DNA of 64,000 nucleotides, taken from assembly GCF_000219535.2 (NCBI RefSeq), contig NZ_CP007806.1:4004501-4068500 (forward strand), in the 5' to 3' direction. Numbering within the stretch: position 1 is the stretch's first letter; every line of letters begins with the position of its first letter. This document shows positions 1-64,000 of this stretch, one piece after another. The translations under genes were made by a program, and so were the position numbers. Source of the DNA: Brevibacillus laterosporus LMG 15441. GTDB lineage: Bacteria > Bacillota > Bacilli > Brevibacillales > Brevibacillaceae. The notes beneath the pieces are model-generated. The model did not search any database and was not told the origin of the DNA. It saw only the letters and a program-made list of their open reading frames with translations.

Positions 1-1854
1 TACGATAGGTAAAAAGAACATAATCAGCAACTGCCTTGTGACCGTTTTTCTTAATTCTTTCCCAGTTAAGCCTAGCTTTCCGATGAGCTGATATTGGGCA
101 TGCTCCCTGTCCAAATCTGTATATAATCGGAAGTAAAGAAAGCTAGAAGCAAATGTGAAGAACACAATACCAATCATAACGCTTGATATCAGTAATAATC
201 CATTCTCTTGCTTTGCTTCTTTCCACTCCAAGCTTAAAGCAGAAAACATATATGATGATTCATAGTTTAGCAACCTATCACTCAAATGATTTGCTACGTC
301 TACCGTGTTTTCCCAGTTATCTACCGTAAAAACATTGATTCTCATAGGATGAGATTCGGTTTCTGCTTCAGAGGATTCTTGCGTATTCTGGGCTAGGGCT
401 TGCTCAGACGTACTAGATTGGTCGCCGTCTCTTTGCCCCCCCTCTGTGGTCGAGTCTGCATTGGCTGTCAAACGGCTAGCTAGGATTTTTTCGTACGCCT
501 GATCTGTTACTGCCACATAGTAATCATCGGAAAAACTTTGTGGGATAACCATATGATCAACCACTTTTTTCATTGATAAATCCAGCTTTACATTTCCATG
601 TATAATCTGAAGCTGACTTTCTCTATCCTGCTTACTGCTTCCTCGCTCATGGGCATATTTCCCTGGTATCCACAGAAATTCTCCTTCATGTAAAGTCTCT
701 ATTGGATAGCCAAGAGCTTGCGCTAAATGGTTATAGTGAGTAAGGGACATGATCATATTATTGTCAGTCCAGAATAATTCCGCATAGGCTTGCTGATAAG
801 AGAAGCCCGCATCTGTTAGCTCTTTTCCAATTAGCGAAACATGCTCCTTCTCCTGCGGATTTTTTGCATAGGAAACATAGGTAAATGCATATGGATTTTT
901 TATTTTAGCCAGCCCCTGATTTCCCATAGCGGCGCAGGTGCCGATTGCCACAAAGGCTACTGCTGAAACAACCGCTACCATAAAAAACATGTTTGCATTA
1001 TCTCGCATGCGGTAAACCAATTCAGACATCGTGAGGATATTGGTTCTTTTAAAAAATAAGCTGTCTTTCTTCTGTAAAAAACGAATGGTATATACACTGC
1101 ACTGGGTAAAGAAAAAGTAGGTTCCAACGACAACTAGTGCGACCCCGCTAAATAATAGCGAAAACAAATAGATGCCCGTCGCAAAACAGAAAACACAAAA
1201 ATAGCCTGCTCCAATCAAAATCACAGCAAGGATGGATAACCCAATAGAAGCCTTAGGCTCCGGCTTCGGTTTCTCACCCGCTTGCAATAATTCAACCAGC
1301 TTGTTTACTCTCATAGTTTTGGAAGTAAAGAAAGAAATCGCTAAAAACAAGACGAAAAAGGCCAGCAAGGTAATTCCAATGGCTTTATAAGGTAAATAAA
1401 AGGGTAGCCCTTTTGCAATAGCTAGCATATCTGCACTAACCAGCAGTACAAGCTTAGCGAATACCAGACCAACCAATATTCCTGACACCATTGAAAGGAC
1501 ACCAATAATCATATTCTCCATAAAAACAAGCTTGTTTAGCTGCTTGTTTGTCATCCCATGGATAAGCAAAATACCAAATTCTTTTTTCCGAGTTTGCAAA
1601 AAAGCACTAACAGAATACAGCACAAAGAAAAAAGAAAAGATGAAGATAAAATAGGGAGGCAATTTCATCGCCATTTTTCCAAGCGAATTCATTGTTAAGC
1701 TCCAGCCTGTCAAATCTCCTTGTAATTGAGGATGAAAGGCGATCAGGGCATAGGTGAAAAACATCATCACAGAGAAGGCACAGCTTAAAAAATGGGCAGC
1801 ATAGGCTCGTTTGTTGCGCATTACATTATTACGAGCGTATTGTTGAAAAGTCAT
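1..1854 (-). CDS. Bce-type ABC transporter permease (FtsX family), 3' end beyond window
   Basis: Membrane subunit of a BceAB-type transporter that senses and relieves peptide antibiotics acting on lipid II-cycle targets. The frame is open from the ATG at 1852-1854 down to base 1, giving about 618 residues without a stop, so the C-terminus lies outside the window. The N-terminus (MTFQQYARNNVMRNKRAYAA) is followed by FtsX-like membrane segments, including the KEFGILLIHGMTNKQL stretch typical of this family. A large extracytoplasmic region of about 200 residues follows, as in BceB, where it determines which peptide is recognised. The start overlaps the ATPase stop by 26 nt, so the two are probably translationally coupled. 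Family assignment is firm; the substrate cannot be read from sequence. Confidence 0.9.
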   Translation of the reverse strand, partial: MTFQQYARNNVMRNKRAYAAHFLSCAFSVMMFFTYALIAFHPQLQGDLTGWSLTMNSLGKMAMKLPPYFIFIFSFFFVLYSVSAFLQTRKKEFGILLIHGMTNKQLNKLVFMENMIIGVLSMVSGILVGLVFAKLVLLVSADMLAIAKGLPFYLPYKAIGITLLAFFVLFLAISFFTSKTMRVNKLVELLQAGEKPKPEPKASIGLSILAVILIGAGYFCVFCFATGIYLFSLLFSGVALVVVGTYFFFTQCSVYTIRFLQKKDSLFFKRTNILTMSELVYRMRDNANMFFMVAVVSAVAFVAIGTCAAMGNQGLAKIKNPYAFTYVSYAKNPQEKEHVSLIGKELTDAGFSYQQAYAELFWTDNNMIMSLTHYNHLAQALGYPIETLHEGEFLWIPGKYAHERGSSKQDRESQLQIIHGNVKLDLSMKKVVDHMVIPQSFSDDYYVAVTDQAYEKILASRLTANADSTTEGGQRDGDQSSTSEQALAQNTQESSEAETESHPMRINVFTVDNWENTVDVANHLSDRLLNYESSYMFSALSLEWKEAKQENGLLLISSVMIGIVFFTFASSFLYFRLYTDLDREHAQYQLIGKLGLTGKELRKTVTRQLLIMFFLPIV

Positions 1855-2599
1855 GTGCTTCTCCCCCTAATAAAGACAATACATTCATGATTTTCTGATA
1901 GAATGCTTGACGATTATCCCCACAGTATACTTCATTAAAGAGCTTTCCATCTTTAATGAATACAACTCGATTGCAATAGCTAGCTGCGAAAGCATCATGC
2001 GTAACTAACATCATGGTAGTCTGATCTACCGTATTGTAGGATGATAACAATTGCATGACATCTCGGGCTGCCTTCGAGTCCAAATTACCTGTTGGTTCAT
2101 CGGCAAGCAGTAATTTCGGTTTATGAATCATTGCCCTTGCAATCGCTGTTCGCTGGGCTTGTCCTCCTGAGATCTCATACGTACGTTTATGTAAAATAGG
2201 AGTAATGCCTAATCTGTCAGCAATAGCGGCTACTTTTTCATTCATGATCTCTAAGCTAGTACCATCAAGAGTTAACGGCAATAGAATATTTTCTTTAACT
2301 GTCAGCGTGTGTAAAAGGTTAAATGATTGAAACACAAATCCCAGTTCTTGTCTTCGAAATAGCGCCAATTGATCCGGTGAAAGGAGGTGCGGGTTTTGAT
2401 TGTTAATCAGCACTTCTCCTGATGTAGGCGAATCAATGGTAGAAATCATGTTCAGCAGGGTAGTTTTACCACTTCCCGACGGACCCATGATCCCGACAAA
2501 CTCCCCCTCTTTAATTGTCAAATCAATATTGGACAGCGCTTCATAAGAAATTTTTCCCTGATAGATTTTGCTAAGTGCACGAGCTTTTACGATATCCAT
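1829..2599 (-). CDS. Bce-type ABC transporter ATP-binding protein
   Basis: ATPase subunit (256 aa) powering the neighbouring FtsX-type permease. Visible motifs are Walker A GPSGSGKTT (about residues 39-47), the Q-loop (VFQSFNLL), signature ISGGQ (143-147, a variant of LSGGQ), Walker B LLLADEP and the H-loop (VTHD). The ATG is preceded by a purine-rich GGAAAGGGGAG. It lies 125 bp downstream of the kinase gene, a gap wide enough for the inducible promoter that response regulators of this class normally control. The order regulator-kinase-ATPase-permease is the classical Bce/Psd layout. Confidence 0.93.
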   Translation of the reverse strand: MDIVKARALSKIYQGKISYEALSNIDLTIKEGEFVGIMGPSGSGKTTLLNMISTIDSPTSGEVLINNQNPHLLSPDQLALFRRQELGFVFQSFNLLHTLTVKENILLPLTLDGTSLEIMNEKVAAIADRLGITPILHKRTYEISGGQAQRTAIARAMIHKPKLLLADEPTGNLDSKAARDVMQLLSSYNTVDQTTMMLVTHDAFAASYCNRVVFIKDGKLFNEVYCGDNRQAFYQKIMNVLSLLGGEAHDFSTIRS

Positions 2600-2724
2600 T
2601 ATGCATACTCCCCTTTCCTTTCATTTCTGTTATCTTAGTGTAATCAACTGGGGAGAATGTTCATATAAAACACTCTTTCATTTTGCTTACAAATTTGTAA
2701 GATTTCATGTAGTCCATCCCCATG

Positions 2725-3819
2725 CTAGAAACGACGAGAAGCATATGGAAAAATAATCTGTACGATCGTTCCTTTGCCCTCCTCAGACTGAATTTCGACC
2801 GAATGATTCAGCTTTTCTGCCACTTCCTTAGCCAAATACAGACCCATTCCCGTGGATTCCTTGAACTCCCTTCCATTTTCTCCGGTAAAAAAGGCACGAA
2901 ACACACGGGGAAGATCGGCTGTTGGTATGCCTACTCCTTTATCCTGTACTTCTAAAACAACAGACTCACCCTGCCTAAAAGCTGCAATCGTTACTTTTTC
3001 ATGTGTGCCGGCGGAATATTTAATGGCATTCGATAATAACTGATCCAGCATAAAGACCAGCCATTTTGCATCCGTTTCTACTGTTAATGTCGACTCCATT
3101 TTTACCTCAGGATAAACGTAATTTCGGATAAAAAACCTCTTATTGTCATGAACAACCTTATTTACAATCGGTAATAAACGGACATGATCCACGCTAAAAT
3201 CCTGTTCAAATGTCTCCAGCCTTGAGATATATAACGCCATTTCTAAGCCCTTGCGCAGCTTATCTGTCTCCTCCGCAATGCTTTCAAATCGCTCGTCATC
3301 TTCCTTTTGGGTAATTAATTCGATGACGGATAACGGTGTTTTCATCTGATGTACCCACTGATTCATAAAGGTAATATGATCTTGATGCTGACGTTCCCAG
3401 CTCTTTATCTGCTCCTGATATCTTTTATATTGCGCTTCCAATAAGGTTGCTAAAGCTTCTGGAAGCGGCGAGTGGTTGAATTCTGACATGAACTCATGCA
3501 TAGCCTCAAGCGGCTGGGATAGGCGCAAATAAAAAGCACGATGACTCACATATCGGTACGTAAGATATATCAGTAAAAGAAAAGTTCCTAAAAAAATAGC
3601 ATACAAGGCTGTCAGCACATGATCATAGCCATCGAACCAAAAAACAAGCAAGAGAAATAGCATTAAGATGTAGGAATATAAGATAAGCGGGACATGCTCA
3701 CGCAAAAAGAGCCATACATGCTGCTTGTTGCCGGATGAATCCATTTTAAAAGACTTATTTCTAGCTGATCGTACCTTCGATTTCCCTTCAAAGGTACTCG
3801 TGTTGCGCTCTCTGTCCAT
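2725..3819 (-). CDS. BceS-like intramembrane-sensing histidine kinase
   Basis: Sensor kinase of 364 aa. Two closely spaced transmembrane helices (about 40-62 and 66-90) have almost no extracellular loop, the mark of intramembrane-sensing kinases that read the state of a partner ABC transporter instead of binding ligand. The H-box WVHQMKTPLSV carries the predicted phospho-histidine at about residue 157. The N-box (LLSNAIKYS), G1 box (DKGVGIP) and GMGLYLAKEV G2 region follow. The ATG at 3817-3819 has an AGGAGG site ten bases upstream, which supports the long 35-residue hydrophilic N-terminus. It abuts the response regulator directly. Confidence 0.92.
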   Translation of the reverse strand: MDRERNTSTFEGKSKVRSARNKSFKMDSSGNKQHVWLFLREHVPLILYSYILMLFLLLVFWFDGYDHVLTALYAIFLGTFLLLIYLTYRYVSHRAFYLRLSQPLEAMHEFMSEFNHSPLPEALATLLEAQYKRYQEQIKSWERQHQDHITFMNQWVHQMKTPLSVIELITQKEDDERFESIAEETDKLRKGLEMALYISRLETFEQDFSVDHVRLLPIVNKVVHDNKRFFIRNYVYPEVKMESTLTVETDAKWLVFMLDQLLSNAIKYSAGTHEKVTIAAFRQGESVVLEVQDKGVGIPTADLPRVFRAFFTGENGREFKESTGMGLYLAKEVAEKLNHSVEIQSEEGKGTIVQIIFPYASRRF

Positions 3820-4530
3820 TCAGCTTGTACCTCCTGCATGATTCCACGTGATCTGTAATCGATAGCCGGCTCCCCTGACCGTCTCAATTGCATCTTCTAT
3901 TCCTAACTCAGCAAGCTTCTTTCGCAAGCGAGTGATATTCACACTCAATGTATTATCATCTACAAATGCCTGATCATCCCACAGTTTGTCTAAGAGCTTA
4001 GCCCGACTCGACACGCGCGGATAAGAAGTGAGCAAGGCCTCCAGTAAGATCGCTTCCTTTTTAGTCAGTAAGCTACTCTCTTCTTGCAATTTCACTTCTA
4101 ATCTCTCTGGATAAAGGCATAAGCCTTTTTGCTCGACCATGCGCTCCTCCATCTTAGGGGCATAATCTCCATAGGCTCTGCGTAGCTGACTACGAATTTT
4201 GGCTATTACTAGCTCATAATGAAAGGGTTTCGTAATAAAATCATCTGCACCATACTCAAGTGCTATTACCTGATCCATCTCTGTACTACGAGCTGATATA
4301 AACACGATGGGGCACGTGGAGATCGTTCGAAGCTGACGACACCAGTAGTAGCCATCAAAGCTGGGCAAATTAATGTCTAGCAAGACCAAATCTGGCTTCC
4401 ATTCTAAAAAGCTCTCCATAATGAGATCAAAATTTCGGATGACAACCCCTCGGTATTTATATCTCTCTATATGTTCTCGCAGCAATTCTGCAATTTTCGG
4501 GTCATCTTCAATAATCATGATTGTAGTCAT
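3820..4530 (-). CDS. OmpR/PhoB-family response regulator (BceR-like)
   Basis: DNA-binding response regulator of 236 aa. The receiver has the acidic pocket IIEDD at 7-10, the phospho-acceptor Asp at about 52 (VLLDINLP) and the conserved Lys at about 101 (FITKPF). A C-terminal winged helix (about 130-228) ends in the typical VRGAGYRL. It is the first gene of the Bce-type module and its stop directly precedes the kinase start. It probably activates the promoter ahead of the ATPase/permease pair. The inducing antibiotic is unknown. Confidence 0.93.
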   Translation of the reverse strand: MTTIMIIEDDPKIAELLREHIERYKYRGVVIRNFDLIMESFLEWKPDLVLLDINLPSFDGYYWCRQLRTISTCPIVFISARSTEMDQVIALEYGADDFITKPFHYELVIAKIRSQLRRAYGDYAPKMEERMVEQKGLCLYPERLEVKLQEESSLLTKKEAILLEALLTSYPRVSSRAKLLDKLWDDQAFVDDNTLSVNITRLRKKLAELGIEDAIETVRGAGYRLQITWNHAGGTS

Positions 4531-4731
4531 AAGCTTTTCCCATCCTTTATTCTTGTAAAAGGAAAGCTTCCAGCTACTTTTCCTTTACACTCTTCTCATC
4601 GTTTGACGTAAAAGCATCCTTTTCCGTCACGCTCTCTCTGTTTTCCTTTTTTTGTCGCAATAAATGTATTTCGCTACTTTTAATTGTTGTATACTTTATA
4701 TAAGCCAAAATAAGGAAGGATGATCACCTAT

Positions 4732-5277
4732 ATGATTGATAAAACAGCACTGGTTATTGTAGACACCCAGAGCATCATTACCTATCATTCTTATCATGGG
4801 GAAGAAATCGTTGACAAAATTAGTTCATTACAAGCAAAAGCTCGTCAGCTCAACGTCCCTGTTCTGTTTATTCAGCATATTGGTCCAGCCGGCTCTCCTT
4901 TTGAAGAAGGAGCGCATATGACTGAGATTCATCCTAACATTGCACCTCTTGAGGGTGAGATCGTGATTAAAAAGACAGCATGCGACGCATTCTATGAAAC
5001 AACTCTGCATCAGGAGCTTTTAAATCGAGGTATCGAGCATCTCATTATTGTTGGCTTTCAAACTCAGTTTTGTATTGATACAGCTTGCCGAAGCGCGGTC
5101 TCACACGGCTATGAGGTAACCTTGGTTGGCGATTGCCATTCGACAGCCAATACCCCGACCCTGAACGCCATCTCTATTATTGACCACCATAACGAAACAT
5201 TGAACGGGCTAGGCACCCAACATCATAACATCACAGTCAAGGATTCAAGTGAGATTTTTGCGTCCGAACCCCGCTAA
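4732..5277 (+). CDS. isochorismatase-family cysteine hydrolase
   Basis: Hydrolase of the isochorismatase/nicotinamidase fold. The catalytic triad can be read as Asp in LVIVDTQ, Lys in VIKKTACDAF and nucleophilic Cys in TQFCIDTACR. I place the start at the ATG at 4732, because the ribosome site AAGGAAGGA ends at 4720 and overlaps the in-frame ATG four codons earlier; the resulting protein is 181 aa. It is transcribed away from the Bce module and has no obvious pathway partner. It is not next to 2,3-dihydroxybenzoate genes, so a role in siderophore synthesis is not supported. Related proteins act on nicotinamide, ureidoacrylate or other amides. Confidence 0.85.
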   Translation: MIDKTALVIVDTQSIITYHSYHGEEIVDKISSLQAKARQLNVPVLFIQHIGPAGSPFEEGAHMTEIHPNIAPLEGEIVIKKTACDAFYETTLHQELLNRGIEHLIIVGFQTQFCIDTACRSAVSHGYEVTLVGDCHSTANTPTLNAISIIDHHNETLNGLGTQHHNITVKDSSEIFASEPR

Positions 5278-5448
5278 TGGAAGATAAAAGATTGGGACTA
5301 AAAAAATATAGCTTTGCCAAGAGCAATTAGACTTAGACTCTTACTTCAGTAGCTTTACCTAGTAACAGTAATCATGAATCAAATAAAAGAACAGACTCCC
5401 TCGATTGATCTTACCCCTGTCAAGTAGACAACTTTAAACAAGCCCCAT

Positions 5449-6348
5449 CTAGGCAGCCTGAGTTCGGTATTCTATCGGACTCAGGTTTTTTAATCGAGAT
5501 TGAAACCGTTGCTGATTATAGAAATTAATGTAACCGTGGAGAGCTTCTTCCACTTCTTTATCTGTTTGAAACGAATGAAGATACAAACACTCTGTTTTTA
5601 AATGCCCAAAGAATCCCTCAATACAGGCGTTATCTAAACAGTTACCTTTTCTAGACATACTTGCTACGATTTTATATTTCTGAAGGAACTGGTTATACTG
5701 CTTTGAGGTGTACTGATATCCTTGATCACTGTGTAGGAGGACTCCGTTTACATCCCGCTTTTTAAGCGCTAATTTTACGGTATCCATTACAAGCTGTAAA
5801 TCATTACGTTTGCTTGTTTTGTAGGCAACAACTTCGTTGTTATACATGTCGTATATGACCGACAGATAAAGACGGCGACCATTAAATAGTATGTAGGTAA
5901 TATCTGTAGCCCATTTCTCATTTGGCCGTGAGGCGTAAAAATTTCGATTCAGCTTGTTTTCGGAGATAACAACCTTCTCTTTGCGCCCAAAGAATTTTCG
6001 TTTTTTACGGATTAGCGCTTGTATCCCAAGTTCCTTCATGATGCGATACACACGTTTATGATTGACTTTTAGTCCGTACCTTCTAAATAACCACACTTTT
6101 ATTCGGGGATACCCGTAAATGCCTTTGACCTCTTGATAACACTCCATGATCATTCCTCTTAATTTTTCATTTACCAATTGTTTTGAGGTGGGGTGTTTCT
6201 CATGAGAAAGCCACTTGTAAAAACCACTACGAGATACTTTCGTAATTTTACACAATAAAGTAATAGAATACTTTTTAGACAATTCTTTAATAAGCTCGAA
6301 AAAACAGCGTTTATCTTTCGGTTTCACCTCTTTTCTAGACCTAGCCAC
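5449..6348 (-). CDS. IS3-family transposase orfB (DDE catalytic part)
   Basis: Catalytic half of the transposase, 299 residues from a GTG, normally made as a -1 frameshift fusion with orfA. An HTH_21-like region (about 45-110) precedes the rve integrase core. The catalytic triad is visible: Asp in WATDITYI, Asp in LLHSDQGYQYTS and Glu in NACIEGFFGHLKTE. The last residues (LSPIEYR) are usual for the IS150 group. No truncation is seen. Independent initiation at the GTG is possible but has no strong ribosome site. Confidence 0.92.
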   Translation of the reverse strand: MARSRKEVKPKDKRCFFELIKELSKKYSITLLCKITKVSRSGFYKWLSHEKHPTSKQLVNEKLRGMIMECYQEVKGIYGYPRIKVWLFRRYGLKVNHKRVYRIMKELGIQALIRKKRKFFGRKEKVVISENKLNRNFYASRPNEKWATDITYILFNGRRLYLSVIYDMYNNEVVAYKTSKRNDLQLVMDTVKLALKKRDVNGVLLHSDQGYQYTSKQYNQFLQKYKIVASMSRKGNCLDNACIEGFFGHLKTECLYLHSFQTDKEVEEALHGYINFYNQQRFQSRLKNLSPIEYRTQAA

Positions 6349-6632
6349 TTTTTTAAGAATTCGTTCTCTGCACGTAATCGAACTATCTCTTCCTCCGTAC
6401 TCTCTGGCCTTGTTCGTGGTCTTCCTCTAAGAGGATTTTTTGTTCTCCCGCGTTTTTCATCTAGTCCCTGTATACCTTCCTTTCTATAATGATCAACCCA
6501 TCTTCTTAAAATAGAAGGGTCACTAATGCCGAGATCCCTTGTAAGTGTTTTGTACCCTTGTTCACCGCTCAAATAAAGCTGTACGGCTTTTAGCTTAAAA
6601 TTCTTTGAATATGTTTTTCTAATTTTCCCCAT
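6324..6632 (-). CDS. IS3-family transposase orfA (helix-turn-helix)
   Basis: DNA-binding N-terminal part (102 aa) of the transposase. It has a helix-turn-helix (SGEQGYKTLTRDLGISDPSI) and a C-terminal leucine-rich coiled segment (EEIVRLRAENEFLKKWLGLE) that usually mediates multimerisation. Near its end the slippery heptamer AAAAAAG (complement of 6348-6354) allows a -1 shift. The ribosome then continues with GTG GCT AGG in the orfB frame to give the OrfAB transposase. Confidence 0.9.
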   Translation of the reverse strand: MGKIRKTYSKNFKLKAVQLYLSGEQGYKTLTRDLGISDPSILRRWVDHYRKEGIQGLDEKRGRTKNPLRGRPRTRPESTEEEIVRLRAENEFLKKWLGLEKR

Positions 6633-6748
6633 AAAAAATTCCCCTCCTAGTTAATACAGTAAGGGGTCTTGCTTCTTACTGTCTACTAAAAGGGGATAAT
6701 ATCACTGATAGAAGGTGTGCTTTGTAGAAATAGGTCAATGGATATTTT

Positions 6749-6868
6749 TTATCCACCAATCCCATGATCGTATTGAATCACTCTATCTTTTGCCATTGCT
6801 TCTGCTACTGTCACCTGACTACACAACCCAAAGATCATTACCAGCGAAAGCAAAAAGACTTTCATCAT
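6749..6868 (-). CDS. 39-aa secreted signalling propeptide (Phr/AimP-like), overlaps receptor 3' end
   Basis: Short gene on the same strand as the 470-aa regulator and overlapping its last 50 nt in another frame. A strong ribosome site, GGAGGAGGTAAGGA, lies directly before tandem ATG codons (6866-6868 and 6863-6865). The product starts MMKVFLLSLVMIFGL, a short basic then hydrophobic secretion signal, passes an AEA signal-peptidase-like site and ends in DRVIQYDHGIGG. Length, leader and overlap with a TPR receptor match exported propeptides of the Rap-Phr, NprR-NprX and AimR-AimP kind. The mature signal is probably cut from the C-terminal 5-10 residues. This is my inference; no homologue search was possible. 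Confidence 0.72.
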   Translation of the reverse strand: MMKVFLLSLVMIFGLCSQVTVAEAMAKDRVIQYDHGIGG

Positions 6869-8231
6869 TCCTTACCTCCTCCATAATTTTTTTGTACTCT
6901 TGTTCCTGTTGCTCTGTTGCGTGGTATCTATGTGCTTCAAAAAGTGTTACGCAGCGTATAAAATTCTTGTGATCGTTCGTAGCTGTAGATAAAGTGAGAC
7001 ATCGTAGAGTTTCGACTATTCCACTATGGAAACGTTCATTTTTGAACTGGTAAATCGCTAACTGATACCTGAACCGCAGATGACGTTCGACATTAATCGT
7101 GTCTTTGTATCCATCGAAGCAGCTTATCTCTATTGAAAATTTCTCTATGATGCTATCTATTGTAAAATGATATTTATTTGCAGATTCAACAATGGTCACT
7201 AGACCGGCAAGAAGCTCCGTTGGGTTTACCTCCAGAAAAGCAATATAATCTGGAAGAATATCTAATTGTCCCATGAGCAGGTCAAAGGTATATCTGTTTG
7301 CGCGGGCCCATAAGCGGAACTTCTGTACCTCCTTTTGACCCACTTCATCAAGATTATCAAACCAGCCTAAATCAGCATAACCAGCAGCGTACTCATTTGC
7401 TTTTTTGTATAAGCCTTGCTTTTCTAAAGCTTCTGACTTTAATAAATAGGCTTGTCCATAATAAACAACCAAATGTCGCTCTGTTTTAAGAGGCTCACCT
7501 TTTCTATTATTTTTCTGCTTATTTCGTTCATTTTCGTATACTAAGGTAGCTAATTCTCTTAGTTCGTCTGCATATTTCTCTACTTCTTTCCATTTATGCA
7601 AAGTAAAGCTCACATTGGCTAGATGCAATAACGCATCTAATTGGTGACCTTCCGAGAGCCGCCTTCGAAACGGTTCGAAACGAATAACAGCTTTCCCATT
7701 CTCCTCGGCATTGTTTCCAAGTAAGGCTCGAAATAAACGATATTGACTGATAACTGCCCTTTCTGAATGGCTATTTTTTTCGTTATCAACCACCAACTGG
7801 TAAAAATAAGCGGATTCCTTCTGTTTTCCCTTATAGAAAAGCTGTTCTGCTACAGCAAAGAGAACCTCGATGTTTTTAGGGTCCTCCAACAATTGCGGGA
7901 TTACCATCTGTATACAGTCATGTCTCCCTAGCTCTGCACATTGCACCAGATAGGGTCTTACTCGTCGCTTTGAGACCTTCCCTCTTTGAAAGCATTCCTC
8001 TACATATAATTCGTACAGCCATCCGGTAGGTTCTCCAAAAGCTCGTCCAATCGCATTTAATTGATCAATAGTTAATGCCCGAATAGGGTTTCCTTTCAAG
8101 AACCCACTCAAGTGCCCGGCATTGATATTAGTCAATTCACTGAGTTTACTAAGCGTGTAGTTATATGATTTGATGCGATATTCAATTTCCGACCGTATCG
8201 ATCGCACCATCACATGATTACTCCCGACCAT
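6819..8231 (-). CDS. HTH-TPR regulator, probable RRNPPA-type peptide receptor
   Basis: A 470-residue protein with an N-terminal Xre-like helix-turn-helix (about 18-65: YTLSKLSELTNINAGHLSGF). It is followed by some 380 residues of helical repeats that look like degenerate TPRs (for example VLFAVAEQLFYKGKQKESAYFYQLV and LLHLANVSFTLHKWKEVEKYA). This layout fits quorum-sensing receptors that bind re-imported peptides (PlcR, NprR, AimR and relatives). The ATG at 8229-8231 has AAGGAG seven bases upstream. The overlapping peptide gene at 6749-6868 strengthens the assignment. A perfect 11-bp inverted repeat in its promoter may be its operator. Targets are unknown. Confidence 0.75.
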   Translation of the reverse strand: MVGSNHVMVRSIRSEIEYRIKSYNYTLSKLSELTNINAGHLSGFLKGNPIRALTIDQLNAIGRAFGEPTGWLYELYVEECFQRGKVSKRRVRPYLVQCAELGRHDCIQMVIPQLLEDPKNIEVLFAVAEQLFYKGKQKESAYFYQLVVDNEKNSHSERAVISQYRLFRALLGNNAEENGKAVIRFEPFRRRLSEGHQLDALLHLANVSFTLHKWKEVEKYADELRELATLVYENERNKQKNNRKGEPLKTERHLVVYYGQAYLLKSEALEKQGLYKKANEYAAGYADLGWFDNLDEVGQKEVQKFRLWARANRYTFDLLMGQLDILPDYIAFLEVNPTELLAGLVTIVESANKYHFTIDSIIEKFSIEISCFDGYKDTINVERHLRFRYQLAIYQFKNERFHSGIVETLRCLTLSTATNDHKNFIRCVTLFEAHRYHATEQQEQEYKKIMEEVRNDESLFAFAGNDLWVV

Positions 8232-8271
8232 GTAAACACTCCTTTTTAACGAAATATCAATATTTTACTAT

Positions 8272-8324
8272 ATTTTACATTTATTTCAGAGAATTCGCTA
8301 CTAAAATCTCAAAAAATGTAAAAT
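8272..8324. promoter_or_regulatory. inverted repeat in regulator promoter, candidate operator
   Basis: ATTTTACATTT at 8272-8282 and its exact complement AAATGTAAAAT at 8314-8324, 31 bp apart, in the AT-rich region upstream of the HTH-TPR regulator. A further half-like TATTTTACTA lies at 8261-8270. This could be an autoregulatory binding site. The region is AT-rich, which lowers certainty. Confidence 0.4.
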
Positions 8325-8350
8325 TTTATATTTTTCGACAAATGAAAGAA

Positions 8351-8395
8351 GACTTCCTTTCTGTGAGATCAGCCGATCACACCGCGAAGGAAGCC
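8351..8395 (-). terminator. intrinsic terminator downstream of ppaC
   Basis: Long imperfect hairpin: GACTTCCTTT...GATC pairs with GATC...AAGGAAGCC around the loop AGCC. On the minus strand it is followed by a T-rich run. It lies just after the ppaC stop. Confidence 0.75.
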
Positions 8396-8427
8396 TTGAT
8401 TTTATTGATGAAATGAGTTTTTTGGAA

Positions 8428-9360
8428 TTACATCTTGCTGAATGCTTCTGTTAATACTGGTACAATTTGCTTCTTACGGGACACAACACCTTTTAGAAGC
8501 ACTTTGTTATCTTCCAATGTCGCATTGAATGCCTGCTCGACAGCTTTTGCTGCACGGCCTACCGCAAGACCAACGGAATCATTATTTAGGATATCTGTTA
8601 CGACAAATAGGAACATATCTAACCCTTTTTTCTCAATGATAGAAGTTAGATGCGCTTCAATTTCAGCCTGATTAGCTAACACATCGTTTACATCAACTGC
8701 GTTTACCTGAGCGATTTCCACTTTGGAATTACCCATAGCAAACTCTTTTGAATCGAGAGAAATTAATTCGCTAATGGTTTTATCGCTAAGGTCTGCACCT
8801 GCTTTTAACATTTCCAAGCCATAGCTTTGCAAATCAACGCCAGCAATCTCAGCTAGTTCATGTGCAGCTTTCACATCTTGTTCTGTGCAAGTTGGGGATT
8901 TAAGCAATAGAGTGTCAGAAATGATTGCAGAAAGCATAAGACCAGCAATCGTTTTCGTTACCTCTACACCGTTTTCTTTATACATTTTATTTAAAATAGT
9001 AGTCGTGCATCCAACCGGCTCAGCACGGAAATACAATGGGTGGTTTGTCTCAAAATTAGCGATACGGTGATGATCAATAACCTCAACCACGCGAACCTGA
9101 TCGATGTCGTTGGCACTTTGTTGACGCTCATTGTGGTCTACTAGGATTACATCTTGAGCTTCTGTCGCTACTGTTTCTACTAAGCGAGGAGCCTCCACAT
9201 TAAAGTATTTGAGCACAAATTCTGTTTCTCCGTTCATGTTTCCTAAACGAACAGGCTCCACGTTTTCTCCTACTTTTGTTTTTAAATCTGCATAAATCAA
9301 AGCTGAACAAATCGTATCTGTGTCTGGGTTTTTATGTCCAAAAATTAGTGTTTTTTCCAT
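8428..9360 (-). CDS. ppaC: manganese-dependent inorganic pyrophosphatase
   Basis: Cytosolic family II pyrophosphatase, hydrolysing pyrophosphate to two phosphates to pull biosynthetic reactions forward. The DHH-superfamily metal motifs are present: [13 protein letters not shown] (residues 8-20), DHNE (about 75) and [10 protein letters not shown] (about 95-104). The substrate-binding SRKKQIVP sits near the C-terminus (about 295-302). The length of 310 aa is normal for the family. It is monocistronic, with its own terminator downstream. Confidence 0.96.
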
Positions 9361-9482
9361 AATCGTTCTCCTTATTCGGTGTTTTAGATAAAATTATCAT
9401 AGCATAGGAGTTATGATCCTCTCCATTTTCATTATAAATATAAAATACATGTTTTTGAATCCTTCTGTAAAACTTTACACTT

Positions 9483-10817
9483 TTATTCCAATTTTTTTGG
9501 TGTGATATGTACAACTCCAATCCCATCCGAAACTTGAATCTCTGTTCCATATGGCTTTGATAGTTCTGCTACTCGTTTTACAATAGCTTCATTCCTGCTT
9601 AGCTTGGGAAACCCATTCTGATGGCGTTTTTTACCACATCCGAGTTCAATGGGGTGCAAGATGATTTCTTTTATTTGTCCATTCTCCATGCTCCATGAGG
9701 CGATGACCGACTCCATAACCTCAGGAATCGTCAGCAAGCCTTTTGTCCCTTGGTCGGTTTTCGAATCCATGGCCTGCATAATGGTCATATCATGCGGGAG
9801 TGAGTTAGCATCATAAAATTCCTGTGGTAAAACCTCCAGTGTTTCATCCTGAAAAATAAAATTGCTTAGGCTATAAAAAATCGGTCGATTTTGGTAAATC
9901 TCGATACCTCGCAGCGTATGCGGACCATGCCCGACTACCGCGTGGGCCCCTGCATCAATGAACCTGCGACAAGCGATCTCTACAAAATCAGCCGGAAGCT
10001 GCTTATTTGTCCCTTTCATTTCATGAGCGTGAAAGCTTACGATAACATAATCCGATTGACGTGAGGCATCATCAATGCTAGACTCCAAGCGTTTCATATC
10101 CTGCTCATGCGGCATTGTGAGCAAATTCTCTTTTTCTCCTGCATAAAAAATAGCCGGATATCCATACATATCATAGCCAAATGGTAAAACTCCCTTTGGC
10201 AAGGGGGACAGAAATGCCTCTTCTACTAGCATTTCGTATAAAGCATTTACCTCAGTCTGACTAGCGATTCGTTTCAACACCTCAAAATCAGCCTGCGAAA
10301 CTAAATGTTTTTTCACATGCCTAAGTCCATTTACACCAGGACGACCTTTCCCGTCACGGCGCTGTTCGGAAGCAAGATGGGTTTGATGAAAGGAGGAGGT
10401 CACTGAGATGAGCGCAGCTCGACCAGCAGGGGTATCCAAATAAGCAGGTCGACCTGCTTCAAACAAATTTGCCCCCATTCCTGCGTGCAATATTTCTGCC
10501 TCTCGCAAATATTTGTTGGTTAGTAGCAGGCCATCGTGACTAAAATCCATGGAGTGGTTATTGGCCGTTCCCACTAAATTAAAGCCATATGCGACTAGGT
10601 CCTTTAATCGATCAGGAGTTGATTGCACATGAGTACCGCCAGAAATCGCATTAGGGGTACCCTCATTGTAAGAAACGTGCATCTCTAAATTAGTCAGGCG
10701 CACATCTGCCTGACCAATCAGCTTTGCAATCTCCTGAAAGCTATGCTCCTGATAACTCGGCACCCGTCTTGTTTGAAGATAATCCCCTGTAGCTACGAAG
10801 GTCATGATAGAATTCAC
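9483..10817 (-). CDS. CapA-family (PGA_cap) metallophosphatase-like protein
   Basis: Protein of the poly-gamma-glutamate CapA family, 444 aa. The fold is calcineurin-like: an N-terminal VATGDYLQTR, then LTNLEMHVSY, GTANNHSMDFSHDG, VSFHAHE and VVGHGPHTLRGIEIY carry the expected metal-binding positions. No transmembrane anchor is evident, unlike classical capsule CapA, so it is probably cytosolic. I use the GTG at 10815-10817 because GGGGAGGG lies nine bases upstream; an ATG four codons later is the alternative. It overlaps the MFS stop (GTGA), so it belongs to the amidohydrolase-MFS operon. Function is not known; capsule genes are absent. Confidence 0.8.
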   Translation of the reverse strand: MNSIMTFVATGDYLQTRRVPSYQEHSFQEIAKLIGQADVRLTNLEMHVSYNEGTPNAISGGTHVQSTPDRLKDLVAYGFNLVGTANNHSMDFSHDGLLLTNKYLREAEILHAGMGANLFEAGRPAYLDTPAGRAALISVTSSFHQTHLASEQRRDGKGRPGVNGLRHVKKHLVSQADFEVLKRIASQTEVNALYEMLVEEAFLSPLPKGVLPFGYDMYGYPAIFYAGEKENLLTMPHEQDMKRLESSIDDASRQSDYVIVSFHAHEMKGTNKQLPADFVEIACRRFIDAGAHAVVGHGPHTLRGIEIYQNRPIFYSLSNFIFQDETLEVLPQEFYDANSLPHDMTIMQAMDSKTDQGTKGLLTIPEVMESVIASWSMENGQIKEIILHPIELGCGKKRHQNGFPKLSRNEAIVKRVAELSKPYGTEIQVSDGIGVVHITPKKLE

Positions 10818-12121
10818 GAATACTTTCCCTCCCCATTAGCGCTATGAGATAATTTGACCTGCTCCTTACGTTTTACAAATAAAAGGAACAGACAACCACT
10901 AGTAGCATAAATAAAAGCATTCAGAAGTAGGACCTGATGAAATCCAGTCGTTAGATTAGCTCCAGCAGCTTCAACGATGGCTCCTATCACAAGCGGAGAA
11001 ATCATTCCTGCCAACGTGACTAGTCCAGACATGACTCCCATGATTAAACCTGTTCGCTCAGGTAACAGCGTACTTCCAATCACAGAAGCTAGACTGCCTG
11101 CTGTTGTCGTTAATCCTATTCCAAGACAAAAAAGGGCAATAAGAATGGTCGGAGATTGAAACAACGGAACCAAGCTAAATAGAATACCTCCTGTCAGAAC
11201 AGAAATACCTCCGACTGTCACATAGGAACGGCGTATTAGCTTCGTTCTTTGAAACAAACGGTCTGCCAGCATACAAGCTAACAACGTGATTAGTCCAGAG
11301 AGTAAACCAATCACGGCAATAGATGTGCTCATCTGAGTAGAGGTCAGCTTCATTACATTCACTAGATACGTTGGTAACCAAACCAAGACAAAGGTCACAC
11401 CCCACATCTGTGCAAAGTAGAGCAGGAAGGAAAATAAGAAATCTTTTGATAATAGGGTGTGACGAACATCAGACCAATGCAATGAGGGGGCTTTCCTGAC
11501 AGACTGGATTGTTGGAATTTGTACAGAATGGTTCTTTGAGGATACCGGATTTTTAGACACATCTATCTGATCTGGATGTTCCTTTCCACCTACCAGCCAG
11601 AAAATGACCCAGACGAAGCTTACAGCTCCCAGTGCAGCCCAAGCCCATCTCCATCCCCAGTGTTCTATAGACGATACCAAAGCGGGAGTAAACAAACTAG
11701 AACCAATGGACGCCCCCAGCGTTAACAAGGCAAAAATAAAACCTCGCCGCTCGGCTGGAAACCACTTGCTAAGATGACTAACAATAACTGGCCATGTAGG
11801 TCCTTCTCCGATTCCTAGCAAAACTCTCGCCATTATTAAGATAGGTAAGCTTGTAATGACAAGTGAGCCAGCCTGTACAACCGTCCAGCAAATCGCTAGG
11901 ATCATCAGCATTTTTTTCGTGCCTATCCTGTCAGATATCCCCGCCCCAATGACACCAGCAATAGCAAAAAACCAGAAAAAACTGCTACCTACCAATCCCC
12001 ATTCTGTTGGGCTAAGCGTCATCTCCTGAATAATTTGGGTAGCGGAATATCCAGCAATCGATTTATCCAGATAGTTAATCATGTATAAAACAAATAGAAA
12101 CACTACCGTTACCCATGCCAT
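10814..12121 (-). CDS. MFS transporter (organic-anion/sugar-acid permease type)
   Basis: Twelve-helix major facilitator of 435 aa. The N-terminal FLFVLYMINYLDKSIAGYSA, SDRIGTKKML loop motif and RVLLGIGEGPTWPV resemble the anion:cation symporter branch (hexuronate, glucarate, phthalate permeases). It lies between an M20 amidohydrolase and a CapA-like gene and overlaps the latter by 4 nt. It probably imports the compound that the amidohydrolase cleaves, perhaps an N-acyl amino acid or peptide. The substrate cannot be assigned. Confidence 0.87.
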   Translation of the reverse strand: MAWVTVVFLFVLYMINYLDKSIAGYSATQIIQEMTLSPTEWGLVGSSFFWFFAIAGVIGAGISDRIGTKKMLMILAICWTVVQAGSLVITSLPILIMARVLLGIGEGPTWPVIVSHLSKWFPAERRGFIFALLTLGASIGSSLFTPALVSSIEHWGWRWAWAALGAVSFVWVIFWLVGGKEHPDQIDVSKNPVSSKNHSVQIPTIQSVRKAPSLHWSDVRHTLLSKDFLFSFLLYFAQMWGVTFVLVWLPTYLVNVMKLTSTQMSTSIAVIGLLSGLITLLACMLADRLFQRTKLIRRSYVTVGGISVLTGGILFSLVPLFQSPTILIALFCLGIGLTTTAGSLASVIGSTLLPERTGLIMGVMSGLVTLAGMISPLVIGAIVEAAGANLTTGFHQVLLLNAFIYATSGCLFLLFVKRKEQVKLSHSANGEGKYS

Positions 12122-12185
12122 CAGAGACTCCTCCTACACTTTTTCTCTGGTCCCTTCGTGCTGTTCAGGTTGTTGCGACTATTCC

Positions 12186-13391
12186 TTAGGCTTCATCAGA
12201 AAGAACGAAATGCTCAGCAAGTAAGCCCAAAAATAGCTTGCCGATCTGTAGCATTGAGCGTTCATCCACATCAAACATCGGATGATGGTGCGGATATGTA
12301 GCATTTATTTCACTATTCCCGCCTCCTACACCAATAAAATTACCTGATGTTTTTTGTAAATAATAAGCGAAGTCCTCCCCACCCATCTGTGGTGGAACAC
12401 GGATCACTCGCTCATTCCCGACTAGCTGCTTCGCGATCGCCTCCACTCTCTTGGTCTCTACAGGATCATTCCAGACAGACGGATAGCCTCTGCGGTACGT
12501 AAATTGCGCAGTCGCGCCTGCGCCCTCAGCCGTATGCTGGACGATCTTCTGCATAGCTTGCTCGATACCAGTACGGGTTTCCTCACTAAATGTTCGCACT
12601 GTTCCCAGAATCTGTGCAGTGTCTGGAATTACATTGTAAGTAGCGCCGCTTTGAAAGGAGCCTATCGTTAATACGGCCGGTTGCAGAGGATCTACACGTC
12701 TGCTTACCACTTGCTGCAAATTCAAAATAAGCTGGCTACCAATCACTATGGGGTCAATAGACTCATGAGGACTTGCACCGTGTCCTCCTTTGCCCCGAAT
12801 TTCAATTTGAAATTCATCGCCCGCGGCCAGCATATATCCTTCCTGTACGCCAATCACTCCCAGTGGTAGCCCTGAGAATACATGGGCCCCATAAATAACA
12901 TCCACCCCATTCAGGCAGCCATCCTCTATCATCGAGATCGCTCCACCTGGGACTAATTCCTCAGCATGCTGAAAGATCAGAACCACTGTTCCACTAAATT
13001 CTTGCTCATACTCTTTTATGATCGTAGCTGTTCCCAACAAAGCCGCTGTATGGATATCATGACCACATGCATGCATGACTCCAGGGACCCTTGATTTATA
13101 TTCCACCTGCTTCTCATCCTGAATCGGGAGCCCATCAAAATCGGCTCGAAACGCCACCGTTTTATCTTGCTCTTCTGGGCTCTTCTGTTTTTTCCCATAA
13201 ATCTTAGCAACAATTCCTCGGCCGCCAACCCCTTCTTGTACTTCAATACCAAGCTTTCTCAAATAAGCTGCAATTTTTCTCGGTGTCTCCATCTCTTGAA
13301 AAGACAGCTCCGGATACATATGAAAATCCCGGCGTAAGTCAACCATTTCTGAATACAGTTCTTCTAATTTGGTGCATGCCTGATGTAGCAT
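12186..13391 (-). CDS. M20-family amidohydrolase (HipO-like aminoacylase)
   Basis: Metal-dependent amidohydrolase of 401 aa, related to N-acyl-amino-acid and hippurate hydrolases. Visible metal and catalytic motifs are MHACGHDIHTAALLG (about 106-120), QHAEELVPGGA (about 140-150), the dimerisation-domain KGGHGASPH and the late QMGGEDFAYY. The ATG has AAAGGAGGAG upstream. It is first in an operon with an MFS permease (64 bp gap) and the CapA-like gene, suggesting uptake and deacylation of one substrate class. Confidence 0.9.
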   Translation of the reverse strand: MLHQACTKLEELYSEMVDLRRDFHMYPELSFQEMETPRKIAAYLRKLGIEVQEGVGGRGIVAKIYGKKQKSPEEQDKTVAFRADFDGLPIQDEKQVEYKSRVPGVMHACGHDIHTAALLGTATIIKEYEQEFSGTVVLIFQHAEELVPGGAISMIEDGCLNGVDVIYGAHVFSGLPLGVIGVQEGYMLAAGDEFQIEIRGKGGHGASPHESIDPIVIGSQLILNLQQVVSRRVDPLQPAVLTIGSFQSGATYNVIPDTAQILGTVRTFSEETRTGIEQAMQKIVQHTAEGAGATAQFTYRRGYPSVWNDPVETKRVEAIAKQLVGNERVIRVPPQMGGEDFAYYLQKTSGNFIGVGGGNSEINATYPHHHPMFDVDERSMLQIGKLFLGLLAEHFVLSDEA

Positions 13392-13578
13392 CGGCTCTCC
13401 TCCTTTTTCTAAAAAATCTACTATATTTTATCAGAATTATCAGTTATTACCTATTGTACTTTCTGTATGAACACATCGCAAGGAAAGAAGTAGCAATATA
13501 GTACGCGATACTTATTGTTTATTCCTTATAGGTACGATAGTCTTGAAATGACAAATCATAACCCTAGGAGGTACATCT

Positions 13579-14154
13579 ATGAAAAAAATGATAGTTGCCT
13601 TATTTGCCCTTATGCTTCTGTTAACTGCTTGTGACCCCCTCCGTTCTACCGAAAATGACCCTATTTCACAACAGGACATGATTTCTCTTTTACAGCCTAA
13701 ACTAGAAAAAGCCCCTACCTATGAAAAATTCACTCGCGTTTTTGCCAAAGAAGCAGTAGGAGGCGAAAAAATTGCAACCATCACAAAAGATGGTGTCGAA
13801 ACAGAAAATACCGCCGCAGCTAAGGATATGATTGTGAAAAATCAAACCGAAGCTAAAGAGATGTACATCTTAAAACCGGACAAGTTCACGAAAAGATATA
13901 AACAAATCGGAGAAGCAAAAGATGGATTTAAAGAGTATCAAGCAATCGGAGAAATTAAAGCGATTGAAGTAACCTCTGACCTGCTAAAAGAAGCCAACAT
14001 CCCGACCAAGGAATTTTATTTTCTTGCGGCTTGGGAAGAGAAAATGATCGTTAAGGAAGGCGACTATCTCGTATCGCCATTGGACTATTCAGAAGTATAT
14101 CGCATCGCTAAACAAGAGTTTTTCGAGACCTATCGATTGAAGGAAAAGCAGTAA
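13579..14154 (+). CDS. putative lipoprotein of unknown function
   Basis: A 191-residue secreted protein with a lipoprotein signal (MKKMIVALFALMLLLTAC); the lipobox LTAC places the lipidated Cys at residue 18. The mature part is charged and mixed alpha/beta with no motif I recognise. AGGAGG precedes the ATG. It is a single gene flanked by a promoter region and a bidirectional terminator, and lies tail-to-tail with qoxD. I cannot name a family. Confidence 0.75.
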   Translation: MKKMIVALFALMLLLTACDPLRSTENDPISQQDMISLLQPKLEKAPTYEKFTRVFAKEAVGGEKIATITKDGVETENTAAAKDMIVKNQTEAKEMYILKPDKFTKRYKQIGEAKDGFKEYQAIGEIKAIEVTSDLLKEANIPTKEFYFLAAWEEKMIVKEGDYLVSPLDYSEVYRIAKQEFFETYRLKEKQ

Positions 14155-14189
14155 GGCAATACAGATCAACCAACCTCGTGTTCAAGGAG

Positions 14190-14231
14190 AAAAAAGGAGC
14201 CCGATCCAGCAAGATTAGGCTCCTTTTTTAT
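14190..14231. terminator. bidirectional terminator between lipoprotein gene and qoxD
   Basis: AAAAAAGGAGCC pairs with GGCTCCTTTTTTA around a 16-nt loop. It has A-runs on one side and T-runs on the other, so it can serve both converging transcripts. Confidence 0.85.
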
Positions 14232-14249
14232 GTTTTGATTACGAACAGA

Positions 14250-14534
14250 TCACTGGTACCCCCAGATCATGCATAGCAGAGTTCCAAAGACTGTAACAAG
14301 CGCTATAAATAATGCGTAATAGAGATTGGTATAGATGGATATTTTGTCTCCTGTCTCACCTGTGTGCATAAAGACAACGAGCTGAACGGCAGCTTGAATG
14401 AACGCCGTTACAAGCAGAATCGTCATCCCAACTGCAAATGACATAGTAAAGAAATAAACGGTCAGGGCCAATGCAGTAAGAATCAGCGAGAAACTAAAGC
14501 CGATTACCTGTTTGCGAGGGAATAATTCTCTCAT
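14250..14534 (-). CDS. qoxD: quinol oxidase subunit IV
   Basis: Small membrane subunit of the aa3/bo3-type menaquinol oxidase, 94 aa, with three predicted helices (about 10-32, 35-58, 70-92). It starts inside the qoxC stop (ATGA overlap). It is the last gene of the operon. Subunit IV assists assembly of the oxidase and has no cofactor. Confidence 0.92.
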   Translation of the reverse strand: MRELFPRKQVIGFSFSLILTALALTVYFFTMSFAVGMTILLVTAFIQAAVQLVVFMHTGETGDKISIYTNLYYALFIALVTVFGTLLCMIWGYQ

Positions 14535-15133
14535 GTTACCATCATTCCTTTCAGATAGACGAAGCTAAAAATAAAGATCCACACAATGTCTAAGAAATGC
14601 CAGTACAGTGAGAAAATGAATGATTTATTCGCTGTTTGAGGAGTCAATCCTCGCTTCCTAACCTGCATGATGATATAGAAGCCCCAAATTAATCCAAAGG
14701 AAACGTGGGCTCCATGGGTTCCCAATGTTGTTAACAGAATCGCTGTAAATGCGCTAGTTTGCAAGCCCGCTCCAATGTGGTTGTAATGAAGAAACTCATA
14801 GATTTCGACACCTAAAAATCCAAGCCCAAGCAGCAATGTGATCGCAAAGAATGTAAGCATTGCTTTTTTGTTGCCGATACGCATGGCATGAATGCCAAGG
14901 CCAATGATAAAGCTACTTGTTAAAAGCAGAATCGTTTCAACCAGCACAGGAGTAATTTCGAAAATTTCGGCTCCAGTAGGTCCGTTGCCAGTACGATCGA
15001 CCAGGGTGAAATAAGAAGCAAACAGCGTTCCAAACAGTACAATCTCAGCCCCCAGGAAAATCCAAAATCCTAGAATGTTTAAGGAGTTTTGTTCTGTACT
15101 GTACTCAAGCGGTAGCGAGTGATCTATTTTCAT
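14531..15133 (-). CDS. qoxC: quinol oxidase subunit III
   Basis: Subunit III (200 aa) of the heme-copper quinol oxidase, with five predicted membrane helices. The helical segments LGFWIFLGAEIVLFGTLFA and LGTHGAHVSFGLIWG are typical of CyoC/QoxC. It overlaps qoxB and qoxD by 4 nt each, showing tight translational coupling. Confidence 0.94.
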   Translation of the reverse strand: MKIDHSLPLEYSTEQNSLNILGFWIFLGAEIVLFGTLFASYFTLVDRTGNGPTGAEIFEITPVLVETILLLTSSFIIGLGIHAMRIGNKKAMLTFFAITLLLGLGFLGVEIYEFLHYNHIGAGLQTSAFTAILLTTLGTHGAHVSFGLIWGFYIIMQVRKRGLTPQTANKSFIFSLYWHFLDIVWIFIFSFVYLKGMMVT

Positions 15134-17079
15134 TTCATTGCACCTCGCAATCTATTTTCGGTCTCTTCTATTTCTTCAACCGAGATGTAATAACCGTCGT
15201 CCTGCTCAAATGATCGGTGAGTCAGGCAAATAAAAATTCCAATGGTTGCAAGGATTACAACATTCCACATAGAAAATACAAAGGCAAAGCCCCATACAAA
15301 AAAGATACAGCTCAAAAGAAACGGGGCACCACTGTTATTTGGCATATGAATCTTTTTATAGGTACCCTGAAACAGGGGATGGCCTTTTTTCTTAGCATCC
15401 CAGAATGCTTCTATTGACTGAGCTTGCGGTGTAATAGCAAAGTTATACGCTGGTACGGGATTATGAGTTGCCCATTCAAGAGAACGTGCATCCCATGGGT
15501 CGGCCTCTATATTTCTTGGAGCAAAGCGAATACTCCAGTACATGTTATAAACAAGTAGCACAAAGCCCACTAGCAGGCCAAGTGCTCCAATGAACGAAAT
15601 AAAGTTCAATGGTCCAAAGCCTGTTGATTCAGAATAGGTGTACATACGTCGAGCCTGTCCGTCTAAACCAGAGAGAAACATCGGGAAAAATGCCACGTTA
15701 AAGCTAATGGCAATAACCCAGAACGCCCACTTGCCAATTCTTTCATTCAGCATAAAACCAAACATTTTTGGCCACCAGTAAGTAAGGCCAGCAATCATGG
15801 CAAATACAACACCAGGTATGATGACATAATGGAAGTGAGCTACTAAAAACATCGTATTATGATATTGGTAGTCGGCTGCTGACATTCCAAGCATAACCCC
15901 AGTTACCCCGCCAATTAAGAAAATCGGAATAAAGCCTAAAGAATACAGCATCGGAACAGTGAAAACAATTTTGCCCCTCCAAAGAGTGAACAGCCAGTTA
16001 AATATTTTAATCCCCGTAGGAACAGCTATGGCCATTGTTGTAATGGAGAAGATACTGTTTGTTAACGCTCCCTGTCCCATTGTGAAGAAATGGTGTGTCC
16101 AAACTAAAAAGGAAAGCAGTGAAATGATCACCATAGAAGCAACCATTGATTTATAACCATACAGATTGCGGCGTGCAAAGGTTGAAATAATCTCACTATA
16201 TACACCGAAAGCAGGAAGCACTAAGATATAAACTTCAGGATGTCCCCACACCCAAAATAAATTCGCCCAAAGCATATCCATACCGCCATTCGTCGATGCG
16301 AAGAAGTGTGTTCCGAATAGCCGATCCATCGTCATCATGATCAGTGCCACTGTTAATACAGGAAATGCAAAAACTACGATTACGTTCGTGACGAGAGCAG
16401 ACCATGTAAACATAGGCATTTTCATCAGTGTTATACCAGGTGCTCTCATTTTAAGAATCGTAGCGATAAAGTTAATACCGGATATCAAGGTACCAAGTCC
16501 AGAGATTTGGAGAGCTAGCGCATAATAGTTGGTACCGACCGATGGACTAAATTCATTGCCTGCCAGCGGGAAATAAGCAGACCAGCCTGCATCCGGGGAA
16601 CCTCCAATGACAAACGAAATGTTAAATAGCATCGCACCCATAAAAAACAACCAAAAGCTTAGTGCATTCAACCTTGGGAACGCTACATCACGAGCCCCGA
16701 TTTGCAAGGGGACGACAAAGTTCATTAATGCATAAATGAATGGCATTGCCATAAAGATGAGCATCACAGTCCCATGTGTTGTAAATATTTCATTATAGTG
16801 CTGAGCATCGAGCAAGGTATTCTCTGGTACGGCTGTCTGAGCGCGCATCATGATCGCATCAGCGCCACCTCTAAATAGCATCAACAGAGCTGATATGAGA
16901 TACATAATCCCGATCCGTTTGTGGTCCACCGTCGTTAACCACTCCCGCCAGAGATAGCCCCATTTTTTATAATAGGTCAGTGCTCCGATGATCCCGAGCA
17001 TAGTCAGAATAATGGCAACCATCGATGCATAAATCGCAGGGCTGGGATGAGGAACAGCGAATTTCGTAAAGTAATCCAT
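15130..17079 (-). CDS. qoxB: quinol oxidase subunit I
   Basis: Catalytic subunit with low-spin heme and the heme-CuB centre that reduces oxygen to water while pumping protons. The His ligands are visible in FTTHGTVMLIFMAMP, HPEVYILVLPAFG (including the His-Tyr pair), WTHHFF and HFHYVIIPGVVF. I place the start at the ATG at 17077-17079 (MDYFTKFAVPHPSP): AAAAAGGAG is ten bases upstream and the length of 649 aa equals that of B. subtilis QoxB as I recall it. A longer open frame reaching into qoxA has no support. Confidence 0.95.
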   Translation of the reverse strand: MDYFTKFAVPHPSPAIYASMVAIILTMLGIIGALTYYKKWGYLWREWLTTVDHKRIGIMYLISALLMLFRGGADAIMMRAQTAVPENTLLDAQHYNEIFTTHGTVMLIFMAMPFIYALMNFVVPLQIGARDVAFPRLNALSFWLFFMGAMLFNISFVIGGSPDAGWSAYFPLAGNEFSPSVGTNYYALALQISGLGTLISGINFIATILKMRAPGITLMKMPMFTWSALVTNVIVVFAFPVLTVALIMMTMDRLFGTHFFASTNGGMDMLWANLFWVWGHPEVYILVLPAFGVYSEIISTFARRNLYGYKSMVASMVIISLLSFLVWTHHFFTMGQGALTNSIFSITTMAIAVPTGIKIFNWLFTLWRGKIVFTVPMLYSLGFIPIFLIGGVTGVMLGMSAADYQYHNTMFLVAHFHYVIIPGVVFAMIAGLTYWWPKMFGFMLNERIGKWAFWVIAISFNVAFFPMFLSGLDGQARRMYTYSESTGFGPLNFISFIGALGLLVGFVLLVYNMYWSIRFAPRNIEADPWDARSLEWATHNPVPAYNFAITPQAQSIEAFWDAKKKGHPLFQGTYKKIHMPNNSGAPFLLSCIFFVWGFAFVFSMWNVVILATIGIFICLTHRSFEQDDGYYISVEEIEETENRLRGAMK

Positions 17080-17131
17080 ACTATTGTGGCTCCTTTTTGA
17101 AAATAATTGTCTTGTGGAAAAACGTAGGAAA

Positions 17132-17998
17132 CTACTCGTCCCGAGCTGTACCATGATGGTGGTGATGCCCGCCATTTGCACCTTCTGGAGCTGGTCTAAA
17201 CTCTAAATGTGTTCCCGTATAGGTGGATTGTCCAACATGCCCCGGCTCTAGCAATGTATTGAATTTTTGTTCCGTAAGAGGTTCAGCCGTTTTTTTCACC
17301 TCTTCCACCCATTTCGTATATTTCGCTTCCGTTATTGCCTCAACATTGAATGTATTTTCAGCAAAGCCTTTTCCACTAAAATTTGCATTTCGTCCCATAT
17401 AATCGCCTGGTACATCTGCGGCTAGATGTAAAGTTGTAACCATGTCTGCCATGGCATATTTTTGTCCTCCTAATTGCGGAACCCAAAAACTAGTAATCGG
17501 TCCATAGGAATAAAGCTTAAATTCAATAGGTCGATTTATAGGGATACGTAGGTAATTGACCGTTTCGATATTTTCTTGTGGATAACTAAAGTGCCACTTC
17601 CAATTGGAGCTTGAAGCATAAATAACTAACGGTTTTTTATCCTCATATCCCTGTGGTCTTGACTCCACAATATAATTGCTTTTCACAGAGATCACAGAAA
17701 GAATAATGACGATGAGTACTGGAATCCCCACGCAAACCATTTCTACAACCAGATTCCCTTCTATATAGGGAGGCTCATATTCTTCTTTTTGTTTAGAGGC
17801 CCGATATTTTGTGACCATAAATACGAAAAGAGCAATAACTACAACAACAATAAACGACATCGTCCAAATGGAGATCATAATTACGTCGGCTTGTGTTTGG
17901 GCTTGAGGTCCTTTTGGGTCTAAAACCAGTAGTCTGTTACCACAGCCTGTAAGCAATGAAATCGCAGCGAAAATGAAAGTATAAAGAGCCCATTTCAT
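17132..17998 (-). CDS. qoxA: quinol oxidase subunit II with His-rich C-terminus
   Basis: Subunit II, 288 aa: a lipoprotein-type signal (SLLTGCGNRL, Cys about 19), two membrane helices (about 40-62 and 85-108) and a cupredoxin-like outer domain. The outer domain keeps the SFWVPQLGGQKYAM signature but lacks the Cys pair of a CuA site, so the enzyme oxidises quinol, not cytochrome c. The C-terminus holds five consecutive His (GGHHHHHGTARDE). First gene of the qox operon. Confidence 0.94.
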   Translation of the reverse strand: MKWALYTFIFAAISLLTGCGNRLLVLDPKGPQAQTQADVIMISIWTMSFIVVVVIALFVFMVTKYRASKQKEEYEPPYIEGNLVVEMVCVGIPVLIVIILSVISVKSNYIVESRPQGYEDKKPLVIYASSSNWKWHFSYPQENIETVNYLRIPINRPIEFKLYSYGPITSFWVPQLGGQKYAMADMVTTLHLAADVPGDYMGRNANFSGKGFAENTFNVEAITEAKYTKWVEEVKKTAEPLTEQKFNTLLEPGHVGQSTYTGTHLEFRPAPEGANGGHHHHHGTARDE

Positions 17999-18373
17999 TT
18001 TTTATCGAATACCCCTTTCCTGTTGATTTTTAAAATTGATAACCACCAATCCACATTCCTATCCTAATGAACGAACCCTAAAAAGTCGCCATCCAATCTG
18101 AAACCATTTCCCTCATCCATGTTCAATACTTTGCAACAATACCGACAAGAAATAGTCACAAAATTAACCTTTAACGTTACTAACCCTTACTTCACAACAC
18201 AATAACAAGACAAAGAAGCCTCAAAGATAGACAGAGGAGAGCTCTCGTCAATCTTTGAGACTTTTTTTTTAAAGCTATATGATCCTTTTGATAACGATAG
18301 TCTGACCACCGCCATGTAGCGCCACAACGGGTACCAGAAGAGGCAGACGTTCAAAAAATGAAGTATCCTACTA
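17999..18373. other. intergenic region: qox promoter side and terminator
   Basis: No gene is supported here. It holds the upstream region of qoxA (GAAAGGGG ribosome site close to 18010-18020), in which I could not pick a convincing promoter pair, and a hairpin terminator at 18211-18250. An open frame at 18187-18432 overlaps the reductase gene and shows no coding features. Confidence 0.6.
18211..18258. terminator. bidirectional hairpin terminator after aldo/keto reductase gene
   Basis: CTCAAAGAT at the left pairs with ATCTTTGAG at the right, with an internal GAGAGCTCTC palindrome. Nine T follow on the plus strand and a T-rich tract follows on the minus strand. Confidence 0.7.
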
Positions 18374-19402
18374 CTATTTAGGAGCCGGTTTACTACTAGA
18401 ATCGGATAGAGGTTGACGTAAACGCTCACCATATCCGTTTACCCAGAGTAGCTCCAATTGCTCGTATTCTTCCTTGGAAAGAGGAGTTGTCTTTGAAGCT
18501 AGCGCAAACTCTCTTAGCTGCTCTTCACTCGTCATATTCGGTATTACAGAGAGAACAGAGGAGTGATAGAGCGAAAACTGGATCGCCAACTGTCCCAATG
18601 TACGCTTTTCAGAATCAAATATCCCTTTAGCCTTTACTTCATTCACTACCTCATTGCCCGCTCTCATCCACTCCACAGGACGATGGGCTCTGTGGTCTGA
18701 TTTACTGAAATGCTGATTAGGTTCATACGTACCATCCAACAGTCCGGAGGCATGCGGGATGCGTATGATTAATGCTCGTGCCTCTTCTGCTGCTACCTGT
18801 AATAAATCCCTAGCCGGCTCCTGCTCGACTATATTGTTGATGACCTGCACCGCTTCATACCCTCTTTTCCATGCCTCCACGGATTCATTTTTCCAGCCTA
18901 GATCGGGTCCCATCGCCGCTCCATAATGACGAATTTTCCCTTGAGCTTTTAATTGTTCCAGAGCTTCTATGATCTCATCGTTTTGGATGGCCTCCATCCG
19001 AGGATTGTGAAGCTGGTAATAATCAATATAATCTGTGTGAAGCCGTTTCAAGCTCTGTTCACAGGCTAGCATAATATGCTTTGTAGACCAGTTTTGGGGA
19101 AGCTCTGCGTGCCCTTTTCTCTCCCCCCTGTTTTGGTAGATATCATATCCAAATTTCGTAGCTATAAATAGCCTATCACGCACATTCCCTAATGTCTTTG
19201 CAATGATTTCCTCACCATAGCCATCGCCATAGACATCCGCCGTATCAAAAAAGGTAATTCCATAATCGTGGTAGGCAGACTGGAGAAGTCTCTCTCCCAC
19301 ACCTCGATCGGTTACACCCCACCATTTGGTTGCTACCGTCCATACCCCAAAGCCTATCTCAGATACTAGAGAATCTGTACTCGGAAACTTGCGATATTTC
19401 AT
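18374..19402 (-). CDS. aldo/keto reductase
   Basis: NADPH-dependent oxidoreductase with a TIM-barrel fold, 342 aa from the ATG at 19400-19402, chosen because GAGGAGAG lies just upstream. The catalytic tetrad is visible: Asp and Tyr in FFDTADVYGDGYGEE, Lys in FIATKFGYD and His in YYQLHNP. It is transcribed away from a MocR-type, PLP-binding regulator across a 175-bp shared promoter region, so it is a likely target of that regulator. The physiological substrate is unknown; pyridoxal or another aldehyde is possible. Confidence 0.88.
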   Translation of the reverse strand: MKYRKFPSTDSLVSEIGFGVWTVATKWWGVTDRGVGERLLQSAYHDYGITFFDTADVYGDGYGEEIIAKTLGNVRDRLFIATKFGYDIYQNRGERKGHAELPQNWSTKHIMLACEQSLKRLHTDYIDYYQLHNPRMEAIQNDEIIEALEQLKAQGKIRHYGAAMGPDLGWKNESVEAWKRGYEAVQVINNIVEQEPARDLLQVAAEEARALIIRIPHASGLLDGTYEPNQHFSKSDHRAHRPVEWMRAGNEVVNEVKAKGIFDSEKRTLGQLAIQFSLYHSSVLSVIPNMTSEEQLREFALASKTTPLSKEEYEQLELLWVNGYGERLRQPLSDSSSKPAPK

Positions 19403-19577
19403 AATCTTCTCTCCTCTCAGCATGCCTGATAATTGTAAGAATAGGTATAATATGTTTTAGTAACATAAAGAGCTATTTTTTCATTATAAAAACGTATGAT
19501 CTGAAAGGAACCGTCCAGTCCCAGCCTATTATGACCATCCACACGCCTAAATGACTTGAAAGGAAGTGAAATCTTGT

Positions 19578-21020
19578 ATGGAATGGCAACCCAATCGTAA
19601 AAGTCGAATCCCTATATATAAGCAAATTTCACAATATCTTGAACAGCGTATTACGAATGGAGAATATCCTTCAGGTACAATCCTTCCTTCCGAACGTTTA
19701 CTTTCCAAGGAATTAGATGTAAATCGTTCGACCATTGTAGCTGCTTATGAAGAATTGCGTGCCTCCGGTATTGTGGAAAGCTTACGGGGAAAAGGGACGA
19801 TTGTAAGCCGGGATATCTGGGGAGCATCTCGCAAGCGCATTCCAAACTGGGAGAAACTGATTGAAACAGGGTCCTTTCTTCCAAACACAGCAATGATGCG
19901 TTCGATACGAAAAGAGACTTTTGGTCTTGATTTGATCGATCTGGCAAGCGGGGAGCTATCACCTGATTTATCTGCTTCCTCCTATTTTCAAAGCATCATG
20001 TCCAATGAAACTTTCACTTATCACGTAGGTTACGACCATCCACAGGGTAACCTGAAGCTACGTGAAACCATCGCTTTACACTTAAAGGAATCGCGGAATA
20101 TCTCTGCAACACCATCATCTATATTAATTACTTCCGGGGCCCAGCAAGCTCTATACTTGATTGTTCAGTGCTTATTGCAACCAGGCGATGCAGTTGCAAT
20201 TGAAGACCCCTCCTATTGTTATTCTTTGCCGTTATTTAGATCAGCAGGACTAAGAACCTTCCTACTGCCTGTTGATGATAGCGGGATTAATCCAGATGAT
20301 ATTGTAGAGTTACATAAACAGCATCGTATAAAGATGGTCTTTCTTAACCCCAATTTTCAAAATCCGAATGGGTCATATTTAAGCGTAGAGCGTCGAAAGC
20401 GGGTTCTAGAAATCTCCTCTGACTTAGGCATACCGATCATTGAGGATGACCCATACAGTCTAACAGCCTTTGATAACACACAAGCTACAACACTAAAATC
20501 GCTTGATGAAAACGGTACGGTTCTCTATGTCAGTTCTCTAAGCAAAATTGTTGCATCTGGTCTGCGCATTGGCTGGATATTTGGCCCGCAAACGGTTATT
20601 GAACGTTTAGCAGACGCCAAACAGCAAATCGATTTTGGACATAGTATTATACCGGAATGGCTTGCAACCAAGTTTTTATCGTCTGAGGATTTCCCTGCCC
20701 ATTTACACAAGCTTCGGAACTCACTCGCGATTAACAAGGATAAAATGACGTTTTCCTTATATGATCAGCTTGAGGATCAGGTAGAGTTTCTGGCACCTGA
20801 GGGCGGGATTCACATTTGGTGCAGAATAAAGGAGAATGTTAACGAGCAGCAATTAGTCAAGGAAGCTATCAGACAAGGGATTGTGTATGTTCCAGGAAGT
20901 GTATTCGGTACACAAAAGGGCTATGTTCGCTTTACTTTTGGTCGCGTGATGGATGACCAGATTCATGAAGCTGTCTCTCGTTTTTCAACCGCCTTACGTA
21001 ATGTCAAAAAAAGTACTTAA
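19578..21020 (+). CDS. MocR/GabR-type PLP-dependent transcriptional regulator
   Basis: Fusion of a GntR winged helix (about 10-75: PIYKQISQYLEQRI, ILPSERLLSKELDVNRSTI) and a fold-type I aminotransferase domain (about 110-475). The PLP-binding Lys is in SSLSKIVASGLRIGW, and the Asn and Asp anchors are in NPNFQNPNG and IIEDDPYS. Such proteins sense amino or PLP compounds and do not usually transaminate. The ATG at 19578 (480 aa) fits the AAAGGAAG site eleven bases upstream better than the GTG at 19566. Divergent from the aldo/keto reductase. Confidence 0.9.
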   Translation: MEWQPNRKSRIPIYKQISQYLEQRITNGEYPSGTILPSERLLSKELDVNRSTIVAAYEELRASGIVESLRGKGTIVSRDIWGASRKRIPNWEKLIETGSFLPNTAMMRSIRKETFGLDLIDLASGELSPDLSASSYFQSIMSNETFTYHVGYDHPQGNLKLRETIALHLKESRNISATPSSILITSGAQQALYLIVQCLLQPGDAVAIEDPSYCYSLPLFRSAGLRTFLLPVDDSGINPDDIVELHKQHRIKMVFLNPNFQNPNGSYLSVERRKRVLEISSDLGIPIIEDDPYSLTAFDNTQATTLKSLDENGTVLYVSSLSKIVASGLRIGWIFGPQTVIERLADAKQQIDFGHSIIPEWLATKFLSSEDFPAHLHKLRNSLAINKDKMTFSLYDQLEDQVEFLAPEGGIHIWCRIKENVNEQQLVKEAIRQGIVYVPGSVFGTQKGYVRFTFGRVMDDQIHEAVSRFSTALRNVKKST

Positions 21021-21107
21021 TAGATTCGTTACCATCTGCTTACTTCCATACAGATGATTACTTTGTATGTATTCACGCTGTCTTAACATTCGTACATGCA
21101 CACAAAA

Positions 21108-21146
21108 AAGCAGTCGGGGGAGAGAATAATCCTTCCCCGACTGCTC
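21108..21146. terminator. terminator between mocR-like and phzF-like genes
   Basis: AGCAGTCGGGG pairs with CCCCGACTGCT. On the minus strand TTTTTTG follows, so it ends phzF transcripts; it may also serve the converging plus-strand gene. Confidence 0.85.
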
Positions 21147-21150
21147 TGTC

Positions 21151-22044
21151 TTAGATAGAGATTTCGAATGCTTTCACATAAACGGCCGTACCCGTAATCT
21201 CAACATCATACGTTTCATGATGTTTACGAATGGTTACCTCTACCCTACCGTCCTTTTGGATTTCCTGACCTTGTTCGATCACGAGACGTAGTTTTGTATC
21301 AAAATCATCGCTTATATATTGAGCATAATAGGCTCCCATCACGCCTGAAGCCGTGCCTGTCACAGGGTCCTCCCTTGTACCTGAAAACGGCGAGGAGAAA
21401 TGGCGTCCATGCATGTGTGCTTGAGAATCATACGTTTCCAGACAAAATGGATGAACAGATGCTTTTGGCATTTCCTGTAACACACCTGGAAAGCGTGCAT
21501 TAGCAGGCTTCATTTTTGTAAAGGCACTCAGCTTTTTTATAGGTACTAGCAGGGTCCAAATACCTGTACTTCCGTATTTGATCGGTAAATCAGATTCGAT
21601 ATCGTCGATTGTAAGACCGATTGAGTCTGCTAGCTCCTCCTGAGACCCTGTAAAATCCTCAAACTGCGGAGTTGCCTGCTTCATCGTAATATACCGTTCA
21701 TCATCTGTGCCCATCTCCATTGTTATTGGTAATATTCCTGCTTTTGTTTCAATGGTTAGATGATTTTTATCCTCTAATTGTCCTGTAGACTTTAGCGCAT
21801 AAATCGTAGCAATGGTTGCGTGACCGCAGAGATTATTTTCATGTCCTGGTGTAAAATAACGAATTCTAAGGTCAGCTACGTCTGAAGCCAGTACAAAAGC
21901 CGTTTCATTAAACCCTACCTTTTGTGCTACCTCTTGCATTTCTTTTTCCGTCAGTTCATTACCTGTAAAGACTACACCTGCTGGATTTCCTTTATCAGGT
22001 TGCGTGCTAAAGGCATCATAGTGATAAACCTGTATTGTCTTCAT
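21151..22044 (-). CDS. PhzF-family isomerase
   Basis: PhzF/DapF-fold protein of 297 aa. N-terminal [20 protein letters not shown], the active-site Glu in [10 protein letters not shown] (about residue 47), the [11 protein letters not shown] loop (about 70-80) and the C-terminal [11 protein letters not shown] are typical of the family. Members isomerise diverse small substrates; phenazine genes are absent, so it is not assigned to phenazine synthesis. Single gene with its own terminator. Confidence 0.9.
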
Positions 22045-22130
22045 TGTAACAGCTCCTCAGGAATCAGTAAGAAAATATCTATTCCTGATTCTAACACGGC
22101 TCTCTTCCCGGCGCCCCATAAAAATTTGTG

Positions 22131-23075
22131 CTATATTTCCAAGTTGAAAATAGCAATCTCTGGTCTACTTCCCATACGAATTGGTAATCTTGTCGTCCCA
22201 ATGCCTCGATTCACGTATACTTGCATCGTGTGATTCCCTTGGCGAAGCTGGTATAGACCCTCTTTATACTTTCGAGCTAAAGAAGGAGTGATCACAGGCC
22301 CCAGCAGAGGAATCTGCACTTGTCCGCCATGGCTATGCCCTGATAATTGCAGATCAACCGGATAGCTAACGATCCGATCAGCAACATCAGGCTCATGAAC
22401 GAGACATATGACGAAATTCTCTGCAAGAGGTGAAGTAGAACTGGGCAATTGAGTGGATAAAGTCTGTTCTTTCTGATAAGTAAGCCGCTCTGTTTGATCA
22501 AGCCGTCCTAATGTCTCCTCTATCTTTGGTTTGCCAAGTAAAAAGTCATCTAAGCCAGCGATGGTAATCACTTTTTTATTTACCAACGCAATCGTTTTCA
22601 CATCATTGACAAGTAAATCAAAGTTAGCTTGCTCCATCACTTGTCGGTAATATTTACTCCCACCACCGCCATGATCATGGTTTCCATACACTGCGAATTT
22701 ACCAAGGGGAGCATTCAATTCTGCTAGAATGGCTATCAATTCGTCCTTGCTTTCTTTAAAGCTCCTGACCCGATCCAAAAGATCACCTGTGAACACAATC
22801 AGATCAGGCTTCTGTTCATTAATGAGGGTAACAACCTCTTTTAATTGGGCTAGCGAAAAGTGGGGGCCTACGTGTGTATCGCTAAATTGGATGATTGTAA
22901 GCCCCTGCTTCTTATCGAGCAATCTTGAAATTTCTAACTGATGACGAGTTATCACCATGGACTTGGGCTCCACGTATGCAGCGTATATCAAACCAGCTAC
23001 GCCTAAGATGATTAGTATAAGTAAAATAGAGAGGCTATATTTGACGATGGTTAGCGAAAGGATTTCTCCAAGCAT
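22131..23075 (-). CDS. membrane-anchored metallophosphoesterase (YkuE/YaeI-like)
   Basis: A 314-aa calcineurin-like phosphoesterase. An N-terminal membrane helix (about 12-34) precedes the metal motifs QFSDTHVGPHF, FTGDLLDR, YGNHDHGGG, CLVHEPD and LSGHSHGGQ. YaeI/YkuE relatives act on lipid-linked phosphates at the membrane. It sits downstream of glpD with a gap of about 110 bp and appears to be separate from the glycerol genes. Confidence 0.88.
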   Translation of the reverse strand: MLGEILSLTIVKYSLSILLILIILGVAGLIYAAYVEPKSMVITRHQLEISRLLDKKQGLTIIQFSDTHVGPHFSLAQLKEVVTLINEQKPDLIVFTGDLLDRVRSFKESKDELIAILAELNAPLGKFAVYGNHDHGGGGSKYYRQVMEQANFDLLVNDVKTIALVNKKVITIAGLDDFLLGKPKIEETLGRLDQTERLTYQKEQTLSTQLPSSTSPLAENFVICLVHEPDVADRIVSYPVDLQLSGHSHGGQVQIPLLGPVITPSLARKYKEGLYQLRQGNHTMQVYVNRGIGTTRLPIRMGSRPEIAIFNLEI

Positions 23076-23184
23076 ATTCCCACCCCTTTCTCTATTACTC
23101 TACCAATCTTATGTTACACAGAGATGACAAAAGAACGAATCGGTTGCTACCTAAGCTCTTTCTACTCAAAACGAAGCCCTGCTG

Positions 23185-24849
23185 TCATTCACTGAGTGGA
23201 ATAACGGCATCATGGATTACTTGCTCTAAACGTTTTTTGTGAGTAGCTGTTTCCTCTGTGCTCCACCCTAGCTTTTTAGCCATATAAGCAATAACAGGCT
23301 CCTTCCAATCTCTAACCCCTTGTATATGAAAATAAAGTTCTCCTGTACGACGAACAAAGAAGTCCTCTGGAGTCATTGCCATCTCTTCTTCTATCGCATA
23401 CATAAGAGGGCCAAAAACCTGTGCAGGCAATCCCGCTTCCGCTCTTTCTGCCTCACATTCGCTTATTCGTGAGAAAATCTGAGATACATTTGACCCATAG
23501 CGAGCAACTAACTGCTCTGCTTCCCCCTCAGATAGACCGATTGAGACGCCTTCTTTTATCTTTTCCGTCTTGAATAACTTAAACTTGTCAGCTCCGCCTA
23601 CGTCGCCGCCAGATAAACGAATTTTATCGGTTGTACAACATGGATAATTGCCTTGCCCGTCTGTTTTGAATTGCTCCACTAGTAGATCAACAATTCTCTC
23701 AGCCATTTTGCGATACCCAGTCAGCTTCCCGCCTGCAATTGTTAATAGACCTGATTCAGACAGAAAAATCTCGTCCTTACGCGAAAGCTCAGACGGGGAT
23801 TTGCCATCCTCGTGTATCAATGGACGTAAGCCTGCCCAACTGGATTCTACATCTGCTCCTGTTAGTTTAAGCGATGGGAACATAAAATTAGCCGCACGAA
23901 GAATGTAGTCACGATCCTCTACAGTCATTTTGGGATTAGCAATGTCTTCCTGATAGTTCGTATCGGTTGTTCCTACGTAGGTCTTATTATCTCGGGGAAT
24001 GGCAAACACCATGCGGCCATCAGGTGTGTCAAAATAAATCGCTTGGTTTAATGGAAATCTTTTTTTGTCTATGACAAGATGAACACCCTTTGTGATATGC
24101 AGTCTCTTCCCTTTTTTCGAGCCGTCAATTTCTCGAATGGTATCTACCCATGGACCCGCCGCATTAATGATTTTCTTAGCACGAATCGTAATTTTCTCAC
24201 CGCTGAACTGATCTATAGCTATCACTCCATATACCCTGCCATTCTCATACAACAAGTCCTCTGCTTTCATATAATTGATAGCTGTTGCTCCCCGTCGCAC
24301 CGCTTCCTTCATTACTTCCATCGTAAGGCGAGCATCATCTGTCCGGTATTCTACGTAATAACCTCCACCTTTTAGCTTTTCCTTGGCTAGTAGCGGCTCT
24401 TTGGCCAGCGTCTGCTCCTTGTTGAGCATGATACGGCGCTCACTTTTCCTGACCCCTGCTAGTGCGTCATAAACTCGTAAGCCGATTGATGTAGCAAATT
24501 TACCATATGTTCCCCCTTCTATCATGGGAAGCAACATCCATTCTGGCGTGGTGACATGGGGCGCATTTTCATACACGATTGCTCGTTCTCGCCCTACCTC
24601 GGCAACCAGCTTCAATTCTAGTTGTTTTAAATAACGCAAGCCTCCATGAACGAGCTTTGTCGAACGGCTAGAGGTCCCAGCAGCAAAATCCTGCATTTCA
24701 ATCAAAACAGTATTGATCCCACGTACTTGTGCATCCAGCGCTATTCCAGCTCCCGTAATTCCGCCCCCGATCACCAGCAGATCATATTCCTGCGCCTGTA
24801 TATCACGCAATATTTGTCTCTTAGATAAGCTTGAAAATGGCTTTGTCAT
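23185..24849 (-). CDS. glpD: aerobic glycerol-3-phosphate dehydrogenase
   Basis: FAD-dependent membrane-associated enzyme oxidising glycerol-3-phosphate to dihydroxyacetone phosphate and passing electrons to quinone. It has the Rossmann motif DLLVIGGGITGAGIALDA, the FAD-binding GTSSRSTKLVHGGLRYL and a C-terminal DAO_C domain. I use the ATG at 24847-24849 (MTKPFSS, 554 aa), as AGGAGAG lies eight bases before it; an earlier ATG seven codons upstream has no ribosome site. Expression is probably controlled by the leader terminator at 24902-24953 through GlpP. Confidence 0.96.
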   Translation of the reverse strand: MTKPFSSLSKRQILRDIQAQEYDLLVIGGGITGAGIALDAQVRGINTVLIEMQDFAAGTSSRSTKLVHGGLRYLKQLELKLVAEVGRERAIVYENAPHVTTPEWMLLPMIEGGTYGKFATSIGLRVYDALAGVRKSERRIMLNKEQTLAKEPLLAKEKLKGGGYYVEYRTDDARLTMEVMKEAVRRGATAINYMKAEDLLYENGRVYGVIAIDQFSGEKITIRAKKIINAAGPWVDTIREIDGSKKGKRLHITKGVHLVIDKKRFPLNQAIYFDTPDGRMVFAIPRDNKTYVGTTDTNYQEDIANPKMTVEDRDYILRAANFMFPSLKLTGADVESSWAGLRPLIHEDGKSPSELSRKDEIFLSESGLLTIAGGKLTGYRKMAERIVDLLVEQFKTDGQGNYPCCTTDKIRLSGGDVGGADKFKLFKTEKIKEGVSIGLSEGEAEQLVARYGSNVSQIFSRISECEAERAEAGLPAQVFGPLMYAIEEEMAMTPEDFFVRRTGELYFHIQGVRDWKEPVIAYMAKKLGWSTEETATHKKRLEQVIHDAVIPLSE

Positions 24850-24901
24850 CTCATTCACTCTCCTGTGCATAATAACGAATGTATTTTTTCGTCAGGTGAA
24901 T

Positions 24902-24967
24902 AAAAAAAGACCACAACAAGATCCTTTCTTATTTAAAAGGACCTGCTGTGGTCTACTCCAATTCTCC
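24902..24967 (-). promoter_or_regulatory. glpD leader: GlpP-responsive terminator and conserved element
   Basis: The minus-strand leader holds a strong hairpin (GACCACAGCAGGTCC pairing with GGATCTTGTTGTGGTC, 24908-24953) ending in seven T, all before the glpD start. Directly upstream lies GGAGAATTGGAG (complement of 24956-24967), nearly identical to the element ahead of glpF. In B. subtilis, GlpP with glycerol-3-phosphate allows readthrough of the glpD leader terminator; the same control is inferred here. Confidence 0.85.
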
Positions 24968-25000
24968 GACCGATATTAACTTGTTCCATTTGTTAATAAA

Positions 25001-26585
<1,585 letters not shown>

Positions 26586-26590
26586 CTAGT

Positions 26591-27301
26591 CTAAGCAAGA
26601 AATACGATTTTATAGAACAGCGCTGCCAATACTCCTCCTATAATAGGCCCGAAAACCGGAATCCAAGCATAACTCCAGTTGGATGATCCTTTCCCAGCAA
26701 TCGGTAACAGAAAGTGGGCCAAACGTGGTCCTAAATCTCTTGCCGGGTTAATGGCATACCCTGTCGTGCCACCAAGGGATACCCCGATGCTAATGATTAA
26801 AAGTCCTACGACAAACGGATTTAATCCATCTACAAATTTATTCGCTCCAATCGCAAGAATACCAAAAACTAAAATAAAAGTACCTATGATTTCACTTAAC
26901 AGGTTCCCTAGCGTATTTGGAATGGCCGGATCAGTTGCAAAAACAGCCAGTTTCGCACCCTTGTCCTCCGTTTGCTTCCAGTGAGGCAGATAGTGCAGCC
27001 AAACAATCACGGCTCCTAAGAAAGCTCCGATCATTTGTGCCACGATATACAACGGTACGTCCGCCCATGCAAATCTGTCAATGGTGGCCAACGCAATCGT
27101 AAGGGCTGGATTCAGATGGGCACCACTTATTCCCCCAACAGCATACGCTCCCATCGTAACTGCCAACCCCCAGCCAATCGTGATGACAATCCATCCTGAA
27201 TGCTGAGCTTTTGATTTATTAAGGACAACCCCTCCTACGACACCGCCCCCCAAAATAATTAAAAGCATAGTCCCAACTAATTCACCTACAAATGGCGACA
27301 T
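26591..27301 (-). CDS. glpF: glycerol uptake facilitator (aquaglyceroporin)
   Basis: Six-helix MIP channel (236 aa) passing glycerol into the cell. Both half-helix signatures are present: SGAHLNPALTIA and GYAINPARDLGPR; the Asp after the second NPAR is characteristic of glycerol-conducting members. It is first in glpFK, preceded by an untranslated leader with terminator and GlpP element. Confidence 0.95.
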   Translation of the reverse strand: MSPFVGELVGTMLLIILGGGVVGGVVLNKSKAQHSGWIVITIGWGLAVTMGAYAVGGISGAHLNPALTIALATIDRFAWADVPLYIVAQMIGAFLGAVIVWLHYLPHWKQTEDKGAKLAVFATDPAIPNTLGNLLSEIIGTFILVFGILAIGANKFVDGLNPFVVGLLIISIGVSLGGTTGYAINPARDLGPRLAHFLLPIAGKGSSNWSYAWIPVFGPIIGGVLAALFYKIVFLA

Positions 27302-27334
27302 TCTCTGTATCCCCCTTTATGCTTGACAGACAAC

Positions 27335-27400
27335 AAAAAAACCCACAGGAAACAATCCCTATTATACGATAGGGAAGCCTCTGTGGGTCTCCGATTCTCC
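27335..27400 (-). promoter_or_regulatory. glpFK leader: GlpP-responsive terminator and conserved element
   Basis: The minus-strand leader forms a hairpin with ACCCACAGAGG pairing with CCTGTGGGT around an inner TCCCTAT/ATAGGGA stem, followed by seven T (27335-27390). Just before it lies GGAGAATCGGAG (complement of 27389-27400), matching the glpD leader element at 11 of 12 positions. It is placed where GlpP antitermination is expected. Confidence 0.86.
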
Positions 27401-27424
27401 ATCACCTGATTAACTTTATAACCC

Positions 27425-27454
27425 ATTTAAGCAAACAAAAGATAATTCTGTCAA
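27425..27454 (-). promoter_or_regulatory. putative glpFK promoter
   Basis: TTGACA (27449-27454) and TTAAAT (27425-27430) on the minus strand with 18 bp spacing, located between the glpP stop and the leader terminator. Confidence 0.65.
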
Positions 27455-27483
27455 CAATGAATTGTCAGGTAATCGGAAAAGTT

Positions 27484-28044
27484 TTATTTATTCTCATAAT
27501 GGTGCCAAATCTCTTTCCGCGATGTTGTTACCGCAACAGCCCCACCACTAAAGGCACACTCAGCATCCTCCACAGTTCTGATTAACCCACCCGCAAGCAC
27601 AGGAATTTTCACACGCTCATATACTTCGGCAATAATATGCGGCATAATGCCAGGTAATACCTCGATATAATCAGGCTGTGTCTGTTCCAAAAGACGGTAG
27701 CTTGTTTCAAGCGCTGTAGTGTCCAGCAAAAATAATCGTTGGATTGCTAGGACTTTATTTTTCTTGGCGGTTAATACGGCACTCTTGCGCGTGGAAATCA
27801 CACCGGCTGGTCGAATTTCCTGACATAAAAATTCAGTTGCATATTCATCATTTCGTAAGCCATTGATAAGATCAACATGTACAAGCATTTTTTTATGATG
27901 CTTTTTCGACATCTGGACGATATGCTTTAATTGCCCCACATGGCTATCCAACAATACTAAATATTCAAAACGACTTTTAAGCAGTGCCTCGAAGTCCTTC
28001 ATCTGCCGAACTGCCGGCAACACTTTCTGATGTAAAAAATCCAT
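27484..28044 (-). CDS. glpP: glycerol uptake operon antiterminator
   Basis: RNA-binding antiterminator of the glycerol regulon, 186 aa, a TIM-barrel-like protein that responds to glycerol-3-phosphate. The family motif KMLVHVDLINGLRNDE (about 53-68), PAGVISTRKSAVLTAKK and PDYIEVLPGIMP are all visible. It lies directly upstream of glpF, as in other Bacilli. Only 21 bp separate it from the GNAT gene that ends the NRPS operon, so some of its transcription may come from there. The ribosome site is weak (GTGAAGTG). Confidence 0.93.
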   Translation of the reverse strand: MDFLHQKVLPAVRQMKDFEALLKSRFEYLVLLDSHVGQLKHIVQMSKKHHKKMLVHVDLINGLRNDEYATEFLCQEIRPAGVISTRKSAVLTAKKNKVLAIQRLFLLDTTALETSYRLLEQTQPDYIEVLPGIMPHIIAEVYERVKIPVLAGGLIRTVEDAECAFSGGAVAVTTSRKEIWHHYENK

Positions 28045-28065
28045 GTAAACACTTCACATCCTGTA

Positions 28066-28695
28066 TCAAAAACTATCATGCATCATTGTAACAGGATTTT
28101 TCGATGATGCAACACTGGATTCACAGCACAACTCTTTCTCATTGCCTTTTACCGATTTCGCGATAAAAATCGTGTCTACATATGTACCATCAGGATATTT
28201 GACTTCTGCGATCTTCCTTCCCTCTTCTACAAACCCAAAGCTCTTGAGTAAACGAAGGGATCTTTCATTATGTGCAAATGCTTCACCCGAAAGCTTTTCA
28301 ATTACAGGATGTGCCTCTGCCCACTCTAGCATGACTTCAAAAAAAAGACCGCCAATTCTTTGCCCCCGCCACTCTTCTTTAATTGTTAAAGCAATCATGC
28401 CTACATGCTGTACTCTCTTCGTTTCTCTTGGCGTGACGGTCATAATTCCTATTAAATCCTTCTCACATTCTGCGATAAAGGCCACTTTGTTAGGATCATT
28501 CCAGAAGGTATCAATACCAGCGGCGACTTGCTCATCATTTGCGATAAATTCCTCTCCAGAGGTGAGCATAAAGGGATTGTCATGAAAGACTCGCTCGTAA
28601 TGCTTGCGAATCCTCGAAGCATCCTTTGCTGTCGGTGAACGAAATGAAATAACACGCGATTTGCTTTGTTTCAACACAGGTACGATCTGAGCCAT
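28066..28695 (-). CDS. GNAT-family N-acetyltransferase
   Basis: Acetyl-CoA-dependent acyltransferase of 209 aa. The core is seen in FIAECEKDLIGIMTV, then motif A IKEEWRGQRIGGLFFEVMLEWA and a late NERSLRLLKSFGFVEEGR, as in ribosomal-protein or polyamine acetyltransferases. It begins two bases after the NRPS stop with an AAAGGA site inside the NRPS 3' end, so the two are coupled. Two roles are plausible: tailoring the peptide (for example on a basic side-chain amine) or self-protection by acetylation. Neither is proven. Confidence 0.82.
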   Translation of the reverse strand: MAQIVPVLKQSKSRVISFRSPTAKDASRIRKHYERVFHDNPFMLTSGEEFIANDEQVAAGIDTFWNDPNKVAFIAECEKDLIGIMTVTPRETKRVQHVGMIALTIKEEWRGQRIGGLFFEVMLEWAEAHPVIEKLSGEAFAHNERSLRLLKSFGFVEEGRKIAEVKYPDGTYVDTIFIAKSVKGNEKELCCESSVASSKNPVTMMHDSF

Positions 28696-28697
28696 AG

Positions 28698-31600
28698 CTA
28701 TCTATCCTTTCTTTTCATCTGGTGTAAAATATGTTGAATCAGTGTAGCGTTCCTTGGTAGAAAATCCCCATTGAACATACTGTAATGCATGCCTGCACCT
28801 TGATATTCTCTATATGCCCCTTTTGTAAATTTTCCCCACATTTGCAAATCGGCAGGCTGTGCAATATTGGCCTCATCTGGCTCTGCCTGTACAAAGTGAA
28901 TGTCCGCATGTACATGACCTACATGAGCCAACTGAAGGAAGTAAGCAACATAAGCCCTCGTTTTTTTGAGAACCCGCTCTTTGACAACCTCATCACCATG
29001 ACTAAAGTCTAAGATTTCTCTGATATTCTCTAGTTGCAGGAAGCGCTCGATCTCGTCCTCTTGCTCCTCGGGAGTCATTTTCATCTGTTCTGTTTTCATA
29101 TAGGTGTCAAACATGATGATATCGGATACAGTGTGCCCCTTCTCTTCCATTGCTTTTGCCACTTCGAATGCAAGATTTCCACCGGCTGAATAACCTAGGA
29201 AAATGTACGGTCCTTCTGCCTCCGCATCCAAAATCTGTTGGACATATAGCTCGATGCGGTTTTCCTGTTCTATATATTCGAATCCATAAAACGTAGCTTC
29301 CTGAGCTAGTAATTCCGCAATTCGTTTATAGATAAAGATGAAGCCATTTATGGGAGGAAAACAAATCACTTTGAGATCACCGGCTCGATTTAATAGCGTC
29401 ATATGATGGTTACTCTCCTCCATATAGACAGCAAAGGCCCGTTCTGCCATATATTCAATCGTTGGATTTTCATACAGTAATTTTAAGGGAATCTCAACGT
29501 TTAATTCCTGCGCCACCTGATTAATCATCTTGAGCATTTTTAGCGAATATCCGCCTAGCTCGAAGAAATTGTCCTTAATTCCGATCGGCTTACTTTCCAG
29601 AACATCCTCCCAGATGCTAACCAAGCTAGCTTCAAGAGACGTTCTGGGTGCTACATACTCTTGCTTGGAGCGCAGGCTGTTCTCTGGCTTAGGCAGAGCT
29701 TTTCGATCGATTTTCCCATTAGGAGTTAGCGGCATTTTTTCTATCTGTATAAAATACGTAGGAAGCATATAGTCAGGCAAAGAAACAGATAACGCTTTTC
29801 GTACATCTATGTCATCTATGTCTTCTGTAGCCACCAAATAGGCGCATAGCTCATTGATTCCATCCTTGTTCTGTCTAGCTACTACTACTGCTTCCTGCAC
29901 AAAGCCAAGTAACAGCAGTTGCCCTTCAATCTCGCCCAATTCAATGCGATGCCCTCTAATTTTCACCTGATGATCCAGTCGTCCTCTATATTCAAGGGTA
30001 CCGTCTGCCAGCCATCTGGCCAGGTCGCCTGTCTTATACATGCGTTCCCCCGTTATATAAGGATTTTCGATAAAGCGCTCCTGCGTCAGCTCCCGTCTGT
30101 TCAGATATCCTCTGGCAACGCCTGCGCCTGATACATACATTTCGCCTGGTACCCCGATTGGCAGCAGCTTTCTATCCTGATCCAAGACATAGATGGACAG
30201 AGTCGGAATCGGTTGGCCTATGTTGCTTGCGTGCTGATGAAAATCCTCCTCGGTCAGCTCACGGAAGGTAGCATGGACTGTGATTTCAGTAATGCCATAC
30301 ATATTGATTAGTTTGGTCTGAGGATATTTTGCTTGCCATGGCTGTAGCTGTCTTGGCGTTAAGGCTTCCCCACCAAAAATGACGTACCTCAGATATAATT
30401 TCTGATCAGCGGATTTTAGTTCTTCATTGATGAGCTGATAAAAAGCGGTGGGTGTTTGATTAAGTATCGTTACTTGCTCACGCTGTAATACTTGTAAAAA
30501 GACCTTGGTATCTTGAGCCACCAGCTTAGGAACCACTACCAGCTTTGCGCCAAACAGCAGGGCTCCAAAAATTTCCCATACCGAAAAATCAAAGCTAAAG
30601 GAGTGAAATAACGTCCAGACATCTTGATGGGTGAAGGAAAATAACGGAGTATCTGGAACGAATAAACGCACGACATGTCTGTGTTCAATCATGACCCCCT
30701 TGGGATGACCAGTCGTCCCTGATGTATAGATAATGTACGCTAGGGCTTGTGGGGAAATCTCAACAGACAGGTTTTCACTAGCATACGTTTGCAGGGTTTC
30801 ATCATAGAAAGGAAGGATTGTTCCCACCGAATAGGTGGAAGCCGTTGCTTCGTGTCTATCGGTAAGCAGAAGCTTCGCCCCGCTATCTTCTAGCATATAA
30901 GTAATTCGATCCTGTGGATAAATCGGGTCAATAGGAAGGTAGGCTGCTCCCGCTTTTAAAATGCCAAGTATACCCACAATCATTTCTAGGGAACGTTCAA
31001 CCATGATCCCAACGATATCGGTAGGCTGAACCTGACGATCTATCAGTGCTCTCGCTACCTGATTAGCACGTTTATTCAATTCCTCGTATGTCATACGCTG
31101 TTCATCACATACCAAGGCTTCTCGTGCCGAATGCCTCTTGACCTGCTCCTCGAATAGCTGAACGATTGTTTTGTCCTGCGGAAAACCGGACTGCGTTTGA
31201 TTAAAACCGAAGACGAGCTGGTGCTTTTCCTGCTCAGACAAGAATTCGATCTCCTGACTGGATTGTATCGGATTAGACAGAGCCTGCTGAAGTAACCGTA
31301 GCATATGCTGAATAATTCGCTGAATCGTGCCCTCCAGATAGCATTCTGAATCGTAATGCAGCTCTAATTCCAGACTGTTTCCCCTATCCCGGAATAAAAA
31401 GAGCGTGTTAGTCTGTATGGTATCAATCTCTTTCACGTCATGAACGCTATCAAGTAGAACGACCGTCTGCATATTCAACTGAGAAGAATCGTCTATCTCT
31501 GGATGTAGCATCCGTACAATTTCTGCAAAAGAAAGATTGGGATGCTGGTCTGCCTCCATGACTGTTTGTTTGATTTTTCCTGCCCATTCAGCAAAGCTGT

Positions 31601-31976
31601 CCTTCTTCGTCCCAACGGTTCGCAGAGCTAGAAGATGGTTGGCTGTCTCCTCCCTGCTTTTCAGATGAAAAGGTGGCATGCCAACTAGAATATCCTCACT
31701 GCCTGTATAATGGCTAAGCAACAGCTTCACACCGCTCACAAGTAAAACATACATTCCAAACGGTGATCCATTGCTGGTCGCTCTCACTTTTTCAGACAGT
31801 TCGGTAGGGAAAATCGCTTTATAGACACATCTAGTATTCTCCTTGCCTGTTCTGATCAAATCCTCTAAAAATCCACTCGCGACTACATTTCCTTGTAATT
31901 TGTCTAGCCAGTATTGCTGTTCCTCTTGCCATTTTCCAGTCGTCATTGTATCTGATTGACTCAATGTGTCGCGCAT
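28698..31976 (-). CDS. NRPS termination protein: half-C, A (Thr), T, thioesterase
   Basis: Peptide synthetase of 1092 aa. Residues about 18-270 align with only the second half of a condensation domain (from YWLDKL onward); the HHxxxDG active site is missing. The adenylation domain (about 275-770) has SGTTGHPKG and the specificity residues D-F-W-N-I-G-M-V-H, the textbook threonine code. A carrier domain follows with the phosphopantetheine Ser in LGGYS (about 811). A type I thioesterase completes it: Ser in GYSAGG (about 930), Asp in FDTY (about 957), His in GMHYS (about 1064). AAGGAG precedes the ATG. It releases the chain, by hydrolysis or cyclisation. Confidence 0.93.
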   Translation of the reverse strand: MRDTLSQSDTMTTGKWQEEQQYWLDKLQGNVVASGFLEDLIRTGKENTRCVYKAIFPTELSEKVRATSNGSPFGMYVLLVSGVKLLLSHYTGSEDILVGMPPFHLKSREETANHLLALRTVGTKKDSFAEWAGKIKQTVMEADQHPNLSFAEIVRMLHPEIDDSSQLNMQTVVLLDSVHDVKEIDTIQTNTLFLFRDRGNSLELELHYDSECYLEGTIQRIIQHMLRLLQQALSNPIQSSQEIEFLSEQEKHQLVFGFNQTQSGFPQDKTIVQLFEEQVKRHSAREALVCDEQRMTYEELNKRANQVARALIDRQVQPTDIVGIMVERSLEMIVGILGILKAGAAYLPIDPIYPQDRITYMLEDSGAKLLLTDRHEATASTYSVGTILPFYDETLQTYASENLSVEISPQALAYIIYTSGTTGHPKGVMIEHRHVVRLFVPDTPLFSFTHQDVWTLFHSFSFDFSVWEIFGALLFGAKLVVVPKLVAQDTKVFLQVLQREQVTILNQTPTAFYQLINEELKSADQKLYLRYVIFGGEALTPRQLQPWQAKYPQTKLINMYGITEITVHATFRELTEEDFHQHASNIGQPIPTLSIYVLDQDRKLLPIGVPGEMYVSGAGVARGYLNRRELTQERFIENPYITGERMYKTGDLARWLADGTLEYRGRLDHQVKIRGHRIELGEIEGQLLLLGFVQEAVVVARQNKDGINELCAYLVATEDIDDIDVRKALSVSLPDYMLPTYFIQIEKMPLTPNGKIDRKALPKPENSLRSKQEYVAPRTSLEASLVSIWEDVLESKPIGIKDNFFELGGYSLKMLKMINQVAQELNVEIPLKLLYENPTIEYMAERAFAVYMEESNHHMTLLNRAGDLKVICFPPINGFIFIYKRIAELLAQEATFYGFEYIEQENRIELYVQQILDAEAEGPYIFLGYSAGGNLAFEVAKAMEEKGHTVSDIIMFDTYMKTEQMKMTPEEQEDEIERFLQLENIREILDFSHGDEVVKERVLKKTRAYVAYFLQLAHVGHVHADIHFVQAEPDEANIAQPADLQMWGKFTKGAYREYQGAGMHYSMFNGDFLPRNATLIQHILHQMKRKDR

Positions 31977-32051
31977 CCTTTTTCTCTCCTTATCTGATCG
32001 GGTAGGGAGAGAGGTATCCCTCCCTTTTATATCAGAGAAAAATCTTAGCTA

Positions 32052-35000
32052 TTAAAATGTAAACGTAAAGTCCTCCGTTATGGCACTCTCCATTTTTTTC
32101 GTGCGAAGGAAGGGAATCTCATGTATGAGCATGTCCTTGTTCGCTGTAACCATCCGAAGAAGCTCCACGTAGTTCTGTCCCATCTGCTCAATGGTGTCTC
32201 GTTTAAATAACGCTGTTCGGTACTCGAAGGTAAAATGAAACTCGTCTCCTTGCTCTATCGCCTGTAAAGTAAGGTCGAATTTTGCTGTTTGATGAGTATA
32301 CGGATAGGGTGTTAGCGTTAGTTCACCTACTTGGTCTGCTTGCCTATCTGTATTTTGAAGGACAAATACTGCATCAAAAAGAGGATTGCGATTAGGAGCT
32401 CGCTCAGCCTTTACCTTTTCGATTAGCTCCTCAAATTGATAGTCTTGGTTTTCAAAAGCCGCTAATGAAGTCATTTTGACCTCATCTACATAAGCTGCAA
32501 ACGATTTACTCCCCGCCGGATGCATTCGTAGTACCAATGTATTAACAAACATTCCAATGATCCGTTGAAGATCGTCATCTCTCCTGCCCGCAATCGGTGA
32601 TCCTATCAAGATTTCTTGCTGACCACTATATTGGGCGAGTAATAAGCTGTACGTCGAAAGTAGCAGCATAAAGGGTGTTGTTTTTGTTTCCTCTGCTACT
32701 TGGTGCACAAGACGAGATGTTTTTTGATCAAGGAGAATCAATACTTGATCACCTTCAAATGTGAGAGCTTCAGGACGCTTGTAATCAAGCGGAAGCTGTA
32801 AAACAGGAAGCTCTCCTGCTAGCTGATGGAGCCAATATTCTTCCTGCTTTAAATAGGAGGAGGTTTGTTTCCAAGCCTGTTGCCATACAGCGTAATCCTT
32901 ATATTGTAGGTGTAGTGCAGGTAGCTCTTCCCCTTGATACAGCCGTACAAATTCAGCCGTAAAGGTAGCCATGGAAACGGCATCTGAAATAATGTGATGA
33001 ATGTCCACAAGTAAAAGGTGACGATCTGTCGCAAGCAAAATGAGAGCAACTCGAAGTAATGGCGGTGTCTCTAGATCAAACGGCTGAATAAATGCTTGAA
33101 TCAGTGACTGGATATCCTGCTCTGTCGTGTTGTTATTTCTTAGATCTTCATATTGGATCGTAAAATCCGCCCTATCATGTACCTGTTGCATCGGTGCCCC
33201 GTGAACCATTTCAAAGGAGGTTCGCAATGTAACATGCCTTTGAATCAAATGCTGCAAAGCCATTTCCATGCGATCGCGATCGACAGCTCCCTCCAACATC
33301 ATGACAGCCGGAATATTGTAGCTTAGAGTAGCCTTGTCTAATTGATGAAGCAGGAACAATCTTTTTTGTGCAGAGGAAAGCGGATAATATTCGCTCTTTG
33401 GTGCAGGCTGAATCCTCATCTGCACGCTTTTCTCCATTTCAGGAAGAAGTTTTGCCAACGATGCTACTGTGGGATTTTGGAAGACTTTTTCAATTGGCAA
33501 TAGAACATGCCACTCCTTATGGACCTTTGCGACCAGCATCATTACTTTTAAAGAATGTCCGCCCAATTCAAAAAAATCATCATAGATACTAATCGGACTG
33601 ATTCCTAGTAGGTCCTGCCATATGATTGCCAATCTAGCTTCCAGCTCATTGCGTGGAGCCACATATTCTTGCCTGAGAAGCTCATTTCTGTCAGGAATGG
33701 TTAATGATTTTCGATCAATCTTGCCATTAGGTGTAAGAGGAATTTGATCGATCTGGCACATATGTGTAGGGATCATATATCTTGGTAAAAAAGCCGCTAG
33801 CTCCTCTTGTACCCTAGCAAACGACAACGCTTCATCCGAGACGAGATAAGCGCAAAGCTCTTGCTCCCCCTGAGAGTTTGTCCACACAAAAACCACGACT
33901 TCTCTGACATATTCAAGCTTCCTGATTTTCGCCTCTATCTCCCCTGTTTCAATACGATATCCGCGTACCTTTACCTGATGGTCCAGACGCCCTAAAAACT
34001 CTACATTTCCATCTGGCAGCCATCTAGCTTTATCTCCGGTTTTATACATCATTTCACCAGGCGCATACGGGTTTGGGACAAATTTTTGCAGAGTTAATTC
34101 CTGCTGCTTGTAATAGCCACGCGCTACACCAACCCCTCCTATGCACAATTCCCCAGCAATTCCTACGGGCAATAGTTGATTCTGTTGATTGACAATATAG
34201 TAGCTGGTATTTTGTAACGGCTTTCCAATGGGGACCTGACTTTTTCCATGTAACCAATCCGCTTCCTCTTCAAAATAGCTGGATTCAATACTTGCCTCTG
34301 TTACTCCGTAGGTATTTAGAATACGTATGGTTGATCCAAATTTCTGTAATAAATAAGTGAAATCATTCATCGACACAGTGTCTGCTCCAAGCAGGATTAG
34401 CTTCAGATCGGGAAGCTCCAAGCCCTCCTCTGCAACATATCGCATAATGGGTACAAATAGAGCTGGAGTTGTATCAACCAAGCTGATTTGATGCTTGCAC
34501 ATGAATTCATATAAAGCGGGGGGATGAATCCGAATGTCTTCTGGACAAATAATGAGCTGACCGCCTGTAAGAAGCGCCTTTGCCATATCCCCAGCAAATA
34601 CATCAAAGGAAAAGCTAGCCATTTGCAACAAACGACAAGGAGATTGCTTCAGATCGTATTCCTGCATCCAGGCATAGGCCGCATTTACGTAGCCTCGGTG
34701 TTCAATCATTACGCCTTTAGGATTTCCAGTTGAGCCTGAGGTGTAAATCAGGTAGGCCATGTTATCGGGCTTAGTCACAGCGACTACATTAGAGTTATCT
34801 GGGTGATAATTCGATTCATCCTCGACATACACGATTTTTTTCGTAAATGCTTCCTTCTCTAGCTGAATATGCGTCTCTGTCGCTCTCGTTGTCAGTAAAA
34901 TTATGGAATCGCTATCCCTGAGCAGGTAGTAAATTCGCTCGCTAGGATAACTAGGATCAATTGGCACATAAGCTCCACCTGCTTTTAATACCGCAAGCAC

Positions 35001-38000
35001 GCTAACGAACATTTCAAGAGAACGATCCATGAGAATACCCACAATAGCCTCTGCCATCACGCCTTTTTCTCGCAACGTTCTCGCCAATTGATTCGCTTTC
35101 TTGTTTAAGTCCCGATAGCTTATTGTTTGATCCTTCCACACGATGGCACATTCATTAGGTGTAGCTACCACCTGCTCCTCGAACAACTGCGTAAATGTTT
35201 TATCCTTTGGAAACGTCACTCTTGGATCATTGAAGCGTTCTAGCAGTTCCCGTTTTTCTTTTGGCGAGGTTAATTCTAGCTGATCTATCGGTTTATCTAC
35301 GTTCTCAACAATCCCCTGCAACAGCGTAAGAAAATGCTCCATCAAACGTTTTACGTACTTTTTGGCATAGCGTTCTCTATTGTAAATAAAGTGGAACTGC
35401 AAGCCATCCTCTGGAGTCACCTTTACGGTAAAGTCATAGTGTGTCTGTTCAAAATAAGCATGCAAATCCATTGTGTACCCTAGGGATTGGGTCGTTTGAG
35501 CGAGCCCCGCTACATCCAATGGGTAGTTCTGAAAAATAAACAGATGGTCAATTAGCCCTTGCTTAACTGGGCTTTGTGCTTGGATATCTGAGAAGGAACA
35601 ATATTCATAGGCCTTAGCCTCAACAGCCTGCTCACTGACTATTTTCAACAGCTTCAAAAACGTACTCTGCTCATCCCAGCTTACCCTGATAGGATTGGTG
35701 TTGATGAATAAACCAATGATCTGTTCTACACCTTCCACCTCAGACGGTCTTCCGGAAACTGTCCTTCCGAATACAACATCTCGCTTGTCATTATATTTAC
35801 CTAACAGGATACCCCATGCCGTTTGCAGGATAGCTCCTATCGTAGAGTGATATTCCCGGGCGATACGTTGTAGCTGTGATGTGAGTGTTTTTTCGATGTA
35901 CATGATCGTCTCAGCTTGCTCGTACCCTATACTCTCCTGTCTGTGATCAATTCTTGGCTCTATATCCTTTTCTTCCTTTTTCCTGCCTCTAACCATCATG
36001 TTCGGGAGAGGGGTAGGGTCTTCGAATCCGTGAAGATACTGGCTCCAGAAACGAAGCGATTCCTCCTGATCCTGCTGTTCAATCCATCTCATATAGGTAG
36101 AAAACGGTACAGCCTCTTCGAAGTCCACCGGGGCGTTGTGGAGCATAGCACGGTAATGCTCCATCCATTCCTGTAGCATAATCTGCAAGCTCCACCCATC
36201 GAGTTGAATATGATGGGTACTCACCAGAATATGATAAGAGTTGGCAGATAACGTAACCACAGCTAAGCGCATCACATCTTGTGTAAGATCAAATCCACGT
36301 TCACGATCGGCCATCCGCAGGTTTTGTAAATAGTGACGTTGTTCTGGGTCGTCTAAGTGAGTTACATCTGCCTGCAACACTGGAATATCTCGATTTTTCA
36401 GAACACATTGCACAGGAACTTCTCTTTTCGTATCACGATAAATCGTACGAAGAGCATCGTGGCGCTCCACTACACACTGTAGGCTAGTTGCTAGCAAATC
36501 AACGTCTACCCGCCCTTTTAGTACCAGCTCCAATTGAATAAAAAAGGAGGAGGGCTGATTCATCGAGCTGTGAGCATACATCCATTCTTGAGATGGTGTT
36601 AAGGGATAGGCCTGTTCCATGCTCCCCATTGGAATATCCTCTTCTATTTGTTTTTGCAATAAAGAAAGCTCCTCTACTGGAAACGAGACTAAGGAAGCTG
36701 AAGCTTTTGACAGTCGAGGCTCTAGCTTTTGTTCCAATAAGGAAATTTCTCGTGCCGCATCCGATAGAATAGGGAATTGAAACAGGCGCTTCATTTCTAA
36801 GGACATGCCCTTGGCACGAAGACGAGACATCACTTGTATGGCCTTAATAGAGTCTCCGCCCAGATAGAAAAAATGATCCCTCGCTCCTACTCTCTCCACT
36901 CGTAGCACATCTTCCCATATCGTTGCCAATAGCCTTTCTCTTTCATTTTTTGGCTCAATATAAACCTCATCTGTGCCAAGTGTGTCTGTACCTCGCTTAG
37001 GTAATGGAAGACTTTTGCGATCAACCTTGCCATTTGGTGTTAACGGTATCTTCTGAAGAGGGATGAAATAAGCAGGGATCATATAAGTCGGTAATACATT
37101 TGCTAATTCCTCTCTCAACGCCCCAATCCGATACTCTCGCTCCGCCACAATATACGCACACAGCTCTTGCACTCCCGACTCATTCTCAACCGCGACCACA
37201 ACTGCTTCTTTTAAGCCGTCGATTTTGACTAGCTGCGCTTCTATTTCCTCTGGCTCGATACGATATCCCCGGATTTTCACCTGATGATCAATGCGACCTA
37301 GATACTCCAATTGTCCATTGGGCATCCACCTAGCATAATCTCCTGTCTTATACATCAGTTCACCTTTATTTGTAAAGGGATTCGCGACAAAACGACTTGC
37401 CGTCATCTCTGGTAGATTGAGATACCCCCTTGCCAAACCTACACCAGACACACATAGTTCGCCTGTCACTCCCACCGGCTGTTGCTCACCATACAGTCCA
37501 ACGATATAAATTTGAACATTATCGACAGGCCGACCTATCGGGACAAATGGCATGCTAGCTGTATCACAGTCATAGTAGGTTACTTGAATGGTTGTCTCTG
37601 TAGGACCATATAAATTATGGAGGGAAATGCCATACGGTTGCAGAATGTCATGGAATTTGGCAACATGCTGGGCCTTGAGCGCTTCCCCGCTAGCAAATAT
37701 CCGTCGGAGATTTTTGACCTGCTCTACTATCCCTGTCTCCGTAAGATAGGTAAGGAAAATATGAAGCATAGAGGGGACAAAATGTATGATTGTTATGTGA
37801 TGCTCTTGGATGGTCTGAATAATCATCGCTGGGTCTTTTTCTGCTCCAGGCTGTAACAAACAGACCTTGGCCCCTACAAAAGACCAGCCAAATAATTCAT
37901 AAACGGAGACATCAAATGTGTACGGTGTTTTTTGTAAAATCGTATCTTGCTCCGTAAGCGGATACCTTCTTTGCGACCAATCATTGCGACTGACAACAGA

Positions 38001-39917
38001 TCGGTGTTCGATCATGACCCCTTTTGGGTTTCCCGTCGAGCCAGATGTGTAGATGATATACGCAAGATGATCTGCTTTTGCCAGTGGTTCTAGATTTGCC
38101 CCATCCTCATCCGCATAAAGCTCGGATTGTATGACAAGCTCCTCCCCCTCAAATGGGAAATGCCCAGCAAAAGAAGGATGCACAAGCAATAAAGACGCCC
38201 CACTATCCTGTAGCATATACTGAATTCGTTCTGCCGGAAATTCAGGATCGATGGGTAAATAGGCCCCGCCTGCTTTCATAATGGAAAAAATACCGATTAG
38301 CATTTCTGGGGATCGTTCCGTAATGATGGCAACAGCCTGATCGGGTCTTACTCCTTTTTTTCTTAGTCTTCTTGCCAGAAGGTTTGCCTGCTCATTTACT
38401 TCACGATAAGTGAGGTGCTTCTTCTCAAAAATCACTGCTATATGCTCAGGGGTCCTTTCAACCTGCTCCTCAAACAATTGATGCACCGTTTTGTCCAAGG
38501 GAAACGTATTTGTCGTATCATGAAAGGATAGGAGTAGTTGTCTTTCCTGCTCAGATAGAAGCTGTAGTTCACCGATTTTTTTGCTAGGCTCCTTTACACC
38601 ATCCTGTAACAGAAGCAAAAGCTGCTCTGCCACCCTCATTATTTCTGACTTATCAAACATTTCAATTTGATAATCCAAGGTAAGCATGATCTGTCCACTG
38701 TCCAGATTCTCTTTTACGTGTACATACAACGGGTAGCCAGCATGACCATTAAAGAGCCATTCCATGCTATATGTAAGCTGTCCCCTTTCTCCCCATTTCA
38801 TCGGCTGATACTCCAGTACAATCGTAAAAAGCTCATCCATTCCACGATGCTTCGTCCGTAATTCCTGCATGAGTAAATTATAAGGATACTTCTGATGGCG
38901 TAGGATAGAGACCTGTTTCTGAGTAATATGGCGGACATAGGCGGCAAAATCTAGCTGAGCATTCACCTGTGTGCGAAACGGCTGAGTGCTTACGAGCATG
39001 CCAAACATGTTAGCATCCGTGCGGTTCGTCCGATTACCATAAAGCGTACCAAGCGTACTATCATCTGACAGGGTTACTTTCTGAATATAAATGGAAAGGG
39101 CAGCTAGGAATAAGGCATTCACGCTGACCTGATATTTTTTACAAAAGGAATGAACCGATGCTTGAAGCTCCTCTGGAATAGAAACAGATTCTCTCTTTGC
39201 CAAGGTACTCGACTGATAGCTAGGCACTTGTTTGATTCCATTTACGTCCGGGAGACTGGAGAAAGCCTCCTGCCAAAAGCTCTTATCCTTCTGGAAGCGA
39301 ACAGATGACTCATATTCCCTTTCACTGTCCAAATAAGAGAGATAGGAGGGTTGTCCTTTCAGCTTGATTGTCTTTCCTGCAAGCAAGTGAACATAGTTAT
39401 CCATAAACTGATTGCAAAACATATCAATCGACACACCATCTGCAATCAAATGATGGAATCGGCAATACACCCACATTTGCTCATCATCAATCAAATGAAT
39501 GGAAATATCGTACAAGTCAGAGTGGAACAACTCCATAGGGGTCTTTGCCTGATTTTCGGCCCATTCTACTACTTTATTGATCATTGACTTTGCTTCACAC
39601 TCTTGTATGATCGATACATCGTCCGCAAGCTTAGGATGCGCTACCCTTTTGCTGTGATCCCTGACAGGAAACTGCCGCTCCTGATAATCTACTAGATATT
39701 GCCGTGGTTCTGCTTGTCCTTCATCTGTTAAACGAATTCGAAGGGCATCATGGGCATAAATAGCTGCGTTTATCGCCTGACATAGCTTTGAATAATCAGA
39801 AGACTGCCCTGTGATTTTTATAAAACCTGCCATGATGTTAACCGCCGTGTCAGGATGCATCATTTCCGTATACCAAATTCTCTTTTGGGGATTCGATAGC
39901 GCATAGGTTTTTTGCAT
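32052..39917 (-). CDS. bimodular NRPS: C, A (Ser-like), T, C, A (basic), T, C
   Basis: Synthetase of 2621 aa from the ATG at 39915-39917 (GGGAGAAACC just upstream; an earlier ATG 12 codons upstream is less likely). C1 with FHHLIADG (about 155) at the N-terminus of a first protein suggests a starter C that acylates residue 1. A1 code D-V-Y-H-F-S-L-I-Q is close to serine. T1 carries LGGDS (about 1023), C2 HHIQLDG (about 1235). A2 code D-V-G-D-L-G-T-I-E resembles ornithine/Dab-type codes, so Orn, Lys or Dab is expected. T2 has LGGHS (about 2122). The protein ends with a full C3 (2177-2621) whose motif reads HHIISDA. C3 must serve the next protein, which lacks a complete C domain. Confidence 0.93.
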   Translation of the reverse strand: MQKTYALSNPQKRIWYTEMMHPDTAVNIMAGFIKITGQSSDYSKLCQAINAAIYAHDALRIRLTDEGQAEPRQYLVDYQERQFPVRDHSKRVAHPKLADDVSIIQECEAKSMINKVVEWAENQAKTPMELFHSDLYDISIHLIDDEQMWVYCRFHHLIADGVSIDMFCNQFMDNYVHLLAGKTIKLKGQPSYLSYLDSEREYESSVRFQKDKSFWQEAFSSLPDVNGIKQVPSYQSSTLAKRESVSIPEELQASVHSFCKKYQVSVNALFLAALSIYIQKVTLSDDSTLGTLYGNRTNRTDANMFGMLVSTQPFRTQVNAQLDFAAYVRHITQKQVSILRHQKYPYNLLMQELRTKHRGMDELFTIVLEYQPMKWGERGQLTYSMEWLFNGHAGYPLYVHVKENLDSGQIMLTLDYQIEMFDKSEIMRVAEQLLLLLQDGVKEPSKKIGELQLLSEQERQLLLSFHDTTNTFPLDKTVHQLFEEQVERTPEHIAVIFEKKHLTYREVNEQANLLARRLRKKGVRPDQAVAIITERSPEMLIGIFSIMKAGGAYLPIDPEFPAERIQYMLQDSGASLLLVHPSFAGHFPFEGEELVIQSELYADEDGANLEPLAKADHLAYIIYTSGSTGNPKGVMIEHRSVVSRNDWSQRRYPLTEQDTILQKTPYTFDVSVYELFGWSFVGAKVCLLQPGAEKDPAMIIQTIQEHHITIIHFVPSMLHIFLTYLTETGIVEQVKNLRRIFASGEALKAQHVAKFHDILQPYGISLHNLYGPTETTIQVTYYDCDTASMPFVPIGRPVDNVQIYIVGLYGEQQPVGVTGELCVSGVGLARGYLNLPEMTASRFVANPFTNKGELMYKTGDYARWMPNGQLEYLGRIDHQVKIRGYRIEPEEIEAQLVKIDGLKEAVVVAVENESGVQELCAYIVAEREYRIGALREELANVLPTYMIPAYFIPLQKIPLTPNGKVDRKSLPLPKRGTDTLGTDEVYIEPKNERERLLATIWEDVLRVERVGARDHFFYLGGDSIKAIQVMSRLRAKGMSLEMKRLFQFPILSDAAREISLLEQKLEPRLSKASASLVSFPVEELSLLQKQIEEDIPMGSMEQAYPLTPSQEWMYAHSSMNQPSSFFIQLELVLKGRVDVDLLATSLQCVVERHDALRTIYRDTKREVPVQCVLKNRDIPVLQADVTHLDDPEQRHYLQNLRMADRERGFDLTQDVMRLAVVTLSANSYHILVSTHHIQLDGWSLQIMLQEWMEHYRAMLHNAPVDFEEAVPFSTYMRWIEQQDQEESLRFWSQYLHGFEDPTPLPNMMVRGRKKEEKDIEPRIDHRQESIGYEQAETIMYIEKTLTSQLQRIAREYHSTIGAILQTAWGILLGKYNDKRDVVFGRTVSGRPSEVEGVEQIIGLFINTNPIRVSWDEQSTFLKLLKIVSEQAVEAKAYEYCSFSDIQAQSPVKQGLIDHLFIFQNYPLDVAGLAQTTQSLGYTMDLHAYFEQTHYDFTVKVTPEDGLQFHFIYNRERYAKKYVKRLMEHFLTLLQGIVENVDKPIDQLELTSPKEKRELLERFNDPRVTFPKDKTFTQLFEEQVVATPNECAIVWKDQTISYRDLNKKANQLARTLREKGVMAEAIVGILMDRSLEMFVSVLAVLKAGGAYVPIDPSYPSERIYYLLRDSDSIILLTTRATETHIQLEKEAFTKKIVYVEDESNYHPDNSNVVAVTKPDNMAYLIYTSGSTGNPKGVMIEHRGYVNAAYAWMQEYDLKQSPCRLLQMASFSFDVFAGDMAKALLTGGQLIICPEDIRIHPPALYEFMCKHQISLVDTTPALFVPIMRYVAEEGLELPDLKLILLGADTVSMNDFTYLLQKFGSTIRILNTYGVTEASIESSYFEEEADWLHGKSQVPIGKPLQNTSYYIVNQQNQLLPVGIAGELCIGGVGVARGYYKQQELTLQKFVPNPYAPGEMMYKTGDKARWLPDGNVEFLGRLDHQVKVRGYRIETGEIEAKIRKLEYVREVVVFVWTNSQGEQELCAYLVSDEALSFARVQEELAAFLPRYMIPTHMCQIDQIPLTPNGKIDRKSLTIPDRNELLRQEYVAPRNELEARLAIIWQDLLGISPISIYDDFFELGGHSLKVMMLVAKVHKEWHVLLPIEKVFQNPTVASLAKLLPEMEKSVQMRIQPAPKSEYYPLSSAQKRLFLLHQLDKATLSYNIPAVMMLEGAVDRDRMEMALQHLIQRHVTLRTSFEMVHGAPMQQVHDRADFTIQYEDLRNNNTTEQDIQSLIQAFIQPFDLETPPLLRVALILLATDRHLLLVDIHHIISDAVSMATFTAEFVRLYQGEELPALHLQYKDYAVWQQAWKQTSSYLKQEEYWLHQLAGELPVLQLPLDYKRPEALTFEGDQVLILLDQKTSRLVHQVAEETKTTPFMLLLSTYSLLLAQYSGQQEILIGSPIAGRRDDDLQRIIGMFVNTLVLRMHPAGSKSFAAYVDEVKMTSLAAFENQDYQFEELIEKVKAERAPNRNPLFDAVFVLQNTDRQADQVGELTLTPYPYTHQTAKFDLTLQAIEQGDEFHFTFEYRTALFKRDTIEQMGQNYVELLRMVTANKDMLIHEIPFLRTKKMESAITEDFTFTF

Positions 39918-39971
39918 CAGGTTTCTCCCTTTTTTTGGTTTATTCACAAACAAACATTTATTCCCAGTAGA

Positions 39972-39980
39972 ATTATAACA
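39972..39980 (-). promoter_or_regulatory. putative extended -10 promoter of the NRPS operon
   Basis: TGTTATAAT on the minus strand (complement of 39972-39980), a perfect -10 with TGn extension, about 55 bp before the NRPS start. No good -35 is visible at the usual distance (GGAACA), consistent with an extended -10 or activated promoter. Confidence 0.5.
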
Positions 39981-40078
39981 AAATTAGGAAAAGATGTTCC
40001 ACGAAAATATTTTTTACAGTGGGGCGGGGGAGTAGAGAATTTGATAAATGAAGGATAGGGATATGGATACAAGTAAAA

Positions 40079-40118
40079 ACCCGAGCCACGGACATATGGT
40101 CTATCCGTTACTCGGGTC
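40079..40118 (-). terminator. terminator after NUDIX gene
   Basis: ACCCGAGTAACGGAT pairs with the complementary GTCCGTGGCTCGGGT on the minus strand, followed by TTTTTAC. It separates the NUDIX/helicase operon from the NRPS operon. Confidence 0.85.
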
Positions 40119-40124
40119 ATGTTT

Positions 40125-40532
40125 TTAGCGAAACTGTAATATATGTTCTTTTGAGAGTTTCTCTATTGTTGGCAAATCGGCTGGTGCCCATTCTAGTGAG
40201 TGTAGTTCGTTAGCCGTTATCCATCTTAACTCTTCATGCTCACTAGCCATTGGTTCACCACTCACTACCTTAGCAAAGTATGTAATTAGTCTTACCTTTA
40301 CAGTAGGATACTCGTACACTGAATCACTTATCAATTCTCCCACTTCGATCTGACATCCCAATTCTTCTTCGATCTCCCGGATAAGGGACTCTTGAGGCTT
40401 CTCACCTTTTTCAATCTTCCCTCCCGGAAATTCCCACATCCCCGGTAATGACATCTGTTGGGAGCGTAGAGCACTCAAGATTTTTTGATTATCATTTATA
40501 ATTACAGCTCCTACTACATCTACCTGCTTCAT
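40125..40532 (-). CDS. NUDIX hydrolase (MutT-like)
   Basis: Small pyrophosphohydrolase of 135 aa with a complete Nudix box (GGKIEKGEKPQESLIREIEEELG, the REIEEE carrying the metal-binding Glu residues) preceded by the MutT-like SLPGMWEFPGGK. Related enzymes clean oxidised or modified (d)NTPs. It lies 15 bp after a large PLD/helicase gene and the two form an operon, implying that nucleotide hydrolysis works with that enzyme. Confidence 0.9.
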   Translation of the reverse strand: MKQVDVVGAVIINDNQKILSALRSQQMSLPGMWEFPGGKIEKGEKPQESLIREIEEELGCQIEVGELISDSVYEYPTVKVRLITYFAKVVSGEPMASEHEELRWITANELHSLEWAPADLPTIEKLSKEHILQFR

Positions 40533-40547
40533 AACGTCCTCCTTCGT

Positions 40548-43500
40548 TTAACGAACCAGATCAAGATACAAATCATCTGGTAGAGCGTTGTGTAATTTCC
40601 ATGTGATATTCATAGGATTGTCGCCCACACTGCTTACATAATCTAATTCTCCTAAATATGTAAATGGAAGGGTTTTCCCATGCATTTCCTTAAATTTGCG
40701 CACAAACAAATGAATGTGAATATCTCTTTCACGATGATTAACATAATCCTGCCCTCTATTAGTATGATGAGAGTTTTGATTAGCACTTTGCCAGTGAAAA
40801 TGATTTTTGTCCATGAAATAATCATGGTATAGCAGATGTTCTGCTGTATTCTTGACATCCTTTTTTAGTGTGACGAAAAATATATAGTGGTTGTCTACAC
40901 GATAAATCCCTTCACGCCATGAACCCTCTTTGGCTTTAGCCTGAAATAGATACATCAGATCGTTTCTTGTGTAATTTTGATACAATTGAACCTTTTGTTC
41001 TCCATTCAGAAAAGCACTAGTATTATAGGTTCTTCTAAATTCTGTTATCCCGTATTCTATTCTTGCTTTCAGATAGGCTTTCCATTTTTTATCCTCCCAA
41101 ATATTTTTTACATCTAATGAATAAATAAATTCATTGTTTATAAAGTTACCAAAAGCCCATTTTTGTTTTTTATAAGAGCTTGCTAGGCGTTCCATAGCTC
41201 GCACAATATGAGCTTCATGGTACCCTTCCTTCATATTGATCCCAAATTTGTCTGTAAGAAACGTAATCACATCTGCTGAAGTTACTTTATGTAGGGTGGT
41301 TATTAATGATAGCACAGCAAACTCATATGGCCATTTGATTGGAAGAGCCTGTTCTAGTCGCTGTACCATTTCTAGCACCATAGGGTGAGCTAAAAGATCC
41401 TGATCAAAAGAATTCGTATCCTTCATCTTTTTCTTCGTCTCCACCCAAGAACCATATTTCTGGATAAAATAATGTAAGCTTGGAGCAACAGCCGAGTATA
41501 AGAAGTCCTCAATTTCTGGAGAATACCCCAGCTCTTGTTGAAACTCTTTATATAATCCAGTTAGCATCTGATGGTCGTTCATCCGAATAAGATTAATTTT
41601 GTCTAATATTTTTTGCCTTGATATCTCTTCCAATTCAACAAAGCACCCATCTGGTAACTGAGCAAAATCTGTTTCTACAATCACTCGTAAGGCATCTCGA
41701 TCAAACGCTTTGTGATTTTTTTGTCCAGACAAAGCTAATGGAACAATAAAAGAACGTTGATTATTACCAATGAAATCTAAAATGGTTACAAACTCTTTTT
41801 CCTTTGATTTACGTAAACCACGACCTAATTGCTGAATAAAAACCGTAGCAGACTCTGTTGGCCTTAAAAATAACACCAAATTTAAAGAGGGTATATCAAT
41901 GCCTTCGTTAAATATATTCACAGTAAAAATAAATTCTAATGGATCGGTAGAGCTCTCTAGGCTTTCGATCATTTCTCTGCGCACAACGGGATCATCCTCC
42001 CCCGTTAAACATCTCGCACAATATCCTCGCATCGTAAATTGATCAGCCATATATCTAGCATGTTCGACAGTTGCACAGAATCCAAGAGCTCTTCTCTTCC
42101 GTCCATCATAGCCAAACTTCTCAATCATCTCAAGAATGTAATCAACACGTTCATTGGTTTTTAAGGCTTTTAATAAAGCACCTTCATCAAATTGACCATT
42201 TTGAAGAATAACTTTATCATAGTCCACCGTATCTCCCAATCCAAAATAATGAAACGGAGCTAATAATCCAGCCTCCAATGCTTGGTGTAATCTAATTTCA
42301 TACACCACATTATTGTCACATAATGCTAGTACATCTCTCCCATCCATACGTTCAGGAGTAGCCGTAACACCTAGTAAGAACGCTGGTGTGAAATAGTCAA
42401 TAATTTTGCGGTATGTCTCCGCCTCGGCATGATGAAACTCATCTACGACAATATAGTCGAAATAAGCTGGATCAAACCTTTTAAGCGAATCCTCTCGGTG
42501 TAGAGTCTGAACAGTAGAAAACAAATATGGTTTGTCCCACTCTTTTTCGTGACCTGTCACCTTGCCAATTTGCTCCTCTGAACCCAAGACAGCCACGAAT
42601 GTTTTCTTGGCATTTTCAAGTAATTCGTCCCGATGTGCAAGAAATAATACTGTCTTAGCCCCCATCTGGACAGCATCAAAGGCAGACAAATAGGTTTTAC
42701 CCGTACCTGTAGCCGCTATGACTATACCTTTTTTATTCCCTCTCTCTCGCGTTTCTTTTAATGCATCAAGAGCTGACTTTTGCATGGAGTTAGGAATAAG
42801 AGCCGTTTCATTATTTTTTTCAAAATAACCAGATTGAGTTTCAGCAACCCTAATTTCTAAGGGTTTAAACGAATCTATTCTTTCTATCTTCCTTTGATTT
42901 TGCTTACGTTCATATTCATCTATCATCTCTGGAGTGATATCAACCGCTCTTTGGTCATTCCACAGTTCTAAGAATAATTGTGATGCATTTTTATAGATCG
43001 GGATATGTGGGGCGTCAGGGAGTTTCACATTCCATTCAAACCCTTTTTGGATGGCTGAATGAGATAAATTAGATGATCCAATAATGACACTATTTAACTG
43101 TGAATTACGGGTAAATAAATACGCTTTTGTATGAAAAGATGTATGGCCTGAATCAAAGATCTTTACCTGTACATTTTCAATCTCTAATAATCTACGCAGC
43201 GCCTTTGGTTCAGTAATATTCATATACGTAGAAGTCAAAATGTTAATTTGCTTACCTTTTCTCCTCAATTCGTCAAAAGAGCTAAGCAAAAGCTGTAGTC
43301 CTGACCAACGAATAAAACTTACCATAAAGGACACGCTGTCAGCAGTTATGAGTTCTGTTCGTAGTATATTAAAGAAATTCTGACCTCTATTATTTTGGTT
43401 AGTTACAAGATGAGGAACACTAAAGAATAGCTCTGGATAAATGAGCGGAATATGTTTCTCATCATCACCGTAACGATAATGAATACTAGATAATGGTCTA

Positions 43501-43802
43501 GCTAGATCATATGGAAATATGTTATGTATGGTATCAATCTGTAAATCTTTTTCTTTACATGCACTGTCACTGAGATTTCCTGTTTGTAACTTTTTTTCTA
43601 AATTCATAACTAACTGAAGCATCTCTTCATACTGCTCTTTTTCTGCTAATTTGGTAAGGGTATCCCCCACTTTTTTTGATAGATGGTTAGTAAGTGCGTT
43701 TACATACTCGTTTGGTGCAATTGGGTAAATTCTATGATTATTAGGATAGGCCGTCTTCTGTACATATAGTTTTTCTTCATAAAAACCATGTTTCTCCGCC
43801 AT
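40548..43802 (-). CDS. PLD-nuclease-like / SF2 helicase / DUF3427-type protein
   Basis: A 1084-aa protein. After about 100 residues comes a phospholipase D-like region (about 125-260) with one HKD-type half (SFHTKAYLF, then IIGSSNLSHSA). A superfamily II helicase follows: Walker A ATGTGKT (364-370), motif II VVDEFHH (about 452-458), motif III VTATPER, and motif VI QQLGRGLRKS. The last 350 residues resemble the DUF3427 region, which ends with a predicted DNA- or NTP-binding fold. Proteins of this build are found in many bacteria, often near MutT genes and in variable loci, and have been discussed as DNA repair or phage defence factors. Its role is not established. Overall base use seems like that of its neighbours. 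Confidence 0.85.
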   Translation of the reverse strand: MAEKHGFYEEKLYVQKTAYPNNHRIYPIAPNEYVNALTNHLSKKVGDTLTKLAEKEQYEEMLQLVMNLEKKLQTGNLSDSACKEKDLQIDTIHNIFPYDLARPLSSIHYRYGDDEKHIPLIYPELFFSVPHLVTNQNNRGQNFFNILRTELITADSVSFMVSFIRWSGLQLLLSSFDELRRKGKQINILTSTYMNITEPKALRRLLEIENVQVKIFDSGHTSFHTKAYLFTRNSQLNSVIIGSSNLSHSAIQKGFEWNVKLPDAPHIPIYKNASQLFLELWNDQRAVDITPEMIDEYERKQNQRKIERIDSFKPLEIRVAETQSGYFEKNNETALIPNSMQKSALDALKETRERGNKKGIVIAATGTGKTYLSAFDAVQMGAKTVLFLAHRDELLENAKKTFVAVLGSEEQIGKVTGHEKEWDKPYLFSTVQTLHREDSLKRFDPAYFDYIVVDEFHHAEAETYRKIIDYFTPAFLLGVTATPERMDGRDVLALCDNNVVYEIRLHQALEAGLLAPFHYFGLGDTVDYDKVILQNGQFDEGALLKALKTNERVDYILEMIEKFGYDGRKRRALGFCATVEHARYMADQFTMRGYCARCLTGEDDPVVRREMIESLESSTDPLEFIFTVNIFNEGIDIPSLNLVLFLRPTESATVFIQQLGRGLRKSKEKEFVTILDFIGNNQRSFIVPLALSGQKNHKAFDRDALRVIVETDFAQLPDGCFVELEEISRQKILDKINLIRMNDHQMLTGLYKEFQQELGYSPEIEDFLYSAVAPSLHYFIQKYGSWVETKKKMKDTNSFDQDLLAHPMVLEMVQRLEQALPIKWPYEFAVLSLITTLHKVTSADVITFLTDKFGINMKEGYHEAHIVRAMERLASSYKKQKWAFGNFINNEFIYSLDVKNIWEDKKWKAYLKARIEYGITEFRRTYNTSAFLNGEQKVQLYQNYTRNDLMYLFQAKAKEGSWREGIYRVDNHYIFFVTLKKDVKNTAEHLLYHDYFMDKNHFHWQSANQNSHHTNRGQDYVNHRERDIHIHLFVRKFKEMHGKTLPFTYLGELDYVSSVGDNPMNITWKLHNALPDDLYLDLVR

Positions 43803-43891
43803 TTTTTATAAACCTCTCTTTTTGGGATTTCTTTCCCTCCTAATAAGTTTACAATAATTGAACGTAATAGATAAGATATTCCATAAAAACA

Positions 43892-43921
43892 AAAAGCACC
43901 GACCTAAATGCCAGTGCTTAA
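43892..43921 (-). terminator. terminator after HXXEE gene
   Basis: AAGCACTGGC...GTCGGTGCTT hairpin on the minus strand followed by TTTTTG. It lies about 65 bp after the HXXEE stop. Confidence 0.65.
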
Positions 43922-43985
43922 CATCGTTCTTTCCTTATGTACCATATATCTTCTATAGAGCCACCCAGTCCCTATTCTCCCCTAA

Positions 43986-44615
43986 CTATATCCCCTTACC
44001 ATAAGGCCTCATCTGCTGCTTAGAAAAGCTATACCGCGCCCCTTTATCCTTCAACCACATATTACCTTTAATAATCAGAACATACACAGCGACGATAAAA
44101 TAAATCGTACCAGCTACCCAATCAACTGTAGTCACTAAGCTATGACTAACAATATGATCGATATACCAGCATCCAATCGGAATGTGAAGCAAGATAACAG
44201 CAAACAAGCCCGGATTATACAGTGTTTTTCCTTTTATATTGGCAAAAATGCCGTGCCAGATAAATTGAAAGAAGCCCATCAGAATAGGAGCAAGACCAAG
44301 CCAAATCACATCTGGAAATAGCACTGGGAGCAGATAAAAAACATAAGCGATAACTAGATTGATGATCATAGCCGATTGAGGGTTTAATGGATAGCGTTGC
44401 GGATATTCACTCTTAAAAATCAGCACATTGAACAATCCTCCGAAATATCCTGGCCAGCGATATTCTTCAAATTGGTGGAGAAGAATTGCCACAAAGCTAA
44501 GCCATAAAATAGCGCGTATTTCCGTGATATTCTGCCATTCCACATACAAAGAAAGCCCGACGATCAGAGCAACAGCTATACCTAAATCCTGCCAATATTT
44601 CCGTAAGAAGTTCAT
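43986..44615 (-). CDS. HXXEE-domain membrane protein
   Basis: A 209-residue integral membrane protein with about six hydrophobic helices and the HxxEE signature (LLHQFEEYRWPGYFGG, about 46-60) that gives the family its name. The conserved His and Glu residues sit in a membrane helix, suggesting a metal- or substrate-binding site; no function is established. It follows a TetR-type regulator by 21 bp, so it is probably the target of that regulator, as with efflux or lipid-modifying proteins under TetR control. Confidence 0.8.
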   Translation of the reverse strand: MNFLRKYWQDLGIAVALIVGLSLYVEWQNITEIRAILWLSFVAILLHQFEEYRWPGYFGGLFNVLIFKSEYPQRYPLNPQSAMIINLVIAYVFYLLPVLFPDVIWLGLAPILMGFFQFIWHGIFANIKGKTLYNPGLFAVILLHIPIGCWYIDHIVSHSLVTTVDWVAGTIYFIVAVYVLIIKGNMWLKDKGARYSFSKQQMRPYGKGI

Positions 44616-44636
44616 ATCTACTTCTCCTCTATTCTC

Positions 44637-45227
44637 TTATTTGCAAGAAAAATAGTGATCAAATAGGAATTTCACTTGCTCTTCGATTGGCGCAAAGGTT
44701 ACCCCTGCTCCTGATACCAGTATTGGCTTCATTAACGCCGGCAAAAAGATTGCACCAAATAGCTGCGTCGTCATCATCATTAATTGATTTGGGTCGCTTT
44801 CCTGCGTGATCTCTTGTAATGTCGCCAGAACCTTTTGAAAGCCCATTGTTTGTAGAAATTCTCCATATTCCTGCTGTGAAGCAAACGGTGCAGTCCCCAT
44901 CGCAATAATCCTTGATACAAGCTCTGGGTATTGCAAGATGACTCGAACGTAATGGATGAGGAAGGATTGTAAACGGTCCTTTGGTGATAAGCTGAGGTCA
45001 TCTAAAATAGTAAAGGTATCTTGAAAGCTGTTTAGCAGAACTTTAATAGTCTCGCTTATCAGTCTTTCTTTTGATCCAAAATAGTAATTAATAAGCGCGA
45101 TATTGGTTTCTGATTTCGTTGCAATTTTCCTGATGGTCACACTCTCAAAGCCCTCTTTTTTAATCAATTCCAATGTTGTTTTAAGAATTTTTTCTTTGGT
45201 GCCCTGATTTGTTTCAGAATATGTCAT
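44637..45227 (-). CDS. TetR/AcrR-family transcriptional regulator
   Basis: Repressor of 196 aa with an N-terminal TetR helix-turn-helix (about 10-57: LELIKKEGFESVTIRKIA, INYYFGSKERLI) and a variable ligand-binding helical domain. First gene of a two-gene operon with the HXXEE membrane protein. Two tandem AAACATYGTTT palindromes in its promoter region are likely operators, implying autoregulation. Confidence 0.9.
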   Translation of the reverse strand: MTYSETNQGTKEKILKTTLELIKKEGFESVTIRKIATKSETNIALINYYFGSKERLISETIKVLLNSFQDTFTILDDLSLSPKDRLQSFLIHYVRVILQYPELVSRIIAMGTAPFASQQEYGEFLQTMGFQKVLATLQEITQESDPNQLMMMTTQLFGAIFLPALMKPILVSGAGVTFAPIEEQVKFLFDHYFSCK

Positions 45228-45264
45228 TTTCTACCTCCTCATCACGGTTTTTAACAAGGATTTT

Positions 45265-45287
45265 AAACATCGTTTTAAACATTGTTT
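45265..45287. promoter_or_regulatory. tandem TetR operator candidates
   Basis: AAACATCGTTT (45265-45275) and AAACATTGTTT (45277-45287), two near-identical short palindromes repeating every 12 bp just upstream of the TetR gene. The arrangement suits two repressor dimers on adjoining sites. Confidence 0.55.
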
Positions 45288-45460
45288 AATAGAATGATAG
45301 CACCGTTCTATCGGTAAATCAATGCGTTTTTTGTTCTCTGAAAATAAATAGCTAAAACGTATCCCTCTCCCAACACGCCTTGCGGTACTACATAGCGGAA
45401 GTCGGACTACAGGACTACATGTCGAGTATTGGTAACCTCGCTTGTCCGGAATTTAATATG

Positions 45461-45489
45461 TTGAAATCAAAAAACGAGTATGATAAGAT
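45461..45489 (+). promoter_or_regulatory. promoter of the ABC-F gene leader
   Basis: TTGAAA at 45461-45466 and TAAGAT at 45484-45489 with exactly 17 bp between. It starts an untranslated leader of about 240 nt before the ABC-F gene. Confidence 0.65.
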
Positions 45490-45581
45490 ACGTGTAAAAT
45501 TAATGATTGGAGTTGAAAACATGGAGTAATTTTTCTTGCGAATATATAAATTAATAAAACTACAAAAGCGATATTTTTCGT

Positions 45582-45647
45582 ATGTTTTATTCTTTATATG
45601 CAAGAAGGTTACTACATCTTTCACTCAAGCAATATATCCTTATCTGA
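45582..45647 (+). CDS. possible 21-codon leader peptide of the ABC-F attenuator
   Basis: Open frame starting ATG TTT TAT TCT TTA (MFYSLYARRLL...) and ending at TGA 45645-45647. It spans the sequence 45601-45613 that can pair with the terminator arm, so translation of it would influence folding. A second very short upstream frame (ATG GAG TAA, 45521-45529) has a better GGAG ribosome site. Leader frames with this logic are known for Vga, Lsa and VmlR-type ABC-F genes. The ribosome site here is weak, so the exact sensing peptide is uncertain. Confidence 0.4.
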   Translation: MFYSLYARRLLHLSLKQYILI

Positions 45648-45720
45648 CTCCATCGCGGGTTGGATTTGCTGTATTTATTTGAGCTACAAGAAAGTAACTT
45701 TCTTGTAGCTTTTATTTTTT
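45601..45720 (+). promoter_or_regulatory. transcription attenuator with exclusive antiterminator
   Basis: Terminator: AGCTACAAGAAAG (45682-45694) pairs perfectly over 13 bp with CTTTCTTGTAGCT (45698-45710), then TTTATTTTTT. Antiterminator: CAAGAAGGTTACT (45601-45613) can form 13 pairs (one G-U) with AGTAACTTTCTTG (45693-45705), which would destroy the terminator. The two folds exclude each other, as needed for drug-induced readthrough into the ABC-F gene. Confidence 0.85.
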
Positions 45721-45738
45721 TATACAGGAGGATATCTT

Positions 45739-47217
45739 ATGTCATTAATCAATGTTACAAACTTGACGTTTGCCTATGATGGCAGTTTCGATAACATATT
45801 TGAAAACGTAAGCTTCCAAATCGATACGGATTGGAAATTGGGATTTACCGGAAGAAACGGCAAAGGGAAGACAACATTTCTTAACCTATTGCTTGGTAAA
45901 TATGAATACAGCGGAAATATTTCTGCTACGGTCAGCTTTGAATATTTTCCTTTCCCTGTCGAAAATAAGGCAAATAATACCCTTGATGTAATCAGCGACA
46001 TTGATCCAGACTATGTTCACTGGAAATTGATGCGTGAGCTTTCATTGCTACAGGTTTCTGAGGATGTTTTATATCGCCCCTTTGATTCATTGTCCAACGG
46101 GGAGCAAACGAAAGTGCTGTTAGCTACATTATTTCTCAAGGAAAATCATTTTTTGTTAATTGATGAACCAACCAATCATCTCGACATGCATGCAAGAAAA
46201 CTTGTCAGTGATTATCTCAAAACTAAAAGCGGATTTATTCTTGTCTCTCACGACAGGTCATTCCTTGATAACTGTGTAGATCATATCCTTTCAATCAATA
46301 GAACCAACATCGAAATACAAAAAGGCAATTTCTCCGATTGGTGGGAAAATAAGCAGAGACAAGATAACTTCGAGCTTGCAGAGAACGAACGGCTAAAAAA
46401 AGATATTAAACGCTTGTCGGATTCTGCTAAACGAACGAGCAACTGGTCGCACGAAGTGGAAAAAACGAAAAATGGCACAAGAAATTCCGGTTCCAAGGTA
46501 GATAAAGGGTATATTGGTCACAAGGCCGCTAAAATGATGAAACGCTCGAAAACAATTGAGCAGAGACAGCAATCTGCTATTGAGGAAAGGTCTAAGCTCC
46601 TTAAAAACATCGAAAACGCTGAAAGCTTAAAAATTTCACAGCTTGCTTTTCATAAAAACCAGCTTGCTGAACTTAAAAATGTTTCCATTTATTATGGGGA
46701 GAAAATGGTCTGCACGGATATAAGCTTTACAATTGAGCAAGGGGAGCGAATAGCGCTTTGTGGTAAAAACGGCTCTGGAAAATCAAGTATTATCAAGCTT
46801 ATTTGCGGTGAGCATCTCAACTTTACGGGGACTTTTGACAAGGGCAGTCAGCTCAAAATATCCTATGTTTCACAAGACACCTCCCATTTACAGGGAAATT
46901 TAACGGACTACGCTAGAAACAATGGGATTGATGAAAGCCTGTTTAAATCTATTTTAAGAAAACTTGGTTTTTCCAGAGTTCAATTTGAAAAGGATATTTC
47001 AGCTTTTAGCGGCGGTCAAAAAAAGAAAGTGCTGATTGCAAAAAGTCTTTGTGAGAAAGTGCATTTGTATATTTGGGATGAGCCGCTTAATTTTATCGAT
47101 GTGATTTCCCGCATGCAAATTGAAGAGCTATTGCTTGAATACGCTCCAACCATCCTGTTTGTGGAGCATGACAGGGAATTTTGCAAAAATATCGCTACAA
47201 AGCATGTTCAACTTTAA
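45739..47217 (+). CDS. ABC-F ribosome-protection ATPase, Lsa-like
   Basis: Cytosolic ABC-F protein of 492 aa with two ATPase domains and no membrane segment. Domain 1: GRNGKGKTT, LSNGEQTK, LLIDEPTNHLD. Domain 2: GKNGSGKSS, FSGGQKKKV, YIWDEPLNFID. Between them is a charged linker (about 190-290) that in this family reaches the ribosomal peptidyl-transferase centre. Its length and the start MSLINVTNLTFAYDGSFDNI closely resemble Lsa-type proteins as I remember them, which give resistance to lincosamides, streptogramin A and pleuromutilins. AGGAGG precedes the ATG. The attenuator upstream implies induction by ribosome-targeting drugs. The exact spectrum is not predictable. Confidence 0.9.
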   Translation: MSLINVTNLTFAYDGSFDNIFENVSFQIDTDWKLGFTGRNGKGKTTFLNLLLGKYEYSGNISATVSFEYFPFPVENKANNTLDVISDIDPDYVHWKLMRELSLLQVSEDVLYRPFDSLSNGEQTKVLLATLFLKENHFLLIDEPTNHLDMHARKLVSDYLKTKSGFILVSHDRSFLDNCVDHILSINRTNIEIQKGNFSDWWENKQRQDNFELAENERLKKDIKRLSDSAKRTSNWSHEVEKTKNGTRNSGSKVDKGYIGHKAAKMMKRSKTIEQRQQSAIEERSKLLKNIENAESLKISQLAFHKNQLAELKNVSIYYGEKMVCTDISFTIEQGERIALCGKNGSGKSSIIKLICGEHLNFTGTFDKGSQLKISYVSQDTSHLQGNLTDYARNNGIDESLFKSILRKLGFSRVQFEKDISAFSGGQKKKVLIAKSLCEKVHLYIWDEPLNFIDVISRMQIEELLLEYAPTILFVEHDREFCKNIATKHVQL

Positions 47218-47240
47218 GCCTTTCATCTAAGGCTTGATTT
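47215..47240 (+). terminator. terminator after the ABC-F gene
   Basis: AAGCCT...AGGCTT short hairpin overlapping the stop codon, followed by GATTTTTCT. Weak but well placed. A second hairpin, GAACCCC/GGGGTTC at 47269-47292, has its T-run on the minus strand. Confidence 0.5.
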
Positions 47241-47455
47241 TTCTCAAACATTTTTTCCCTTATAAAAAGAACCCCGACAGTTGTTGGGGTTCGAAACGCA
47301 CCAACTGTCTATACAGACAAAGCATGTGTTTTTTATAAATATTCAAATTGCAATTTTCATAATTTTCTAGCCCTTATTAGTCATGCTTACGTTTGTAGAT
47401 TTGGGATATTATTTTTGCGAAAGAAATAATTCCCAATAAAAAGGAGCTGAGTAAA

Positions 47456-48166
47456 TTGAAAAAATTGTGTAGTTATATCCTCATGGTAGCAATGTTCCTT
47501 GCCACTTTTGGTACAAGTGCATGGGGACAATCATCCGTACCCGATTCTCCCAAGTCTTCAGAAGGAAAATCAGAAAAAAACGAGTGGACGGTAGGAATTT
47601 TGCTGTACAACGATGTGGAAGTATTGGATTTTGCAGGTCCTTTCGAAGTTTTTGCTGTTGCCGAACAGGATACGTCAGGTAAGCCTTTTCATGTTAAAAC
47701 CGTTTCAGAGGATGGAAAAATGATTACAGCACGAAATGGATTGAAGGTTCAGCCTGATTACAGCTTTGACAATGCTCCCTCCTTTGACATTCTCATCGTT
47801 CCAGGAGGACCTGGCAGCCGTACGGAAATGTATAACAAACACATTATCAAATGGGTGCAAGAGCGAATGAAAACCGTTGATATTATGGCTTCCGTATGCA
47901 CAGGAGCATTAATTCTAGCAGAAGCAGAATTGCTAAATGGCAAAACAGTGACCACCCATTGGAATTCATATGATCGACTTGAAAAAGATTATCCGAAGCT
48001 AAAGGTGAAGAGGGACGTAAAATTTGTGGATGAAGGAAAAATCGTAACATCAGGGGGCATTTCCGCTGGCATTAACATGTCATTTTACTTAGTCAAACGA
48101 TTACTAGGAAAAGAAACCGCCGAAAAGACAGCGAAACAGATGGAGTACGACATTGTCATAGAGTAA
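47456..48166 (+). CDS. secreted DJ-1/PfpI-family protein
   Basis: A 236-residue protein starting at TTG 47456 with AAGGAG eight bases upstream. A Sec signal peptide (about 1-24, ending SAWG) precedes a DJ-1/PfpI domain: VGILLYNDVEVLDFAGPFEV, ILIVPGGPGSR, the nucleophile Cys at about 148 in SVCTGALIL, then TVTTHW. The domain is of the isocyanide-hydratase/AraC-sensor type. Export is unusual for the family. The enzymatic role is unknown; a glyoxalase, amidase or hydratase activity are possibilities. Confidence 0.83.
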   Translation: MKKLCSYILMVAMFLATFGTSAWGQSSVPDSPKSSEGKSEKNEWTVGILLYNDVEVLDFAGPFEVFAVAEQDTSGKPFHVKTVSEDGKMITARNGLKVQPDYSFDNAPSFDILIVPGGPGSRTEMYNKHIIKWVQERMKTVDIMASVCTGALILAEAELLNGKTVTTHWNSYDRLEKDYPKLKVKRDVKFVDEGKIVTSGGISAGINMSFYLVKRLLGKETAEKTAKQMEYDIVIE

Positions 48167-48557
48167 ATTCGCTAGATTCCATACTACAAAATGAACGTCA
48201 TCTGTCCTTCGTATCATCACAAGAACGCTTGGAATTGATGGAGCAATGTCTTCAAGAAAAAACCCAAAGCTATCTCACTTTCTACGTGTAGGCCACCCTT
48301 TTATAAAAGGCGCATCGGAGCTTTTATTTTCTGGGGAACCGAACCGGATGGATCAGGCTTGCAATGTGAAGTGGAAATGGAGGGGGAGGTCCAGCAGGTC
48401 CGAAGTCCAGCCTCTATATTTATACCAGCCGGCTTACAGCATACGTATAAATAAGTATCTGGCAGCGGTACCTATACCAATATTGTCTTGGCTCCAGAGT
48501 ACAATGCCAGTTTAGAAATGACAAAACCACTAGCACCAGCATTCGTAACTTCATAAA
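48167..48557 (+). pseudogene. decayed cupin-domain gene
   Basis: A frame with coding character (DSILQNERHLSFVSSQERL...) runs from about 48175 and stops at TAG 48288. A second frame resumes there as RPPFYKRRIGAFIFWGTEPD and continues through SPASIFIPAGLQHTYK to TAA near 48450. The same frame then goes on as VSGSGTYTNIVLAPEYN to 48557. The pieces join into one cupin-like protein with one frameshift and one nonsense codon; SPASIFIPAGLQH is a typical cupin strand. There is no ribosome site or start, so it is judged a remnant. Family naming is from memory. Confidence 0.6.
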
Positions 48558-48565
48558 CACAATAA

Positions 48566-48613
48566 CAAAAACGCATGCACCTGTCTGTTAGAACAAAGCA
48601 TGCGTTTTTGTTA
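48566..48613. terminator. bidirectional terminator before esterase 3' end
   Basis: AACAAAAACGCATGC pairs perfectly with GCATGCGTTTTTGTT around a loop of about 18 nt. It ends the minus-strand esterase transcript and any plus-strand readthrough. Confidence 0.85.
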
Positions 48614-48637
48614 TATGTACCTTTTCACACGATGCGA

Positions 48638-49459
48638 TTATTTCCAAGCCAATGCAGATCGAATAACGAGTCCGATGTATGGGAGAAGAACGGATAGATG
48701 GCCCTCATCATCAAAGCAACGATATTGAACCTGCAAGCCAGGAATGTTACTGGAGGATAGACGTTCGTACATCTCTTTGGCATCCACGACCATCTCAGCC
48801 TTTTCCTCACTGCCTATCCCTATCAAAAGACTAGTTTGCATAGGCTCTGCTGTTGATTCCTTCGCTTCCTTAGCAAAACGTTCTGCTAATGGAAACAGAA
48901 ATTGATTTTTCCACCAAATAGATGGACTTCCGGCAGCATAAACCTGAAAAGCCTGACGCTTTGTAAACATCGTATATAATGTAAACAGTCCGCCCAAGGA
49001 ATGACCAAATAACGTCTGACGATTACGGTCAATGGAAATCTCCTGTTCAATCAACGGCTTCAACTCTTCTTCAATGAATGTCAAAAATACATCTGCTCCG
49101 CCAGTTGTCGGCCATTCAGAGCCGTCCTTGCGATTAGGGAGCTCTGTTTTATCAGCATACACGGTGTAATCATAAAACCGTCGATTCGTTTCAAAGGGTT
49201 GGTCAGTATCATATCCAATACCAACTACTACTGCTGGCTCCAGCATGTGCGGTCCACGCGTCTGTAGGCGAACAGTCTCCGCCATCGAGCCAAACGCTGA
49301 ATTTGCATCCAGCATATATATAACCGGAAAACCAGTCTCGGGTGCTGGTACTTCTGGTTTGTACACCATAATTCGGTATGATGCACCACGATTGCTTATT
49401 ACTGTCCATTGCTCTGCCCCCGGAATGGCGAAGGCTGAACGTTTTTCTGTTTGTTTCAT
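48638..49459 (-). CDS. Fes/BesA-like siderophore esterase
   Basis: Alpha/beta hydrolase of the putative esterase (Fes/IroE/BesA) family, about 273 aa. Motifs: FPVIYMLDANSAFGSM, the nucleophile Ser in LFGHSLGGLF (about residue 154), and a late DDEGHLSVL supplying His. BesA hydrolyses ferric siderophore trilactones to release iron inside the cell. The start is placed at the ATG 49457-49459; a TTG two codons upstream fits the GGAG site slightly better. A longer frame would begin inside the Fur box and is rejected. It follows a Btr-like regulator gene. No signal peptide, so it is cytosolic. Confidence 0.83.
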   Translation of the reverse strand: MKQTEKRSAFAIPGAEQWTVISNRGASYRIMVYKPEVPAPETGFPVIYMLDANSAFGSMAETVRLQTRGPHMLEPAVVVGIGYDTDQPFETNRRFYDYTVYADKTELPNRKDGSEWPTTGGADVFLTFIEEELKPLIEQEISIDRNRQTLFGHSLGGLFTLYTMFTKRQAFQVYAAGSPSIWWKNQFLFPLAERFAKEAKESTAEPMQTSLLIGIGSEEKAEMVVDAKEMYERLSSSNIPGLQVQYRCFDDEGHLSVLLPYIGLVIRSALAWK

Positions 49460-49506
49460 CGCCAAATTCACCCTCTCCTCACCGCTGCCTGCACAAATTA
49501 CCCAAC

Positions 49507-49521
49507 TGATAACCATTATCA
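49507..49521. promoter_or_regulatory. Fur box upstream of esterase
   Basis: TGATAACCATTATCA matches the 7-1-7 Fur consensus TGATAATNATTATCA at 13 of the 14 defined positions. It sits about 50 bp before the esterase start, where bound Fur would repress in iron-rich cells. Confidence 0.75.
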
Positions 49522-49575
49522 ACATTGATCATAGCGAATTAGCCATCGCAGTACCATAGACAATATCCAGAACAA

Positions 49576-51240
49576 TTATGGACGATTTACAGCTAATAGC
49601 TCCGTAAGATGATCAAGCATTCGGAGATGGGCATGCGGGGAATATTCCAACCACGGATCAGAAGTAAGCATATGAATTCTGTTCTGCTGAACGGCTGACA
49701 TGGTTTGCCACTGCGGTTCATTTTGGATTTTTTCCCAGATAGCCAATGTTTCGCTTTCCTGACGAATCATCATGAAAAGGCGATCAGCATTCAATGCTTT
49801 CAGCTCCTTTATAGAAATGGGCTTAGTAGCATCTAATGCTTTATTCACACTAACTGGTTTCAATTGCAAATCATCAAACAGCAAGCCTGAGGTCCCACGA
49901 TTATTTTGTATAAACATATTTTGCTGTACTAATCGGATTACAACAACCGATTCCTTCTCCAGCCCAGGCTGCAATCGCTCTTTTACCATTTGAAGTTTCC
50001 GATCGTATTCCTCAAGCCACTTCTCTGCTTGCCAAGACTCTCCCAAAAACTCCGCTAGAAGGCGAAACTGCTGACGCCATTCCATTTGCGACACAGAGAG
50101 ATAGAACACGGGAGCTATTTTTTCTAAGGCCTGCTTTTCTATTTTCGGAAGATTATCATTGGCAATGATGACGTCTGCTGATATCTGCTTAAGCAGCTCT
50201 ATATTTTCCTGCCAGTTCTGGTTTTGACGATACGCGCTGATATGAACAGGGATTTCATTGCGATATTCTCGATAATAATATTCCGTCCACTTGGGATGAA
50301 GTGGAGCAGCAAACGGCATAATATGTAGCGGTAATAAATAGCCTACATGCGCCGGGCTGTATGCCACCAGCTTTCGACGGCGACTTTTCATATAAACATT
50401 AGGTGAAACGCCTATCTCCTTCTTAAACTTACGGCTAAAATAGAATTCATCCGCGTAGCCTACCTGATGAGCGATATCGCGCAGCCTAGCATCTGATTGC
50501 GCCATCAGTCGCTTCGCTTGCTGTATTCGTAGCTTAGCAACATACTCCATCGCGCTTATCCCGTATTTTTTTTTGAACAAATCAACAAAATATTTCGGAC
50601 TGATTTCGGCCACCTGTGCCAGCTTATCGATCGTTAATGAATCGGTATAGTGTTCCTCCATGTATTGCTTTACATATTCGAGTGCTGAATATGCGTTTTC
50701 CGGCTTCGTCCGACAATTCTGATTGATATAGAACAGGATTTCCTGAAAATCGATCTGACAACGAAAACGGCCTGTACGAGCTTTGCTTTGCCAACGACGA
50801 TTCAAATCCTCACACATGGATGCCAATTTATCAGAAGGGTAAACAGAGATTTTCCCCTTATAAGGAAACAACTGTTCATCCTTGCTTATCGTCATACAGC
50901 TTACATGATTGGGCTCGTGCCTAAATACATCGAAATATAACACATAGAGCTCCATCTCCTCACTCAATGCGAGTGTTCCAAAGGTTTGTCCTGGTCTACA
51001 TACGTACACTGAATTTTTATCCAGTTCCCATTGCTGATGATCCAGTACGAGCTGCACTTCTCCACTGGTCATGACAATAAGGGCATAGGAAAAAGCAAGT
51101 TGTTGCTTCAATTGGCAAAGAGCCCCACCCTTCACAGCCTCAATGGATCGAAGTCTGAAGGATAACTCATCAAGCATACATTTATCAGTGCTACGGCATA
51201 TCCTGTTGTCCATCCTATGTACACCACCAATATCCATCAT
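49576..51240 (-). CDS. AraC-type regulator fused to siderophore-binding domain (Btr-like)
   Basis: A 554-residue protein. After an N-terminal cupin-like sensor region (about 30-150), two AraC helix-turn-helix motifs (about 180-280: IDKLAQVAEISPKYFVDLFKKKYG, LRDIAHQVGYADEFYFSRKFKKEIG) precede a TroA/FepB-type binding domain (about 295-554). This is the architecture of B. subtilis Btr, which binds ferric bacillibactin and activates its uptake genes. It precedes the esterase gene. No siderophore ABC transporter is present in the window, so its targets must be elsewhere. The precise start is uncertain because several ATG codons lie within 25 codons. Confidence 0.85.
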   Translation of the reverse strand: MMDIGGVHRMDNRICRSTDKCMLDELSFRLRSIEAVKGGALCQLKQQLAFSYALIVMTSGEVQLVLDHQQWELDKNSVYVCRPGQTFGTLALSEEMELYVLYFDVFRHEPNHVSCMTISKDEQLFPYKGKISVYPSDKLASMCEDLNRRWQSKARTGRFRCQIDFQEILFYINQNCRTKPENAYSALEYVKQYMEEHYTDSLTIDKLAQVAEISPKYFVDLFKKKYGISAMEYVAKLRIQQAKRLMAQSDARLRDIAHQVGYADEFYFSRKFKKEIGVSPNVYMKSRRRKLVAYSPAHVGYLLPLHIMPFAAPLHPKWTEYYYREYRNEIPVHISAYRQNQNWQENIELLKQISADVIIANDNLPKIEKQALEKIAPVFYLSVSQMEWRQQFRLLAEFLGESWQAEKWLEEYDRKLQMVKERLQPGLEKESVVVIRLVQQNMFIQNNRGTSGLLFDDLQLKPVSVNKALDATKPISIKELKALNADRLFMMIRQESETLAIWEKIQNEPQWQTMSAVQQNRIHMLTSDPWLEYSPHAHLRMLDHLTELLAVNRP

Positions 51241-51579
51241 TTACCTACAGCTTTCCATGCATATACACTGATCATTGCGAAAAAGGCAGGTTTTATTTTT
51301 CATAACATCCACTTTACCAAATGAAGCTAGAATTTTCTATTTTAACAAATCATGCTGTTTGGCTTACCGCTAGATAGTAAAAATGATACCATTTTTCGTT
51401 TTCCAGAAAATATATTTTTTATTCAGACAGGAATTCATGGATGTTTACTTCTCAATAGCGAAAATCCAAAAAGGAATCTATAAAATTCAAGGGGATTCCC
51501 AAGGCAAGCTACCTAGGAATCCCCTTTAGGGTGTATGAAGAAAAGTGAACGCTTTCAATCTTAGCATGATCAGCAAAAA
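51241..51579. other. intergenic region with palindrome and terminator
   Basis: No gene supported. It holds the near-perfect palindrome AAAATGATACCATTTT (51380-51395), a possible operator for the Btr-like gene, and the terminator at 51488-51528. Confidence 0.5.
51488..51528 (-). terminator. terminator after the 158-aa protein gene
   Basis: AAGGGGATTCC pairs with GGAATCCCCTT around a loop of 16-17 nt; on the minus strand GAATTTTATAG follows. The T-run is poor, the stem strong. Confidence 0.65.
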
Positions 51580-52056
51580 TTACAGATCAATATCGAAAAT
51601 CGTGATGCTAGCAAAATCAATCTGGAGCAATGTGTCAGCAGGTATAGGATTTGGTGAGGACAGTACCATCTGAATTTTATCCCCTTTATGAAAGAGTTGG
51701 GGTAATAAAGTGGAGGTTACATAAGTTGTATCGAGATGATTGGCATGAAAGCTTGTTTGAGATGGAATAATCGTGTCCCCATTTTGAAGTAACTCGAATG
51801 TAAGAAGAGAAGTAGGATTTGCTGGGGGAGGAGAAGAAATAGTAGAGATTTGTATGCTAAATTGCGTGAGATAAATTGCAGTCTTGATAATCGTAATGGT
51901 GTCGGTTGTTGGCTCAAATATAATGCCAAATGCATTTGAGGCGCTATTCAAATTGATGACTACAGGCACTATGTTAGCAGGACGAATCACTTGTGGAAGA
52001 AAGTCATTTGTAACATAAGTAATTTTTTCATCTGACCTACATATGTGTCCAGACAT
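51580..52056 (-). CDS. possible spore-surface (exosporium-like) beta-rich protein
   Basis: From the ATG at 52054-52056 (AGGAGG nine bases upstream) it encodes 158 aa, rich in Ile, Thr, Ser and Pro, with few charges and short alternating beta-strands (TTDTITIIKTAIYLTQFSIQ). It starts MSGHICRSDEK with a single early Cys and has no signal peptide. This composition resembles the C-terminal jelly-roll parts of exosporium or spore-coat proteins of Bacillales. The assignment is by general look only; it may be something else. Single gene with its own terminator. Confidence 0.5.
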   Translation of the reverse strand: MSGHICRSDEKITYVTNDFLPQVIRPANIVPVVINLNSASNAFGIIFEPTTDTITIIKTAIYLTQFSIQISTISSPPPANPTSLLTFELLQNGDTIIPSQTSFHANHLDTTYVTSTLLPQLFHKGDKIQMVLSSPNPIPADTLLQIDFASITIFDIDL

Positions 52057-52464
52057 AACATTTACACCTCCTATCAATCCCTCTAGATATTGAATGATAA
52101 ACGGAAATGAATTGTGTTAGGCGAATACCCATTCTTTAAAATGGTTATGTAGGAAGAATACTTGTTATACAGAAGTCAATAAAAAATTACTGATATTCAA
52201 GGAAGTCTTACCTCTTTTGAACAAGAGTATGTAAAAAACAAAGGAAGTATGCAGAATATCCAGAAATTGGGGCATAAATTTTATCAAAAACATAATAATG
52301 AATAACATCCTAGACAACATAGGGAAATGTACAGCATCCAAACGATTGGCTCGTTTTGCACAAAAAAAGTGCCCCTATTCATAGGTGCACCCGAAACATA
52401 TCTGAACAGCTTTTCATGTATTTTACCCGACTCTGCGTTTTTTCAAAGCCTAAAAATCATTCTA
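52057..52464. other. intergenic region with gene remnant and terminator
   Basis: No intact gene. A 40-codon plus-strand open fragment at 52183-52305 looks coding (GSLTSFEQEYVKNKG) and ends at TAA. It has no start and no ribosome site, and may be the tail of a lost gene. The terminator of the six-gene operon lies at 52367-52390. Confidence 0.45.
52367..52390 (-). terminator. terminator of the MoxR/VWA/SWIM operon
   Basis: GTGCACCTAT pairs with ATAGGGGCAC on the minus strand (one bulge) and is followed by seven T. Confidence 0.8.
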
Positions 52465-52752
52465 TTATAGAGAGGTATCTTTGTTAATAAACTCCATATA
52501 CTGACAAAGATAAAAATAGCTTTCTGTTACATCCGCTATATCTGCTCTGCTACTCCGCACATATGCCCTCCCCTGCGCCTCTATTCTCTCTAGCAACTGT
52601 ATCAAAAAGTTCATGTCCAATTGCCTTGCAGCCATGATAAATTGATTTACTTCCTGTATGTCTTGCTCGTTTATTTTCGCTAAACCCTTTAACAAAAGCC
52701 GTTCACTCCACGGATTTATTCGATCAACAAGCTGCTCCAGCGCATTCATCAT
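52465..52752 (-). CDS. small helical protein of unknown function
   Basis: A 95-aa acidic, alpha-helical protein (MMNALEQLVDRINPWSERLL..., LIQLLERIEAQGRAYV). No domain is recognised and there is no signal or membrane segment. It is the last gene of the operon, 11 bp after the SWIM gene, so it is probably a partner of that complex. Confidence 0.75.
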   Translation of the reverse strand: MMNALEQLVDRINPWSERLLLKGLAKINEQDIQEVNQFIMAARQLDMNFLIQLLERIEAQGRAYVRSSRADIADVTESYFYLCQYMEFINKDTSL

Positions 52753-52763
52753 GTATCACGCCC

Positions 52764-54401
52764 CTAAAAATCCAGCTTCAGATTGGTCACTGCCTCGCCT
52801 TTTAAAAAGCTGATTGGATAGATATGCTGTTCATAAACGTGAGCAAATATATAAAAATCACGAAGCTCTAAAAATTTCTTATCCTTCTCTAAAAAAGGAA
52901 TCGTCTTTTCCCATTCCTGGTTATAGGGGATCGTCATCACAAGCTCATTGCCCTTCTGATCATTGACAGTAAAGATAAAATTTTGCGTTCCTTGTTCATA
53001 GGTCGAGCCGTTTACCTTGCTTACTTGTATGATAGCCAATTGCTCCTGTCTGCCCTGAAATAAAGCCATATGCTGATCTCTAGCGTGCCTTTCGTTCCAA
53101 TTATGAATAAGGAAATCCCCCAAATCCACATTCTCAATGGATTCTCTTGATTTTAATGCTAACAGCGTTTCCTCACTTGAAGAGATGCGTTGCTCCCGAT
53201 TTACTTTACATGCTCGTAGCTCAAGCTGAGATCGAGATAAATCATTCATCCTCCACTCTCTTCCCCAAGGAGATCTCTGCCCATACTGTTCTTTAAAGTG
53301 AAATTCGATTCCTTCATAATAAACAGGTCTCGAATCCGTATAGCTATATATCTTTTTATCATCTGTGCAGTAAAAGTAATAGGTAATCCCTTTATAGGAG
53401 GATCGGGTCGCCCACGGATTCGCTCCCAGCGCATATAGTCGCAATCTGGGAATTATGTAATATCTACTTTTAAAACGCCCAATTACCTGTCGTAGTTGCT
53501 CCTGACTTTGTTCTTTTTCTAAGGCAACCGTACGTAAATAGGTACTTGTTAGCTTTTCGAGAAATGCTTTTTGAGAAAAACGGATATGCCGCTGAAAAAA
53601 CAGCGTTACTTGTCCATGGATATTTCTCATATCCTTTTCCAATTGTGCTAACTGCCCATTATGCGCTGCAATGGCTAAAACTTCTAATCTTGCACAAATC
53701 GTCTCAGGTAATTTAGCCAAGCCCAGACTAATGATTTCCGTTATGATCTGCTTGCTATCCTGCACCACGTCCAACGAGTAATTGATTTGTTTATTTGTTT
53801 GATACCACGAATCATCAATCACCTGATGTATTGCTCTATACCTAAGAATCGCTTCTAATCTATGAATACAGCTTTCTTTTTGTTTACAGCTACAAATGCT
53901 CTTCCGTATATCTGCCTCATCCATAAAAGAAACCTCTACGTCCTGCCAGCTCATTTTTATGGTAAGGAACGAACTCTCTCCTATCTCTAGCTCCTCTGCA
54001 TAGGAAATCCGAAACAGAACCTCCTCCACCTGTGCTTCCGTAAACTGATCGTATATTTCACCCAAGGGCTTGGTAAAAAGCCACGAAAAATCGGCAGGCT
54101 TCGCTTCTACCTTCGTCTCATAATTTTGCTTATAGGATAAGAGAGCCATTATGATATGTTTACAGATTTTCTCTGAGGGACAGCTACAGACATGGCTATT
54201 CATATCAGCTTTTACATGACATACAATATCGTCTTCTAGCTTACAGACCACCTGATCAGCTTCAAACGTAAATGCCACCTGTAACCCTTTTTCCATATCC
54301 TTCACGGCACGATTATATAAGCCTTTGTTCGCATGCTTGATCAAAAATTCTTCTGTACAACGCGCTATAAGTTGCTCAAATTGAATTGAAAAATCTGTCA
54401 T
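52764..54401 (-). CDS. SWIM zinc-finger protein (YehQ-like)
   Basis: From the ATG at 54399-54401 (AGAGGTG just upstream), 545 aa. Two SWIM motifs, CxCxnCxH, are visible: VCSCPSEKICKH (about 72) and ICSCKQKESCIH (about 170). SWIM fingers bind DNA, RNA or proteins. The C-terminal two thirds have no recognised domain. Position in the operon and composition match E. coli YehQ, part of the yehL-yehM-yehP-yehQ set. The longer frame upstream has no ribosome site. Confidence 0.83.
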   Translation of the reverse strand: MTDFSIQFEQLIARCTEEFLIKHANKGLYNRAVKDMEKGLQVAFTFEADQVVCKLEDDIVCHVKADMNSHVCSCPSEKICKHIIMALLSYKQNYETKVEAKPADFSWLFTKPLGEIYDQFTEAQVEEVLFRISYAEELEIGESSFLTIKMSWQDVEVSFMDEADIRKSICSCKQKESCIHRLEAILRYRAIHQVIDDSWYQTNKQINYSLDVVQDSKQIITEIISLGLAKLPETICARLEVLAIAAHNGQLAQLEKDMRNIHGQVTLFFQRHIRFSQKAFLEKLTSTYLRTVALEKEQSQEQLRQVIGRFKSRYYIIPRLRLYALGANPWATRSSYKGITYYFYCTDDKKIYSYTDSRPVYYEGIEFHFKEQYGQRSPWGREWRMNDLSRSQLELRACKVNREQRISSSEETLLALKSRESIENVDLGDFLIHNWNERHARDQHMALFQGRQEQLAIIQVSKVNGSTYEQGTQNFIFTVNDQKGNELVMTIPYNQEWEKTIPFLEKDKKFLELRDFYIFAHVYEQHIYPISFLKGEAVTNLKLDF

Positions 54402-54470
54402 ACGCACCTCTTTATTGAAAAATAGCTTCAGCACCGAGGTGAGATTTCTCCCACCTCAGTACGTAGCCTA

Positions 54471-57400
54471 TTATTTTCCTGTAGCTCGCATGATATCGAA
54501 AATCGTTTCACTAAATAAACGCGGTGAAATAGTAGAAATCGGTAAGGGCTGGCACTTTTCATAGTAATAATAACGATCAAATTTATTAGTATAAAAAGCT
54601 AAGCTTTCTAAAGAAATATCATCCATGCCATCATAATAAGAAATACTAGCACCACTGAATTTTAGCTCTACAATCATATCCCCATATTCTTTATAGAACT
54701 CATGGTAGAAGCCTGCATCCTGTGCCATTCCTTTATACCAGCCATACTTCTCTATTGTTTTAGGAAAGGCAGTTGGTGAATATTCTTCTGCTGGCAGATC
54801 GGTAACTCTATTCGTTTTTAGATGTTCTTCGGTTGGAAAGTAAAGCTTTCGATCCAACTGAGGAAATGGCTGCTTCATTTCATAATCCTCAAGCTGTGTT
54901 TGCCATGCTTGCAGATCGTCTTTTGTAAGCTCGATTGGATGCACCAATCCAATAAGCGCATCTTCCTTGCATTCATACTCTTCTTCATCTACCGTATTGA
55001 AAGTACCATCTTCCATGTAACGGAAGGTATCTGTTAGTTTGCCATCCTCATACACACCCCAGATAAGACCAATCGCAAATTTTTGCATCATCACGTTTTC
55101 TACAAAGAGATTTTTCCAAGCTGTTGTGCTCCACAGCCTTTGTTTAGAGAGCGATTCTTCAAGTCGTAAGGATTGAATCGTAACGAGGTTTTTTACATCC
55201 TTCTTCAATTGGGCGAACTCCAATTTAGCTTGCTCAGCTAACGTAGCATCATCCTTTTGTGCAGGTGCAGGTAAATTTTTAACTACCTTTCCCGTTTCAT
55301 CATTGGTTACATGTAATTGACGGTCATTATTTACTTTTACGGTAAACGTTCTCTGTCCGTAGCTAAAAATACGCTTTCCACGTTGATCGAAGCCTAGTGT
55401 CGTAACTAATCGATCCTCTAATTCCTCAGGCGTTATGTTTAAGTTGTGTGCTGCCATGGTTAGGGCTTCTGCCGCCGCTGCCTTCACCTGTCTATTTTTC
55501 ACAGTCCGTTTCATCTGATCAATGGTCACAAACGCCACTATTTCTTGCATAAAGGACAGGGCTTTAACGGCATCTGATGCAAGTGCCCCTCGTCCTGCTT
55601 CCGCCCATACCTTGATCTGTTTGCTTAACTCATCTATGATTCTTCGATCTCCTAAAGAGGTGCATACAAACAAAACCCATTTTTCCTTAGCAGGGGCCTG
55701 ATTAGCCAGCCATAGCGTGTATAATTCCATTGCAAAATCAGCTAATGAATGGGGAGCAGCATAGTCCTTCACCTTTAAAACATGAGGGTTGGGTGCTGTC
55801 GTAAAATCAACAGATTGTGTCAAAATGTATTCTTTTACTTCTGCATCTAGCTCCCTGCCTTCTTTATCTAGCAGTACTGGCAATTGTTCAATCACCAGCC
55901 ATTTCAACCGTGCTAGCTTTCTTTTGTCTACTACGGTTCCAAATGTTGCATGTGCCTTATCTGGACTTTGGTTAGCAGCATCGATTACATTTTGCAGTAA
56001 CGTTTTGAACTTAGCACTCGTCTCATTTGATAGTAGCTCCTGATAAATGCTTTGATAGTCCTCTACTCCGCGCAGGGCGTCTAAGGCCAGCTCTTTTAGC
56101 TTAGCTTTCTTTTCCGTTTGATAGATACGAATATACAGGTCTTTGTTTTTTATATTCGTAAACTCTGCTTGCGCTATGCTGCTTGCTTTTTTAGAAGTAT
56201 CTTGCAGACCTAGCTGAATGGCTTGATAGTAGTAATCTTGGCTTAGCTCATTCTTTTTCTCAAAAATATTTTCTAAAATGGACGTTCTTGCTTCGGCACC
56301 TAATTGGCTATACAATTGTAGACTTTTTTCGATATTCCCTAAAACAATTCTTTGGTAAGAATCCTCTGACAGCTCGCTATAGTAATCAACTGAACCTTTA
56401 TAATTAAGGATATGAAGTAAAAAACGATCAATATTCACCTGTGGATGATCCACATACGCAGCTATCCATTTCTCAGGGTCAAATGCTGATGAGGAGAACA
56501 GCATATGAATAAGGGACATGTTCTCTTGTTGGGTCCCATAATGACTGAGAAAAGCGACAAATCGTTCAATGATCGGATTCTCCACGGGTAGGAACGTGAA
56601 TAAAAATAATTGATCCTTTATATCATAGGAATTAAATTTAGTAGCAGATGAAGCTGGTTGCGTAAATTCATCCAAGATTTCTTGCAGGGACATCTTTTCG
56701 GTAAGGTAGCGATAGAGCTTATGAGTTCTGTTATTTTCCTTGAGAGAAGCAAGCACCATATCATGTAATGTGATATTCTGATTTGACATATCAATCCCAT
56801 GATCCTGAAGTGTCTTGAATATATATCCCTTCATTAACCAATCCGACACAAGTACCATCGCTCTTTTTGCTCTCTCGGTATTCACAAGGAATCTTTTTTC
56901 TACCGTCTGCCACTCCACTCGATAACCACGCATTTCCCTAATTGCGTAGATAATTAATTCATAGGGTTCTGTCAATGGTATAATCCCTTCAAGCATTTCA
57001 TACAGGTCCGCTTCCTGCTCTCGATGCCCGGAAGATAAGGAATTGATTACATCAAGCGGGACAATTTCATAGAGCAAGGTCATTGCACCTAATAGCTTTC
57101 GATCTAGTTCATTTTGTTGCTCTAAGAAATTGGCTTTGCTGCCTCGTACATTTACTCGGTAGAGCAGAGCCGCCGGAACTAGCATTGCATATAGATTAAA
57201 CTCAGAACGGCTGAGTGTTTTCTCTGGTTGAGACTCAGGAATCAGTTGAAGCTGCTTTTGAACAGCCTCTATCTTCTCCTTGTGGATTTGTTTATCCAAA
57301 TAAATAGCAGATACACAATCTTTTTTCGCCAAGGTACTAGAAGCTAATGCTTTGATTGCTGTCGAAATCTCTTGCTGTAATCCCTCTACATTCTCAGTAA

Positions 57401-58022
57401 GCAGGTAGTACATAAAGGGTTGAATTTGCTCCTTCATCTCTTCAAGATAGCTGCTATCAATAAGAGACAGATAATGGAGGGTTAGCAACAGAGGAACAGC
57501 AGATTCTGTGACGGAATATGAGTTTTTTATACTTGATGTATAACTCTTCATGAGCGTGTCGACATAAAAGGAAATCGCTGCATCTCCTATATATTTCTTC
57601 GTATCACACAGTTGGCGGACGACGATCTGTTTTTGTTCCTCTACATCCTTGTTGGTTTGTGACAGCATGATCGTTTTCATAAAATTCTCAATGCAAATAC
57701 GAAGTACATTACTTTTATGGCTTTCATTTGCACTCGTTTTAAAGAGGATAGCTGCTGCTCTAAAGAAGGCTTCGTCTGTCCCGTTTTTCCCCATCTTTTC
57801 TAGGTGAGACATGCAACCGTAGGCATATACTTTTGGATGGACGAGAATACTAGGAAACTTGTCCGACTCACCAGATACATAAGCAATGATCTGATTATAC
57901 TGATTGGAGTCAATGGAATAGCTTTGTGGATTATGTCTGGAGTAATGTCCAGGGTAGTCTTTCACAAATTTATCAGCAAATTGAGTGATTAACGGATTAC
58001 TTCCTACTTTTTTTAAAACCAT
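54471..58022 (-). CDS. DUF4132 protein (MolR/YehI-like)
   Basis: Very large protein of 1183 aa. The N-terminal 900 residues are mostly helical repeats of HEAT-like look. The C-terminus (about 940-1170) is a DUF4132-type domain: RLWSTTAWKNLFVENVMMQKF, LIWGVYEDGKL, TFRYMEDGTFNT, LVHPIELTKDDL, FPQLDRKLY. The family includes E. coli YehI and MolR, which lie next to the yeh MoxR/VWA genes. TAAGGAGGG precedes the ATG. It sits between the VWA and SWIM genes. The biochemical role is unknown; a scaffold or substrate adaptor is plausible. Confidence 0.83.
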   Translation of the reverse strand: MVLKKVGSNPLITQFADKFVKDYPGHYSRHNPQSYSIDSNQYNQIIAYVSGESDKFPSILVHPKVYAYGCMSHLEKMGKNGTDEAFFRAAAILFKTSANESHKSNVLRICIENFMKTIMLSQTNKDVEEQKQIVVRQLCDTKKYIGDAAISFYVDTLMKSYTSSIKNSYSVTESAVPLLLTLHYLSLIDSSYLEEMKEQIQPFMYYLLTENVEGLQQEISTAIKALASSTLAKKDCVSAIYLDKQIHKEKIEAVQKQLQLIPESQPEKTLSRSEFNLYAMLVPAALLYRVNVRGSKANFLEQQNELDRKLLGAMTLLYEIVPLDVINSLSSGHREQEADLYEMLEGIIPLTEPYELIIYAIREMRGYRVEWQTVEKRFLVNTERAKRAMVLVSDWLMKGYIFKTLQDHGIDMSNQNITLHDMVLASLKENNRTHKLYRYLTEKMSLQEILDEFTQPASSATKFNSYDIKDQLFLFTFLPVENPIIERFVAFLSHYGTQQENMSLIHMLFSSSAFDPEKWIAAYVDHPQVNIDRFLLHILNYKGSVDYYSELSEDSYQRIVLGNIEKSLQLYSQLGAEARTSILENIFEKKNELSQDYYYQAIQLGLQDTSKKASSIAQAEFTNIKNKDLYIRIYQTEKKAKLKELALDALRGVEDYQSIYQELLSNETSAKFKTLLQNVIDAANQSPDKAHATFGTVVDKRKLARLKWLVIEQLPVLLDKEGRELDAEVKEYILTQSVDFTTAPNPHVLKVKDYAAPHSLADFAMELYTLWLANQAPAKEKWVLFVCTSLGDRRIIDELSKQIKVWAEAGRGALASDAVKALSFMQEIVAFVTIDQMKRTVKNRQVKAAAAEALTMAAHNLNITPEELEDRLVTTLGFDQRGKRIFSYGQRTFTVKVNNDRQLHVTNDETGKVVKNLPAPAQKDDATLAEQAKLEFAQLKKDVKNLVTIQSLRLEESLSKQRLWSTTAWKNLFVENVMMQKFAIGLIWGVYEDGKLTDTFRYMEDGTFNTVDEEEYECKEDALIGLVHPIELTKDDLQAWQTQLEDYEMKQPFPQLDRKLYFPTEEHLKTNRVTDLPAEEYSPTAFPKTIEKYGWYKGMAQDAGFYHEFYKEYGDMIVELKFSGASISYYDGMDDISLESLAFYTNKFDRYYYYEKCQPLPISTISPRLFSETIFDIMRATGK

Positions 58023-58055
58023 CGAAAACCCTCCTTAATATGCCCTCTAATAAGG

Positions 58056-59198
58056 TTATGAGGTGATAATCTTACCAATCCAACGCGCAAGCTCATCTGG
58101 CGTAATGGCGGCAACATGCGCTCCCATATCGGCCAAGGTGCGTGCGGCATGCTGGTTATATACTCCGTTTCCTTCAAAATCCAATGCAGTCAAAACCAAG
58201 AATCTACAGCCCGTATCAATAATCTCTTTACTTGTACGATACATGTCATTAATAGGGTAGCCTTCCTCCAAATCGCTCACTAAAATAAATATTGTCTTGT
58301 TGGGGTTTTCAAGCAAAGTCTTCCCATATTTCAGCGCCTTTGCGATATGTGTCCCTCCTCCTAACTGAACACTCATCAATAGATCAACAGGGTCTTCTAA
58401 TTGATCTGTCAAATCTACTACCTGTGTATCAAAAATGATGAGGTTTGTTTTAAGAGAAGACAGTTGATGAAAAATGCTTGCCATGACAGAGCTGTATATT
58501 ACCGAGTCCAGCATACTCCCACTCTCATCTACAGCTATAATAATGTTCCATTTATTTTGTTGCTGGGTATTGCTATGAAAATATACTTCATCTAAAAATA
58601 GTCGTTTTTTTTGTTTATCGTAATTCTTCAGATTTTTTCTGATTGTTCTCTTATAATCCAGATTTTTAATTGACTTTATGTATCCCCTGCGATGATAATT
58701 ACGCTTGCCCACAACACTCGCTTTTATTTGAAATTCCAGTGTTTTTTTTAATTCCTCTACCACTCTTCGCACCATGTCCTTGGCGGTTTTGACCACTTCG
58801 CCCTTCATATATCCTTTAAATTGAAGAATATTTTTTAGCAATGTCATATTAGGCTCAAGCTTTTCAAGCACTTTTTTGTCCGTGAGTAGCTCGGTCATGT
58901 TGTACTTTTCAATCGCTTGCTTTTCAAGAATCTCAACCGTTTTCTTCGGAAAAATGGTCCGGATTTTACGTATCCAGGTAGGAACAGTAAGCTGGGAGCC
59001 TCCCTGTCCGCCTTTTACGCGATACCCTTGCTCTTCTTTATACTCTCGATTGTAGAGGTAGCCCAGGATGTCATCTATTTCAGAGTAGGTAAAATCGGCC
59101 TCTTTATATCCATCAATACGGTTTAATGATTCTTTGGAATTCTCACCCAATAATAACCTCCAGCGATTGAGATTCTCTTTGTTTATATGAGGTTCCAT
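58056..59198 (-). CDS. von Willebrand factor A domain protein (YehP-like)
   Basis: A 380-aa cytosolic protein. The N-terminal 200 residues are basic and helical. A VWA domain follows with a complete metal-ion-dependent adhesion site: DESGS (224-228), Thr in GGGTHIAKAL (about 283) and Asp in LVSDLEEGYP (about 309). VWA proteins partner with MoxR AAA+ ATPases, as in magnesium chelatase and nitric oxide reductase activation. The start overlaps the DUF5682 stop by 16 nt; AAGGAG lies eight bases ahead. Confidence 0.9.
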   Translation of the reverse strand: MEPHINKENLNRWRLLLGENSKESLNRIDGYKEADFTYSEIDDILGYLYNREYKEEQGYRVKGGQGGSQLTVPTWIRKIRTIFPKKTVEILEKQAIEKYNMTELLTDKKVLEKLEPNMTLLKNILQFKGYMKGEVVKTAKDMVRRVVEELKKTLEFQIKASVVGKRNYHRRGYIKSIKNLDYKRTIRKNLKNYDKQKKRLFLDEVYFHSNTQQQNKWNIIIAVDESGSMLDSVIYSSVMASIFHQLSSLKTNLIIFDTQVVDLTDQLEDPVDLLMSVQLGGGTHIAKALKYGKTLLENPNKTIFILVSDLEEGYPINDMYRTSKEIIDTGCRFLVLTALDFEGNGVYNQHAARTLADMGAHVAAITPDELARWIGKIITS

Positions 59199-61564
59199 TT
59201 TGCAAACTCCTTCTCAATAGCCTGATCCATCTTCCTCGCCTGTTGCAGTAGTCGTTCCTCAATGACTGGAGCTTGCACATCCTCCGCGGTAGTTTGGAAT
59301 ATAGCGGCCACTTTCTCTGAAATAAGCATGATCTCCATAGGTGTAAAATAAGTAAAGGCTAAACGCAGCTCTGGTGCGATCTGCAAAAACTCCTCATAGG
59401 ACAGCTTGCCAATTAGATTGTTCAAATCCTCTAGCAACTGTTTATCGTGTAAAAGCACATCACTAGCTATTGTAAATACCCCTTGTAAATACGCTGCAGT
59501 ATGCAACATGTTTTCAGGAGTACCAAGCATGTACGCCCTTGCTTTTAACGCGATTTCCTCTCGATCCAATACGTCTAGATTGCATAAAATAGCGATGATA
59601 ACGCCTTTAAGCCGAGGTAAAATATCATTGACGGCAAGGAGGCTAGCAAGTTGATCTCTAAAAATATCAACGGAAAGCCCCCAGCTCTCCTTGGAGGAAA
59701 GCATGTAAAGAAATTTCAGGTATTCTACGATGTGGTTTATTTCATCTGGGTTAGGCTTTGTGATCTCATAGATTTTTGTTACTGCATGGTAATAGGTTTC
59801 CTCTATGAGTTTTTGCAATCGGTCCGTTTCCTTCAGCGCAAATAAGCGTTTTTGTTCCGAAAGAACTGTAAGTGTTTGAAGAGTTTGACACAATGAGACA
59901 AAGCTTCCATCTTTCTTGACAAACTGTTCAACCAGATCGAAAAGCTTGCTGCTCAATTCCTCTAGTCCCATGAGCATTGACTTCAAAAGCCATTTAGCTG
60001 CCACTCTGCTATGATGATCCGGAAGCTCCTTCATACACTCCTCGATTTTATGAATCGCCGCTTCTCGAACGCTTCCTCCGTGAATCGAATTTTCGATGAG
60101 CCTCGCTTCTATGTAGGAGGAATAGCTGTAGGCCCAGGTTTCTCTTCCTAAATTAATATTGCGATTTTCGAGCCAATCAGGCCCCGTGATTTTTTGACAG
60201 AACTCTGGTACTAAAAACTGTAGACAGTGAAAAAAGTAACTAGTCTCTCGATGCAGCGGTTTAGCATACAGGTCTACTGTTTTCTTATTTTTACTGGTTG
60301 TATGTAGCTTTACCTTATATGTTTTGCCTCTTTCTTTAAAATCGCGTACAATCGGCACATCTAAATCATTCTTGGCAATTTTCCCAATTTTATCGCCCGT
60401 GAGTAGCTCTCGTAATGTATCTAAGGGCCGTGATGTGGCAAGTGAGAACTCGCCTTTTACAAATGCAGAGGTAACAGCATCAAGTAGCTCGTAGGCCCCG
60501 CCCTCCGATTTGGAACGAAAACTAGTAAGCCCCTGTACTAAATGATAGGCTTCAATAGCGTCTGAAACTGACGCCGTTTCTCCTTTTTCTCGCAAGCTCT
60601 TTATTAATTGGGCCAAGAACAGAACCGCACTTTTGTTATAAGGCTGGGCCCGCTTCTTCTGAATTGCCCTCCAGACCGTGTCATAGTAATTCACATAGGG
60701 CATTCCGCTTGCATACCCATTTACGTGATCCGCTTCACGGAAGGTATATACCATCGGATATACTTTTTCATTTTTTACTTGTTTGATTTTATAGATTGCA
60801 TCTCTATCCTCTAGTAATCCATAGGTATGGAATCCTCCTGTAACGACAAGGATTCTCGCATATTCTTTTTGTGCTTTTACAATATTGTTCTTCATATGTG
60901 CTTCACGGATGAGGTGCCCTTCTGTCTCTAGCATCTCTTCCTCATAGCACATTCTGGAGAAATAACAGTATGTATATACTTCCTTCACGAAATCCTTAGT
61001 AGATTTCTTGAGTCCTTCCACTTCAAAAACCTTTTCCCAAAGCTCATTAAAATGCCGACAGTTCAGTTTTTGGCAAAGTTGTTTAATAAAAATTGAACTG
61101 GCAAGCAAAGTTTCGTCATGATAAGAGATTTTTCGGGATTCTTGCTCATCATCATGCCCATGTTCTTTACTTTCTTGCTGACTTCCGTAGCTTATATCAA
61201 TGAATTGGGCGGGAATTCCTCTTCGTTTCGCTTCCTTTAAAGCTACATATTCAGGTGAATAATCTAGCAGGGGAAAATAGCAGGCATAGCTATGCTCTTC
61301 TTTCCTGTAGGCATAATAGATACTGACGGGTGGCGTTGTATCCTCATGTGTCAGTATTTCAATCATATGATTGCTATTCTCCGGCCCTTCCAACAGTATA
61401 ATTTCTGGTTTATAGGCCTCAATCGTTTTTTTAAGGTGAAAAGAACAAGCAGGGCTGTGATGACGAATCGGGAAATAGACAACCTGATTGGCAAGATTAT
61501 AAATTTTTTTCTCACATAGCTCGGTTATCTGATCCATTTCTTCTGATTGTAAAAATCTCCCCAT
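59183..61564 (-). CDS. DUF5682 protein (YehM-like)
   Basis: A 793-aa protein. The N-terminal half has the family marks FPIRHHSPAC (31-40), ILLEGPEN (about 56-63), FIDISYG and VVTGGFHTYGL (about 241-250), resembling in pattern the His/Glu motifs of EreA/TraB-type hydrolase folds, so it may be an enzyme. The C-terminal half is helical. AAGGAAG precedes the first ATG at 61562-61564, supporting that start and a 40-nt overlap with the MoxR gene. It corresponds to E. coli YehM. Confidence 0.83.
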   Translation of the reverse strand: MGRFLQSEEMDQITELCEKKIYNLANQVVYFPIRHHSPACSFHLKKTIEAYKPEIILLEGPENSNHMIEILTHEDTTPPVSIYYAYRKEEHSYACYFPLLDYSPEYVALKEAKRRGIPAQFIDISYGSQQESKEHGHDDEQESRKISYHDETLLASSIFIKQLCQKLNCRHFNELWEKVFEVEGLKKSTKDFVKEVYTYCYFSRMCYEEEMLETEGHLIREAHMKNNIVKAQKEYARILVVTGGFHTYGLLEDRDAIYKIKQVKNEKVYPMVYTFREADHVNGYASGMPYVNYYDTVWRAIQKKRAQPYNKSAVLFLAQLIKSLREKGETASVSDAIEAYHLVQGLTSFRSKSEGGAYELLDAVTSAFVKGEFSLATSRPLDTLRELLTGDKIGKIAKNDLDVPIVRDFKERGKTYKVKLHTTSKNKKTVDLYAKPLHRETSYFFHCLQFLVPEFCQKITGPDWLENRNINLGRETWAYSYSSYIEARLIENSIHGGSVREAAIHKIEECMKELPDHHSRVAAKWLLKSMLMGLEELSSKLFDLVEQFVKKDGSFVSLCQTLQTLTVLSEQKRLFALKETDRLQKLIEETYYHAVTKIYEITKPNPDEINHIVEYLKFLYMLSSKESWGLSVDIFRDQLASLLAVNDILPRLKGVIIAILCNLDVLDREEIALKARAYMLGTPENMLHTAAYLQGVFTIASDVLLHDKQLLEDLNNLIGKLSYEEFLQIAPELRLAFTYFTPMEIMLISEKVAAIFQTTAEDVQAPVIEERLLQQARKMDQAIEKEFAKWNLI

Positions 61565-62634
61565 AAGCCCTCTTCCTTTGCCCGTTGTTTCACAACCTTT
61601 GAAAAATAGGTTTGCAGAATATGAATATCCTTATGATTCTCCTTCGCTACAGCACCCAGCATATTTTGAACCAATCGTTCTAAAGTAATAGGCTTATGAT
61701 CATAAAAATAAGAGGTCATCGCACTCTGAACATAGACCGAAACAGCTTCAGCAGTACTCATGACGGCTTGTGGACTATCAATTTTATAGCCTTCCAGCGT
61801 TTCTCCTGTTCGCAATTCTAAAAACGTGGTGGCGAGAACTTCTACAATGGAAGAGTCAACAGCAATATCAATCCCACTTTGTTGCAGCATGTTCCTAGAT
61901 TGGGATTCAATGATTTGCGCCTCCATTTTCACATGGTTGATAGGGAAAATCGTTTCAAAATTAAATCTACGTTTTAAGGCACTGCTCATTTCATTTACGC
62001 CTTTATCACGGATGTTTGCCGTCGCAATGATATTAAAGCCTGGTTTTGCAAACAAAATCCCATCTTCAATTTCAGGTATGTTCATCACCTTGTCGCTTAA
62101 AATGCTAATTAATACATCCTGGACTTCAAACGGGCATCGTGTAATCTCTTCAAAACGGGTAATGATGCCTTTTTTCATCCCTGTATATAAAGGAGAAGGA
62201 ACTAAAGCCTCAAAACTAGGACCTTTATCTAATAGCATGGCATAATTCCAGGAATACTTAATCATGTCCTCCGTCGTCCCAGCAGTACCTTGAATCGTAT
62301 TGGTACTTATTCCTGATATCGCCGCTGATAATAGTTCACTTAGCATTGTTTTTGCCGTCCCTGGTTCACCCACTAGCATTAGCCCTCGATTACCAGCTAA
62401 TGAGACAATGGCTCTTTCAATTAGCACGTCATCGCCGTAAAATTTCTTCGTGATGGTGATTTCTTCCTCACCTAGCTTTAGCGGAGCCTCTGCACCCAGA
62501 ATAAAATCTCTGACAGATTTCGGGGACAATAGCCAATTTGGAGGTTTAGAACCTTTGTCATTAGCTACTAGGGCTTTTAGCTCGGTTTCATACAACGTTT
62601 CCATCGTGGGCTTCATGGTCATCATAGGCTCCAT
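61525..62634 (-). CDS. MoxR-family AAA+ ATPase (YehL-like)
   Basis: AAA+ ATPase of 369 aa. Walker A is GEPGTAKT (89-96). The Walker B region reads ITRFEEITR (159-167), with Glu in place of the usual Asp before the catalytic Glu. Sensor 1 is IIATANIRD (about 202-210), and SSALKRRF carries the arginine finger. This divergence fits the YehL subgroup of MoxR proteins. It is the first gene of the operon; GAAAGGA precedes the ATG. MoxR-VWA pairs act as chaperones remodelling partner proteins; the client here is unknown. Confidence 0.9.
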   Translation of the reverse strand: MEPMMTMKPTMETLYETELKALVANDKGSKPPNWLLSPKSVRDFILGAEAPLKLGEEEITITKKFYGDDVLIERAIVSLAGNRGLMLVGEPGTAKTMLSELLSAAISGISTNTIQGTAGTTEDMIKYSWNYAMLLDKGPSFEALVPSPLYTGMKKGIITRFEEITRCPFEVQDVLISILSDKVMNIPEIEDGILFAKPGFNIIATANIRDKGVNEMSSALKRRFNFETIFPINHVKMEAQIIESQSRNMLQQSGIDIAVDSSIVEVLATTFLELRTGETLEGYKIDSPQAVMSTAEAVSVYVQSAMTSYFYDHKPITLERLVQNMLGAVAKENHKDIHILQTYFSKVVKQRAKEEGLWGDFYNQKKWIR

Positions 62635-62707
62635 AGCACATCCTTTCTTCTAGCATTCCTTCCCGGATTGGAAAGGTATTCCTTTTAATAAGGAAGAACT
62701 ATACATG

Positions 62708-62736
62708 GTATAACAAAATATGAATTACTACCACAA
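62708..62736 (-). promoter_or_regulatory. possible promoter of the MoxR operon
   Basis: TTGTGG (62731-62736) and TTATAC (62708-62713) on the minus strand with 17 bp between, about 75 bp before the MoxR start. The match is moderate. Confidence 0.35.
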
Positions 62737-62909
62737 GGGCAGAAAGTCTCAATGTAGGGTATACGGGCATTAACAGCAATATTATTGGGTAAAAATTGGG
62801 ATTGTTGGATGAAATTTTGACATAACTTTCTGGTTTTACGTTTTTTTATGCATGGCACTACAGTGACTTGTCGTAGAATCTCAGATTTTTTTTTGCTATA
62901 ACAACATAA

Positions 62910-62937
62910 AAAGACGCTAGAAGCGCCTTTTTATAAA
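62910..62937 (-). terminator. terminator after small secreted protein gene
   Basis: GGCGCTTCTAGCGTC on the minus strand folds into a six-position stem (one mismatch) followed by TTTTTATG, about 40 bp after the stop. Confidence 0.65.
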
Positions 62938-62972
62938 CAGCGATATATAGAAAAGAATTTATATCTTTTAGT

Positions 62973-63269
62973 TTATTCATCAACTTTTTTATACGTAACT
63001 AGCCAATTATCACCCTCATCTTCGACCTTCTCTAAAACATACTTAGTAAGGGCATAACAACCTCCGCTCATTTTTTCAGTCGGAATACTTTCAATAGTAG
63101 GGAAATCTTCTTTTGGTAGTATCCCTTGTAAATAATCACTTGCGGGAGCAATAGAGTACTTACTGTGATCTATTGAGATAGGTGCAGCACTAACTACGGA
63201 CCCTACTGACAGAACAGCAAAACTCAACATTCCAACAGCCATAACTCTTCTCATTTGGTTTTTAAACAC
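62973..63269 (-). CDS. small secreted protein, unknown
   Basis: A 98-aa protein starting at GTG 63267-63269, chosen because GGGAGG lies nearby at eight bases. A Sec signal (MRRVMAVGMLSFAVLSVGSV then VVSAA) leaves a mature part of about 68 aa with one Cys (SGGCYALTKYV). No known family. The mature protein is acidic and small enough to be a bacteriocin-like or regulatory peptide, but nothing specific supports that. Own terminator downstream. Confidence 0.65.
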   Translation of the reverse strand: MFKNQMRRVMAVGMLSFAVLSVGSVVSAAPISIDHSKYSIAPASDYLQGILPKEDFPTIESIPTEKMSGGCYALTKYVLEKVEDEGDNWLVTYKKVDE

Positions 63270-63408
63270 AATTGTTTCCTCCCAAGTAATATATTTGTTT
63301 TACCTGTATATAATTTACCATTAAATCAATAAAAATGGATAAACCTGGGATAAAATTAAATAATAATTATATGAATATTTCTAATGTAGAAATAGACATA
63401 AAAAAATA

Positions 63409-63452
63409 GAAAGCAAACCTCTCTAGTTGTACTGCTAGAGAAGCTTGCTTCT
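63409..63452 (-). terminator. terminator after monooxygenase gene
   Basis: AAGCAAGCTTCTCTAG pairs with CTAGAGAGGTTTGCTT on the minus strand (one mismatch), followed by CTATTTTTTTATG. Confidence 0.85.
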
Positions 63453-63462
63453 ATCGGCTTGC

Positions 63463-64000
63463 TTAAAATTCTACATGAAATAGATTGCTTACTTGTTTAT
63501 TTTGTAGAGAAGCTGGCGTGAGTCTCATGACACTATTTCGCAACCCGCAAAGAAGTGGGTTATCTAATTGGGCAATTTTACCTACTTTAAGAGATAGCTG
63601 AGAGATTGCTCTTACTCTTTCTATTCGTCGCATCTCGAATGCTCGATAGGCTAACTCGACAGTTGAATGCTGTATGAAACAACGTGCAAGCTCTAAGGCA
63701 TCCTCGATTGCCTGGCAAGCCCCTTGTCCCAAATTCGGCGTTATCGCATGTCCCGCATCACCGAGGAGGAGCGAGCGACCGGAAATAAATTGCTCAGGAG
63801 TCTCTAAATCAAATATATCGTTATGAATCATCTTATCATCAGGGGTTCTTGATAATACCTGCGCAACTGGAGAATGATATCCCTCAAATATTTGGATAAT
63901 ATCCTTAATCCGATACTCTGCATACCGCTTATCCCCAGATGGTCCATTGACCAAGGCATACCAATAGGTTCGTTCATTTGTTAATGGTATGACGCCAAAA
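63463..64000 (-). CDS. FAD-dependent monooxygenase, 5' part beyond window
   Basis: C-terminal part of a flavoprotein hydroxylase of the PHBH/salicylate hydroxylase type. The frame stays open to the window end (FGVIPLTNERTYWYALVNGP), so the apparent start at 63954 is not real. The FAD-contacting motif LLLGDAGHAITPNLGQGACQAIEDA is intact and lies near residue 100 of the visible part. N-terminal Rossmann motifs lie outside the window. Substrate unknown. Confidence 0.88.
   Translation of the reverse strand, partial: FGVIPLTNERTYWYALVNGPSGDKRYAEYRIKDIIQIFEGYHSPVAQVLSRTPDDKMIHNDIFDLETPEQFISGRSLLLGDAGHAITPNLGQGACQAIEDALELARCFIQHSTVELAYRAFEMRRIERVRAISQLSLKVGKIAQLDNPLLCGLRNSVMRLTPASLQNKQVSNLFHVEF

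Follow-up and report, generated by a model that had tools for sequence, protein, structure and literature searches.

A six-gene YehL-type MoxR operon of Brevibacillus laterosporus, found in many bacterial phyla, very likely encodes an ATP-driven protein-remodelling machine

YehL represents a recognised subfamily of MoxR ATPases, for which no client was found in the literature searched. In E. coli its gene lies in the array yehI-yehK-yehL-yehM-yehP-yehQ (b2118-b2122), with yehF, encoding a WGR domain, and yehH nearby. Of complete E. coli genomes, 97.8% carry the yehLMPQ segment, mostly in a single place each, and the yeh genes are dispensable, having been deleted in DGF-298 (PMC10652928). Other combinations of a MoxR ATPase with a VWA partner include RavA-ViaA of E. 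coli and the NorQ-NorD and CoxD-CoxE pairs, whose client is a known metalloenzyme; in NorQD the MoxR/VWA complex acts on a linker, remodelling it so that metal can be inserted (PMC13036017). In the MoxR-vWA-VMAP ternary conflict systems (Kaur et al. 2020, PMC7159879) a third component is added to MoxR and VWA, and the main text of that paper makes no mention of SWIM, DUF5682, DUF4132 or YehL. The literature searched yielded only incidental mentions of DUF4132 and no paper naming DUF5682.

The operon described here comprises six minus-strand open reading frames, all of whose coordinates were found again, at 52465-62634 of the window (the whole 64,000-nucleotide stretch of Brevibacillus laterosporus LMG 15441 DNA that was analysed). 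Its features, in the direction of transcription, are as follows.

62905..62935, minus strand: hairpin/terminator of the upstream gene, lying upstream of MoxR and marking the operon's 5' boundary
61525..62634, minus strand: MoxR-type AAA+ ATPase, YehL subfamily, 369 aa (Pfam AAA_5, 6e-34; 48% identity to E. coli YehL over 361 aa)
59183..61564, minus strand: DUF5682 protein, 793 aa, orthologue of E. coli YehM (Pfam, 1.4e-88; 23% to YehM, full length)
60749..61483, minus strand: N-terminal alpha/beta domain of the DUF5682 protein, about aa 28-272, apparently Tiki/TraB/ChaN-like (hhalign, sub-threshold hits, invariant residues, AlphaFold)
58056..59198, minus strand: VWA_CoxE protein, 380 aa, YehP orthologue (Pfam, 4e-45; 40% to YehP)
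54471..58022, minus strand: DUF4132 protein, 1183 aa, lacking WGR, orthologue of E. coli YehI (31% over the C-terminal 400 aa)
55410..57995, minus strand: predicted HEAT-type helical superhelix of the DUF4132 protein, about aa 10-871 (AlphaFold pLDDT 89.5)
54738..55292, minus strand: DUF4132 domain, aa 911-1095 (Pfam, 5e-49)
52764..54434, minus strand: SWIM zinc-finger protein, 556 aa, YehQ orthologue (Pfam SWIM, 3.9e-5; 21% to YehQ, E 5e-10)
54156..54188, minus strand: SWIM finger 1, CSCPSEKICKH, aa 83-93 (C-x-C...C-x-H kept in 57/58 relatives)
53862..53894, minus strand: SWIM finger 2, CSCKQKESCIH, aa 181-191, less conserved (each ligand kept in about 32/58 relatives)
52465..52752, minus strand: gene 6, 95 aa, a helical repeat (with homology both to the central part of the SWIM protein and to the extension at the C-terminus of longer SWIM proteins)
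52360..52392, minus strand: likely intrinsic terminator, weak, downstream of gene 6 (imperfect hairpin 52392-52367, then U7; -11.1 kcal/mol, z -1.5)

The tight packing described in the earlier note is real, with the frames where it had placed them: the MoxR and DUF5682 genes overlap by 40 nt and the DUF5682 and VWA genes by 16 nt, and the remaining gaps measure 33 nt (VWA to DUF4132), 36 nt (DUF4132 to the GTG start of SWIM, or about 70 nt to the next ATG, a possible alternative start at 54401) and 11 nt (SWIM to gene 6). Curated Pfam cut-offs were cleared by SWIM, DUF4132, VWA_CoxE, DUF5682 and AAA_5. The motifs it took to be intact, namely Walker A, MIDAS and the two SWIM fingers, are all complete. 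Its single end terminator survives as a hairpin with a U7 run after gene 6, but a weak one that a consensus terminator scan missed. The kinship it claimed with the E. coli yeh genes extends to five of the six proteins, and by sequence comparison the locus is an orthologue of E. coli K-12 yehL/M/P/I/Q.

As in a YehL-type operon, the orthologues of DUF5682, VWA, SWIM and DUF4132 are all linked to the MoxR gene. The order MoxR, DUF5682, VWA is common to the two loci, whereas DUF4132 is encoded upstream of these in E. coli but, in the window, between VWA and SWIM; gene 6 moreover forms a separate frame in the window. YehK was considered as the gene 6 orthologue and rejected, no similarity being found. 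RavA-ViaA shares the pairing of ATPase and VWA partner, but its similarity to the window proteins is weak and local (E 0.011 for RavA, matching at 11/47 residues, and 0.003), RavA falls far outside in the MoxR tree, and its operon has no DUF5682, SWIM or DUF4132. NorQ-NorD and CoxD-CoxE share with the operon the CoxE-type VWA family, but are not known to occur with DUF5682, SWIM or DUF4132. The ternary systems resemble the operon in joining MoxR and VWA to a further component; however, the bpMoxR profile scores the window MoxR at 20.6 bits, below its cut-off of 27, and no VMAP or effector domains were found.

Both halves of the presumed motor carry the expected motifs of MoxR AAA+/VWA chaperone pairs. 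The MoxR protein, whose nearest solved relatives are midasin, has the AAA+ motifs including Walker A (GEPGTAKT, aa 89-96). In the VWA protein the MIDAS (DxSxS...T...D) is complete, comprising D224, S226, S228, D257/T258, T283 and D309, all invariant in 40/40 relatives except T258, which is kept in 38/40 and replaced by Ser in two. Sequence comparison with solved structures gave no meaningful match for the VWA, SWIM or DUF5682 proteins.

A feature that escaped the earlier note is the N-terminal domain of the DUF5682 protein, which looks like a member of the Tiki/TraB/ChaN hydrolase superfamily, to judge from a short profile match and motifs. Comparison by hhalign with TraB/GumN gave 86.8% (P 4e-6; shuffled controls 0.1%) over about 47 columns. 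ChaN and TraB matches recur below threshold, ChaN in 14/54, and in the single-protein profile scan no curated cut-off was reached, the best hits, ChaN at E 0.012 and TraB at 0.027, not being significant. The superfamily signature RxxxM...GxxH is present together with an N-terminal His and Glu, and R34, H35, H36, E59, D123, R220, E221, M224 and H246 are invariant (54/54). The AlphaFold model of this domain has a pLDDT of 89.6; a whole-model Foldseek search against the PDB, dominated by the helical half, returned helical-repeat noise with no hit at E <0.001. Kinship with erythromycin esterase (EreA) was also considered, and profile comparison gave no match. Neither of these two comparisons bears out the Tiki assignment.

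The DUF4132 protein is predicted here, newly, to be a HEAT scaffold, in line with the role proposed for it before: its profile matches are to HEAT/alphaRep, and the best Foldseek matches of its modelled superhelix are Pds5B, CAND1 and importins. DUF4132 can occur in multiple copies. For gene 6, which has no Pfam match, one profile fits both the stand-alone frames and residues ~610-700 of SWIM proteins of 700-820 aa, with E down to 2e-26; on this evidence, also new here, gene 6 represents no new family but a SWIM-protein helical repeat that has split off as its own gene.

The operon is a tightly linked unit found in many bacterial phyla. All five families occur in 18/200 Bacilli genomes, always within a single ~10-kb locus; MoxR and DUF5682 are found together without exception (22/22; Fisher p ~1e-29), and the Fisher p values for co-occurrence range from 1e-16 to 1e-29. 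Across several phyla, MoxR-DUF5682-VWA-SWIM is present in 63/67 loci with enough flank and DUF4132 also in 51/54 long loci, while the 40-nt MoxR/DUF5682 overlap is kept in 41 related loci. The five proteins diverge in a correlated manner (Mantel r 0.89-0.96, partly reflecting shared organismal phylogeny), with median identities of 58% for MoxR, 24% for DUF4132 and 21% for SWIM, the last two diverging fastest. In one genome (G019) the whole module decays together. In flank searches of same-genus genomes the operon's downstream flank was found in G002 and G004; the module-less G001 gave no match, so an empty site cannot be read there.

Sequence shows which parts there are, that they are constantly linked and that they diverge in correlation; we infer that, very likely, the operon specifies a single ATP-driven machine for remodelling proteins, one of whose built-in subunits is hydrolase-like. 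More specifically, we tentatively favour, at a probability of about 40%, a Brevibacillus-type version of E. coli yehI/yehLMPQ in which MoxR and VWA remodel or activate DUF5682 while the HEAT and SWIM proteins target it. A MoxR hexamer would serve as motor and, joined to the MIDAS protein in the manner of NorQ/NorD, would spend ATP to remodel or metallate a client encoded in the operon; the earlier assignment of these two as motor and adaptor agrees with their families. The best candidate client is DUF5682, with its invariant His/Glu/Arg centre and a gene directly following that of MoxR, usually with the 40-nt overlap. The DUF4132 scaffold, the SWIM protein and the detached repeat of gene 6 would hold or select the target, and the outcome might be an ATP-gated targeted hydrolase or a cofactor-maturation complex, serving cell maintenance rather than phage defence. 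That such machines form a pan-bacterial AAA+ class of ATP-gated hydrolases apart from Clp, Lon and FtsH, with MoxR/VWA controlling a Tiki-superfamily metal-dependent hydrolase steered by HEAT scaffold and SWIM adaptor, is a rather doubtful extension.

It is somewhat unlikely that MoxR and VWA form a general chaperone for a client encoded elsewhere, such as a respiratory or envelope complex, in which case DUF5682, DUF4132 and SWIM would have no enzymatic role and act as adaptors or scaffold. RavA-ViaA and CoxDE-type systems act as precedents (PMC3893208; PMC7159879), and no constant neighbour gene hinting at a pathway, or fit to be a client, was found at related loci; yet the invariant residues of DUF5682 are enzyme-like, and the locking together of five families suggests clients inside the operon. 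A DNA-damage or nucleoid machine, in which WGR and SWIM bind nucleic acids and MoxR/VWA remodel the DNA-bound complex, appears distinctly improbable. WGR is fused to DUF4132 in several relatives (seen in L112, L119 and L102), yehF lies beside the E. coli locus, and in Deinococcus WGR-containing proteins and DUF4132-containing ones rise on DdrO depletion (PMC8533742). However, the window DUF4132 protein lacks the WGR domain that is a trait of MolR/WGR-DUF4132 proteins, and both the membership of the Deinococcus genes in this module and the part played by the SWIM finger are putative.

A role in cell-cell or phage conflict, which the earlier note had entertained, is unlikely, and its phage side drew no support. 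Here variable SWIM and DUF4132 proteins would sense invasion and the motor would free a DUF5682 effector, a scheme recalling the ternary systems (PMC7159879) and consistent with the patchy presence in Bacilli, the fast divergence of those two proteins, the occasional multiplication of DUF4132 and some possible phylum-crossing transfers. Against it, PADLOC models gave no convincing match (one weak, PD-Lambda-5_A, E 0.0025), the neighbours at related loci are ordinary with no recurrent defence gene, no viral copy was found in IMG/VR, only one unannotated 14-kb contig turned up among phage records, effector domains typical of ternary systems are absent, and the prevalence of yehLMPQ in E. coli is unlike that of a typical defence island. 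That the genes are adjacent through chance, or form just a loose neighbourhood, is scarcely credible: nothing was found in its favour, and co-occurrence far beyond chance, conserved order and overlaps, and correlated divergence refute it, bearing out the single functional unit proposed before.

If DUF5682 is indeed a Tiki-type hydrolase driven by MoxR/VWA, many phyla would possess an ATP-controlled enzyme of a new kind. The constant partners shrink the question of the YehL client to a short list within the operon, candidate catalytic residues of DUF5682 are now named, and E. coli K-12, where the yeh genes are present and dispensable, offers a handy test organism.

Plasmid carriage is seen in 40 records, many of chromosome or megaplasmid size. 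The 80-locus set was ordered by similarity to the window, so that distant types are under-sampled in it. A second type of module, missed in the earlier note, exists in Bacilli (L120 and L121), in the order SWIM-HEAT-MoxR-DUF5682-VWA. It follows the same five-part logic as the window operon, with MoxR about 45% identical, but its HEAT protein has no DUF4132 domain, gene 6 is absent and the gene order is changed; the MoxR/DUF5682/VWA trio is retained.

The six open reading frames of the earlier note are all present at their positions on the minus strand and are as tightly packed as it had claimed, with overlaps of 40 and 16 nt and gaps of 33, 36 and 11 nt; the 36-nt gap, which precedes the SWIM gene, becomes ~70 nt if counted from that gene's alternative ATG. 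Five of the six give clear Pfam matches (AAA_5, MoxR-like; DUF5682; VWA_CoxE; DUF4132; SWIM), and a modest hairpin with a U-run 3' of the last, gene 6, forms a probable weak terminator. The order MoxR-DUF5682-VWA-DUF4132-SWIM-gene 6 is common to the window and its Paenibacillaceae relatives, and the window MoxR groups beside Brevibacillus in the MoxR tree. The operon and its neighbours are as follows.

49576-51240, AraC-type regulator carrying a fused periplasmic-binding domain and similar to Btr, the regulator of bacillibactin
51580-52077, short protein weakly matching the BclA C-terminal domain and a Gly-X-X repeat family, both exosporium-type surface proteins
52465-62634, minus strand, the six-gene operon
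62973-63269, small protein directly upstream of the operon whose N-terminus resembles a signal peptide; it has no match in a Pfam search and a counterpart likewise upstream in genome G002

The proposed co-occurrence check was run on one set of 200 Bacilli genomes, scanned for every family in turn. YehL-type MoxR is found in 22, DUF5682 (matches above cut-off) in the same 22, VWA in 21 and SWIM in 18 of these; DUF4132 occurs in the 18 SWIM-bearing genomes and 7 others. The five families are indeed linked, lying at a single locus in 18/18 SWIM-bearing genomes (Fisher p 1e-16 to 1e-29). Of the remaining MoxR-positive genomes, G092, G199 and G209 carry a diverged form. A decayed copy of the module is seen in another of them, G019 (locus L122:7833-10339), with MoxR frameshifted, DUF5682 truncated to a stub, an adjoining IS30-like transposase and the remainder absent.

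A MoxR-anchored genome-wide scan yielded loci from Bacillota, Pseudomonadota, Actinomycetota, Planctomycetota, Verrucomicrobiota, Spirochaetota, Bacteroidota, Myxococcota and others. MoxR, DUF5682, VWA and SWIM occur together in 63/67 loci having enough downstream sequence, with DUF4132 additionally in 51/54 long loci, its gene lying either upstream or downstream of these or, as in Paenibacillaceae, inserted between VWA and SWIM. With mechanically called starts, MoxR and DUF5682 overlap by exactly 40 nt in 41 loci, VWA and SWIM by 25 nt in 16. Pairwise divergences of the five proteins are correlated (r 0.89-0.96), in part reflecting shared organismal history; MoxR is the most conserved (median identity 58%), SWIM (21%) and DUF4132 (24%) the least. 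The module is real, very well conserved and uncharacterised; this analysis adds an assignment for gene 6, a reading of DUF5682 as Tiki-like, a second type of module and figures for co-occurrence.

The same five families are present in E. coli K-12 at yehI-yehL-yehM-yehP-yehQ. Pairwise identities are 48% for MoxR with YehL, 23% over the full length for DUF5682 with YehM, 40% for VWA with YehP, 31% across the C-terminal 400 aa for DUF4132 with YehI, and 21% (E 5e-10) for SWIM with YehQ, whereas with RavA and ViaA the similarity is weak and local only. As judged by these comparisons, the window locus is an orthologue of the E. coli system, which strengthens the relationship previously noted. The yehLMPQ segment is present, usually as a single copy, in 5305/5426 complete E. 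coli genomes and is among the genes removed from the reduced strain DGF-298 (PMC10652928), so the cluster is near-core but dispensable. In the MoxR tree, YehL (L004:12597-13685) clusters with Actinomycetota and Myxococcota, away from other Gammaproteobacteria; this suggests transfer, tentatively because the branch is long.

A profile seeded with gene 6 finds both stand-alone ORFs of ~95-150 aa 3' of the SWIM gene in Bacillota and the C-terminal part (~residues 610-700, E down to 2e-26) of 700-820-aa SWIM proteins from relatives with no separate gene 6. Reciprocally, the middle region of the SWIM profile (positions ~203-291) matches gene 6. This homology identifies gene 6 as a SWIM-protein helical repeat, either detached as its own gene or fused in other lineages; it was rejected as a new family, and YehK, which showed no similarity to it, was rejected as its counterpart. 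In the SWIM protein itself the first finger, CxC...CxH, is nearly invariant (57/58), the second less conserved.

In the predicted structure of DUF5682 (pLDDT 89.6), an alpha/beta domain at the N-terminus precedes a C-terminal half that is mainly helical. Thirteen residues are invariant in 54/54 aligned members: R34, H35, H36, S37, P38, C40, E59, D123, R220, E221, M224, G243 and H246. Weak Pfam matches recur to a related group, ChaN/Tiki (in 14 members), TraB/PrgY/GumN (5) and DUF5694 (4), the last of which we take to be Tiki-related. When compared profile to profile with a TraB/GumN alignment made for the purpose, DUF5682 gave 86.8% probability (P 4e-6) spanning RxxxM...VVxGxxH, and five column-shuffled controls gave 0.1%; an erythromycin-esterase alignment and single-sequence YbaP gave no match, and a fold search with the whole model was swamped by helical repeats. 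Membership of the Tiki superfamily is likely, though not proven.

MoxR/VWA pairs are remodelling chaperones (PMC7159879); in NorQ/NorD a VWA-domain finger inserts into the pore of MoxR, and a linker required for metal insertion is remodelled through ATPase activity (PMC13036017). Here DUF5682 is the sole enzyme-like protein that always accompanies the pair. In our preferred reading the proteins would form a complex in which MoxR and VWA activate, metallate or gate DUF5682, a putative hydrolase, and the HEAT and SWIM proteins select its target. The conflict role entertained in the earlier note is possible, but neighbouring genes, PADLOC, viral carriage and the E. coli distribution lend it no support. 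SWIM and WGR domains may indicate a nucleic-acid link: a WGR domain is added to the DUF4132 protein of some relatives, Pfam finds none in that of the window, and Deinococcus data (PMC8533742) concern WGR and DUF4132 genes whose membership in the module is not demonstrated.

The scaffold role suggested for the DUF4132 protein is consistent with its predicted structure (pLDDT 89.5), in which a long HEAT superhelix is followed by a mixed domain at the C-terminus and for which the best fold matches are Pds5B, CAND1 and importins. Part of the Bacilli (loci L120, L121) has a second module type, ordered SWIM-HEAT-MoxR-DUF5682-VWA, with a MoxR ~45% identical. Its HEAT protein has no DUF4132 domain, so the core that both types share consists of MoxR, DUF5682, VWA, a SWIM protein and a HEAT protein. 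A second kind of DUF4132 protein, ~1650 aa, occurs in Bacilli without MoxR (L127:11256-16661, of architecture DUF5724-DUF4132-DUF7737, and L128:9218-14740); its gene adjoins a small one of ~138 aa, which in L127 has no Pfam match. Several loci (L095-L098) have two or three tandem DUF4132 genes ahead of MoxR, hinting that this component is diversifying.
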